Shown piece by piece: positions 1-42,474 of a stretch of DNA of 42,474 nt. This DNA is from Treponema sp. (GTDB lineage: Bacteria > Spirochaetota > Spirochaetia > Treponematales > Breznakiellaceae). A program made the position numbers and the translations under genes. The notes beneath the pieces are model-generated. The model saw nothing but the letters and a program-made list of their open reading frames with translations. It was not told the origin of the DNA and did not search any database. The DNA lies in NCBI GenBank assembly GCA_009784975.1, contig WQXG01000024.1:1-42474 (forward strand). The letters are read 5' to 3'. How positions within the stretch are numbered: the first letter of the stretch is position 1; every line of letters starts with the position of its first letter.

Positions 1-1747
1 CTAAAGTTACAGTGGCGCCTTCCAGAATGCTCGTTCCTGAAAGAGTTACTGCCCCGTTATATGTTTGCTCTTGCGTTGTTGTTACATTTGCGCCGATTGT
101 GCTTATACCTATTACATTTACCGAGTCTGCGTTTAATGTTCCTGAAAGGAAAAATGCGTCTGCCGTTACCACTAACGCGCCAATGCCGCTGCTTGTTCCA
201 TTCAGTTCCGCGGAACCTGTTATCGTTAGATCGTTTCCATCGCCGTCTATTACACCAAGGCTTACAAGGGTTCCTTCCAGAGTACGCGTTCCTGTCAGTG
301 TTACTGCCCCGCTATACACTTGCCCCGCTGTTGTGGTTATATCCACGCCGATTGCGCTCGTCCCCGTAACATCTACAGAGGCGGCTGCTACATCTGCTGT
401 AAGAAATGAAGCATTTTCTGTTACTACCAACGCGCCTATCGCGCTGCTTGTTCCGTTCAGTATCGCGGAACCTGTTATTGTCAGATCATTGCCTTCAAGC
501 AAACCCAAATTTACAAGGGAGCCTTCCAGAGTTCGCGTTCCTGTCAGCGTTACTACCCCGTCATATGTTTGCCCCGCCGTTGTAATTATATTTACGCTGA
601 TATCACTTGTGCTTGTTACATTTACAGACACTGCCTCTAAATTTGCTGTTTCAAAAAAGGCGTCTCCATTTACTGTTAACGTGCCTAAGCTGCTGCTTGT
701 TCCGTTCAGTTCTGCGGTTCCGTTTATCGTTAAATCGTTGCCGCCGCCTGCAATTACACCAAAAGTTACGATGGTGCCTTCCAGAATGCTCGTTCCTGAA
801 AGAGTTACTGCATTATATGTTTGTTCCGCAGTTGTGGTTATATTCGCGCCGATTGTGCTTATACCTGTTACATTTACTGAGTCTGCGTTTAATGTTCCTG
901 AAAGAAAAGAAGCGTCTGCATTTAAAACCAACGCGCCAATGCCGCTGCTTGTTCCATTCAGTTCCGCGGAACCTGTTATCGTTAGATCGTTTCCATCGCC
1001 GTCTATAATCCCAGAGCTTACAAGAGCGCCGTCTATGGTAAGGCTTGTGCCAAGAACAAGAGTTCCGTTATTTGTTAATGTTCCTATTCCGGAAACAGAC
1101 GCATTCAGCAAAAGATTATTATTTACGGCAACCGCCTCTGCGTACAAATTGCCGCCTGTTGTAATATCTCCCGCAATTGTTAAATTATCCAGTGTAACAG
1201 CAGAACCGGAAACAACCAAAGCCCGCGTTCCGTTTACAGTCAGGTTTCTTTCTGCCGATGTGCTCATCGCATCAACATCAATACTAATAGACGCGGCTGC
1301 ACTATCTGTAGAAACAAAAATATTTTTGCTTCCCGCGGTTAATACACTTGTCGTCCCGCTTACACCGGTAATGTTAACATCAGGCGCGGAAGAAGTAACT
1401 GTCCCGCCCCAAAAATTAACTGTTCCGCCTGTTATTACTCCGCCGGAAATATCCAGATTACCGGTTATTGTTAATGTGCTGCCGGCTTCTACGGATAAGG
1501 TGCCGCCCTGAATTGAAACATTCCCAAGAAAATCAATCGTATCCGGAACTGTGGGGTAATTGCCTGATACGGGAATAATAATATCATCCCCGTCAACGGG
1601 AACAGAAACAGCCGGATTTCCGCCTTCCAGCCAGTTATCAGGGTCAAACCAGTCATCATCAACATCGCCTGTCCAGACAAACTCCGCTCCCCAGACAAAA
1701 AAATTGAGAAAAATAAAAAAAACCAGAAAAAAGAAGTATTTTTTCAT
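1..1747 (-). CDS. Large secreted beta-repeat surface protein (adhesin-like), 5' part only
   Basis: This is the N-terminal 582 residues of a protein whose gene continues past the left edge; the frame is open from the ATG at 1747 to base 1. Residues 1-21 form a signal peptide (MKKYFFF..., cleavage expected after WGA). The mature start carries the WTG...DW...NW pattern often seen at the start of bacterial beta-helical exported proteins. The rest is rich in Gly, Thr, Ser, Val and Asn in short beta-strand-like repeats (TITG, LTVNG, GGTVN). From about 1031 to the edge the protein is built of about 84-residue units repeated four times at DNA level. It probably forms an extracellular filament or beta-helix. 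The secretion route and ligand cannot be read from this part. A long opposite-strand open frame here is only a shadow of this repeat composition. Confidence 0.8.
   Translation of the reverse strand, partial: MKKYFFFLVFFIFLNFFVWGAEFVWTGDVDDDWFDPDNWLEGGNPAVSVPVDGDDIIIPVSGNYPTVPDTIDFLGNVSIQGGTLSVEAGSTLTITGNLDISGGVITGGTVNFWGGTVTSSAPDVNITGVSGTTSVLTAGSKNIFVSTDSAAASISIDVDAMSTSAERNLTVNGTRALVVSGSAVTLDNLTIAGDITTGGNLYAEAVAVNNNLLLNASVSGIGTLTNNGTLVLGTSLTIDGALVSSGIIDGDGNDLTITGSAELNGTSSGIGALVLNADASFLSGTLNADSVNVTGISTIGANITTTAEQTYNAVTLSGTSILEGTIVTFGVIAGGGNDLTINGTAELNGTSSSLGTLTVNGDAFFETANLEAVSVNVTSTSDISVNIITTAGQTYDGVVTLTGTRTLEGSLVNLGLLEGNDLTITGSAILNGTSSAIGALVVTENASFLTADVAAASVDVTGTSAIGVDITTTAGQVYSGAVTLTGTRTLEGTLVSLGVIDGDGNDLTITGSAELNGTSSGIGALVVTADAFFLSGTLNADSVNVIGISTIGANVTTTQEQTYNGAVTLSGTSILEGATVTL
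18..1031 (-). repeat. Four tandem ~252-bp repeats inside the surface-protein gene
   Basis: Units begin near 18, 273, 522 and 777 (plus-strand coordinates), marked by a shared CCTTCCAGA box; spacings are 255, 249 and 255 bp, all multiples of three. Each unit encodes 83-85 residues with the recurring core TITGSAELNGTS and TLSGT. The outermost units (18 and 777) are more like each other than like the two middle ones. Copy number is probably variable and may continue beyond the edge. Confidence 0.85.
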
Positions 1748-1846
1748 TTAAAGGCTGATTTTCCCTTATGGAGCATATATAGATTATCGACCCCTCTCTT
1801 TCTATAATATACCATATTATTCGGGAAAAAACATATACCGGATTTG

Positions 1847-2182
1847 TTATCTCTTTTTTGCTTTTTTATGCTCTCGCAGGGCAAGAACCGCTATTGTTAC
1901 AAACAATGCCAGCAGGAAAATGATGGAAAAAAGCAAAGTTAACAGATTACTGCCGCTTTCATCCTTTACCTGAACAGGTTCGCCCACAATCAGGACGGAC
2001 TCATCAACCGCTACCCTGTTATCTGTTAGTATGATTATAAGGCAGATAATTACGGTTAAAATCATCAAAGCAAGAGCGCCAAGCGCCGCGACACGAGTTT
2101 TAAAATTCGACTTTTTATCGAGAGCCAGATACGCCATAGCCCCCATGATAATAATACCTATTAATACGCCAAAAAATACCAT
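1847..2182 (-). CDS. Small three-helix membrane protein, function unknown
   Basis: A 111-residue protein with hydrophobic segments at about residues 2-22, 33-53 and 82-103 and a Lys/Arg-rich C-terminal tail (KKAKKR). Between helices 2 and 3 is a polar loop (about 54-80) with VDESVLIVGEPVQVKDESG, likely on one face of the inner membrane. I recognise no family. It lies 99 bp upstream of the surface-protein gene on the same strand and is divergent from the ferredoxin gene. No clear Shine-Dalgarno sequence precedes the ATG; an A/T-rich TATAAA lies immediately upstream. It could be an assembly or export accessory of the neighbouring surface protein, but nothing shows that directly. Confidence 0.65.
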   Translation of the reverse strand: MVFFGVLIGIIIMGAMAYLALDKKSNFKTRVAALGALALMILTVIICLIIILTDNRVAVDESVLIVGEPVQVKDESGSNLLTLLFSIIFLLALFVTIAVLALREHKKAKKR

Positions 2183-2280
2183 ATTTATATGTCGGCATAA
2201 ATATAACCGGGAATTAGGGCTTGCAAGAAAGCGGTTTATGTGATATTATGTTAATAATTCTAAAAATAGCGAGGTACTAT

Positions 2281-2451
2281 ATGGCTCATAAAATCAGTGA
2301 TGCTTGCGTAAATTGCGGTGCTTGTATTGCAGATTGCCCTGTTGACGCGATTTCTGAAAAAGACGGACTGCATGTAATCGATCCCGCAAAATGTACAGAT
2401 TGCGGCGCGTGTGTTGGTTCATGTCCGACAGATGCAATTTCTGCAGAGTAG
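2281..2451 (+). CDS. 2[4Fe-4S] ferredoxin
   Basis: A 56-residue clostridial-type ferredoxin: a cytoplasmic low-potential electron carrier binding two [4Fe-4S] clusters. Two CxxCxxCxxxCP motifs are plain (CVNCGACIADCP at 9-20 and CTDCGACVGSCP at 38-49), and the length matches the family. The ATG at 2281 is preceded by GAGGT at 2271-2275. An in-frame start further upstream would add about 20 unrelated residues and is less likely. It is a short gene between a divergent membrane protein and the downstream peptidase, so the partner oxidoreductase is not identifiable here. Confidence 0.92.
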   Translation: MAHKISDACVNCGACIADCPVDAISEKDGLHVIDPAKCTDCGACVGSCPTDAISAE

Positions 2452-2493
2452 AGTTTGCCACAGTCAGCAAAGAGAACAGGCAAGGGATATGCC

Positions 2494-3393
2494 ATGAAGG
2501 GCGCCCTTGCCTTTTTTTTAATTTTTTTATTGGCGCCGATTTGTGAGGCTCAATCGGTCTTCCCTGTAATAAACCGCCTTGACCCCACCGATACCGGCTT
2601 TAAACAATTTATGAGCGATGTTCAGGCAAACAGAAGACGGCTTGCCGGCGCGCGGATAAATCTGCGGGAAGCGGCAGAAAATTTAACAATTTATCAGTAT
2701 ACAGTCCGGCAGGGCGAAGATATTTTATTTCTTGCCGCACGCTGTAATATACCTTATTCTACTCTTGCAAGTCTTAACAGGATAAATAATACAACAGCGC
2801 TATCTGCGGGAACCGTAATTTTACTGCCTTCATGCCCCGGAATCTTTATTCCGCAAACAATAGAATCGGATTTGGAAAAAATTCTAGCCTCTGCAAGACA
2901 ATTCAGCGAAGATGCAGTTGAGCTTAGAATCAGGGAACGGGGTACATTCCGGTTTATTCCCGGCGCGGATTTTTCACCAACAGAAAGGGCGTTTTTCCTG
3001 CATTCGGGTTTTCGGTTTCCGCTTAGAACATTTCGCCTGACAAGCCCGTTTGGCATGAGGGAAGATCCAATAACAGGCCATCTTTCAATGCACAGGGGGA
3101 TAGACCTGGCTGCCCCGGAAGGAACTGAAGTTTTTGCCGCGGCGGACGGGGTTGTAACGGCAATCGGGGAAGACCCGGTATACGGGATTTATATAATCAT
3201 TACCCACAGCAACAGATGGACAAGCCTTTACGGGCATTTACAAAGAGTTGAAACGGTCTTGCGATCCCAAGTTAAATCAGGTACTCTAATAGGGAGAGTA
3301 GGATCCACAGGTCAATCCACAGGACCGCATTTGCATTTCGAGTTACGGCAGGATGGAAGACCTTTTGACCCTGGCGGAAACCTTCGCCATTAG
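2494..3393 (+). CDS. LysM-M23 murein endopeptidase (secreted)
   Basis: A 299-residue exported peptidoglycan hydrolase of the NlpD/LytM type. The chosen start, ATG 2494, follows AGGCAAGGG and gives a clean signal peptide (MKGALAFFLIFLLAPICEA); a start at 2455 would put 13 polar residues in front. A LysM domain spans about 68-113 (YTVRQGED... to ...ILLPS). The M23 domain spans about 185-292 with the zinc ligands H200 and D204 (MHRGIDLA) and the HxH pair H279/H281 (PHLHFEL). All catalytic ligands are present, so it should be an active endopeptidase in the periplasm, cutting peptide cross-links during growth or division, unlike the degenerate LytM activators. It is followed after 26 bp by another exported protein, probably in one operon. 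Confidence 0.9.
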   Translation: MKGALAFFLIFLLAPICEAQSVFPVINRLDPTDTGFKQFMSDVQANRRRLAGARINLREAAENLTIYQYTVRQGEDILFLAARCNIPYSTLASLNRINNTTALSAGTVILLPSCPGIFIPQTIESDLEKILASARQFSEDAVELRIRERGTFRFIPGADFSPTERAFFLHSGFRFPLRTFRLTSPFGMREDPITGHLSMHRGIDLAAPEGTEVFAAADGVVTAIGEDPVYGIYIIITHSNRWTSLYGHLQRVETVLRSQVKSGTLIGRVGSTGQSTGPHLHFELRQDGRPFDPGGNLRH

Positions 3394-3419
3394 AAGGTTT
3401 TAAAAAGGAAGGAATAGGG

Positions 3420-4400
3420 TTGAAAACCACCCAAATATTATTTTTAGTTTTCCTGCTTTTTCCAGCCATTATGCTGTATCCGGAATCTTTTCGCGCTGTT
3501 GTAGAAGGCAATATTTTAGTTGCACCTGAAAAAACAAACGAAAACACGGCATCTATCGGTATTAATGGTTCTGCCATAATCAACCTGGGCGCGGATATTC
3601 GGTTTATAAACGGCATTGAACTGGAAATAACAGCTCCTCAAACATGGTTATCCTATCGCGGAGCGCTTGTTATGATGATGTTTAGCACCCTCAATCCAAA
3701 ACCAAATGCCCTGGGAATAATCGATTTAAACGGCAGACGTATTGCTTTTGAACCTTTGCCTTCAAGACTAAGAATTGTTTATCATATTCCAATCCGTAAC
3801 GGACACGGACTTAGAACCACCACTTCTGTAACAGTTCCTACGGCGGTTATCCAACCCGGCACATTCCCAATCCTTTTTAGACTGATGACTGTAGAAAAGG
3901 GACTGCCTGCCGCATTTGAACAGCTAAGTTTTAGCATAACAGCGCGCCCAATCTTCAGTAACGAAGGCGCGGTCAGGATTATCCCCCGTTATCCGCCGCA
4001 GTTAAGAAACAGGCCTTTTACCGTTCTTATAAATGACAATGTAATAAACAACATTTCAGAGGAGATAATTTTAAGGGAAGGCGAACATCATCTTGTAATT
4101 CTTTCAGAAGATTACCGCAACGAAAGCCGCAGGTTTATTGTCGAAAGAACTAAAACAATAGAATTAACCATAGATTTACAGGATCCCACCCCAATTATCA
4201 TATTCGAAGGTCCCCAAAACGCTGAAATTTTCCTGAATAATACCCTGGTTACAGAAGGTACCGTTACGGTAGAACCCGGAGTACACGAGGTCAGGTTCAG
4301 AATCGGCGATTATACAGTAATTCGTTCCATAAACGTTCAGCGCGGTAAAACCTACCGTATCTCCCTGGATATAGACCTTAACGTCCACGAAGAAGATTAG
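3420..4400 (+). CDS. Exported protein with C-terminal PEGA-like module
   Basis: A 326-residue protein starting at TTG 3420 behind AAGGAAGGA. Residues 1-20 are a signal peptide (LFLVFLLFPAIMLYP). The body (about 25-200) is beta-rich and not recognised. The C-terminal 130 residues hold two PEGA-like/carbohydrate-binding-like beta repeats: about 195-250 (FTVLINDNVINN...ELTIDLQD) and about 255-318 (EIFLNNTLV...GVHEVRF...YRISLDI). PEGA domains are surface or periplasmic beta modules of unsettled ligand, common in spirochaetes. It lies 26 bp downstream of the M23 peptidase, which suggests joint expression and an envelope role. No enzymatic motif is visible. Confidence 0.7.
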   Translation: MKTTQILFLVFLLFPAIMLYPESFRAVVEGNILVAPEKTNENTASIGINGSAIINLGADIRFINGIELEITAPQTWLSYRGALVMMMFSTLNPKPNALGIIDLNGRRIAFEPLPSRLRIVYHIPIRNGHGLRTTTSVTVPTAVIQPGTFPILFRLMTVEKGLPAAFEQLSFSITARPIFSNEGAVRIIPRYPPQLRNRPFTVLINDNVINNISEEIILREGEHHLVILSEDYRNESRRFIVERTKTIELTIDLQDPTPIIIFEGPQNAEIFLNNTLVTEGTVTVEPGVHEVRFRIGDYTVIRSINVQRGKTYRISLDIDLNVHEED

Positions 4401-4496
4401 GCTTAAGTAAAATTACACTTGTAGCCGATATATAAAATGTTGGGAATATAGTTCCCCTCCCAAATCACTATATTTCCGATATGCCTCAAGGGCATG

Positions 4497-4530
4497 GAGC
4501 TGTTCGAAACTAAATCGGGCAGCTCTTTTT
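4497..4530 (+). terminator. Rho-independent terminator after the M23/PEGA pair
   Basis: Stem GAGCTG (4497-4502) pairs with CAGCTC (4520-4525) across a 17-nt loop and is followed directly by five T. It separates the 2494-4400 operon from the gene starting at 4561. Two smaller hairpins precede it (around GGGAA...TTCCC at 4442-4455 and TGCC...GGCA at 4482-4494), so the 4401-4530 interval is fairly structured. Confidence 0.6.
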
Positions 4531-4548
4531 ATTTTTCTGCCAATGTAT

Positions 4549-4554
4549 TATAAT
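4549..4554 (+). promoter_or_regulatory. -10 box abutting the start codon (predicted leaderless mRNA)
   Basis: A perfect TATAAT ends 6 nt before ATG 4561. No Shine-Dalgarno-like purine run lies in the 20 nt upstream of the ATG. Transcription would begin at or next to the A of the start codon. The -35 region is poor (T-rich). Confidence 0.5.
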
Positions 4555-4560
4555 GTCCAA

Positions 4561-5895
4561 ATGAAAGAAAAACAGGTAAAACCGGAAGAAAACAATGAAG
4601 ATCAGGTCAAACTTAAACCCATAATGGGAATCCGCCCTGGGGTGTATCTTACTGTCCTTTATTCGGTTGTTTTAACGGCAATCATATTTTTTATATTTTT
4701 GTTTCCAGGCTTAAAAAACCCAATGGCGGCTTTGGTAGTAAATACAGAGCCTCAAGGCGCGGCAATCAGGGTAAATGATATTTATATGGGACAATCGGGC
4801 AGCAGGATTATTATTCCGCAGGGAACATATACGATAGAAGCCGTTATGAACGGTTTTGACAGTACAAGTTCCGAATATAAAATACCCGGACGCGTATTCG
4901 CTTCGAATTTTTTCCCCCGCACCTATAAAATAGACCTGACGCTCAAAACTGCCGACCCCGCAGCTGCTTTCGCGCTGTATGCTGCCGATTTTGCAGCCTG
5001 GAGTTTTGGGGGGGAGCCGACCGAAGCCTGGCAAATCCCTTTAAGCCTGTCAGAAGGAGCGTACCGAATAGGCAGATATCGCGCGGCAGACAGCGCGGAA
5101 AATAAAGAACAGCTAGAGCAAATACTGCTTGCGGCTTCCCGTTTTACCGTTACCCGGGCAGCTTTACGTGATCTTATCCGCGCAAAAGCCCTGCTGGATA
5201 ATGACGGCAATTCCCCCTCTCCTTTAGCATTAATCGGCAGTCTCTCCGACGCGCTGGTTTTTCTGTCAGAAAACCAGGGAACATGGCTTTCCCGCCTGGT
5301 ACCCGGCATAAACTGGGTTAATCATGAGCGCGCGGCAGCCATACCTTTGCAAAGACAGTCAAATTCTGCCGCAGGCAGGATTGAATTTTCCGGGCTAACT
5401 TTTGCAAGAATGGGCAGTTTAATAATTAGCGAAAATCCTGTTCCCCGTTCATTATTTGAAACATTCCTAAACGAAAACCCGCAATGGAGAGAACATAAAA
5501 AAGATTATTATCCGGATGAGATTTCTTCTCCGGTAGAAATATTTAACCGCACAGATGCGAGATTCGCAATTACAGGGGTAACATGGTATGCGGCAGAAGC
5601 GTTCTGTATCTGGCTAACAAGGCGCCTGGGCGCTGCCCCTCCTCCTTCTTTGTCCGGCATGGAAGTAAGGCTGCCCCGTGAATCTGAACTGGAACAAGCT
5701 GCCCTTAACATTAGCGGCTGGGAATGGTGCGCCGACCCCTATGCTCCGCTTCAATTTATAAAAGCGCAAGATTCGGCAATACAGGCGGTAGGGTCTGTGG
5801 AACGCGCCTTATTCGGGCAAACAAGAGCCTCCCTGCCCCCGGATTTTTCATCACCATTTATTACATTCCGGCTGGTAATCGCCAACAGAAGGTAA
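4561..5895 (+). CDS. Membrane-anchored PEGA + degenerate FGE-sulfatase-domain protein
   Basis: A 444-residue protein with one N-terminal transmembrane helix (about 26-50), a PEGA domain (about 57-120: LVVNTEPQGAAIRVNDIYMG) and a C-terminal domain of the formylglycine-generating-enzyme/SUMF1 fold (about 275-444). The fold is marked by WYAAEAFCIWLTRRLG, VRLPRESELEQAA, GWEWCADPY and a final ITFRLV. The usual GGSW...R...GFR block near the end is eroded and the paired catalytic cysteines of true FGEs are not visible, so it is probably a binding or structural domain. Start ATG 4561 is preferred over ATG 4543 because a TATAAT box lies between them. smpB follows after 2 nt, so the two are co-transcribed. 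Confidence 0.78.
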   Translation: MKEKQVKPEENNEDQVKLKPIMGIRPGVYLTVLYSVVLTAIIFFIFLFPGLKNPMAALVVNTEPQGAAIRVNDIYMGQSGSRIIIPQGTYTIEAVMNGFDSTSSEYKIPGRVFASNFFPRTYKIDLTLKTADPAAAFALYAADFAAWSFGGEPTEAWQIPLSLSEGAYRIGRYRAADSAENKEQLEQILLAASRFTVTRAALRDLIRAKALLDNDGNSPSPLALIGSLSDALVFLSENQGTWLSRLVPGINWVNHERAAAIPLQRQSNSAAGRIEFSGLTFARMGSLIISENPVPRSLFETFLNENPQWREHKKDYYPDEISSPVEIFNRTDARFAITGVTWYAAEAFCIWLTRRLGAAPPPSLSGMEVRLPRESELEQAALNISGWEWCADPYAPLQFIKAQDSAIQAVGSVERALFGQTRASLPPDFSSPFITFRLVIANRR

Positions 5896-5897
5896 AA

Positions 5898-6359
5898 ATG
5901 GCCGAAGGCATCAAAACAATAGCGCAAAACCGCAAAGCGCGGCATGATTACACCATCGACGAAACTTATGAATGCGGCATAGAACTGCTGGGAACAGAGG
6001 TAAAATCATTCAGGGACGGAAAAATCTCATTTCCCGATTCCTGGGCAGAAGTTGTAGCGGGCGAAGTTTGGCTAAGATCACTTGTAGTAGCGGAAAACCC
6101 GTTTTCATCGGTTTTTAATCATGACCCCGAAAGAAAAAAACGCCTGCTTTTACACAAGGAAGAAATTAAAAGAATTAACCGCAAAGTGGAAGAAAAAGGC
6201 TTTACCCTCATTCCGCTGTCATTTTATTTTAAAAGAGGCAGGGTAAAAGTCGAATTAGGACTGTGTAAGGGCAAAAAAGCCTATGATAAACGTGCCGGAA
6301 TCCGTGAAAAAGACCTAAAACGTGACATAGAACGGGAATTCAGGCATGGATTACGGTAA
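5898..6359 (+). CDS. smpB: SsrA (tmRNA)-binding protein SmpB
   Basis: A 153-residue SmpB, the essential partner of tmRNA in trans-translation rescue of stalled ribosomes. Diagnostic sequence: IAQNRKARHDY at the N-terminus, GIELLGTEVKS, a central LIPLSFYFKRGRVKVELGL and GKKAYDKR before the basic C-terminal tail, which occupies the empty A site. ATG 5898 follows AAGGT with good spacing. The frame is open further upstream to 5724, but that part overlaps the previous gene and is not SmpB-like. The gene lies 2 nt downstream of the PEGA/FGE gene and its stop overlaps the end of the convergent division gene by 9 bp. The tmRNA gene itself is not in the window. Confidence 0.97.
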   Translation: MAEGIKTIAQNRKARHDYTIDETYECGIELLGTEVKSFRDGKISFPDSWAEVVAGEVWLRSLVVAENPFSSVFNHDPERKKRLLLHKEEIKRINRKVEEKGFTLIPLSFYFKRGRVKVELGLCKGKKAYDKRAGIREKDLKRDIEREFRHGLR

Positions 6360-6806
6360 TCTGGACCTGGGGAAGCCCCCGGATTCAATGAATTCCAGCA
6401 TAAAAAGAAAGGCAAAAAGCAGGAAACCGATACAAAGAGCGGCTATTTTTATGCTTTTATCAGAAATATAATCGGGTTTTTGAGCAGAATATACATTTCC
6501 CACCTCTGCGGGGACGGGTTTTGTACTGGAAAGACCTACAATTCGGATAAAACGCTCATCTTCATGGCCATAACCCATCTGACGCGCATAAACCAAAAGC
6601 GTTTCCTGATCATACAACAGATTATTTCTGGTTATTTCAAGTTTTTCGTTAATTATCCCTAATTCCCTTATATTTTCCCATTGCTGTTCTTTCTCAGACA
6701 AAAGATAGTTATATGCTGACATACCCTTTGGACCCGCAAAAAATGAAAAAAGCGCGTAAACAGCAATAGCCGCCCAAATCCCAAGGAGGTATTTGAAGAT
6801 TCTCAT
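6351..6806 (-). CDS. DivIC/FtsB-like septum formation protein
   Basis: A 151-residue bitopic protein with an N-terminal helix (about 5-24), a coiled-coil-like stretch (about 35-65: SEKEQQWENIRELGIINEKLEI) and the family signature region LLVYARQMGYGHEDERFIRI. A second hydrophobic helix (about 122-141) near the C-terminus is extra compared with classical FtsB. FtsB/DivIC bridges FtsL and FtsQ/DivIB in the divisome. The assignment rests on architecture and the ARQMGYG-E-RIVR-like motif. Its last 9 bp overlap the convergent smpB stop. No Shine-Dalgarno sequence is evident before ATG 6806. Confidence 0.75.
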   Translation of the reverse strand: MRIFKYLLGIWAAIAVYALFSFFAGPKGMSAYNYLLSEKEQQWENIRELGIINEKLEITRNNLLYDQETLLVYARQMGYGHEDERFIRIVGLSSTKPVPAEVGNVYSAQKPDYISDKSIKIAALCIGFLLFAFLFMLEFIESGGFPRSRLP

Positions 6807-6857
6807 GGTTCGATTAACGGTCGTTTTTTGTTGTTTCTTAAGCTCTTAAAAGCGGCA

Positions 6858-6886
6858 TTGACAAGTAGATTACCATAGGTTATCCT
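6858..6886 (+). promoter_or_regulatory. Sigma70-type promoter for the acidic protein/DUF115 operon
   Basis: A perfect -35 TTGACA (6858-6863), a 17-nt spacer and a -10 TATCCT (6881-6886). It gives a leader of about 70 nt before ATG 6966, which has its own GGGGAG ribosome-binding site near 6953-6958. This is the most canonical promoter in the window. Confidence 0.75.
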
Positions 6887-6965
6887 TAAAAGAGAGATAT
6901 AAACTACTGAAAACAGGAGATTCTACCGATAATTAACAATAATGTGTTAATTTGGGGAGTGGTTC

Positions 6966-9398
6966 ATGACTAGTAATAAAAAACCTTCGATATACTCAGA
7001 TCGCAGCGGCATTGGTTCTGCAGAAGAGTTGGATGAGTATGGTGTATGGGTTAAGAGCGAGCCACAGGTTCTCTCCGCTGACGATGCTTTTGCCGCAGAA
7101 GAAACATCAGAATCTTTTGATGATGCTATTCTGGATCTGAATGAAACTCAGGGCGACCCATTGTCGCAGCTAACAAACAATAGCGGTGATACTGATTTTC
7201 CCGATATCGAAGATTTCGATATAGACTCCAACGATGAAATGTTAAGCATGCAATCCGAGCTGGAAGATTTTGGTATTCCACAGGATGAAACAAAAACAGA
7301 AAGCGATATAAATATCGAAAACATAGATATCGAAGATACAAATTTTGAAGATTTTGAAATACCGTCTGACGAAACCCTGGAAATTGACAGTATTACAGAT
7401 GATATCGAAACTTCTGAAGTTGAAGATATCAGTATCGATGATTTCAACATCATGGAAGAAGAAAGCCTGGAGAAAGACGAAATCGATGAAATAAACGAGC
7501 TTATTAATCTTGAAGCCGCCGCAATGAAAAGAACAGAAGAAAACATTAAAAAAGAAGATGGTTTTGCAGCCGATTTATCAGACAGTGCCGACTTTTCAGA
7601 CAACGTTGATTTACCAGACGATTTATCAGACAACGCTGATTTATCAGACGATGACTTTATAATTGACGAAACAGATGATAATTTTGCGATTGATAACACC
7701 GACAGCGCATTATCACAAGAAGATGATTCATTGGACGATGATTTTATCATTGATAACACTGATATTTCTGACAGCATGGAAATTGATAGTTTTACCGCCG
7801 ATAGCTTTACCAGCGATAGTTCTATCGGCGATAGTCCTATCGCAGAAGACAATGATGAAGAAATTGAAATCGAAATAGAAGATTTTGATGTTCCGACAGT
7901 AAAATCAATAGAAAACAATACCGGAATTGCCGCGCGCAGCGATAACAGCTCCTCTTCTGAAAATGAAATTTCCAGCCAGCTTTTATTAAAAATAGCGAAC
8001 GAACTTTCGTCCATCAGAGGCGAGCTAAGCGAATTAAAAAAAGAATTTTCACTTGTGCGTTCAGGCGTACACGAAGAAGTAAAACAACCGGAAAGCGATC
8101 GCGACGGATTTTTCTCTGAAGAGGATGATGAAACAATAGCTCTTACAGGCGATGAACTGGACAATATTCTCAGCACAACAGAACAAATTACAGAAACAAT
8201 TGATATCGAAGATGACGACGAAGCAATAGCGCTTACAAGCGATGAACTTGATAATATAATAAGTTCAACGGAACAAATTACAGAAACAATGGAGCAGGAA
8301 GCGTTTGACGATGAAGATGAAACAATAGCCCTTACAGGCGATGAGCTTGATAACATCCTTAACTCTGCTGATTTTACAGAAGAGGCGGGAGATAACGAAA
8401 CAGAAGAAACAATAGATATATCTCCGGTTTTTGACGAAGCGGAGATTTCTTTCGATGAAGAAGACATTACTCCCGAAGAAGACAATATTGAAGTCGAAGA
8501 CATTAATATTGATGTACCGTTAACCGAAGAAGACGGATTTGATGATTTTATAGATATAGACACTGATGTTCTCATGACAAGCGATGAGGCTGATGATGCT
8601 TTAACTGACATTATTTCAGATGAAGCCTCCTCTGATGATGAACTTGAACAGCTAATGGAAGATGGAGCCGTACCAATTACATATGCTCCCGACAACATTT
8701 CCTATCTTGAAGATGATGAAGTAATAGCCGACGATGCCGATTCTCTTGACCTTTCTGATGCGGTAATAGATGAGCCGGATTTATCAATGGACGACATTAC
8801 AGATGATATATCAGAACCATTCCTGGATGAGACCGATTTGGATCTTGACTCTCTTGATGATTTAACCATTGAAGATGATGATGTCGAAGAACTGGAAACA
8901 GATGCATTTGAACCGGGAATCGAAGACAGTTTAACAAGTTCAGATGAATTTATTGATGATTTAGAAGACATCCCGTTTAGTTCAGATACATCTGACCTTT
9001 TGGAAGAAGAAGAAGAAATTCTCCCTCTTGATGATATTGCAGACGATGACATACAGGAATTGGAAGAGGATGCCGACTGGGCTCTGGAAGATGTAGCGCC
9101 TGCTCAGCAGTCGGCGCCTGTTCAGGCGGCGCCTGTTCAGCAGCCGGCTCCTGTCCAGCAGGCGGCTCCTGTACAACAACTGGCACCCGTACAGCAAATG
9201 CAGCAAGCACCTTTGCAGCAAGCGCCCAAAGACGGGCTTAATTTAATTCCTTCTGAATTAAAATCCGAGCTTAGAAATATCCTGAGCTATATGGATCAGC
9301 TCCTTGAATCACTGCCGGAAGAAAAGATCGAAGAGTTTGCAAAATCAGAATACTTTGATTCATATAAAAAGCTCTTTAAGGATTTGGGGCTGGTATAA
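6966..9398 (+). CDS. Very acidic, repetitive, largely disordered cytoplasmic protein
   Basis: An 810-residue protein without signal peptide or membrane segment, dominated by Asp, Glu, Ser, Ile and Leu. A conserved-looking N-terminus (residues 1-35, with LDEYGVWVKSEPQ) is followed by acidic repeats (SDNADLSDD, DDDFIID). A coiled coil spans about 336-368 (LLLKIANELSSIRGELSEL). Three copies of IALTGDELDNIL-type peptide lie near 391-402, 421-432 and 454-465. Next come a Gln/Pro/Ala linker (about 713-755, APVQQ repeats) and a folded C-terminal helix pair (about 757-810: LNLIPSELKSEL... SLPEEKIEEFA... YKKLFKDLGLV). I know no function. It heads an operon with two DUF115 proteins, so a scaffold or regulator for flagellin modification is a reasonable guess only. 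Confidence 0.8.
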   Translation: MTSNKKPSIYSDRSGIGSAEELDEYGVWVKSEPQVLSADDAFAAEETSESFDDAILDLNETQGDPLSQLTNNSGDTDFPDIEDFDIDSNDEMLSMQSELEDFGIPQDETKTESDINIENIDIEDTNFEDFEIPSDETLEIDSITDDIETSEVEDISIDDFNIMEEESLEKDEIDEINELINLEAAAMKRTEENIKKEDGFAADLSDSADFSDNVDLPDDLSDNADLSDDDFIIDETDDNFAIDNTDSALSQEDDSLDDDFIIDNTDISDSMEIDSFTADSFTSDSSIGDSPIAEDNDEEIEIEIEDFDVPTVKSIENNTGIAARSDNSSSSENEISSQLLLKIANELSSIRGELSELKKEFSLVRSGVHEEVKQPESDRDGFFSEEDDETIALTGDELDNILSTTEQITETIDIEDDDEAIALTSDELDNIISSTEQITETMEQEAFDDEDETIALTGDELDNILNSADFTEEAGDNETEETIDISPVFDEAEISFDEEDITPEEDNIEVEDINIDVPLTEEDGFDDFIDIDTDVLMTSDEADDALTDIISDEASSDDELEQLMEDGAVPITYAPDNISYLEDDEVIADDADSLDLSDAVIDEPDLSMDDITDDISEPFLDETDLDLDSLDDLTIEDDDVEELETDAFEPGIEDSLTSSDEFIDDLEDIPFSSDTSDLLEEEEEILPLDDIADDDIQELEEDADWALEDVAPAQQSAPVQAAPVQQPAPVQQAAPVQQLAPVQQMQQAPLQQAPKDGLNLIPSELKSELRNILSYMDQLLESLPEEKIEEFAKSEYFDSYKKLFKDLGLV

Positions 9399-9406
9399 AC
9401 ACACAG

Positions 9407-10756
9407 TTGCTTCATTCACGTTATAATCCGCATGCAGAAGCCGTGCGCTACATAGATTCTCTTAATTTGAATGATTCAACAGAGTGTTTTATACTAATTG
9501 AACCCGGACTTGGTTATATAATTCCTGTTTTAAAAGAAAAATTTAAAAACAGCAAAATAATCGCGCTTCATGTTCCGGATGCCGTATTGCATTGCGATGC
9601 GCATGAAATCCCGGCTCTTTTGGGGCATGATATAACAGGTTTTCTGGAAAAAGAAGTTCCGCAGACAGACATAGAAAAAATTCGCGTAATAGAATGGCGG
9701 CCTTCGCTAAATTATTACAGAGAAACATATGTTAATCTTCTTGCAAAGACAGTTGAATTCCTTAAACGCATGGACGCGGAACATAGAACTACATCTGCTT
9801 TTGGAAAAAGATGGCTAAGAAATTTTTTTAATAACCTTAACAACGTAAAAAAGATTGTTCTTTACAGACAAACAAATCTTCCGGTTATCGTAACAGGAGC
9901 CGGTCCCGGTCTTGAACAAGCTCTGCCCCTCATTGCCAAAATGCAGGATAGCTGCCTTATAATTGCCGCCTCTTCGTCAATACTGGCGCTCTCTTCATAC
10001 GGCATTACGGCAGATATAGTAATCGCCACCGATGGCGGCGCCTGGGCGCTTAGGCATATCTATCCTTTATACAGACACATTGCAAGGCAATATGACTTTG
10101 CTTCGCAAAGTATTATTGCGGCTAACCTTTGCGCCGCCCTGCCTTCCCAGACAAAAGACACTCCCTTTCTGCTGATAAACGACGGCAGTTTTTGGCAAAG
10201 CATTATCTTTAACAAATTAACCTTTCCTTCGGTTATCATTCCTCAAAAAGGTACCGTCAGCGCCAGCGCTCTGGAACTTGCCATGCAGCTAAGCAGCGGA
10301 GGCATTTATCTTGCCGGTTTGGATTTTTCTTTCAGCGGCATCAGAACTCATGTAAAACCCTATGCTTTTGACAGCCTTTTATTTTCTTCTGCCATAAGGT
10401 TTAATCCTGTATACTCCGGCAGTTTTTCACGTTTCAGGCTTTTAAAGGAAGGCGGCAGCATGAATATTTACGCGGCATGGTTTAAGGAGCATATAGAAAA
10501 CAGGGTGTACTCTCTTACAGATCATGCTTTTTTTAAAAAAGGCAGTCCGCAAAACGTAACAAAGAAAAAAAACGGCATTTTTAACATCATAGACGCAAAA
10601 CCTGCCCAGGGCTTGGACATTCTTTTGTCGGCGGTAAATAATCCGGAATATGCAGAAAACATAAAACAGGAACTGCTTCCTCTTCTTTTTTCCAATAAAA
10701 AAAATATTACTGTCCAGGAATTAAAAACAGCTCTTTGCGAGGCTGTCAATGAATGA
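9407..10756 (+). CDS. DUF115 / MptE-like protein (flagellin-modification family), first copy
   Basis: A 449-residue cytoplasmic protein of the DUF115 family (6-hydroxymethylpterin diphosphokinase MptE-like, related to motility accessory factor Maf). Family landmarks are IVTGAGPGLEQ (about 161-170), IIAASSSILALSSYGITADIVIATDGG (about 185-211) and GGIYLAGLDFSFSG (about 298-311). Members near flagellar genes are thought to transfer nonulosonic-acid or similar sugars to flagellin. The start is uncertain: TTG 9407 lacks a Shine-Dalgarno sequence, while an in-frame ATA at 9395 sits 5 nt after GGGG. The gene follows the acidic protein by 8 nt and overlaps the next by 8 nt (ATGAATGA), so translation is probably coupled. 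Confidence 0.85.
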   Translation: MLHSRYNPHAEAVRYIDSLNLNDSTECFILIEPGLGYIIPVLKEKFKNSKIIALHVPDAVLHCDAHEIPALLGHDITGFLEKEVPQTDIEKIRVIEWRPSLNYYRETYVNLLAKTVEFLKRMDAEHRTTSAFGKRWLRNFFNNLNNVKKIVLYRQTNLPVIVTGAGPGLEQALPLIAKMQDSCLIIAASSSILALSSYGITADIVIATDGGAWALRHIYPLYRHIARQYDFASQSIIAANLCAALPSQTKDTPFLLINDGSFWQSIIFNKLTFPSVIIPQKGTVSASALELAMQLSSGGIYLAGLDFSFSGIRTHVKPYAFDSLLFSSAIRFNPVYSGSFSRFRLLKEGGSMNIYAAWFKEHIENRVYSLTDHAFFKKGSPQNVTKKKNGIFNIIDAKPAQGLDILLSAVNNPEYAENIKQELLPLLFSNKKNITVQELKTALCEAVNE

Positions 10757-12395
10757 AATCCTAAAAAATAATATGCAAGCTCTGGCAGAAGTAAACAAAG
10801 ATCTTTATCTGCGTTTTTCTTCTTTTCTGCAGTCAGAAAAATCAGACAATTATTCTTTTTCACAATCACGCAGCGCAGAAACTGTCCCTGCGTATAACAA
10901 ACAGCCCCTGCATTCCATGGTAGATCCGGTACGTGAAGCGCAGCGCATTGTATCTTCGTCTGCAAGTGATGGTTTTTTAATTTGTCTTGGTCTTGGCGGC
11001 GGCTTTATCCCAAAAGCGGCGCTGGAAGCAACAGATGCGCAGGTTACAGTAATAGACTTTGACATTAAAAGCATAATACAGCTTTTTTCACATATAGATT
11101 ATACTCATTTATTAAACAACAATCGTTTTTTTCTTTTAATAGACCCGGATAAAGAAGAAATAAAAAACTTTGTATTTGAAAATTATAAACCGGCGCTCTG
11201 GGGCGGAATAAAAACAATCCCTCTTCGCACAAGAACAGAAACAGACAAACCTTTGTTTGATTTAGCGATTTTAAATCTGCAGGAAACAATTGAAGAAGTA
11301 TCCGCCGATTATTCTGTTCAGGCTCATTTTGGAAAACGCTGGTTTTCCAACATTATCCGCAATATTGGCAGGGCAAATTTCACATTTAATAAAAATATAA
11401 ACGCAGAAAATACTGCCATTGCCGCTGCAGGACCTTCACTTGATACACGTCTTTTGGAACTAAAAGAATTTAAATTAAACGGAGGTTTTGTTATATGCTG
11501 TGATACTGCCCTTGCGGTTCTTTTAAATAACAATATAAAACCGGATGTAATCGTTTCTATTGACTGTCAGTTTATAAGTTATTATCACTTTATAGGCAGT
11601 GATATCCAAAGCATTCCTCTTGTTCTTGATATAACAAGCCCTCCCCTGCTTTCCCGTTTTTCTTCTTTTCCGTGTTTTTTTTCCGGCGGTCATCCTCTTG
11701 TCAGATATATTTCCAACACGCTAAATGATGGGGGCTCCCAAGCCCTCCCCATTTTGGATACATCCGGCGGAAATGTCACCTACGCATGCCTTTCTCTTGC
11801 AGAATATCTGGGCGCAAAGCACATAACATTTTTTGGAGCGGATTTTTCCTATATAAACAGTCAAACTTACGCAAGAGGAACATACATCTATCCGTTTTTC
11901 CACAAAAAACAAAACCGCCTTTCTCCGGCAGAAGCGTTATTTTCCAGATTCCTTTACAGAAGTGAACTATCCTGGGTGACACCCCTAAGCCTTGCAAAAA
12001 CAGGCAAATATTATGATACCGGCACACTTCGTTTTTACAGGAAAAAGCTGGAAGAAAAAATATCCAAAATGACAGCAAAAATTAACTTTAAAGAATCTCA
12101 GCTGCCAACCGCTCACTGCCCGCTGCCGTCTGCAAATTCCTCATTGCAAACCGTCAATTACCCGCTGCCGGCATCATTATTCCTTAAACAATACAGAGAT
12201 GACATCGCCGCCTTGCCGCAGGCTTATGAGAAAGAAAACTATATAAAAAAATTAAATACAAAAGAAATGCAAATTTTTACCACTTTGCTGCCCTATGCCG
12301 CCGCGATAAGAAAACGCAGAGCTGAACTTAAAACTTTTGAATTAATTGAAGAAGTAAAACAATGCTGCATAAAAGATATTGACAGAATCTGCTAA
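10749..12395 (+). CDS. DUF115 / MptE-like protein, second copy
   Basis: A 548-residue paralogue of the preceding protein. It has an N-terminal domain with LICLGLGGGFIPKAAL (about 77-92), the central domain with AAAGPSLDTRLLEL (about 225-238) and VICCDTALAVLLNNNIKPDVIVSID (about 248-272), and the FFGADFSYIN motif (about 361-370). A C-terminal helical part follows from about 420. Residues 451-475 are a low-complexity Pro/Leu/His/Cys insert that looks like a captured DNA repeat. It starts inside the end of the first copy. The pair probably makes a two-protein glycosyl-transfer or sugar-handling unit, but the substrate is unknown. Confidence 0.85.
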   Translation: MNEILKNNMQALAEVNKDLYLRFSSFLQSEKSDNYSFSQSRSAETVPAYNKQPLHSMVDPVREAQRIVSSSASDGFLICLGLGGGFIPKAALEATDAQVTVIDFDIKSIIQLFSHIDYTHLLNNNRFFLLIDPDKEEIKNFVFENYKPALWGGIKTIPLRTRTETDKPLFDLAILNLQETIEEVSADYSVQAHFGKRWFSNIIRNIGRANFTFNKNINAENTAIAAAGPSLDTRLLELKEFKLNGGFVICCDTALAVLLNNNIKPDVIVSIDCQFISYYHFIGSDIQSIPLVLDITSPPLLSRFSSFPCFFSGGHPLVRYISNTLNDGGSQALPILDTSGGNVTYACLSLAEYLGAKHITFFGADFSYINSQTYARGTYIYPFFHKKQNRLSPAEALFSRFLYRSELSWVTPLSLAKTGKYYDTGTLRFYRKKLEEKISKMTAKINFKESQLPTAHCPLPSANSSLQTVNYPLPASLFLKQYRDDIAALPQAYEKENYIKKLNTKEMQIFTTLLPYAAAIRKRRAELKTFELIEEVKQCCIKDIDRIC

Positions 12396-12397
12396 TC

Positions 12398-13237
12398 CTA
12401 AAATACAAACGCGGCATACCCTACAAAAGAATCAGGAATTTCATTCCTATCTACATCCGCGCTGGTTGCGTATTCAAGAAGACTGGGGCCCCCCCTTGCT
12501 TTTCCTGAAGACCCTTGCGAAGAAGCAAACCCCATCGCTCCCAAAACCGCGCCCGCAGAACAGGCAGCATGGTCTTCCTCTGCACAGCGCAGAACCTCGT
12601 CTGCATCTGCGGCTTCAACCGCTTTTATAAAATTAGCGTCGTTTACTTCGCGTACCCAGCGCAGCGCGCCTCTGCCATGCGGCGAAAAACCGTAATTTGG
12701 ACCATAATGGGTTAAATCTGTGGAAGCTATTACATTGATTTTCCGGTTTAATTCAGCCGCCGCCTTAGCAATTTGCTGCCCTGCGTTAAATGAGTTTTTT
12801 TCCGCAGGAAGACGCAGCCATAAAAGTTTCGATTTAGGAAAGAAATAATGAACCATTGGTAAAAGCACTTCGACAGTATTGTCGCGGTAACGATCATCGC
12901 TGCCTGCCAATTCCCTAAAAAGGACAGTTCGCAGCTCAGAATCAATGGGTAAATGACCAAAAGGGGTTTTTACAGCGTCTTCCATCGCGAAAAGAGACGG
13001 AGAGCCGGGGGGCAGATGTCCGCCCAGTACAACGATTGTTTCTGCCTGGCGCAGGCTAGAAATAGCGCGCGCGGCAATTTTACCGCAGTAATACCAGCCT
13101 GCGTGGGGAGCAATTACAGCGTTTGAAGAGCCGGCGGGGCTTACGCCCCCTTGGCTAAAAGGCGATAAAAAAGAGGTAACTTCCCTTGAATCACGCGGAA
13201 ACCAGCCTGCCTGCAGCGAATATTCTCTTATTTGCAT
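12398..13237 (-). CDS. Memo-family protein (AmmeMemoRadiSam system protein B)
   Basis: A 279-residue protein of the Memo/MEMO1 family, structurally related to class III non-haem iron dioxygenases. Visible landmarks: PHAGWYYCG near residue 50, VLGGHLPPG, NTVEVLLPMVHYFFP, ASTDLTHYG and DHAACSAGAVLGAM. Start ATG 13237 (MQIREYSLQAGWFPRD) is chosen because the family begins this way; a longer frame up to 13366 adds unrelated residues and overlaps the divergent gene. A TATAAT with a TG extension (13254-13262, minus strand) lies 16 nt upstream. The usual AMMECR1 and radical-SAM partners are not in the window, so function is open. It converges on the DUF115 operon with a 2-nt gap. Confidence 0.88.
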   Translation of the reverse strand: MQIREYSLQAGWFPRDSREVTSFLSPFSQGGVSPAGSSNAVIAPHAGWYYCGKIAARAISSLRQAETIVVLGGHLPPGSPSLFAMEDAVKTPFGHLPIDSELRTVLFRELAGSDDRYRDNTVEVLLPMVHYFFPKSKLLWLRLPAEKNSFNAGQQIAKAAAELNRKINVIASTDLTHYGPNYGFSPHGRGALRWVREVNDANFIKAVEAADADEVLRCAEEDHAACSAGAVLGAMGFASSQGSSGKARGGPSLLEYATSADVDRNEIPDSFVGYAAFVF

Positions 13238-13267
13238 ATAAAATCTACCGATAATTATATCATAACT

Positions 13268-14395
13268 ATGGAAAAAAAGCAAAATAGTAAACAAAAAAAT
13301 ACTTCGATTATCAGTGTGGTTGTCGCTGCTGCATGCATTATAATTTACCTCGGCGCACTGGTTCAAGGAACAATCAGGCTCTATATGAGCATCGAAAACA
13401 GCAGGAAAGTTGCCGAACAGGAATTTTCACAGATAGCCCAAAAAGCCTCTGATGCTGGTACGCAAGGTTTTATGAATCAAAGGTTTATTGATACTATAAA
13501 CAATGCCCTTGCTTCAGCCGTAAGTTTAGAAGCGCTCATTATTACAGGACCGGACGGCGAATATGCTTTTGAAAAGCAAAAGGATTATGCCGTTTCATGG
13601 GTACATAATTCACCAAGATTTATCAACAGATTTGGTTTTTCCAATCAGAATCTTTACAGACCTCTGCAAATTCAGGATTTGCGCAATGTGAATATTAAAG
13701 CGGTCGCAAATGCTTTTAACTACATTGAATTTACAAAAATTTTAAAAGAAACCCTTCTTATTATCCTTGTTGGGTTTGCTATAGCTTTCTTTACAATGCT
13801 GCTTCAGATGCTTCTGGGAAGACAGGAAACACCTTCTGCCGCCGCACAAGCGCAATTAAATCCCTTTCAAACAGATCCGCTGGGCGGGCTGCCAAAAGGA
13901 CTTTATTCCGAGCGCAGCAATATAGGATGGGAAAATTATATAATAGATCGTCTTAACGCGGAATTACACCGCTGCTCATCATCAGAAAAAGATTTGGCTT
14001 TTTTAATAATAGAATTTACAGACCTTACAAATGATGCCATGTTTAAAGAATCAGCAGAAGAAGCAGTTTCTTTAATATCATCAAGGGATCTGCTTTTTGA
14101 ATTCGGTAAATGGGGAATCGCGGCAATCCTTCCCGGCGTTAGCCTGGAAAACGCCATTTCCAAAGCAGAACATTATCATCAGCAAATTATGGAAAAATTT
14201 CCGCGCGGTTATAATAAAACTTCCAGCCTCTGCATTGGCATAACTTCACGATCCGGCAGGCTGCTCAATGCCGACAGGCTTATACTTGAAGGAACCCAGG
14301 CTTTAAAGAAATCCAAAGAAGATCCAAAAACTTCGATTATTGCCTTTAAAAGCGATCCGGAAAAATACAGGGAATTTATACGTACGCACAGTTAA
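13268..14395 (+). CDS. Membrane sensor protein with degenerate GGDEF domain
   Basis: A 375-residue protein with transmembrane helices at about 15-37 and 165-188 enclosing a periplasmic region (about 38-160), then a Pro/Gln-rich linker and a C-terminal nucleotide-cyclase-like domain (about 225-370). The GGDEF signature position reads EFGKWGIAAIL, so the catalytic GG(D/E)EF loop is lost and it should not make c-di-GMP. Late family features remain (LCIGITSRSGRLLNADRLILEGTQALKKSK). It may act as a receptor or signalling scaffold. ATG 13268 is chosen; the TTG at 13232 would run into the divergent Memo start. The two divergent genes share about 30 bp of promoter DNA. Confidence 0.75.
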   Translation: MEKKQNSKQKNTSIISVVVAAACIIIYLGALVQGTIRLYMSIENSRKVAEQEFSQIAQKASDAGTQGFMNQRFIDTINNALASAVSLEALIITGPDGEYAFEKQKDYAVSWVHNSPRFINRFGFSNQNLYRPLQIQDLRNVNIKAVANAFNYIEFTKILKETLLIILVGFAIAFFTMLLQMLLGRQETPSAAAQAQLNPFQTDPLGGLPKGLYSERSNIGWENYIIDRLNAELHRCSSSEKDLAFLIIEFTDLTNDAMFKESAEEAVSLISSRDLLFEFGKWGIAAILPGVSLENAISKAEHYHQQIMEKFPRGYNKTSSLCIGITSRSGRLLNADRLILEGTQALKKSKEDPKTSIIAFKSDPEKYREFIRTHS

Positions 14396-14408
14396 GCCTG
14401 CAAATAAT

Positions 14409-15362
14409 TTATTGTTTTTCGAAACTTTCGGCTTCCTTAAAAAGACGGTATGCTGCCCATGCCGGAATGGAGTATATAAGGGGTTCCCCCTGATCGCCTT
14501 TGCTTACATGAGCAAAGAGACGGCCTATATCATCACCTTCACCTAACCGGATGTTATATACTGCTCCATTTCCGAATTCTACGACTATACGGCTTTGTTC
14601 AAACAAAGGATCATCATGGAAAACTGAATCGGAAAAGCTGTCCGCTTCTGTATTTATAACAGTACGAATATAACTTTCCAAACCGGGAATATCAGGATTC
14701 GCAACTTCAATTCCGGAAATAACCCATGTCCTGTTTCTGCGGCTAAACACTTGCGTTTCTGAAGATGTGTAAACAGACATTCTCTGTACGCTGTTAAAAT
14801 CAAGCTGCCCGCCTTCAGTTTCGGGGATTAGCCTGTAATTGAACCAGTTACCGATAGAACCTGTTGTATATATTTTAATTCCGCTGTCACCTGAACGAAC
14901 TTCATTATTACCTTCTTTTCTAAAATATGTTTCTCTCCCCATTGCATCATCATCGCCGACAAGAAGATTCAGAAGCACTGCGTCTTCACCATAGATTGTG
15001 ATCCTTGAAGCATCATCGTCAAGACCAAAACGTTCATGAGTAGAAGCGCTTGACGAACGGACAGGCCAGGCGGAGCGCGTTGTAAGAACATCTAAAAAAT
15101 CCTGTACGCGTATCTGACGCGCAGGGAAAAAAATGTCATCATATAAAACAGACCACTTGCCGTTTTGTTTTACAAGTTCAAGCACACCCGTTTGCGAACT
15201 TACAATAATTCTGTTTGATCTTTCTGCGGTTTTTGAATCCAGCCAGGCAAAAGACGATTGTCTTGCTCCAAGGTCAGAATAAAAAACAATATTGCCTATA
15301 TATAACAATGCCAACACCGCAACAAGCGATACAAGAATATAAAGTTTCTTTTTATAACTCAT
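14409..15362 (-). CDS. DUF4340 protein of the Gld-like ABC operon
   Basis: A 317-residue protein with one N-terminal transmembrane anchor (about 7-25) and an extracytoplasmic beta-rich body, matching the DUF4340 type that accompanies GldG-like proteins. Recognisable stretches: ELVKQNGKWSVL, DFLDVLTTRSAWPV and the repeated related unit in the second half (DFNSVQRMSVYTSS... GVEVANPDIPGLESYI). It is last in a four-gene operon and overlaps the gene before it by 11 nt, so it is probably part of the same envelope ABC complex. The transported substrate is unknown. Confidence 0.82.
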   Translation of the reverse strand: MSYKKKLYILVSLVAVLALLYIGNIVFYSDLGARQSSFAWLDSKTAERSNRIIVSSQTGVLELVKQNGKWSVLYDDIFFPARQIRVQDFLDVLTTRSAWPVRSSSASTHERFGLDDDASRITIYGEDAVLLNLLVGDDDAMGRETYFRKEGNNEVRSGDSGIKIYTTGSIGNWFNYRLIPETEGGQLDFNSVQRMSVYTSSETQVFSRRNRTWVISGIEVANPDIPGLESYIRTVINTEADSFSDSVFHDDPLFEQSRIVVEFGNGAVYNIRLGEGDDIGRLFAHVSKGDQGEPLIYSIPAWAAYRLFKEAESFEKQ

Positions 15363-16998
15363 TTTCCTCTCCTTCTGTTTTTTCCGCTTCTGCCGGTTCT
15401 GTTTCGGCTGTTTGCGATGAGCGCATAACGCGGGAACGGCGGGAGGCGCGGATTAAACCTGCCGCGATAACAAACAACGGAATAATGCCGACATTAAGGA
15501 TTTGAGAAAATCTCATTGCCGCGGAACGCTGTTCGGGCTCTGCGATTTTATCAAAACGTCCTGTCTGCTGCTGTCTGTTCCTGATGCCGATAATATCATC
15601 ATCACTTACAAGCCAGTCTGCCGCGCGAAGAAGGAACTCCATGTTTTTTATGGCTTGAGTAGCATTAATCATATTTGTCGCAAAGTCCGTATCTCCTATC
15701 ACAATTATCCGTGAAGCCCTTGCTAAATCCGGCATATCCGGCAATTCAAATCCTTCACGCTGCGGCTTGGGCGCGCCTGTGAAAAAACTATGAAAAACCC
15801 CCGCTAAAGAAACGCCGAGAATTTTCTCGCCCCTCGTTTGATTTGCTTCCATTTCCAGCATATAAGATACTTCAGGACTGGTATGGAAATTTTCTCTCAT
15901 AGACCAGGCTTGAGGCGTACTTGAAAACAACACCGACGCTTCGATGCCGTCATCAACCTGTATTTCCAGAGGACTTGACCAGTAAAGATCAAGGCCTTTA
16001 AATCCTGAGGTGACAGGATGTTTTTCATTGCCTTTGTCTCCGGGAATGCCTATCCATAACGGATAGCGGACTATTCTGAACTGAAGACCGCCATGAGGAG
16101 AACGAGCCTGATATTGAAGAGTTAATGCATTACGATCCAAAGCCAGCTCGTTACGGACAATTACGCCGTAGGAGGCTATCATATCAAGCAGCCCAAGATC
16201 CAAAAGATTTCTTGCTTCTATAGTTCCGTAAATGGTGTCTACATAAACTCCTTTTACAGCAAAAAGAACTTTTCCTCCCAGCTGGATATATCTGTCAATT
16301 CTGTAAAGCGCCCATTCATCAAGATCTTCCATGCCGCCCAGCACAAAAAGAGCAGGAGTATTATCCGGAATTTCCTCGCCGGGAGCAATTAAGCGTACCC
16401 TGTACCCTGCGTCTGCCAAAGTCATATCCAGATAACCAAAATGTTCTGACCATTGCCTGAAACTGTCACCGACAATAACCGCAATCCAGCGCTCGGTATC
16501 CGTAACCATAGAGCGAATTCTCGATGTAAGATCATATTCCAGCGTGTCGGTAGAAATTACCCACGGAAGAACATCAATCTTATCCAGATATTCTATTACG
16601 ATACCGGAATAAACCGTTATTAAACTTGTCTGATCCTGTTCCACAACAGGCACTTGCCTTGCCTGAAGTCCGTATCTTTCAGCCATCTCAAGCCCGGCTC
16701 TTACAGGATCACGGACAACAAGCCGTATTTTTCCCCTGGAATGTGCTGTATATTCACGCAGCATATCTTCGATTTCTCCGGGAGCAGGTACAACTGTTCT
16801 TAGTTTGTTGGAAAGATAGTAGGTAATAGTTACAGGATCAGGAATTTCCCTGTGCAAGTTACGTGAAACCTGAGAAATGGTGTAAGCTTTATTTTTTGTA
16901 AGATCCATGCGAAACCAGTAACGCCCGGATACCAGAAGAGCAAGAATGAATGCTATTACAGATAATATTGTAATTATTGTTATTTGTTTTTTAGTCAT
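15352..16998 (-). CDS. GldG-like ABC transport auxiliary protein
   Basis: A 548-residue protein with an N-terminal transmembrane helix (about 7-25), a large extracytoplasmic region and a C-terminal helix (about 508-525) followed by an acidic tail. The N-terminal part has the GldG pattern: RFDLTKNKAYTIS-like (here RMDLTKNKAYTISQVS), TITYYLSNKL and EIEDMLREY. The middle holds the ThuA/glutamine-amidotransferase-like fold (PALFVLGGMEDLDEWALYRID, GGKVLFAV). In Bacteroidetes GldA/F/G are required for gliding; in other bacteria the role is unassigned. It lies 3 nt after the permease gene and overlaps the DUF4340 gene. Confidence 0.85.
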   Translation of the reverse strand: MTKKQITIITILSVIAFILALLVSGRYWFRMDLTKNKAYTISQVSRNLHREIPDPVTITYYLSNKLRTVVPAPGEIEDMLREYTAHSRGKIRLVVRDPVRAGLEMAERYGLQARQVPVVEQDQTSLITVYSGIVIEYLDKIDVLPWVISTDTLEYDLTSRIRSMVTDTERWIAVIVGDSFRQWSEHFGYLDMTLADAGYRVRLIAPGEEIPDNTPALFVLGGMEDLDEWALYRIDRYIQLGGKVLFAVKGVYVDTIYGTIEARNLLDLGLLDMIASYGVIVRNELALDRNALTLQYQARSPHGGLQFRIVRYPLWIGIPGDKGNEKHPVTSGFKGLDLYWSSPLEIQVDDGIEASVLFSSTPQAWSMRENFHTSPEVSYMLEMEANQTRGEKILGVSLAGVFHSFFTGAPKPQREGFELPDMPDLARASRIIVIGDTDFATNMINATQAIKNMEFLLRAADWLVSDDDIIGIRNRQQQTGRFDKIAEPEQRSAAMRFSQILNVGIIPLFVIAAGLIRASRRSRVMRSSQTAETEPAEAEKTEGEENEL

Positions 16999-17001
16999 GC
17001 C

Positions 17002-17739
17002 TTATCTCCATTTCCTAAAAAGAATAACTTTTGTGTTAAGATAAAGAAATAATGCCGTTGTTAACACAAAATACATAAACTCTCTTGTGTCTATCACTCC
17101 TTTTGTAAAACTTTCAAAGTGATACGCAAGCGAAAAAAAGTTGATAAATCTTGCAAGCCATTGGGGAAGATTAAAAGAAAAAGTTATCATATTAATAAGC
17201 ATTACAACCATTAAAACCACAGCGCTTCCAAGGAAAGCTCCCGCCTGATTTTTTGAAAGGCAGGATAACAAAAGCCCCAGGGCTGTCGCGCTCGCTCCAA
17301 GCAGGAATGCTCCCAAATATTCGCAAAAGATAGTGCCCGCGTCAAAGTTTCCCAATACGAGAAGGCTAAGCGGCAACGGCAGGGTTAAAACAAGAATCAT
17401 GCTTAATACGCCAAGGGCTGCGAAAAATTTTCCCAGTACCAAATCCCATTCTGTAAAAGGCATTGTAAGCAATAATTCTATAGTTCCTGTTTTTCTTTCT
17501 TCCGCCCAGCTTTTCATTGTAATAACAGGTATTACCAGAATGTAGGCAATTGGAAAAAAGCCGAAGTAAGGGCGAAGCGTTGCCTGATCTGTAGAAAAAT
17601 ACCTCTGAAAATAAAACAGCCACACGGAACAAAAGAGAAGGAAAAAAACCGCGGCTCCGTAAAATGCCGGAGCATTCAGATATTGACCAAGTTCTTTACG
17701 CGCAAGATTAATGGCGCGATAGGGAATATATTTTTTCAT
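17002..17739 (-). CDS. ABC-2 type permease (GldF-like)
   Basis: A 245-residue integral membrane protein with about six hydrophobic helices (for example 27-45, 66-76, 105-130, 140-165, 175-195, 222-238). The typical ABC-2 permease motif MKSWAEERKTGTIELLLTMPFTEWDLVLGKF lies around 75-105. It is the membrane subunit for the ATPase encoded just upstream, with which it overlaps by 4 nt, and is followed by the GldG-like protein. Its start is served by GGAG about 8 nt upstream. Length and motif agree with GldF/NosY-type permeases. Confidence 0.88.
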   Translation of the reverse strand: MKKYIPYRAINLARKELGQYLNAPAFYGAAVFFLLFCSVWLFYFQRYFSTDQATLRPYFGFFPIAYILVIPVITMKSWAEERKTGTIELLLTMPFTEWDLVLGKFFAALGVLSMILVLTLPLPLSLLVLGNFDAGTIFCEYLGAFLLGASATALGLLLSCLSKNQAGAFLGSAVVLMVVMLINMITFSFNLPQWLARFINFFSLAYHFESFTKGVIDTREFMYFVLTTALFLYLNTKVILFRKWR

Positions 17740-18725
17740 TTATTTTCTCCTTTTACCGACCCTGTAAGTTTTACAAAGATATCTTCTATACTGAGTTTTT
17801 TCCTGTTCATCTCCAGTATTTTTAATCCGCTGCCGACAGCCCAGTCAAAAATACGTTCTCCCGCATTTTCGCCGGGTACAATGAAATGAGCGGATACCAG
17901 CCTGGAGTCCATAGGTTCAACCAGCGTATTGGAAAGATTTCCAAGCGCGGATAATTTATCCCTTACCGTATCAGAGTCTGCGCCCAAAAGCACAAGTTCC
18001 CAGGTGTCGCCGTTTTGCGCTGTTTCTACCACAGTTTCTGATATGGCTGCCGCTATCTCTTCCGGTTTGCCCTGAGCCGCAATGCGCCCATCGTTAATTA
18101 TAAGTACTTGAGTGCAGATTGCTTCCACTTCCTGCAATATGTGGGTAGAAAGAATAACCGTTTTGCGTTTTCCCAATTCTTTAATCAGCGAGCGTATTTC
18201 TATAATTTGGTTTGGATCAAGACCTGTGGTGGGCTCATCCAGTATCAGGATTGGCGGATCATGCAGGATAGCCTGCGCAAGGCCGGTACGCTGACGGTAA
18301 CCTTTGGAGAGCGTTTCAATTTTCCGGTTTCTGTAGTTCATAAGACCGCATGCTTCAAGGCATGTATTTATGGCGGCGGCGCGTTCTTCTTTTGGAATAA
18401 AGCGCGACCGGGCTGCAAAGTTTAAATATTCATCTACGGTCATGTCTGTATAAAGGGGCACGTTTTCCGGCAAATAACCGATTCGTTTTTTTATTTCCAA
18501 AGGCTGCTCATCTACAGAAATACCGTCTACCATTGCCTTCCCGCTTGACGGAAAATGAAAACCGGTAAGGATTTTCATAATGGTAGTTTTTCCGGCTCCA
18601 TTTGGACCCAAAAAACCAAGCACTTCGCTGTCTCCCACAGAAAAAGAAACATCTGTGACAGCTTGTACATTTCCGTAAAATTTTGACAGGTTTTTCACTT
18701 CGATCTTGGCTGCCTGAACACTCAT
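17736..18725 (-). CDS. ABC transporter ATP-binding protein (GldA-like)
   Basis: A 329-residue ATPase with Walker A GPNGAGKTT (40-48), Q-loop region YLPENVPLYTDMTV, signature LSKGYRQR (139-146), Walker B ILILDEP (159-165) and the H-loop STHILQEVE. A C-terminal extension of about 100 residues follows, as in GldA/CcmA-type exporters. It is the first gene of the operon and has an excellent Shine-Dalgarno sequence GGAGGTG directly before ATG 18725. It energises the permease encoded next. Substrate unknown. Confidence 0.93.
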   Translation of the reverse strand: MSVQAAKIEVKNLSKFYGNVQAVTDVSFSVGDSEVLGFLGPNGAGKTTIMKILTGFHFPSSGKAMVDGISVDEQPLEIKKRIGYLPENVPLYTDMTVDEYLNFAARSRFIPKEERAAAINTCLEACGLMNYRNRKIETLSKGYRQRTGLAQAILHDPPILILDEPTTGLDPNQIIEIRSLIKELGKRKTVILSTHILQEVEAICTQVLIINDGRIAAQGKPEEIAAAISETVVETAQNGDTWELVLLGADSDTVRDKLSALGNLSNTLVEPMDSRLVSAHFIVPGENAGERIFDWAVGSGLKILEMNRKKLSIEDIFVKLTGSVKGENK

Positions 18726-18780
18726 AACACCTCCAGGAAAAGTAATCTTAAAAAATTTCTATTTTCTGATTATATATAAT

Positions 18781-19710
18781 TTAGTCAACATATTCAATCG
18801 GGAAAACCATCCTGTCGCGGGTAAGAACAGTTTCTGGAAAAATTGCTTTGGCTTCTTCCAGGATTTTCTTTAATTCGTATTCTGTATAACGGGGACTGTA
18901 GTGAATAAGAGCCAGCTTTTTAACTCCCGGGGAAGAAGACGCGATTTTTGCAGCCTCTTCGGCGGTCATATGTTTTTTTGAATGAGCATCTTCTGCCAGT
19001 TCCCTGGAAAACATTCCTTCGCAGATAAAAAGATCCGAACCAATTACATGAGTGGATATTTCCGGCAAAGCAAGACTGTCTGTAACAAATGAAAATTTGC
19101 GTCCTTGCCTGGAGTGCCCCATAACTTCTTGGGGCTGCACTTCCCTACCATCATCAGTTTTTATAATTTCGCCTTTTTGCAGCTTACCCCATAATTTTCC
19201 CATCGGAATATTCAAAGCTTGCGCTTTTTCGGGATAAAATTCTCCGGGACGCGTATCTTCTTCCAGCGTATAACCAAAACAGGGCTTGGTATGTGACAGC
19301 GGAAAGCACCTTACATGAAAACCGTCGCCCTTGTAAACGATTCCGGGCGCTGTTATTTCTTTTACTATTATTTCGTAATTTATATACATATCCAGAATAC
19401 GGCGGCTTGCTTCGATATATTCAGAAATACGCGGAGGTCCTATTATATAGAGCGGATCGTCCCTGTCTACCTGCGAAGAAAGCATTAAAAGCCCCGGAAT
19501 TCCTGTCACATGATCTGCATGAGTATGACTGATAAAAATTACAGAAATCTTTTTCCACCGCAGGTTCAGGCGGCGCAATGAAACTTGAGTCCCTTCGCCG
19601 CAGTCAAAAAGAAAAAGCTCTCCTTCCCGCCTCAGCAATACCGATGTTAAATGTCTGTTCGGCAGCGGCATCATTCCGCCGCATCCCAGAATAAAAGCTT
19701 CAAGATTCAT
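18781..19710 (-). CDS. rnz: Ribonuclease Z (tRNA 3' endonuclease)
   Basis: A 309-residue metallo-beta-lactamase-fold nuclease that removes 3' trailers from tRNA precursors. The zinc motif HTHADH is at 62-67 in FISHTHADHVTGIPGLLML. Other landmarks are GCGGMMPLPNRH near the N-terminus, FPLSHTKPCFGYTLEE, the flexible-arm region (GRKFSFVTDSLALP), HSKKHMTAEEAA and LALIHYSPRY. Length fits the bacterial RNase Z short form. The ATG lies 12 nt after the stop of the diguanylate cyclase gene and is preceded by six C residues rather than a Shine-Dalgarno sequence, so expression may depend on coupling. Confidence 0.93.
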   Translation of the reverse strand: MNLEAFILGCGGMMPLPNRHLTSVLLRREGELFLFDCGEGTQVSLRRLNLRWKKISVIFISHTHADHVTGIPGLLMLSSQVDRDDPLYIIGPPRISEYIEASRRILDMYINYEIIVKEITAPGIVYKGDGFHVRCFPLSHTKPCFGYTLEEDTRPGEFYPEKAQALNIPMGKLWGKLQKGEIIKTDDGREVQPQEVMGHSRQGRKFSFVTDSLALPEISTHVIGSDLFICEGMFSRELAEDAHSKKHMTAEEAAKIASSSPGVKKLALIHYSPRYTEYELKKILEEAKAIFPETVLTRDRMVFPIEYVD

Positions 19711-19722
19711 GGGGGGCTATAA

Positions 19723-20901
19723 TTATTCCGCTGTGTCTTTTGGAGTTATTTTATATTGCTTGATATCATCGCCGGTGATAACCGCGCAATTACGCCCGCC
19801 GCCTTTTGCTGAATAAAGCGCTTTATCCGCCAGATCATAAAGATATTGCGTATCATGGGAAGAACCGCAGCGTGATCTATATACCCCAATGCTCATTGTC
19901 ACAAAATCAGAAACCTTTGATTTTTCATGAGGAATTTTCAAATTTCTGATAGTTTCCATCCATTTGGTTATAACCTTATCAACATGGGAAGAACTCTTTT
20001 CAAACCAAAGCACGGCAAATTCTTCGCCGCCAACTCTGGCTGAGTAGACACCCAGATCATCTCTTAACCAGTTTAAGGCATCGCCTATGGAACGCAAGCA
20101 CACATCACCCTGCGGGTGTCCGTAATTATCGTTATACAATTTAAAGAAATCAATGTCCGCAAGGGCAATACAAAGCCAGTCGTCCGATGTCCTGTAATTG
20201 GATAAATACCTCTGAAAGGTTTGCATAAAATCACGCCTGTTTTTTAACTGGGTTAATTCATCCACTGTGCTTTGATCAAGATACTTGTTTTTCTCGTCTT
20301 CCAGCATGTTTGTGCTTATCTCCAGCCCCAGCCTGAGTTTTGTAATTTGCCAGCTAAAATACAGGCTTAAAAGACCGGCAATGAGGCCGTTTAAAATATA
20401 ATATATTGAACTGCTGGATTTAATAAAAACAACAGCAGATACTATATAAACTATCATCGCGCCCGAAATAAGCAGGAAGTTAAACCGGGGCGGATTTATA
20501 AACATAAGCAGTGCGCAAATTATAAAACATGGAAAAATCGCCGCCAATGTGCCCGGGACCGACCATATATCCAGATATACTCCAAAGATTATCAGGTTTG
20601 TATGGTACAACACTATCAGTGTATATATGATCCTGTTGTTAATATTGATTTGCTGCATTAAATAGTTCGAGTATATGGAAATTAAAAACGCGACAAGCGC
20701 TACTACAAGGTAAACGCCGGCTTTAAAAATATCCTTTTCAAAGACTATGGGGAAAAAAGCAAAAGCTGCGGCAAAAACAGCAACAATTTTATTTGTTCTA
20801 TGCAGGTTAAGCAAATTATTACTGAACATCTTATTCATACATTCAGAGTACTGCTCCCTTCCAAATGTATAAAAACGCCAGGAATAAAATAAATTTAGCA
20901 T
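19723..20901 (-). CDS. Membrane diguanylate cyclase (GGDEF)
   Basis: A 392-residue protein with about six transmembrane helices between residues 38 and 186, a short coiled segment (about 190-208) and a C-terminal GGDEF domain (about 212-375). The active-site loop is intact (RVGGEEF, GGEEF at 291-295), as are the DELTQLKNRRDF entry motif and ALADIDFFKLYND. It should synthesise c-di-GMP at the inner face of the membrane. The inhibitory RxxD site five residues before GGEEF is absent. ATG 20901 has GAAGGAT upstream, supporting this start over internal methionines. It is followed by rnz on the same strand. Confidence 0.92.
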   Translation of the reverse strand: MLNLFYSWRFYTFGREQYSECMNKMFSNNLLNLHRTNKIVAVFAAAFAFFPIVFEKDIFKAGVYLVVALVAFLISIYSNYLMQQININNRIIYTLIVLYHTNLIIFGVYLDIWSVPGTLAAIFPCFIICALLMFINPPRFNFLLISGAMIVYIVSAVVFIKSSSSIYYILNGLIAGLLSLYFSWQITKLRLGLEISTNMLEDEKNKYLDQSTVDELTQLKNRRDFMQTFQRYLSNYRTSDDWLCIALADIDFFKLYNDNYGHPQGDVCLRSIGDALNWLRDDLGVYSARVGGEEFAVLWFEKSSSHVDKVITKWMETIRNLKIPHEKSKVSDFVTMSIGVYRSRCGSSHDTQYLYDLADKALYSAKGGGRNCAVITGDDIKQYKITPKDTAE

Positions 20902-20961
20902 TCAAACCATCCTTCAGTTAAATGTAACATAATTGCAACATTAAGTATAGTATAATATCGA

Positions 20962-21987
20962 TTAAAATCGCATTTTATTACGCTCGGCAAAACCCGTCAA
21001 ATTCTGGAATTCCACGACTGAACCGTCGTCAAGCTGCGCTTTTCCGGAGAAAAAACCGCATACCTGGCGGCGGGTTGAATTGTGAAAAAACAACCTTCGG
21101 CGGTCAATCCTCTCCTGATGGGGGTAAAAAACCATCTCCAGGCGGTTATCATTACTGGTAAAACGCCATGGAGAAAGCCAGTTTGACATAGGAATGTGAA
21201 ATGTAACCTGATCGAGCTTGTGCAGTTTTCCGTCAATAAAAAAGCCGTTTTCGGTGCCTTTTGAGGAATCCGCCCAGCTATAACCTATACAGAAACTAAT
21301 ATGGCTTCCTAAACTCTGGCCGCTAGCCGTAGCCCAATAGCGAATATCGGCTTTTGGACGGGCACTGCGGCTCCAGTCATAAACTCCCCAGGCATGCCCG
21401 CGCGAAAAGACGATTTCAGCGCCGCCGAATTGAACCACCCCTTCGACAAAAAACCAGGGTGAACAACGGGCATACCTGAAAGATTTCTTTTGATTCCTCC
21501 ACGGCTGGCTGGTCACAAGGGACTGGGCATCCTCCGGCTCACTTAGAACCAGAGCGCAGCGCAAACTGCGGTAATGCCCGAATTTTTCTATATCAGCCTT
21601 GATAATCCTTCCTCCCTCCATAACTATAAAATCCAGATGATTTTTTTTTCTTCGCCAGCGGGCGCTGCCAAAATCGCTGTTATTGGGCATATTAAATGAG
21701 CCAAGCGGGATCATCGTTTTAAAAGACTGGGTTGAACGTTTTTTATCTCGCAGAGAAAAAACAGTAATTCCCATATGCCCAAGCCAGCCGTCATCCCTAA
21801 TTTCAAAAACAACCATGTGGGTTGGAGAATGAATAATGTATCGGTCGAATTCTGTAATACTGTTCCTTGAAGCATAAACCATATCGGGGGTATATATAAA
21901 ATGAGGCTTTCTTGCCCAGCCGAAATTCAGCGGTTTTCCCAAATCATCCAGCAGGGGTATAGGATTGTATATTTCATTTTGCTTCAT
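20962..21987 (-). CDS. DUF2804 family protein
   Basis: A 341-residue protein of the DUF2804 family, whose biochemical role is unknown. Family-like features are the opening PLLDDLGKPLNFGWARKP, DWSRSARPKADIRYWATASG, IGYSWADSSKGTENGFFIDGKLHKL and the closing FGFFSGKAQLDDG-type stretch (here CGFFSGKAQLDDG). It is Trp-, Arg- and Phe-rich and predicted beta-sandwich-like, with no signal peptide. ATG 21987 is preferred over ATG 22008, which overlaps the divergent murD start; neither has a good Shine-Dalgarno sequence and TATATC lies 5 nt before ATG 21987. Confidence 0.8.
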   Translation of the reverse strand: MKQNEIYNPIPLLDDLGKPLNFGWARKPHFIYTPDMVYASRNSITEFDRYIIHSPTHMVVFEIRDDGWLGHMGITVFSLRDKKRSTQSFKTMIPLGSFNMPNNSDFGSARWRRKKNHLDFIVMEGGRIIKADIEKFGHYRSLRCALVLSEPEDAQSLVTSQPWRNQKKSFRYARCSPWFFVEGVVQFGGAEIVFSRGHAWGVYDWSRSARPKADIRYWATASGQSLGSHISFCIGYSWADSSKGTENGFFIDGKLHKLDQVTFHIPMSNWLSPWRFTSNDNRLEMVFYPHQERIDRRRLFFHNSTRRQVCGFFSGKAQLDDGSVVEFQNLTGFAERNKMRF

Positions 21988-22006
21988 ATTTTGATATAAA
22001 CATATC

Positions 22007-23452
22007 ATGGATTATTCAGGAATGAAAGTATTGATTATGGGGCTTGGGCTTCATGGCGGGGGGCTTGCTTCCGCGCGTTTTTTTCTTAAGAAGGGAGCAG
22101 ATGTAACAGTTACCGATTTAAGAGACGAAAAAACGCTGATGCCTTCAATTACGGAATTGGACAATTCCTTAACCTCGGGAAATTCTCCAGGATCCCCCCC
22201 GCGTTACATACTTGGCAAACATGAAATTGATGATTTTAAAACCGCAGATATAGTAATAAAAAACCCCGGCGTAAGGCCGGATTCTCCCTTTCTGCAGGCT
22301 TGTAGGCGTGTGGAAACAGATATATCCCTGTTTCTCTCAGAATCCCCCGCAAGGCTTTTTGCCGTAACAGGAACAAAGGGTAAATCCGGCACAGCCTCTG
22401 CTCTCCATTGGCTTTTGTCAAAAAACAGAAAAGCCGGCAGGTCATTCCTTGGCGGCAACATAACTGTTTCTCCATTAACTTTTCTGGATGACCTTACAAA
22501 AGATGACGATGTAGTTCTGGAACTTTCAAGCTTCCAGCTTGGAGATATAAAAAACAGGCTTGACCTTTTAAAACCCGCTGCCGCAATTCTAACAACAATT
22601 ATGGCAGATCATCTTGACCGTTATAATTCAATGGAAGAATACATTGATGATAAAAGAACTATCTACCGGGGACAGGACAAAACCTGCGTAACAACGGCAG
22701 GCGATGATGACTGGGGCAGAAGTTTTCATGCCGAAACAAAAGGGCGCCCTGTTGTCTGTTCATACAAACAAATACCCCTGGATAAAAGCGGCGGCTGGAT
22801 CGATCCTTGCGGTACAGGGTTTGCCCGTTTTTTAAACTGGGAAGGTATTTCAGACGATACAACAGAACTTGTTCCCCAAAAACTTTTAACGCCGGGCTGG
22901 CATCAAAAACTAAACATGCTTTCGGCGGCGCTAACAGTATACTCACTCGGCGCGCAAGCGCAGACAATACGCGAAGCAGCCGCAGCCTACAAGGGTATTG
23001 AACATCGTCTTGAGTTTTTTCATGAAGCAAACGGGGTAAGATTTTACAACGACAGCGCAGCCACTATCCCCGAAGCCGCGGCAGCATGCATAGAAGCGCT
23101 GTGTCCCGAAAAACTAATTCTTGTAACAGGCGGCACCGATAAAAACCTTGATTTCTCCGCGCTTGCCGCCGCCGCGAAAAAAACAAAAGCCATTGTACTT
23201 TTAGACGGCACCGGCAGCGAAAAACTCGCGCGGCTTTTAGATAAAACGAACGTTTCCTACAGCGGCCCCTTTGATAATCTGGACAAGGCAGTAACCTGCG
23301 CCATAGCCAAAGCATCAAGCGGAGATACTGTAGCGCTCTCCCCCGGCTGCGCAAGTTTTGGTATGTTTTTAAATGAATTTGACCGCGGGCGAAAATGGAA
23401 AGAAGCAGTAAATAATATTTTAAACCACGAATCACGCCAAACAGCAAGTTAG
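22007..23452 (+). CDS. murD: UDP-N-acetylmuramoylalanine--D-glutamate ligase
   Basis: A 481-residue Mur ligase of cytoplasmic peptidoglycan precursor synthesis, adding D-Glu to UDP-MurNAc-L-Ala. The N-terminal domain has GLGLHGGGLASARFFLKKGA; the ATP loop is GTKGKSGT (about 122-129); ELSSFQLG, TTIMADHLDRY and GIEHRLEFFHEANGVRFYNDSAAT are MurD-typical; the C-terminal domain has LVTGGTDKNLDF and LSPGCASFGMFLNEFDRG. The family normally ends close to RKWKEAVNNIL; here nine further residues are encoded by what looks like a captured repeat. It is transcribed divergently from the DUF2804 gene. Confidence 0.95.
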   Translation: MDYSGMKVLIMGLGLHGGGLASARFFLKKGADVTVTDLRDEKTLMPSITELDNSLTSGNSPGSPPRYILGKHEIDDFKTADIVIKNPGVRPDSPFLQACRRVETDISLFLSESPARLFAVTGTKGKSGTASALHWLLSKNRKAGRSFLGGNITVSPLTFLDDLTKDDDVVLELSSFQLGDIKNRLDLLKPAAAILTTIMADHLDRYNSMEEYIDDKRTIYRGQDKTCVTTAGDDDWGRSFHAETKGRPVVCSYKQIPLDKSGGWIDPCGTGFARFLNWEGISDDTTELVPQKLLTPGWHQKLNMLSAALTVYSLGAQAQTIREAAAAYKGIEHRLEFFHEANGVRFYNDSAATIPEAAAACIEALCPEKLILVTGGTDKNLDFSALAAAAKKTKAIVLLDGTGSEKLARLLDKTNVSYSGPFDNLDKAVTCAIAKASSGDTVALSPGCASFGMFLNEFDRGRKWKEAVNNILNHESRQTAS

Positions 23453-23493
23453 TGACGTTGACATCAAAGCAAGAGTTCGTGCGGTTCGTGGTT
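23423..23493. repeat. Inverted repeat straddling the end of murD
   Basis: AACCACGAA (23423-23431) pairs with TTCGTGGTT (23485-23493) over a 53-nt interval, and the right arm is followed by a run of A. The left arm lies inside the last codons of murD. The wording (TTCGTGCGGTTCGTGGTTA) resembles a short intergenic repeat that I recall from many bacterial genomes. Confidence 0.5.
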
Positions 23494-23528
23494 AAAAAAA
23501 TAGATTTATTCTACAGGGAGTACAGACT

Positions 23529-24506
23529 TTGGATTTGGAAATGCTTCAAAAAAGAGCCTCTATTTTAAAACGGATCCGTTTATTCTTTGAAAATCGCGAT
23601 TATCTGGAATTGGATACCCCTCTGCTTTCTCCAGATCTAATACCTGAATCCTGCCTTGAAGTGTTTCAGACACAGCGTCTTTACCCGCACGGAAGCAGAA
23701 AAGAAAACTATTCTCTCTGGCTCATCCCGTCACCGGAAATCTGGATGAAAAAAATAATAGCCAAACACCAAGTTAATGTTTTTCAGATATGCAAATGTTT
23801 TCGTAACGGAGAATCAGAAGGACACCTCCATTCAAGCGAATTTACAATGCTTGAATATTACACAATGAACGCAGATTATATGGCTTCCCTTGCATTGACA
23901 GAAGAGCTTATTGCTTTTTTGCAGGAAGGCAAAAAGACTATTCTGCCGTTTGAAAAAATTACCATTGCGCAGGCATTCGAAAAATACGCGGGTTTTGATC
24001 TGTTTGCCGCCGCAAAAGATATCAATGCCATGGAAACGCAGGCACGCAGGCTCGGGCTTGAACCGCTCCCGGGAATGACAACGCAGCAGCTTTATGACTT
24101 GATATTCATTCACGCCGTTGAACCGCGCCTGAAGACGGATAAGCCTGTTTTTTTGCTGGATTACCCGGCATTTGTACCATGTCTGGCAAAAAGGAACGGA
24201 GATATTGTCCAGCGGTGGGAACTTTACTGGAATGGAATTGAACTGGCTAATTGTTTTTCGGAGGAGACTGACCCTCAAAAAGTTAAAGATTTTTTTATAA
24301 ACGAAGAAATAGCAAAACAGCAAATTTCCCGGGTTTTACATAATATTGATCACGATTACTGGAAGTTATTCGGAAACTTCCCGCAATGCAGCGGGGTCGC
24401 AATGGGAGCAGACAGACTGATAATGGCACTGACAGGACGCTCAACCATCGACGGTGTTTTACCAACGAGCCTGAAAAGGCGAACAGTTGATAAACAGAAT
24501 GAGTGA
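23529..24506 (+). CDS. epmA: EF-P--(R)-beta-lysine ligase (EpmA/GenX/PoxA)
   Basis: A 325-residue class II lysyl-tRNA-synthetase-like enzyme lacking the anticodon-binding domain; in E. coli EpmA attaches beta-lysine to elongation factor P. Motif 1 region: RLFFENRDYLELDTPLLSP. Motif 2: FQICKCFRNGESEGHLHSSEFTMLEYY. Motif 3: GVAMGADRLIMAL. Length matches EpmA rather than LysRS (about 500). TTG 23529 follows CAGGGAG at suitable distance. EpmB (lysine 2,3-aminomutase) and efp are not in the window, so its substrate pathway is inferred from family only. Confidence 0.9.
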   Translation: MDLEMLQKRASILKRIRLFFENRDYLELDTPLLSPDLIPESCLEVFQTQRLYPHGSRKENYSLWLIPSPEIWMKKIIAKHQVNVFQICKCFRNGESEGHLHSSEFTMLEYYTMNADYMASLALTEELIAFLQEGKKTILPFEKITIAQAFEKYAGFDLFAAAKDINAMETQARRLGLEPLPGMTTQQLYDLIFIHAVEPRLKTDKPVFLLDYPAFVPCLAKRNGDIVQRWELYWNGIELANCFSEETDPQKVKDFFINEEIAKQQISRVLHNIDHDYWKLFGNFPQCSGVAMGADRLIMALTGRSTIDGVLPTSLKRRTVDKQNE

Positions 24507-24519
24507 AAAACGGAAGTTT

Positions 24520-25587
24520 TTACAGGTTTTCCTCTTTATCTGCGCAGCAACATGCACTGCTGTCAGTTTTCTTTTTTGATACAAGTAATTTTTGTATAAA
24601 TGCGTTAATTAAAAGACCAGCCAGAACAACAGAACAAATTGTTTTAAACAATGAAAACTCTTTGATTCCGCTATCGCAAAGCAGATTATCGGTAATTATA
24701 CTCATATCAAACCAGGCGGCAGGCAGCAGATAATCAATAACAAGACCGAACAAAAGAGCATTTATAACAATATTTAACAAGTAAATAATTAAAGTGCGCT
24801 TCCCCAAAGTTTTTCCAATTACAGTCATTGTAGCGATACTAGTTACAGGACCTGCCAATAAAAAAACAAACGCGGCGCCAGCAGATAATCCCTTCATCAT
24901 TAAAACTGCCGCCATTGGAATTGCTCCCATAGTGCAGGTGTAAGACGGCAGCGCGATAACCAAAACAATCAGCATATTTAATATTGGATTGCTCAAATAT
25001 GCAGAAAATAAATCATCAGGCAGGAAAACAACAAGTAATCCCGCAATAATAATACCGATAATTAACCATTTGCCGATATCCTGCAATAATTCTACAAAGC
25101 CGTAATGAAATATTTGAATTATTTTGTTTTTTTGTTTCTTATCTTCTTTATTGCACTTACCGGCTGTTTCATCTTTAGGTGTATTTTTTTGAAATTTATT
25201 AACCAATAAACCGCCCATTAAACTGGAAATAAAAGCAGCAAGAGGGCGAATAACAGCAAAAGGTAATCCCAATAACGAGTATGTTGCCATAATGCTCTGT
25301 ATATTTGTCTGCGGGGCGGAAGTAAGAAAAGAAATCGCCGCTCCCTTGCTTGCGCCTTCCTTGTGCAGAGAAATAGCCGTTGGTATTACTCCGCATGAAC
25401 ATAATGGCAGGGGAATTCCCGCAAATGTTGCCCATAAAACCGAACGAAAATCAGATTTTGCAATAAATCCAATATATTTTTCATTGGGGATAAATGCTTT
25501 AAGAAATCCCGCAAAGAGAAACCCGGCAAGCAAATACGGAGACATTTCATTAAACAATAAAATTACAGGTGTTATATAAGAAATCAT
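24520..25587 (-). CDS. Permease of the DUF318/YraQ class, Cu/Zn-efflux type
   Basis: A 355-residue membrane protein with about eight to ten helices in two halves joined by a charged cytoplasmic loop (about 128-152, KKDKK-rich). Signature PLCSCGVIP (about 63-71) with TSAPQTNIQ in the first half and PSYTCTMGAIPM with LLAGPVTSIATMTVIG in the second are typical of DUF318 permeases, including the SO_0444-type Cu/Zn exporters and ArsP. The C-terminus ends in a metal-binding-like CCCADKE. It probably exports a soft metal or metalloid. It converges on epmA with a 13-nt gap and is divergent from hen1. ATG 25587 has no Shine-Dalgarno sequence; TATACT ends 8 nt upstream. Confidence 0.83.
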   Translation of the reverse strand: MISYITPVILLFNEMSPYLLAGFLFAGFLKAFIPNEKYIGFIAKSDFRSVLWATFAGIPLPLCSCGVIPTAISLHKEGASKGAAISFLTSAPQTNIQSIMATYSLLGLPFAVIRPLAAFISSLMGGLLVNKFQKNTPKDETAGKCNKEDKKQKNKIIQIFHYGFVELLQDIGKWLIIGIIIAGLLVVFLPDDLFSAYLSNPILNMLIVLVIALPSYTCTMGAIPMAAVLMMKGLSAGAAFVFLLAGPVTSIATMTVIGKTLGKRTLIIYLLNIVINALLFGLVIDYLLPAAWFDMSIITDNLLCDSGIKEFSLFKTICSVVLAGLLINAFIQKLLVSKKKTDSSACCCADKEENL

Positions 25588-25633
25588 AATTTGCCAGTAT
25601 ACACAATTTATTCAATAAGCTAAAGTAGGTCAT

Positions 25634-27028
25634 ATGCTGTTTACCATAACCTACCGCGGACACAATACAGAAAAACTCGGCTTTTTGCTGTATAAAAACC
25701 CTTCCCGCCCGCAAAAATTTGAACTTGGGTTTGGAAATGCCTATGTTTTTTACCCTGAGCTGTCCTGCGAAAAAACAACAGCAGCCCTTCTTTTGGATAT
25801 TAACCCAATTGATCTTGCCCGCGGCAAAGATAACGCAGGCGGTTTATTTGACTATGTTAACGACCGCCCCTATGTTTCATCTTCTTTTATGAGCGTAGCA
25901 ATTTCCGGTATTTTCAGGACCGCAATGACAGGCAGGGCGGACGAACATCAGGAACTATCAGACTGCCCTCTTGATCTTGAAGCAGTTATCACAATGCTGT
26001 CGTGCAGAAGCGATACCGCAATGTTGACAAAAGTCTTTGAACCATTGGGATACGAGGTTGGCTATGAAAGTTTTACAATGGATGAGAATTTTTCTGATTG
26101 GGGAGACAGCAAATATGTTAATCTTACCCTAAAGGGAAAAATCAGGCTGCGTGACCTTCTTAAACATATCTACATTCTTATTCCGGTATTCGACAGGCAA
26201 AAACATTACTGGATCGGCAATGACGAAGTGGAAAAACTTCTGCGAAACGCGGGGGATTGGCTTTCCAGTCATCCGGAAAAAGGTTTCATTACCAGCCGTT
26301 ATCTAAAAAAGTTAAATCCATTGGTTAACATGGCTTTTTCCAGGCTTGTATCTGCCAACGAAACAGCAAAAGAAAATCAACAAGACGAAATTCCGGCAGA
26401 AATACAGGAGAAAAAACTAAACCTTAATGAACAGCGTCTTGGCAGCGTTGTTGCCGCATTAAAAAACTGCCGCGCAAGAAGCGTTATTGATATTGGCTGC
26501 GGAGAAGGAAATCTATTGCGTTCTTTAGCCAGGGAAAAACAATTTGAAAATATCGCGGGAGCGGATGTTTCCTGTCTGGCGCTTGAGAGGGCTAAAGAAA
26601 AGCTTAAAATCGGCGATAACAGAAACGAACAGCATGAAGGGCCTCGTATCAATCTGTTTCAAAGTTCTCTTACCTATAAAGATTCCAGATTCAAAGGATA
26701 CGATGCAGTTTGTATAATAGAAGTAATCGAACATTTAGATGTTTCCCGCATAACAGCTTTTGAACATATTTTGTTTGAATTCACCAAACCGCGATTTATA
26801 ATTCTGACTACGCCGAACAGGGAGTACAATATAAAATATGAACATATTAAAGAAGGCGCCTTGAGGCATAGCGATCATCGTTTTGAATGGACTCGTGATG
26901 AATTCCGCGCCTGGGCGGAAAAAACCGCCGAACGATTCGGCTATACGGTAAAGATTTCCAATATCGGAGAAATAGACAAAGATTTGGGATCATCTACACA
27001 AATGGGGGTATTTACATTAAACGAATAG
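25634..27028 (+). CDS. hen1: Hen1: 3'-terminal RNA ribose 2'-O-methyltransferase
   Basis: A 464-residue bacterial Hen1, which methylates the 2'-OH of the 3' end of a cleaved RNA before sealing, so the repaired RNA resists re-cleavage. The N-terminal half (1-245, beginning MLFTITYRGHNTEKLGFLLYKNP) is the Hen1-N domain that activates Pnkp ligase. The C-terminal half is the methyltransferase with SAM motif VIDIGCGEGN (about 283-292), metal-binding E363xxE366-H367 (EVIEH) and a downstream His (H412 or H415 in RHSDHRFEWTR). ATG 25634 follows AGTAGGT. The gene runs directly into pnkp. Confidence 0.95.
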   Translation: MLFTITYRGHNTEKLGFLLYKNPSRPQKFELGFGNAYVFYPELSCEKTTAALLLDINPIDLARGKDNAGGLFDYVNDRPYVSSSFMSVAISGIFRTAMTGRADEHQELSDCPLDLEAVITMLSCRSDTAMLTKVFEPLGYEVGYESFTMDENFSDWGDSKYVNLTLKGKIRLRDLLKHIYILIPVFDRQKHYWIGNDEVEKLLRNAGDWLSSHPEKGFITSRYLKKLNPLVNMAFSRLVSANETAKENQQDEIPAEIQEKKLNLNEQRLGSVVAALKNCRARSVIDIGCGEGNLLRSLAREKQFENIAGADVSCLALERAKEKLKIGDNRNEQHEGPRINLFQSSLTYKDSRFKGYDAVCIIEVIEHLDVSRITAFEHILFEFTKPRFIILTTPNREYNIKYEHIKEGALRHSDHRFEWTRDEFRAWAEKTAERFGYTVKISNIGEIDKDLGSSTQMGVFTLNE

Positions 27029-29574
27029 AAATCCCCGAACTTTGCGTAGTGGCTCTTGTTGGCGTATCAAGCAGCGGAAAATCCACTTTCTCAAAAGCGC
27101 ACTTTAAATCTACAGAAGTGCTTTCTTCCGATTATTTCCGCGCTCTTGTCTCGGATGACGAAAATAATCAGCAGGTAACGCAGCAGGCTTTTGACGCACT
27201 GTACTATGTAGCAAATAAACGTCTTGATTTGGGTTTATTAACCGTTATAGACGCGACAAATGTGCAAAAACACGCGCGCGCTCAAATACTGCGCCTTGCC
27301 AAAGAGCAGAATTGCCTTGCCGTTGCCATTGTGCTGAATGTCCCGGAAAAAACAATAAGGGAACGCAATGCAAATCGTCCTGACAGAAATTTAACAGGCA
27401 ATATAATATCGCGTCAGGCAGAACAGCTGCGCCAGTCAATTAATCAGCTGCAAAAAGAAGGATTCCGCTATGTACATATTCTTTCAACCATGGAAGAAAT
27501 TGCAAATGTACAAATTGTACGCACTCCATTGTGGAATAACAAAAAAGAAGAAACAGGGCCGTTTGATATAATAGGCGATATACATGGCTGTTATGATGAG
27601 TTATGCGAACTTTTAATAAAGCTTAACTATAGTGTAGATACAGAAAACTTTACTGCAAAACCGCCTGATAACCGTAAAGCCGTATTTTTGGGAGATCTTT
27701 GCGATAGAGGTCCAAAAAACATTGAAGTGCTGCGCCTTGTTATGAACATGGTATACGCAAAAGACGCATGGTGTACGGCAGGCAACCATGATTTTAAACT
27801 GTTAAAAAAATTAAACGGCAAAAATGTGCAGCTAACGCACGGGCTGGATAAAACTGTTGAACAGCTTGAGCTGCAAACAAAAGATTTTAAAGAAAAGGTA
27901 AAAAACTTTATTGATACTCTTATCAGCCATTATGTATTTGACGGCGGCAGGCTTGTTGTTTCCCATGCGGGACTTAAGGAAAAGTATCAGGGACGCAGTT
28001 CGGGGCGTGTAAGGGAATTTTGCCTTTATGGGGAGACAACAGGTGAGACAGACGAATACGGACTGCCTGTAAGATTACCATGGGCAAATGAATACAGGGG
28101 AAAAGCGTTTGTAGTTTACGGGCATATCCCCAATCCGGAAGTTTTAACCGTTAACAATACCGCCTGTATTGATACCGGCTGCGTATTCGGCGGAAAATTA
28201 ACAGCATTCCGTTACCCGGAAAAAGAAATTGTACAGGTAAAAGCAAAACAAATATATTATGCTTCTGTAAAACCATTTCTTGACACATCGGGCGCTAACA
28301 ATTATTTATTGAACATAGATGATGTAACAGGGCAAAGATTTTTAAATACCGCATCCTTTGGATACAAACTGCGCCGGTCTATCAAAATAAACGAAGAAAA
28401 TTCCGCTGCCGCCCTGGAAATTATGAGCCGGTTTGCAGCAGATCCCCGCTGGCTTATCTATTTGCCGCCGACAATGTCACCATGTGAAACGAGCAATAAA
28501 CCGGACTATCTGGAATACCCGGCAGAAGCGTTTGATTATTACAAAACACGCGGTATCGGCAGAATAATCTGCGAAGAAAAACACATGGGCTCCCGCGCTG
28601 TGATTGTGCTTTGCAAAGACAGCGAAACAGCGGCTAAACGTTTTGGCGTTTGTGATAACAGTTTCGGTATTATCTACACCCGTACCGGAAGATCATTTTT
28701 TGATGAAACAGCATCCGAAAATTCAATTTTAACCCGCCTTGTTAATATATTGTCTGCCTCTTCATTCTGGAGCGATTTTAACACAGACTGGGTCTGCATT
28801 GACGCAGAGCTCATGCCGTGGTCTGCAAAAGCCGCGGCTCTTTTAAAAGAACAATATGCCCCTGTAAGCCGCGCCGGCAGAAACGCGCTTGAAATGGCAG
28901 CTAACGCTGTAAAAAACGCTTTGTCTGCGCTTGACGGCAAACAGTCAGACGGCAGTATCGATCTTAACGAACTATTGGAAAAATACACAAAACGCAAAGA
29001 AGCGCTTTCTCTTTACACAGACGCTTACCGCCGATATTGCTGGAATGTAAATAATATAGACGATTACCGCATTGCGCCTTTTCATATCCTTGCCACTGAG
29101 GGAAAAACCTGGAACAGCGAAAATCATCTTGTTCACATGGAATGTATTAAAAAATACATGACAGACGGTTCGATCTTCATGGCAACCAATTATACAGAAG
29201 TTGATCTTCTGGACGAAAACAGCATATCAGCCGGTATAAAATGGTGGGAAGATCTTACAAATACAGGCGGCGAGGGCATGGTTGTTAAACCCATCGATTT
29301 TATTCCGATGAAAGGAACAGAGCTTTTACAGCCTGCGGTTAAATGCCGCGGACGCGAATATCTTCGAATTATCTATGGTCCGGAATACCTTTTAAACCTT
29401 GCAAGGCTTAAAAAACGCAACCTTGGCAAAAAACGCAACCTTGCCTTAAACGAATTTGCGCTTGGAATGGAAGCTCTGGAACGCTTTGTTAAAAACGAAC
29501 CTCTTTACAGGGTGCACGAATGCGTATTTGGAATATTATCTCTGGAAAGCGAACCTGTAGACCCAAGATTGTAA
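27016..29574 (+). CDS. pnkp: Polynucleotide kinase-phosphatase-ligase Pnkp (RNA repair)
   Basis: A trifunctional RNA end-healing and sealing enzyme, 852 residues if started at ATT 27016. 5'-kinase domain with P-loop GVSSSGKST (16-24). 2',3'-phosphatase of the calcineurin class with GDIHG (187-191), GDLCDRG, GNHD (256-259), SHAG and YGHIPNP. C-terminal adenylyltransferase/ligase with nucleophile K522 in EEKHMGSRA and EGMVVKP (753-759). GTG 27049 is the first conventional start in the open frame but would remove the strand before the P-loop; family proteins begin with an IPEL-hydrophobic stretch, seen here only upstream (IEIPELCVVALVG). ATT 27016 lies 7 nt after GGGGG and overlaps the hen1 end by 13 nt. 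Confidence 0.95.
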   Translation: MKRIEIPELCVVALVGVSSSGKSTFSKAHFKSTEVLSSDYFRALVSDDENNQQVTQQAFDALYYVANKRLDLGLLTVIDATNVQKHARAQILRLAKEQNCLAVAIVLNVPEKTIRERNANRPDRNLTGNIISRQAEQLRQSINQLQKEGFRYVHILSTMEEIANVQIVRTPLWNNKKEETGPFDIIGDIHGCYDELCELLIKLNYSVDTENFTAKPPDNRKAVFLGDLCDRGPKNIEVLRLVMNMVYAKDAWCTAGNHDFKLLKKLNGKNVQLTHGLDKTVEQLELQTKDFKEKVKNFIDTLISHYVFDGGRLVVSHAGLKEKYQGRSSGRVREFCLYGETTGETDEYGLPVRLPWANEYRGKAFVVYGHIPNPEVLTVNNTACIDTGCVFGGKLTAFRYPEKEIVQVKAKQIYYASVKPFLDTSGANNYLLNIDDVTGQRFLNTASFGYKLRRSIKINEENSAAALEIMSRFAADPRWLIYLPPTMSPCETSNKPDYLEYPAEAFDYYKTRGIGRIICEEKHMGSRAVIVLCKDSETAAKRFGVCDNSFGIIYTRTGRSFFDETASENSILTRLVNILSASSFWSDFNTDWVCIDAELMPWSAKAAALLKEQYAPVSRAGRNALEMAANAVKNALSALDGKQSDGSIDLNELLEKYTKRKEALSLYTDAYRRYCWNVNNIDDYRIAPFHILATEGKTWNSENHLVHMECIKKYMTDGSIFMATNYTEVDLLDENSISAGIKWWEDLTNTGGEGMVVKPIDFIPMKGTELLQPAVKCRGREYLRIIYGPEYLLNLARLKKRNLGKKRNLALNEFALGMEALERFVKNEPLYRVHECVFGILSLESEPVDPRL

Positions 29575-29624
29575 TTATGATAGGATAATCAATATACAAA
29601 TTTTCTTTAAGGAGAAGAAATATT

Positions 29625-30422
29625 ATGAAAAAGATTATTTATTTGGTATTGGCAGTATTCCTGCTTACCGGCATGATTTTTACATCATGCAGCAAGGATT
29701 CAGGAAAGCTCATCTGCGGAGTAACAGAGTATGAGCCCATGAACTACAGGGATGCCAGAGGAAACTGGATTGGTTTTGATACCGAATTTGCCCAGCTTGT
29801 CGGCGAAAAACTCGGCATGGAAGTGGAATTCCAGCTTATTGAATGGTCGCAAAAATTTGCGGAACTCAATTCCAGGTCAATCAGCGTCATTTGGAACGGT
29901 TTCACCGCGACCGCAAACGAACCGGACGGCACACCAAGGATCAATTTGTGTGACATGAGCTACAGCTATATGCGTAATACTCAATGTGTCGTTATCAGAG
30001 CCGATAGAGTCAGGGAATTTACATCTGCAGAATCATTGATCGGAAAGACCCTTACTGCGGAAGCCGGTTCTGCGGGAGAAACCAAAGCGAAAGAACTTGC
30101 AGGCGAAACCGGAAGAATAATCGGCACGCCGGCACAAATAAATACTTTCATGGAAGTTAAATCCGGCGCGGTAGACGGCGCTGTCATGGACATCATTCTG
30201 GCGGAGCAAATTGCAGGCTTTGGAGATTATTCCGATTTAATTATCGCGGACATAGAACTTGGAGACGAAGTTTATGCAATCGGTTTCAGGAAGGGAGATC
30301 CTTTAAGAAACAGAATTAATCAGGCAATGAAAGAATTGTACGACGACGGCACACTTGCCGAAATAGCCGCGAAATACGGACTTGGCGACAGGCTTGTGTT
30401 AGACACAAATTTTGGCCGCTAG
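29625..30422 (+). CDS. Polar amino-acid ABC transporter substrate-binding lipoprotein
   Basis: A 265-residue periplasmic-binding-protein class II (SBP_bac_3) lipoprotein. The signal peptide ends in a lipobox-like FTSC (Cys about 22), so it is expected to be membrane-tethered. The mature part starts LICGVTEYEPMNYRDARGNWIGFDTEFAQLV and includes GKTLTAEAGSAGETKA, EVKSGAVDGAVMD and YAIGFRKGDPLRNRINQAMKEL, all typical. It binds a polar amino acid such as Gln, Glu, His or Cys/cystine; the exact ligand is not readable. It has a strong AAGGAGAAG ribosome-binding site and is the first gene of the transporter operon. Confidence 0.93.
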   Translation: MKKIIYLVLAVFLLTGMIFTSCSKDSGKLICGVTEYEPMNYRDARGNWIGFDTEFAQLVGEKLGMEVEFQLIEWSQKFAELNSRSISVIWNGFTATANEPDGTPRINLCDMSYSYMRNTQCVVIRADRVREFTSAESLIGKTLTAEAGSAGETKAKELAGETGRIIGTPAQINTFMEVKSGAVDGAVMDIILAEQIAGFGDYSDLIIADIELGDEVYAIGFRKGDPLRNRINQAMKELYDDGTLAEIAAKYGLGDRLVLDTNFGR

Positions 30423-30427
30423 TAAGT

Positions 30428-30457
30428 TTATAGCTGCCATTAAAACGGCAGCTATAA
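30428..30457 (+). promoter_or_regulatory. Intercistronic hairpin between binding protein and permease
   Basis: A perfect 11-bp stem, TTATAGCTGCC (30428-30438) with GGCAGCTATAA (30447-30457), around an 8-nt loop. It begins six bases after the binding-protein stop and has no following T run. Such hairpins typically protect the upstream mRNA segment, giving excess binding protein over the membrane subunits. Confidence 0.65.
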
Positions 30458-30473
30458 GCAAAAAGGATATTTT

Positions 30474-31118
30474 TTGAGTTTTTGGGATGTAACGCTTACC
30501 CTTTGGAACGGGTTTCAAACTTCACTTCTTTTATTTTTTCTTACACTTTTGTTTTCTCTTCCTTTGGGGCTTTTGATTTCATTTGGCTCAATGTCAAAAA
30601 TCAAGGCTATAAGCAGTCTTGTAAAGATCATAGTCTGGATGGTTCGCGGAACGCCTTTAATGCTTCAGGTAATAATAATTTTTTATGTGCCGGGGCTTCT
30701 TTTCGGCACGCCGATTTCCACAAGGTTTAATGCTGCTATAATCGCTTTTTCCATTAACTATGCCTGCTATTTCAGCGAAATTTTCCGCGGCGGAATCGAG
30801 AGTATTTCGCGCAGCCAGTACGAAGCAGGTCAGGTACTTGGTTTGACTAAACTTCAGATTTTCTTCCGTGTTATTTTTCTGCAGGTTATAAAGCGCATCA
30901 TCCCCCCCACCGCAAATGAAATAATAACCCTTGTAAAAGATACTGCGTTGGCGCGGGTTGTCATGGTTGTAGAAATAATACGGGAAGCCGAATTTATGGC
31001 AGCAAGAGGACTTATTTGGCCTTTATTCTACACCGGCGCGTTTTATCTGGTGTTTGTAGGTTTCCTTACAATATTGTTTGGATACATGGAAAAAAGATTA
31101 TCTTATTTTAGGGCGTAA
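30474..31118 (+). CDS. Polar amino-acid ABC transporter permease
   Basis: A 214-residue HisM/GlnP-class permease with about five helices (for example 12-35, 50-75, 85-105, 178-200). The EAA cytoplasmic loop is EAGQVLGLTKLQIFFRVIF (about 117-135), which docks onto the ATPase. VWMVRGTPLMLQVIIIFY is the typical early motif. The start is TTG 30474 with AAGGAT upstream. Only one permease gene is present, so it should function as a homodimer. It follows the intercistronic hairpin and precedes the ATPase by 3 nt. Confidence 0.92.
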   Translation: MSFWDVTLTLWNGFQTSLLLFFLTLLFSLPLGLLISFGSMSKIKAISSLVKIIVWMVRGTPLMLQVIIIFYVPGLLFGTPISTRFNAAIIAFSINYACYFSEIFRGGIESISRSQYEAGQVLGLTKLQIFFRVIFLQVIKRIIPPTANEIITLVKDTALARVVMVVEIIREAEFMAARGLIWPLFYTGAFYLVFVGFLTILFGYMEKRLSYFRA

Positions 31119-31121
31119 TAA

Positions 31122-31901
31122 ATGTCTATTTTGGAAGTTTATAATATTTCAAAACGTTTCGGCAGCGCGGAAGTTTTGAATAACATAAGCTTTTCGCTAA
31201 AAGAAGGCGAAGTTCTTGCTATAATCGGAGCATCCGGCAGCGGAAAAACCACTCTACTGCGATGTTTAAATTTTTTGGAAAAAATTGATACAGGACGCAT
31301 TATTGTCCGCGATGAAACATTATATGATTCAAATGAACATAAACGATACGATAAATCTGTAATCCGTCAGAAACGCCTTCACTTTGGACTTGTATTTCAA
31401 TCTTTTAATTTGTTTCCGCAATACACGGCTTTTCAGAATGTAGTGCTTGCCCGCGAACTTGCCGCAAGAAAACTGCCGGATTACAAGAAAAACAAAAAAA
31501 GCATAACAGAAGAAATACATAAGGAAGGAATGCTGCTTCTTGAACAAATCGGCCTTACATCCAAACGTGATTTTTATCCGCACCAGTTATCCGGCGGCCA
31601 GCAGCAGCGCGTAGCAATTGCAAGGGCGCTTGCCTTAAAACCGGATATTTTATGCTTTGATGAGCCCACTTCCGCGCTCGATCCTGAACTTACAGGCGAA
31701 GTATTAAAAGTTATAAGAGGTCTTGCGGATAACAATACAACAATGATTATAGTAACTCATGAAATGCAGTTTGCGCGCCAGGTTGCGGACACGATCCTTT
31801 TTATAGACGAAGGTGTTGTGGTAGAATACGGTCCGCCTGAATTACTGGATAATCCTTCCAGTGACCGAATGAAACGTTTTCTTGAACGATATTCGCAGTG
31901 A
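31122..31901 (+). CDS. Polar amino-acid ABC transporter ATP-binding protein
   Basis: A 259-residue GlnQ/HisP-class ATPase: Walker A GASGSGKTT (36-44), signature LSGGQQQRVAIARAL (about 153-167), Walker B ILCFDEPTSALDP and H-loop VTHEMQFARQVAD. The insert LPDYKKNKKSITEEIHKEG (about 118-136) between the helical subdomain elements is slightly longer than in E. coli GlnQ. It completes the three-gene importer; its stop is followed by a short tandem-repeat spacer shared with convergent hisF. Confidence 0.93.
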   Translation: MSILEVYNISKRFGSAEVLNNISFSLKEGEVLAIIGASGSGKTTLLRCLNFLEKIDTGRIIVRDETLYDSNEHKRYDKSVIRQKRLHFGLVFQSFNLFPQYTAFQNVVLARELAARKLPDYKKNKKSITEEIHKEGMLLLEQIGLTSKRDFYPHQLSGGQQQRVAIARALALKPDILCFDEPTSALDPELTGEVLKVIRGLADNNTTMIIVTHEMQFARQVADTILFIDEGVVVEYGPPELLDNPSSDRMKRFLERYSQ

Positions 31902-31902
31902 G

Positions 31903-31948
31903 GCAGCAATAACATTGCAGCAATATTATTGCAGCAATAACATTGCAG
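31903..31948. repeat. 14-bp tandem repeat between convergent genes
   Basis: GCAGCAATAACATT (31903-31916), GCAGCAATATTATT (31917-31930), GCAGCAATAACATT (31931-31944) and a final GCAG. It fills the whole gap between the ABC ATPase stop and the hisF stop. The unit is partly self-complementary (GCAATA...TATTGC), so it may also serve as a bidirectional terminator. Confidence 0.8.
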
Positions 31949-32749
31949 TTACCTTACACAAATCCCTTTCGTCCTTAAAAATTCCTTTATCTCTTTAACC
32001 GTGGTCTTGTCAAAATGCAATAGCGAGGCGACAAGAGCCGCGTCCGCTCCGGGCGCTTTATCCGGCGCTGAGCCCATTAAAACCTGCGCAATCTGCTCAA
32101 GAGTGCCCGCTCCTCCGGAAGCGATTATAGGTACCGAAACGGCATTTATTATCCGGCGTGTAAGCTCCAAATCGTAACCGGCGCAGGTTCCGTCCGCGTC
32201 AATGGAGTTAAGCATAATTTCACCGGCACCAAGTTCTACCGCGCGAATTGCCCATTCGATAGCATCCAGCCCCGTGTCTTTTCTGCCGCCGTGGGAAAAA
32301 GCATTCCAGCGAAGAGTGCTGCCGGAGCCCCGGCCGTCCGAGGTTTCAATACGTTTTGCGTCAATAGCAAGCATTACAGACTGGCTCCCAAAAGCATTTG
32401 CCATTTCGCGCAGTAATTCGGGACGCAAAAGCGCGGACGTACAGACAGAGACCTTATCGGCTCCGGCATTCATTACATCGCGCATATCGTCTACGGTGCG
32501 GATACCGCCGCCCACGCAAAGCGGTATAAAAACTTCCGCCGCTGTTTTTTTTACGACATCAAGCAAAGTAGCGCGGCTTTTAACAGAAGCGCCTATGTCC
32601 AGAAAAGCAAGTTCATCCGCGCCGTCGGCATTGTATTTGCGCGCCAATTCCACAGGATCGCCCACTTCTTTAATGCCTTCAAATTTAATTCCTTTTACAA
32701 CCTTACCTTCATCAACATCAAGGCAGGGAATAATCCGTTTTGCTTTCAT
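31949..32749 (-). CDS. hisF: Imidazole glycerol phosphate synthase subunit HisF
   Basis: A 266-residue (beta/alpha)8 cyclase that with HisH converts PRFAR and ammonia to IGP and AICAR in histidine synthesis. N-terminal IIPCLDVDEGKVVKG contains the catalytic Asp (D11). PLCVGGGIRT, VMLAIDAKR, GAGEIMLNSIDADGT (second catalytic Asp) and VPIIASGGAG are all present. Slightly longer than usual because of the loop MGSAPDKAPGADAAL. It starts inside the hisB stop (ATGA overlap), so translation is coupled. hisH is not in the window. Confidence 0.96.
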   Translation of the reverse strand: MKAKRIIPCLDVDEGKVVKGIKFEGIKEVGDPVELARKYNADGADELAFLDIGASVKSRATLLDVVKKTAAEVFIPLCVGGGIRTVDDMRDVMNAGADKVSVCTSALLRPELLREMANAFGSQSVMLAIDAKRIETSDGRGSGSTLRWNAFSHGGRKDTGLDAIEWAIRAVELGAGEIMLNSIDADGTCAGYDLELTRRIINAVSVPIIASGGAGTLEQIAQVLMGSAPDKAPGADAALVASLLHFDKTTVKEIKEFLRTKGICVR

Positions 32750-33393
32750 ACCAACACTCCAGGAGTATCAAACCCTTTCAAAATACCTTTTGTAGAGGGA
32801 ATTATATCTTTTGCGCGGCTGTCGTATTCACAGGCAGCGCGCAGTGCTCTTGCCGCCGCTTTAAACAACGCTTCTATTTTATGATGATCGCTTCTGCCGC
32901 GAAGAATTTCCAGATGCAGATTACAGCCGGCAGAAGATACAAAACCCTGCCAGAAATCTTCGATTACGTCTGTCTGAAAATCGTACTGGGTTCCGTGATC
33001 GGGGGTTGAAATCATGGGAGAACCGGAAAGCTGTCCGTCAAAATACAAATAAGGTCTTCCGGAAATATCAACACAAGCTCTTGCAAGACACTCATCCATA
33101 GGAAAAAAGCAGCTCCCGCTTCGCACTATGCCGCGTTTATCTTTGAGCGCTTTGGCGAAACATTCCCCCAGCACAATGCCTGTATCTTCCACAAGATGAT
33201 GCTGATCAACTTCAAGGTCTCCTTTCGCGCGCACTTCAATATCAAACAAACCGTGACGCGCAAATGTATTGAGCATATGAGATATAAATCCTACAGGATA
33301 ATCGATATCTGCATCCCCCTTCCCGTCCAAATTCAACCGGATAAAAACTTGAGTCTCTTTTGTCTTTCTCTCAATCTCCGCAATCCTGTTCAT
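32746..33393 (-). CDS. hisB: Imidazoleglycerol-phosphate dehydratase HisB
   Basis: A 215-residue monofunctional IGP dehydratase with the duplicated metal-binding motifs DQHHLVEDTGI and SDHHKIEALFKA. FISHMLNTFARHG and the substrate-loop GSCFFPMDECLA are also typical. A short insertion (FDGQLSGSPMISTPDHGTQYD, about 120-140) sits in the middle where the family usually reads Y-D-F-x-R; it makes the protein about 15-20 residues longer than E. coli-type domains. It is the middle gene of hisG-hisB-hisF, 23 nt after hisG, with GAGGAAA before its ATG. Confidence 0.96.
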   Translation of the reverse strand: MNRIAEIERKTKETQVFIRLNLDGKGDADIDYPVGFISHMLNTFARHGLFDIEVRAKGDLEVDQHHLVEDTGIVLGECFAKALKDKRGIVRSGSCFFPMDECLARACVDISGRPYLYFDGQLSGSPMISTPDHGTQYDFQTDVIEDFWQGFVSSAGCNLHLEILRGRSDHHKIEALFKAAARALRAACEYDSRAKDIIPSTKGILKGFDTPGVLV

Positions 33394-33416
33394 TTTTATT
33401 TCCTCTTTACAGATTT

Positions 33417-34268
33417 TTAAACCACCACTTTACGCAGATCATATTCCACAATATCAAGAGCGCCGAGTTTTTTTAATTTTGGAATAAGCTCGGGAACATC
33501 GTGTTTTTTAACAGCGATCTTTACAGCAAAGCCGGCATCACCCAACAGCTCTGCAACTGTGGGACTTCTCATGGCAGGAAGGCTTGCCAAAGATTCAAAT
33601 TGTTCTTTTGGAATATTCATTTCCAGCATAACACGCTCACGGCCGTCCAGCACTGCTTTAAAAAGCATAACAAGTTCTTCTATGCGGCTGCGTTTTTCCC
33701 TGTTTTTCATTGCTGAATGTGAAACGACAAAACGCGTAGAAGATTCAAGCAAAGTCCCGATTATTTTTAAGCCGTTATCTTTTAGAGTCTGACCGGAAGA
33801 TGTATTATCGATGATCATGTCGGCATCATCCGGCGGAAAAACCTCTGTCGCTCCGTATGTACGCAGTATTCGGTATTGATAACCGCAGGATTTAAGCCAT
33901 GTTTCAGAAATATTTACATATTCTGTAGCAACAACCAGTTTTTTAGAACGCAGTTTTTCTTCATTATAATCCTGGGGAACCGCCGCTACAATTCTTACCT
34001 TGTCAAAACCAAGATCGAGCGCTTCTTCAACATCAGCGCCGCTTTCCTTAATCCAGTCTATACCTGTAAAACCAGCGTCATGGCTGCCAATTTCCAGCAG
34101 TTCCCCCACATTTTGGGGTTTCATAATTTTGGCATCAAGCCAGGGAGCGCCAAGCGAGGGGCGGTAAGTCCTGTCAGCCAGAGCAACGGGAAACCCCGCC
34201 TCCGCAAATAACCGGCTTACATTGTCAAATATTCTCCCCTTGGGAATTAGTATCCTTAGTTTTTCCAT
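33417..34268 (-). CDS. hisG: ATP phosphoribosyltransferase HisG (long form)
   Basis: A 283-residue HisG catalysing the first committed step of histidine synthesis. The catalytic part has LRILIPKGRIFDNV, DAGFTGIDWIKE and the PRPP-binding ADMIIDNTSSGQTLKDNGL. The C-terminal 75 residues (about 208-283) form the ACT-like regulatory domain of the long form, so it should be feedback-inhibited by histidine and independent of HisZ. It is the first gene of the his cluster. It has no Shine-Dalgarno sequence; a TGCTAAACT extended -10 ends 7 nt before the ATG. Confidence 0.95.
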   Translation of the reverse strand: MEKLRILIPKGRIFDNVSRLFAEAGFPVALADRTYRPSLGAPWLDAKIMKPQNVGELLEIGSHDAGFTGIDWIKESGADVEEALDLGFDKVRIVAAVPQDYNEEKLRSKKLVVATEYVNISETWLKSCGYQYRILRTYGATEVFPPDDADMIIDNTSSGQTLKDNGLKIIGTLLESSTRFVVSHSAMKNREKRSRIEELVMLFKAVLDGRERVMLEMNIPKEQFESLASLPAMRSPTVAELLGDAGFAVKIAVKKHDVPELIPKLKKLGALDIVEYDLRKVVV

Positions 34269-34275
34269 GTCTATC

Positions 34276-34284
34276 AGTTTAGCA
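34276..34284 (-). promoter_or_regulatory. Extended -10 for hisG, predicted near-leaderless transcript
   Basis: Minus-strand TGCTAAACT (TG-n-TAAACT), 4 of 6 matches to the -10 consensus, ends 7 nt before ATG 34268. It shares TTTGCTA with the serS and ychJ promoters. No purine-rich ribosome-binding site is present. Confidence 0.4.
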
Positions 34285-34300
34285 AATTTTTAAAAAAATG

Positions 34301-35167
34301 TTAAGGTTCCCTAATCACAACAAACCCTGCCGCTCCAATGCTGTAATCTTCCTGCTCCTCCCAGCAGGCAAAAAGGCTCTTCCCCGCCCGAGCTATCTCT
34401 GTATACACAAAACCTTCGGGCAGAGGCGGCAGGGAAGGATGGGAAATTTCTCCCCTGCGAAAAGCCGAATTAAAAAAAACTTCTGCGGAAATTGCTTCGC
34501 CTGCCTGTTCAAGATTTGCTGTACGGAACATTAACGCAGAAAGCGTCCTATTAACAACTCTGTAATATATTAAACCATCGCTGCCGTAACGAAGAGTATC
34601 CGCTTCCCAGCCATCTTCCTGCGGAAATTGCCGCAAAACAGGAATCTCTATCGGAAAGGCAGTATTTGAATCCATGTTGAATGACCATGTTCTTTGGCGC
34701 GGCTGCATAAGGTCTGTAGTTAAAAAACGGTTATCCCTGTAAAGAAGAGCGGCAGGTTTATCATCGTAAAAAACAAACCCTCCTACCGTATAATGCTGCC
34801 AGATTTCATTTTCAAAAAAACGGTACATTACAAGGTCTTCTTCATGGTTAGGCGAAATTTTAAAAAAACCGTTACGGTTTATAGTCATTATAAGTTCATC
34901 ATTTTTTTTCTGTAAAAAACGAATATGTAAAGCATAGGGCCAGGGCACAAAAGCCGTGGTAAAAACGACATCTTCGATTGATTCAATATGAACGGGACCA
35001 TTTTCAGAAAGCAAAAACCAAAGCGGATACTCCCCCGTCTGCAAAATTGCCATAGCTCTCGCCCCGCGCTGTACAACAGTATCCTCAGCCGCTGTGCCTC
35101 TTGTACAGGATATAATGATAAAAACACATATCAATATTAACCACGTGGTAAAATTTCTTATTTTAAT
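34301..35167 (-). CDS. Lipoprotein of unknown function, probable ATT start
   Basis: A 288-residue protein if started at ATT 35167: residues 2-21 then read KIRNFTTWLILICVFIIISC, a textbook lipoprotein signal with Lys/Arg n-region and Cys21 in a lipobox-like IISC. The first conventional start, TTG 35134, leaves only nine residues before the Cys and no positive n-region. ATT 35167 is 6 nt after a full GGAGG (35174-35178) and overlaps the ispD stop. The mature protein is beta-rich, with many Trp/Phe/Tyr and WD40-like short repeats (DGLIYYRVVNRT, DNRFLTTDLM); no family is recognised. It lies directly downstream of carD-ispD and is co-transcribed. Confidence 0.72.
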   Translation of the reverse strand: MKIRNFTTWLILICVFIIISCTRGTAAEDTVVQRGARAMAILQTGEYPLWFLLSENGPVHIESIEDVVFTTAFVPWPYALHIRFLQKKNDELIMTINRNGFFKISPNHEEDLVMYRFFENEIWQHYTVGGFVFYDDKPAALLYRDNRFLTTDLMQPRQRTWSFNMDSNTAFPIEIPVLRQFPQEDGWEADTLRYGSDGLIYYRVVNRTLSALMFRTANLEQAGEAISAEVFFNSAFRRGEISHPSLPPLPEGFVYTEIARAGKSLFACWEEQEDYSIGAAGFVVIREP

Positions 35168-35843
35168 TTAGATCCTCCGGGAAGGTTATTTTTTTATTAT
35201 CCTGCTCTCCGGGGATAACCGCAACCTGCCCTATAAATCTGCCCCAAATCTCCGCATCATCTGTAAACTCTTCATCAGTTTTATTTGCCGCTTTTTCATG
35301 AGCTTGTAAAATTTCAGGATACTTAAACGCCTGAGGCGTCTGCGCAAACCCAACGTTTGCCCTCTTTAAATGCGATATAATAAACCCCTCTGCCCCGCCG
35401 TCAATTTCCTTGGGAGTATCCGTAACAGGAAGAAGCGGGATAACAGCGCCGTGTTTTTTTACAGCGCCGATTATATTTTCAATGAGAGGCACGCTGACCC
35501 ATGGTCTTGCTCCGTCATGAATTAATACATAACATGGATTAAAAGGCGCAAGAGCACAAAGCGCATTATACACGGAAGCGCGCCTTGTTTCTCCTCCGAT
35601 AACAAATATAATTTTTTTATCAGACGAAAACAATTCAGGCGCAAGGGCGCTGCGAGCGGCAGCTTCAGCGTCTTTTGGAACAACAATTACAATTATTTTA
35701 ACAGATGCAGCCGCAAAAAAAGCGCTGACAGCAGAACCAAGCACTGTAAGATTATTTTTTAGCAATTGAAATTCTTTTTTTATCCCGCCCATGCGCGATG
35801 ATGATCCTGCAGCCAGGATAACAGCGGCGGCACAGTTATTCAA
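35163..35843 (-). CDS. ispD: 2-C-methyl-D-erythritol 4-phosphate cytidylyltransferase
   Basis: A 226-residue IspD of the MEP isoprenoid pathway, transferring CMP to methylerythritol phosphate. VILAAGSSSRMGG (about 8-20) is the nucleotide loop; VIGGETRRASVYNAL, YVLIHDGARPWVS and LPVTDTPKEI are family signatures. The usual PKQ after the loop reads KKEFQ. The start is TTG 35843, overlapping the carD stop by 8 nt, so it is translationally coupled. CarD-IspD adjacency is a recurrent arrangement in several bacterial groups including spirochaetes. Confidence 0.94.
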   Translation of the reverse strand: MNNCAAAVILAAGSSSRMGGIKKEFQLLKNNLTVLGSAVSAFFAAASVKIIVIVVPKDAEAAARSALAPELFSSDKKIIFVIGGETRRASVYNALCALAPFNPCYVLIHDGARPWVSVPLIENIIGAVKKHGAVIPLLPVTDTPKEIDGGAEGFIISHLKRANVGFAQTPQAFKYPEILQAHEKAANKTDEEFTDDAEIWGRFIGQVAVIPGEQDNKKITFPEDLN

Positions 35844-36333
35844 GTTCCAACCTGGAAAAAATCATTTGCTGCACTTCTTCTTTGGATTTACGAAGAGAAA
35901 TTGAAATCTCGTCTTCCAGAAGTTTTAAGGCAGAATCATAGAGTTTACGCTCCATGATAGGCAGTTCCTTTACTTTGCTTCTGTGGTATAGGGAACGAAC
36001 AATACTGGCAATATCCCTGATACTGCCCTTTTTAAGCAGCTCAAGATTCATTTGATACCGCATCTTCCAATCTGTGGGGATTGGCTCATAGTCTTCGCTT
36101 ATTAAATCAAGAGCTTTCATTGCCTCATCTCTGGAAACGGTAGAACGAATGCCAAGCTCCAATGCTTTATCAACCGGAACCATAATTGTCATGTCGGTAA
36201 CTTCTATATAAATAATATAATAAGGTATCTTGGCTTCTTTAAATTTTTTTTGAACGATTTCCCTAATTACTCCGACACCCTGACTCGGATAGACCACTTT
36301 TTGGTCAACTTGAAAAGATTTGGATTTACTCAT
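35836..36333 (-). CDS. carD: CarD-family RNA polymerase-binding regulator
   Basis: A 165-residue CarD/CdnL-type protein. The N-terminal RNAP-interaction (RID) domain reads VVYPSQGVGVIREIVQKKFKEAKIPYYIIYIE, with TIMVPVDKALELGIR closing it. The helical C-terminal part (about 75-165) contains the LWRVRYQ-like region (here DWKMRYQMNLELLKKG) and LPIMERKLYDSALKLL. CarD binds the RNAP beta subunit and stabilises open complexes, often at rRNA and other growth promoters. No Shine-Dalgarno sequence precedes ATG 36333; TGTTATATT ends 7 nt upstream, giving a predicted leaderless mRNA. Confidence 0.93.
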   Translation of the reverse strand: MSKSKSFQVDQKVVYPSQGVGVIREIVQKKFKEAKIPYYIIYIEVTDMTIMVPVDKALELGIRSTVSRDEAMKALDLISEDYEPIPTDWKMRYQMNLELLKKGSIRDIASIVRSLYHRSKVKELPIMERKLYDSALKLLEDEISISLRKSKEEVQQMIFSRLELE

Positions 36334-36340
36334 TACTACA

Positions 36341-36349
36341 AATATAACA
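36341..36349 (-). promoter_or_regulatory. Extended -10 for carD, predicted near-leaderless transcript
   Basis: Minus-strand TG-T-TATATT, 5 of 6 matches to the -10 consensus with the TG extension, 7 nt before ATG 36333. Confidence 0.45.
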
Positions 36350-36399
36350 TAAAATTAAAGAACAGTCTATGACTTAGGTAAGCCGAAGGCGAAACCATA

Positions 36400-36993
36400 T
36401 TACCAGGAAAAATCATATAGACTTTCCAAAATCGCCTTGATTTTATCAGCATATTGCCTGTCGACAGCCCAGGTTCCCGCAAGCCCTTCGTAGGTAGGAC
36501 TTATCCCCCTCTGAACAAACCTGAAACGGGGATTAACCAGTTCTCCCCTTAACGGCTCCTGCGACCCGTAAGCTTTTAAATGCTGAATTTGAGCGCGCAC
36601 ACCGGTACGAACATCGGGAAAAGAAAGCCCCGGCTCCCCGTTACCCACAGCTCCAAGACCCGCAAAATTATTCTGCTCAGGTTTAACATCTCCGCCGAAA
36701 CGCAAATAGCCCGTTTCAAGGCACATTTGAACAAAAGCAATATCGTGATTTACTCCCTCAAAAGCCGCTTCTTCGGTATAGATTATTGCAAGAGAATGCG
36801 AATAATGTTCATCTAGATTGGGGTTGTTCCGCATAAGAAAAAGAGCCAAATTGGCGGCGCTTACCCTTCCCGTACTCATAATATAAATAGGAGCTTGAGG
36901 CTTTTGTGGTGCTATATTTTCAGTTTCTGGCGGAAGCCCAACGCAGGAAAAAGCGAAAAAAAGCACTAAAATTATTAAAATAAGATTTTTCAT
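36400..36993 (-). CDS. Lipoprotein N-acetylglucosaminidase (GH73/FlgJ-like)
   Basis: A 197-residue lipoprotein: the signal ends in FAFSC (Cys17), followed by a Pro/Gln linker and a glucosaminidase domain (about 45-195). Landmarks are IIYTEEAAFEGVNHDIAFVQMCLETGYLRFG, with the likely catalytic Glu in ETGYL, and the NNFAGLGA box and GVRAQIQHLKAYG typical of Bax/FlgJ/GH73 enzymes. It probably trims peptidoglycan from the periplasmic face. A minus-strand TTGACC (37033-37038) with TAAAAT (37009-37014) gives a plausible promoter that partly lies in the dispersed repeat upstream. Confidence 0.85.
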   Translation of the reverse strand: MKNLILIILVLFFAFSCVGLPPETENIAPQKPQAPIYIMSTGRVSAANLALFLMRNNPNLDEHYSHSLAIIYTEEAAFEGVNHDIAFVQMCLETGYLRFGGDVKPEQNNFAGLGAVGNGEPGLSFPDVRTGVRAQIQHLKAYGSQEPLRGELVNPRFRFVQRGISPTYEGLAGTWAVDRQYADKIKAILESLYDFSW

Positions 36994-37026
36994 ATATTAT
37001 TTTCGGCAATTTTAAAAAAAATATTC

Positions 37027-37066
37027 ATTCTCGGTCAAGCACCACGCATCTGCGCGCCATATATAT
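37027..37066. repeat. Dispersed repeat, intact copy, between the glucosaminidase and radC
   Basis: It begins ATTCTCGGTCAAGCACC and ends GCGCCATATATA. The same sequence recurs at 42091-42198, interrupted there by 68 bp. It occupies the divergent promoter region and abuts ATG 37069 of radC, leaving that gene without a visible Shine-Dalgarno sequence. Confidence 0.75.
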
Positions 37067-37068
37067 AC

Positions 37069-37758
37069 ATGAAACAAAAGAAAAAATCAAAGACATTTTC
37101 CAACGTGGCGCCCGAACAGCGGCCCCGGGAAAAATTGTTTACGCATGGACCTGCAAATCTTTCCGACAGGGAACTTTTGACAGTATTACTGAATACGGGT
37201 ATTAAGGGGAAAAATGTAAAGAAACTTGCAGGCGATTTACTTGGTCTTCTGGATAAAAAGAAGGATATTCCATCCGCAAGGGAAATCTCCATGCTGTCAG
37301 GGATTGGGAAAGCCAAAGCATGCGCGGTTGCGGCAATGCTGGAATTCGGCAGAAGACGATACGGCGCTTTTTTGGCACGTATTAAACAGCCCGCGGACAT
37401 CTTCACTTTAGTGCGTCATTATGCCGACCGTAAACAGGAGCGGTTTATAAGCCTTTCACTGAACGGCGCCCATGAAGTGCTCGCTGTAAGGGTAGTAACG
37501 ATTGGACTTGTTAACAAAACAATCGTTCACCCAAGGGAAGTTTTCGCAGACCTGATTCAGGACAGAGCCGCCGCTTTTTGCGTTGCCCATAATCACCCGT
37601 CAGGCCAGCTTGTCAGCTCCGCGGAAGATGATGAAATAACGGATCGCCTCCTTATGTCGGCGCGTCTTTTGGGACTTCATTTTGTGGATCACATTATCTT
37701 TTCAGAAACCAAATGGTGGAGTTACCGGGAAAACGGCAGGCTGCCGGAAAATCCATGA
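37069..37758 (+). CDS. radC: RadC/YeeS-family JAMM domain protein
   Basis: A 229-residue RadC-like protein. The N-terminal helix-hairpin-helix part (about 20-105: PREKLFTHGPANLSDRELLTVLLNTG and LSGIGKAKACAVAAMLEFGRR) precedes the JAMM metalloprotease-like domain with HNHPSG (H174, H176) and the following acidic ligand region SSAEDDEIT. Despite the name, a DNA-repair role is doubtful in the literature; RadC homologues are often carried by mobile elements. No Shine-Dalgarno sequence is present before ATG 37069 and a dispersed repeat ends just upstream. Confidence 0.92.
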   Translation: MKQKKKSKTFSNVAPEQRPREKLFTHGPANLSDRELLTVLLNTGIKGKNVKKLAGDLLGLLDKKKDIPSAREISMLSGIGKAKACAVAAMLEFGRRRYGAFLARIKQPADIFTLVRHYADRKQERFISLSLNGAHEVLAVRVVTIGLVNKTIVHPREVFADLIQDRAAAFCVAHNHPSGQLVSSAEDDEITDRLLMSARLLGLHFVDHIIFSETKWWSYRENGRLPENP

Positions 37759-37774
37759 ATCAACAGGGGTGCCC

Positions 37775-37827
37775 CCAGGCGAGGCGCCAGGCGAGGCGCC
37801 AGGCGAAGCGCCAGGCGAAGCGCCAGG
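37775..37827. repeat. 12-bp G+C-rich tandem repeat
   Basis: CCAGGCGAGGCG at 37775 and 37787, then CCAGGCGAAGCG at 37799 and 37811, ending in CCAGG. Each unit contains the GGCGCC-type palindrome at its junction. It lies in the 104-bp gap between radC and the PEGA gene and is much richer in G+C than its surroundings. Confidence 0.85.
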
Positions 37828-37862
37828 TTACTTAAAATGTAAATCTGCATTAGAATAATGAT

Positions 37863-39392
37863 GTGAATAAAAATTACATATATATTTTTCTGCTTCTCCT
37901 TTGCCCTTCAATTCTTTTTGCCATTGATAGTTTTGAAGAAACCGCAGGCACAGGGTTTGTAATAAATACCAACCCGCCGGGGGTGAGAATTTTTATTGAC
38001 GGAATAGAACGCGGGAGAACACCTGCTTCTTTTACAAATTTTCCTCAAGGTGAATATCATATAAAATTAAGCAGGGACGGATACAGAGACAAAAACTTTA
38101 TAACAACGCTTTTTAACTCCAGCCGAATCGTCGCTTCCATTACAATGGAAGAAGAACGCGGTTTTGTTCAGGTAAATGTTATAAGAGATCCTGACAGTCC
38201 CGAATGGCTTTTGCTAAATCCGCAGATTGTATCAGACGAAACCTCTTCCTTTGAAGATAACACGTTAAACCTGAGCGCAGGATTGCGTACAATAAGAGTG
38301 CGCTCCTTTGGCTGGGAAGAAACATCTGTCTCCGTTTTGGTAACGGATGGTGAAAGCAAAACAATAGATATTATTATGAAACCAGCTCAATTTAAAATTG
38401 GAAATGCTTCTCTAAGCCGAAGACGATTTAACCCGTTAAACCCCGGCAAGCTCGGAGAAACAGATCTTTATTTTGAAGTAACTTCTCCCGGCACCGCGGA
38501 AATCACAATTACAAACAGCGGCGGCGAAGAAATATTTAACAGGGTACTTGGCGTTTTTGATACATGGCTTCAGCATATAACATGGAACGGCAGAGACTCA
38601 GGCGGCAATCCGCTTCCTAAAGGCGTATACACCGTATCTATAAAATCAGATTTGGCACAGGAAGATGTATTAAAACTGGAAGCTCATATTAATTATTCAT
38701 CCAATATAATTCCTCTGTCTCTGGACAGCAATATATCCGGTCTCATATATACGCCAATGCCCCATGTGCTTCCGCCAGGAAGCTATCAATTTGATGCCGG
38801 TATTTTAATTGGAAGGTGTCCCCCCGGTTTCCCCGAGGACTTCGGCTTTCCGTTTAAAATTAACATGAGAATATCACCTGTTAACCGGCTGGAATTAACA
38901 ACATCATTTAATATAAATCCATACTTAAAAAACCAAACGCTTTTTACAGTCTGGGGCATATCAGGATCCGCAAAATTCAATATTTTTAATAATGACATTA
39001 TATCCTTTGCAGCGGGCATCTCCTATTCATGGATGAGCGAAACATATCCGGATCGCGGCATTGGTTTCTACTCGCCTTTCTCTCTTGAACTTTCAAATTT
39101 CTCAATAATTTTATGCCCTGCCTTTTTTTGGCATGGTCCCGAAGGTTTAACCCCATCGCTGCTTCTTGGCGCAGGCGTCCTTTACAAAGGCAGCCGGATT
39201 AATACCGGCATCTCCGCAAGATGTGAATTGGATTTTAGAAAAAACAACCTGGATTTAAAATTTCTTGCGGGAGCTGAAGCGCATTTTTTCCCGCCGCCTT
39301 CCAATCTGTTTTTTTCATTAATTGCAGGTGTCTGGACACAGGGACACCGCACAGGGGGATACGGCGGCATACGAATTGGGATAATAAATTAA
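37863..39392 (+). CDS. PEGA-domain outer-membrane-type protein
   Basis: A 509-residue exported protein. Signal peptide 1-20 (ending ILFA), PEGA domain about 30-96 (FVINTNPPGVRIFIDGIERGRTPASF), a second beta region about 97-178, and a FlgD/Ig-like repeat about 195-275 (ITNSGGEEIFNR... WNGRDSGGNPLPKGVYTV). The final 220 residues (about 290-509) alternate hydrophobic and polar residues as in a transmembrane beta-barrel, ending IRIGIIN. It could anchor in the outer membrane and bind a cell-wall or surface component. The start is GTG 37863 with no strong Shine-Dalgarno sequence. Its stop touches the end of convergent serS. Confidence 0.78.
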   Translation: MNKNYIYIFLLLLCPSILFAIDSFEETAGTGFVINTNPPGVRIFIDGIERGRTPASFTNFPQGEYHIKLSRDGYRDKNFITTLFNSSRIVASITMEEERGFVQVNVIRDPDSPEWLLLNPQIVSDETSSFEDNTLNLSAGLRTIRVRSFGWEETSVSVLVTDGESKTIDIIMKPAQFKIGNASLSRRRFNPLNPGKLGETDLYFEVTSPGTAEITITNSGGEEIFNRVLGVFDTWLQHITWNGRDSGGNPLPKGVYTVSIKSDLAQEDVLKLEAHINYSSNIIPLSLDSNISGLIYTPMPHVLPPGSYQFDAGILIGRCPPGFPEDFGFPFKINMRISPVNRLELTTSFNINPYLKNQTLFTVWGISGSAKFNIFNNDIISFAAGISYSWMSETYPDRGIGFYSPFSLELSNFSIILCPAFFWHGPEGLTPSLLLGAGVLYKGSRINTGISARCELDFRKNNLDLKFLAGAEAHFFPPPSNLFFSLIAGVWTQGHRTGGYGGIRIGIIN

Positions 39393-40670
39393 TTATTTCT
39401 TTTTTATTGAGTCAAAACCGCAATAAGGAACAAGCGCCCTTGGGATTCGCACAGTGCCGTCCGCCTGCTGAAAATTTTCCAGAATCGCGATAATTGCGCG
39501 GGAAATTGCGATTGCGGTTCCATTCAGCATATGAACAAATTTATTTTTACCGTCTGAATCCTTAAAGCGGATATTCAACCTGCGCGCCTGATAATCTGTA
39601 CAGTTCGATGTAGATGTCACTTCGCCCCATTCTCCGCCATTACGTCCCGGCATCCATGCTTCCAAATCCCATTTGCGATAAGCAGGCGCTCCCAAATCGC
39701 CTGTGCAGGTATCCACCACGCGAAACGGAATATTAAGACCTTCAAATATTTCTTCTTCTATTAAACGCAGCTCTTCATGGAATTTGTCTGATTCCTGGGG
39801 CAGACAAAAGATAAACATTTCCAGTTTTGTAAATTGATGAACACGGTAAAGACCTTTGGAAAACTGACCTGCCGCTCCCGCCTCACGCCTGAAACAGTGG
39901 GAAAGCCCTGCCATACGAAGCGGCAGTTTTTCCCTTGGAAGAATGCTGTTGGAATAATAACCGCCCAAAGTAATTTCGGCAGTTCCCACAAGACAAGTAT
40001 CCTCACCTTCAAGGGTATACACATTGGACTCTGCTCCGCGCGGATTAAAACCAATACCTTCAAGGATTTCCTCACGGGCAATATCAGGAGTTATAAAAGG
40101 GGTAAACCCTTTTTTCTGCAGAATATCCAGCGCATAACGGATAAGACCAAGTTCAAGATAGACACCCTCATTTTTTAAATAGTAAAATTTGGTGCCTGAC
40201 ACCTTTGTCGCGGAATCAAAGTCGATTATATCAAGATCCTGCCCAAGTTTTACATGGTCGGCAGGTTCAAAATTAAATACAGTAGGCTCTCCTACACGCT
40301 TTATTTCCGGATTATCACTGTCTTCTTTGCCAACCGGAGCATCAGGATGCGCCATATTGGGAATCTTGCGCGCCTCTCTTAAAAGCTCTTCTTCTACAGC
40401 CGCAAGAGCTGTTTCAGCCAGAGTAATCTCTTCTTTAAGCTTTTTCCCTTCGTCAATAAGCGCGCTTCGCTGTGTTATATCCAGCACTTTCCCTTTCATT
40501 GAATCGGCATTGGCATTTCTCTTTTGCTGCAGCGATTGCAGATTGGTAGTGAGTTCTGTCCGTTTACTGTAAAGCCGCGCCACCAGTTCGGCATCGGCTT
40601 TCATAAAGCGATCGGCAATATTTGCCATTACCGCCGTAAGATTTTCCGCGATAAATTTATAATCCAGCAT
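39393..40670 (-). CDS. serS: Seryl-tRNA synthetase
   Basis: A 425-residue class II aminoacyl-tRNA synthetase charging tRNA-Ser (and tRNA-Sec where present). The N-terminal antiparallel coiled-coil arm (about 28-100) contacts the long variable arm of tRNA-Ser. Motif 2 is GLSHCFRREAGAAGQFSKGLYRVHQF and motif 3 is NGTAIAISRAIIAILENFQQADG; STSNCTDYQARR and VPYCGFDSI at the C-terminus are also typical. There is no Shine-Dalgarno sequence; TGCTATAAT lies 6 nt before the ATG, so translation probably starts on a leaderless mRNA. It is divergent from the ThuA-like gene. Confidence 0.97.
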   Translation of the reverse strand: MLDYKFIAENLTAVMANIADRFMKADAELVARLYSKRTELTTNLQSLQQKRNANADSMKGKVLDITQRSALIDEGKKLKEEITLAETALAAVEEELLREARKIPNMAHPDAPVGKEDSDNPEIKRVGEPTVFNFEPADHVKLGQDLDIIDFDSATKVSGTKFYYLKNEGVYLELGLIRYALDILQKKGFTPFITPDIAREEILEGIGFNPRGAESNVYTLEGEDTCLVGTAEITLGGYYSNSILPREKLPLRMAGLSHCFRREAGAAGQFSKGLYRVHQFTKLEMFIFCLPQESDKFHEELRLIEEEIFEGLNIPFRVVDTCTGDLGAPAYRKWDLEAWMPGRNGGEWGEVTSTSNCTDYQARRLNIRFKDSDGKNKFVHMLNGTAIAISRAIIAILENFQQADGTVRIPRALVPYCGFDSIKKK

Positions 40671-40676
40671 ATTGTT

Positions 40677-40685
40677 ATTATAGCA
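40677..40685 (-). promoter_or_regulatory. Perfect extended -10 for serS, predicted leaderless transcript
   Basis: Minus-strand TGC-TATAAT ends 6 nt before ATG 40670. The expected start point, about 7 nt downstream of the -10, is the A of the start codon. No Shine-Dalgarno sequence and only a weak -35 are visible. Confidence 0.6.
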
Positions 40686-40714
40686 AAAAGAAAAATTTTA
40701 GGCTAGCATGAGAT

Positions 40715-41278
40715 ATGAAGATATTACTTCTATGCGGGGATCAGTGGCATCCGCAGCAAGTGCCTGCCGGCGGCATAACCCCTCTTCACGGGTTTCAATT
40801 TGATATTATCACCTCTGATTTTTCGCCGCAAATATTACATCAATATCCCGCCGTGCTTTTTTGCAGGATGGATGACAGTCAATCAGTACAAAAAGTTTTA
40901 GCCGATTATGTCGAAGCCGGAGGCGGGCTTACTGTTGTTCACAGCGGAATTGTCAATCTTGAACAATTGACAGGCTGCCGCTTTTTGGATCATCCCGACA
41001 TATGTCCTGTTACAATCCAGCCTGCAAAACCGCATCCTGTAACAGAAGGTATCGAGAGTTTTTGCGAAACAGACGAACATTACAGAATCGAAATAATCGA
41101 TGCTGAAATTCTTATATCATCATATTCACAGCACCACAATACACCCGCCGGTTTTGCACGAACACAAGGCAAAGGGCGCGTCTGCGTCTTAACGCCGGGA
41201 CATAATCTTAATATGTGGCTAAACCCTAATTTCCAGCGATTGTTAACCAATGCTTTAAACTGGTGTGCATCAAAATGA
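40715..41278 (+). CDS. ThuA-like domain protein
   Basis: A 187-residue cytoplasmic protein with the glutamine-amidotransferase-like fold of the ThuA family (trehalose utilisation). Family-like stretches: LLLCGDQWHPQQVPAGG, LADYVEAGGGLTVVHSGI, HPVTEGIESFCETDEHY and KGRVCVLTPGHNLNMWLNP. The classical catalytic Cys of amidotransferases is absent, as usual for ThuA. The closest named role is a sugar dehydrogenase/isomerase accessory, but the substrate is unknown. It is divergent from serS and ends 6 nt before the convergent ychJ. Confidence 0.85.
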   Translation: MKILLLCGDQWHPQQVPAGGITPLHGFQFDIITSDFSPQILHQYPAVLFCRMDDSQSVQKVLADYVEAGGGLTVVHSGIVNLEQLTGCRFLDHPDICPVTIQPAKPHPVTEGIESFCETDEHYRIEIIDAEILISSYSQHHNTPAGFARTQGKGRVCVLTPGHNLNMWLNPNFQRLLTNALNWCASK

Positions 41279-41284
41279 CCCGAA

Positions 41285-41770
41285 CTACCGCGCGCAGCAA
41301 TGTTTAAACTTTTTCCCGCTGCCGCATGGACAAGGTTCATTACGACCGGTTTTCGGCGATGAACGCACTATAGTACGAACAGAAATATTACCTTCTAAAT
41401 AAAGCCATTCATCATTTTCCTTTTTAAAAACCGCGGTCTCATGGTGCACATCTCTTAATCCGTCACGTTCGTACGTTGCCTCAAACTCAACTGTCCCCTC
41501 GGTATCTGTAACGGCGCCTTTTTCCACCGAAATGATTTTAAGCCCCAGCCATTTTGACTTCTCGCTCCAATCACGCGTGGATTTATAATCAATATCCTTG
41601 TCACCTCGGCGCACACAGGTATTGATAATATAGTCGATCTCATGCTCCGCATAAGCCGAATACCGGCTTCGCATGAGCTCCTGGGCAGTGGGGGCTTTTG
41701 CCTTACCGCTGATATATTGTTCGCAGCAGGCGGAATATTCGCGGCTGGAGCCGCATGGGCAGTGTTTCAT
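41285..41770 (-). CDS. ychJ: YchJ-like UPF0225/SEC-C motif protein
   Basis: A 161-residue protein with a zinc-binding SEC-C-like motif at each end: [13 protein letters not shown] (4-16) and [14 protein letters not shown] (146-159). The middle is an NTF2-like YchJ domain ([20 protein letters not shown] ... FEATYERDG). YchJ function is not established; the SEC-C motif in SecA binds zinc and SecB or ribosomes. It has no Shine-Dalgarno sequence; TGCTACAAT ends 5 nt before ATG 41770. Confidence 0.9.
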
Positions 41771-41775
41771 GGTTT

Positions 41776-41784
41776 ATTGTAGCA
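41776..41784 (-). promoter_or_regulatory. Extended -10 for ychJ, predicted leaderless transcript
   Basis: Minus-strand TGC-TACAAT (5 of 6 matches) ends 5 nt before the ATG. It has the same TTTGCTA core as the serS and hisG sites. Confidence 0.5.
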
Positions 41785-41843
41785 AATAATTCCGGTAGCT
41801 GCTACTGCTTTATATCTATAAGTGTTAGAACCCAATTCCTCTC

Positions 41844-41981
41844 CGTACAGGCGCTCACGGCAGCGGGCTCAGAAAAAACCACTCAGGAGTTCGCTTACGA
41901 GCCTCTCGCTGCGCTCGGTCTCTTCAGCGAGGAATTTCGTAAGATGTTTTTTCTGATCCCGCTGCCGTGAGCGCCTGTACG
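41844..41981. repeat. 138-bp near-perfect palindromic element
   Basis: Outer arms 41844-41878 and 41947-41981 are complementary over 35 bp with one mismatch (41868/41957), starting CGTACAGGCGCTCACGGCAG. Two further nested stems lie inside: CTTACGA (41894-41900) with TCGTAAG (41937-41943), and CTCGCTG (41905-41911) with CAGCGAG (41925-41931). It is G+C-richer than the flanks and contains no gene. It may be a MITE-like or hairpin repeat. The rest of the 41771-42243 gene-free interval holds the ychJ promoter, the split repeat and otherwise A/T-rich DNA in which I see nothing. Confidence 0.85.
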
Positions 41982-42090
41982 AAGCGGACTGTGATTTAAC
42001 AATTTTCTCAAACGGTAGCAGCCTTTTCACGAAAAAAACATTTGTGTAGTAATATTTCTGTAAAATTTAAAAATATTTTCAAATTTCTCA

Positions 42091-42198
42091 ATTCTCGGTC
42101 AAGCACCACGCATGCCTCCCTTACCGGTCGGCGAGCTTAAGGAAAATTATTATATACGCCGCGAAAACGCGGCTAGTGCATCTGTGCGCCATATATAG
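42091..42198. repeat. Dispersed repeat, second copy, split by a 68-bp insert
   Basis: 42091-42113 matches 37027-37049 and 42182-42197 matches 37050-37065 with one change. The intervening 42114-42181 is absent from the first copy and ends in GCAT, repeating the GCAT at its left border. The insert contains a perfect hairpin GCCGCG-AAAA-CGCGGC (42158-42173). Confidence 0.75.
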
Positions 42199-42243
42199 CT
42201 GAACTTTCTTGTGAAGTTCTATTTTAATCTTTGTGAGGTGCTC

Positions 42244-42474
42244 ATGCATACTAACAGAAACTTTAAGAGCAGCGTTTTTACGACCTTGTTCGACAACCCC
42301 GATTTATTGAGGGAGTTGTACTGCGCTCTGGAGGGAGTTACTCTTCCTCCAGATACCCCGGTTTCCATTACCACATTGGAAAATGTGCTGTACTTGGATT
42401 TATATAATGACATATCTTTCGAGATAAATGGCAAATTGGTAATTCTTGTTGAACATCAAAGTACCATTAATCCC
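42244..42474 (+). CDS. Rpn-family PD-(D/E)XK nuclease/transposase, 5' part only
   Basis: 77 codons are open to the right edge. The protein begins MHTNRNFKSSVFTTLF and continues with DNPDLLRELYCALEG, ITTLENVLY, NDISFEINGKLVILVEHQST and INP. This is the N-terminus of the Rpn/YhgA-like recombination-promoting nuclease (PD-(D/E)XK) family, with the catalytic Asp and the E-HQS region visible. Such genes are multicopy in treponeme genomes and are thought to be mobile or transposase-like. ATG 42244 follows GTGAGGTG. The gene-free, repeat-rich DNA upstream fits a mobile-element boundary. Confidence 0.88.
   Translation, partial: MHTNRNFKSSVFTTLFDNPDLLRELYCALEGVTLPPDTPVSITTLENVLYLDLYNDISFEINGKLVILVEHQSTINP

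Follow-up and report, generated by a model that had tools for sequence, protein, structure and literature searches.

Known AUU starts and short gene overlaps

AUU start codons are rare, and gene finders that use ATG, GTG and TTG cannot place them. Closest to the locus described here are the short phase-1 overlaps ATTAA, ATTAG and ATTGA with an ATT start, for which a rule has been drawn from the genetic code (PMC3887535, PMC2542354). The same arrangement is found between ispD and a downstream lipoprotein gene in a Treponema draft genome (2.6 Mb, 73 contigs): two genes on one strand overlap by 5 nt in a way that rules out ATG, GTG and TTG and makes ATT necessary. The relevant parts of the two papers offer the code rule and a count of rare annotated cases, whereas here one junction can be compared across orthologues of either register, with a second species in the same state.

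Several individual genes are also comparable. In Escherichia coli, infC and pcnB use AUU (PMC1780047); they share with our locus the start codon and the weak initiation expected of it. As presented in that source, however, AUU limits or autoregulates their expression, by experiment, while here it goes together with an overlap in which NTG cannot occur. Unlike its E. coli counterpart, infC in the order of the analysed species uses TTG. Staphylococcus aureus starts cvfC1 with AUU and ccpN with AUA, and the non-canonical starts tested there reached ~10 % of AUG in RPMI medium (PMC13009471). These genes resemble ours in having a non-canonical start after a strong Shine-Dalgarno (SD) sequence, and cvfC1 is conserved among staphylococci; in the sections relevant here they were demonstrated by ribosome profiling and reporters, and cvfC1 is the first gene of its operon, whereas our case is built from sequence. 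Among spirochetes, an AUU start was proposed from sequence for Borrelia burgdorferi lepA, which needs it for full length (PMC1780047); this is a different gene, and the PMC1780047 passage on it mentions no overlap. Finally, Streptomyces sigR has a GTC start with IF3 repression shown by experiment and, as far as the relevant part of the source goes, is similar in its rare start, strong conserved SD and adjoining partner gene, and different in its codon (PMC5472188).

A literature search of partial coverage turned up no publication dealing with AUU initiation in Treponema of termite guts. What the present junction contributes is a comparatively supported, putative AUU start in a short phase-1 overlap; the overlap rule itself is already in print, and overlap cases with comparative support seem few in the literature examined.

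Structure of the ispD–lipoprotein junction

The window, by which we mean the whole 42,474-nt stretch of DNA analysed, carries ispD on the minus strand (35163..35843; Pfam IspD, E=1.6e-45), followed by an ORF of 288 codons plus stop that opens with ATT (34301..35167, minus strand) and matched no family in Pfam and NCBIfam profile searches. The 3′ end of ispD reads ...GAG GAT CTA AAT TAA (minus strand), with the TAA stop at 35165-35163. The putative AUU start of the lipoprotein gene (ATT, 35165..35167, minus strand) has one T in common with this stop, so that the last base of the start is the first base of the stop and the two genes form a 5-nt, short phase-1 same-strand overlap, ATTAA (35163..35167, minus strand). 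Within the ispD end lies a perfect GGAGG (35174..35178, minus strand), and many orthologues likewise have GGAGGA at their junction. The spacer between GGAGG (35178-35174) and ATT (35167-35165) is 6 nt, an SD distance appropriate to AUU-initiated genes. In the lipoprotein frame the codon preceding ATT is TAA, so no start upstream of ATT is possible. Codon 3, an AUA at a distance of 12 nt from GGAGG, is also a near-cognate and counts against the AUU reading. No Rfam match was returned within the window, and four 90-nt folds revealed no notable RNA structure around the start (z -1.24 to 1.50).

Read from ATT as Met, the translation opens MKIRNFTTWLILICVFIIISC, with a cysteine at position 21. The putative signal peptide IKIRNFTTWLILICVFIIIS (35108..35167, minus strand) precedes this lipobox cysteine, and the N-terminus has the basic n-region, hydrophobic core and lipobox with conserved cysteine that would be expected of a bacterial lipoprotein. 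Cys 21 is invariant in alignment A1 (11 rows) and falls in a column of at least 90 % in alignment A2 (18 rows). The sole conventional start ahead of the cysteine in the analysed genome, which is also the nearest, is TTG 35134 (35132..35134, minus strand), for which no SD was seen; translation from it gives MICVFIIISC, with the cysteine at position 10 and the basic n-region missing. The original prediction, namely an ATT 6 nt past GGAGG that yields a complete lipoprotein signal peptide, and a TTG that yields a crippled one, was therefore borne out in its anatomy. A conventional gene call at this position would give a truncated protein without a signal peptide.

Orthologues of the lipoprotein gene

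We searched 39 genomes of the genus, including the analysed one, and found the gene in 30. Twenty-nine copies were read (our own plus 28); L023, cut by a contig end, was left out. The relatives are Treponema MAGs, presumably of termite-gut origin, judging from their sample codes. Twenty-seven of the 29 copies offer a conventional start upstream of the cysteine by at least 15 residues. The exceptions are the analysed genome and genome G059 (locus L220), where the longest conventional distance to the cysteine is 10 and 6, respectively; both carry ATT after GGAGGA, 21 (own) and 19 (G059) residues from the cysteine. Across these 29 copies, then, the lipoprotein gene of the analysed genome appears to have no ATG, GTG or TTG that gives a functional N-terminus, and AUU is present in a relative at the same place. 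The relative's locus, L220, is the same as L098 (WQWD01000166.1, Treponema MAG Emb289P1bin65), and its lipoprotein reads MKKFCYVFFVICYLMFLSC from ATT. In G012 and G008, two other species, the ATT at this position is accompanied by an ATG within an inserted stretch; because the insert supplies an ATG, these species are no evidence for ATT use, and their ATT may be unused. The comparison, with conventional starts in 27 copies and ATT in the other two, supports the predicted AUU as the probable start of the lipoprotein gene.

Overlap register and start codon choice

ispD was readable at 24 of the 29 junctions. Relative to ispD, the lipoprotein frame is in register 2 at 19 junctions and in register 1 at five, the calls for the analysed genome and G059 being ORF frames read from draft assemblies. 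Most register 2 junctions (15/19) have a TGA stop that makes ATGA or TTGA; the remaining 4/19 end ispD with TAA and have their conventional start a few codons downstream. Of the five register 1 junctions, four have ATT and one has CTT with an ATG further on; all four ATT species sit in this register. Here the third base of the start coincides with the opening base of the stop, invariably T, and ATG, GTG and TTG are therefore impossible. This exclusion by the ispD stop was absent from the original prediction. Among codons ending in T, just AUU differs from AUG once, making it the only single-mismatch option.

The tree was built on IspD plus the mature lipoprotein (24 rows), with 12 of its 21 inner branches drawn open. 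The ATT label has to change four times on it, and well supported branches make at least three of these changes unavoidable, suggesting that ATT arose or was lost repeatedly. The analysed species groups with G011 (ATG) and G059 (ATT) at a support of 90/97, and G011 groups with G059 at 100/99.

Our preferred reading, to which we assign a probability of about 0.82, is that the lipoprotein gene is translated from AUU and that this codon is used because the start shares a base with the ispD stop. From the anatomy, homology and register of the junction we infer initiation itself, its efficiency and its coupling to ispD. A ribosome ending ispD, or a 30S subunit on the GGAGG within the ispD end, would place the AUU, 6 nt downstream, in the P site, where fMet-tRNA would initiate at reduced efficiency. 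In most relatives the overlap is ATGA or TTGA, which would make an ATG or TTG start possible; in the analysed species the frame lies in the ATTAA register, and the start would have to end in the T of the stop, leaving no NTG. The well-spaced GGAGG, and perhaps the AAA second codon, may aid initiation on AUU. The outcome would be modest lipoprotein synthesis coupled to ispD. AUU is expected to be weak because IF3 is ordinary, and a loss like that in S. aureus, if it applies here, would mean a low lipoprotein dose tied to ispD.

A broader proposal can be put forward tentatively, and we hold it with more doubt than belief: that at one junction of one Treponema genus the register shifted several times, that AUU was repeatedly adopted at the same SD where NTG was forbidden, and that phase-1 ATTAA overlaps, held to be near-absent since annotation is blind to them, would thus genuinely and repeatedly give rise to AUU starts that set a low downstream dose. 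Similar junctions can be searched for in other genomes for overlooked starts, and the series of ATG, TTG and ATT at one place is material for asking how start strength evolves.

Candidate AUU starts elsewhere in the genome

The original prediction also proposed that this lineage may use AUU more freely or as regulation. Three AUU candidates in our sample, along with one CTG and one ATC case in genome G020, lean towards a relaxed initiation in which AUU and other near-cognates are widely used. The sample comprised 842,474 bases of the analysed genome, set beside 1.6 Mb of G020, with genes called by a simple codon-usage script; the three candidates stand among its 539 called genes, two of the three having been chosen by the original prediction.

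The second candidate, pnkp, held up as a likely AUU gene. Its probable start (ATT, 27016..27018, plus strand) follows an SD-like GGGGG (27004..27008, plus strand) by 7 nt, and the alignment to the NCBIfam Pnkp model TIGR04075 (851 positions), which begins at position 12 with a GTG start, begins at position 2 with ATT. Relatives with an N-terminus have ATG in 9/9 cases, the nearest ones one codon further on, and two have a few extra codons after the ATG; L040 is without an N-terminus, and L042 was read out of frame, with an ATG seen in the upstream text. The gene belongs to a hen1 and pnkp RNA-repair pair (window 25634-29574), its ATT falls inside the end of hen1 (stop 27026-27028), and it is present in 11 of the 59 genomes searched, our own included.

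The third candidate came from a comparison of 324 gene pairs with G020, which flagged 24 of our own and 28 G020 entries, most of them leader or antisense alignments, sorted by eye. It is a MalT-like gene on contig 3 (name by reading) with GGAGGTGACAGC ATT. At three homologous loci of G019 and G015, GGAGGT and ATG stand at the same distance as the contig-3 ATT. In the contig-3 gene some twelve additional codons precede the conserved region, and the GTG that lies six codons past ATT is an alternative start. The second codon is AAA in all three candidates; AAA is also the commonest after conventional starts (47/148).

The counts do not indicate a general habit. Genome-wide, SD-placed ATTAA (GGAGG N4-8 ATTAA) was not enriched, with 24 matches vs 34 for the reversed control pattern. 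We inspected 23 of the 24 for ORFs, leaving out one overlapping duplicate; by reading, only the lipoprotein gene and the contig-3 gene exceed 200 codons with no nearer or upstream conventional start. Two other matches are L254, which six codons downstream has an ATG of its own, and L271, an ORF of 82 codons lacking a conventional start. Near-cognates (ATT, ATA, ATC, CTG) after orphan SDs were likewise not enriched, at 4/24 in the analysed genome vs ~2.5 expected and 4/53 in G020 vs ~5.8, under a filter that leaves out the contig-3 gene on account of its GTG; the two ATT among our own four are the lipoprotein gene and pnkp. A first version of the orphan-SD count gave ATT at 4/379, not above background. 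No AUU-like start was seen for infC, which has TTG in 28 of 30 loci, the other two being unreadable. Nor did IF3 carry a signature of laxity: the protein of the analysed genome departs from no column at least 85 % conserved in 27 relatives. We infer from the pattern count, the orphan-SD count, the TTG of infC and the ordinary IF3 that AUU starts are few in the analysed genome. A general AUU habit was rejected on these grounds, and a relaxation of initiation across the lineage is unlikely. Even so, three candidates are a notable number, given that PMC1780047, in the part concerned, knew of two AUU genes with proof, both from E. coli.

Alternative readings of the junction

Slightly less probable than a lineage-wide relaxation of initiation, and in our judgement improbable, is the reading that the gene is losing expression, its start having been lost when the ispD stop changed from TGA to TAA, with AUU merely a leaky remainder. 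The change from TTGA to TTAA is single and silent for ispD, the four relatives with TAA in the common register initiate elsewhere, and a possible palindrome remnant hints at local rearrangement. Yet the reading frame opened by ATT is unbroken, the ORF shares 50-58 % identity with ten relatives, the GGAGG is kept, and a second species is in the same ATT state. A silent gene is a further possibility that weighs against the AUU reading, although an intact, conserved ORF makes it less likely.

It is very improbable that the gene simply starts at TTG 35134, which would leave the protein with a minimal signal sequence or with no signal at all. TTG does serve as an ordinary start codon in the analysed genome (9/148 SD-led starts, and infC), and a strong SD is missing in 351 of the 539 called genes, but from this TTG just nine residues precede the cysteine, none of them basic, whereas the longest conventional distance is never below 15 in the 27 copies with a usable start; starting from the first TTG in the second ATT species, no more than five residues would precede the cysteine. 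Least probable of the four is a sequencing or assembly error, or a strain-level mutation, that masks a conventional start: the genome is a 73-contig draft, a second assembly of the same species was not seen and drafts can show oddities such as the lone ATC of G020 rplK, but the same ATT stands in a second, separately assembled species, altering the shared T would deprive ispD of this stop and lengthen it by 25 codons, and in a comparison with G020 0 of 254 ORFs of the analysed genome are broken, vs 3 in G020 itself.

Two other ideas were rejected. An ispD–lipoprotein frameshift fusion is at odds with the TAA that immediately precedes ATT in the lipoprotein frame, and the signal peptide would end up inside the fused protein. 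Autoregulation of the infC type does not fit a lipoprotein gene, and infC itself starts with TTG.

Repeats near the start and possible near-cognate starts in G020

A palindromic repeat, ACCACGAAC...GTTCGTGGT, is frequent in the analysed genome and occurs in the window at 23424-23492 and, as a possible remnant, at 35140-35149. Half-copies number 22 in 842 kb, 21 of them outside called genes, with 5.0 expected from shuffles; G020 has 1 vs 9.25 expected. A repeat subfamily with the fixed core GCCTAGAAACTTCGTTGGCA (L080, L085, L091 and others) has seven copies in our 842 kb and 0 in the 1.6 Mb of G020. Several orthologues of the lipoprotein gene (L006, L014, L017) have in-frame inserts just past the start, of differing unit types and with ATG, GTG or TTG inside. 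The sequence ACCACGTGGT (35140..35149, minus strand) may be a remnant of the palindromic repeat standing there in some orthologues. It is no more than possible that ATT originated through a palindromic insert losing the start codon it carried, since no insert is seen in the second ATT species.

In G020, the gene for ribosomal protein L11 (rplK; L223, contig 5, ~90408) opens with ATC, while all 23 others among the 24 readable loci begin with ATG (6/30 unreadable); this is either an error or a real near-cognate start. A possible CTG start lies on G020 contig 14 (~36300, minus strand), where GGAGGT is followed by CTG GAA AAA and the counterpart in the analysed genome reads ATG GAA AAA.
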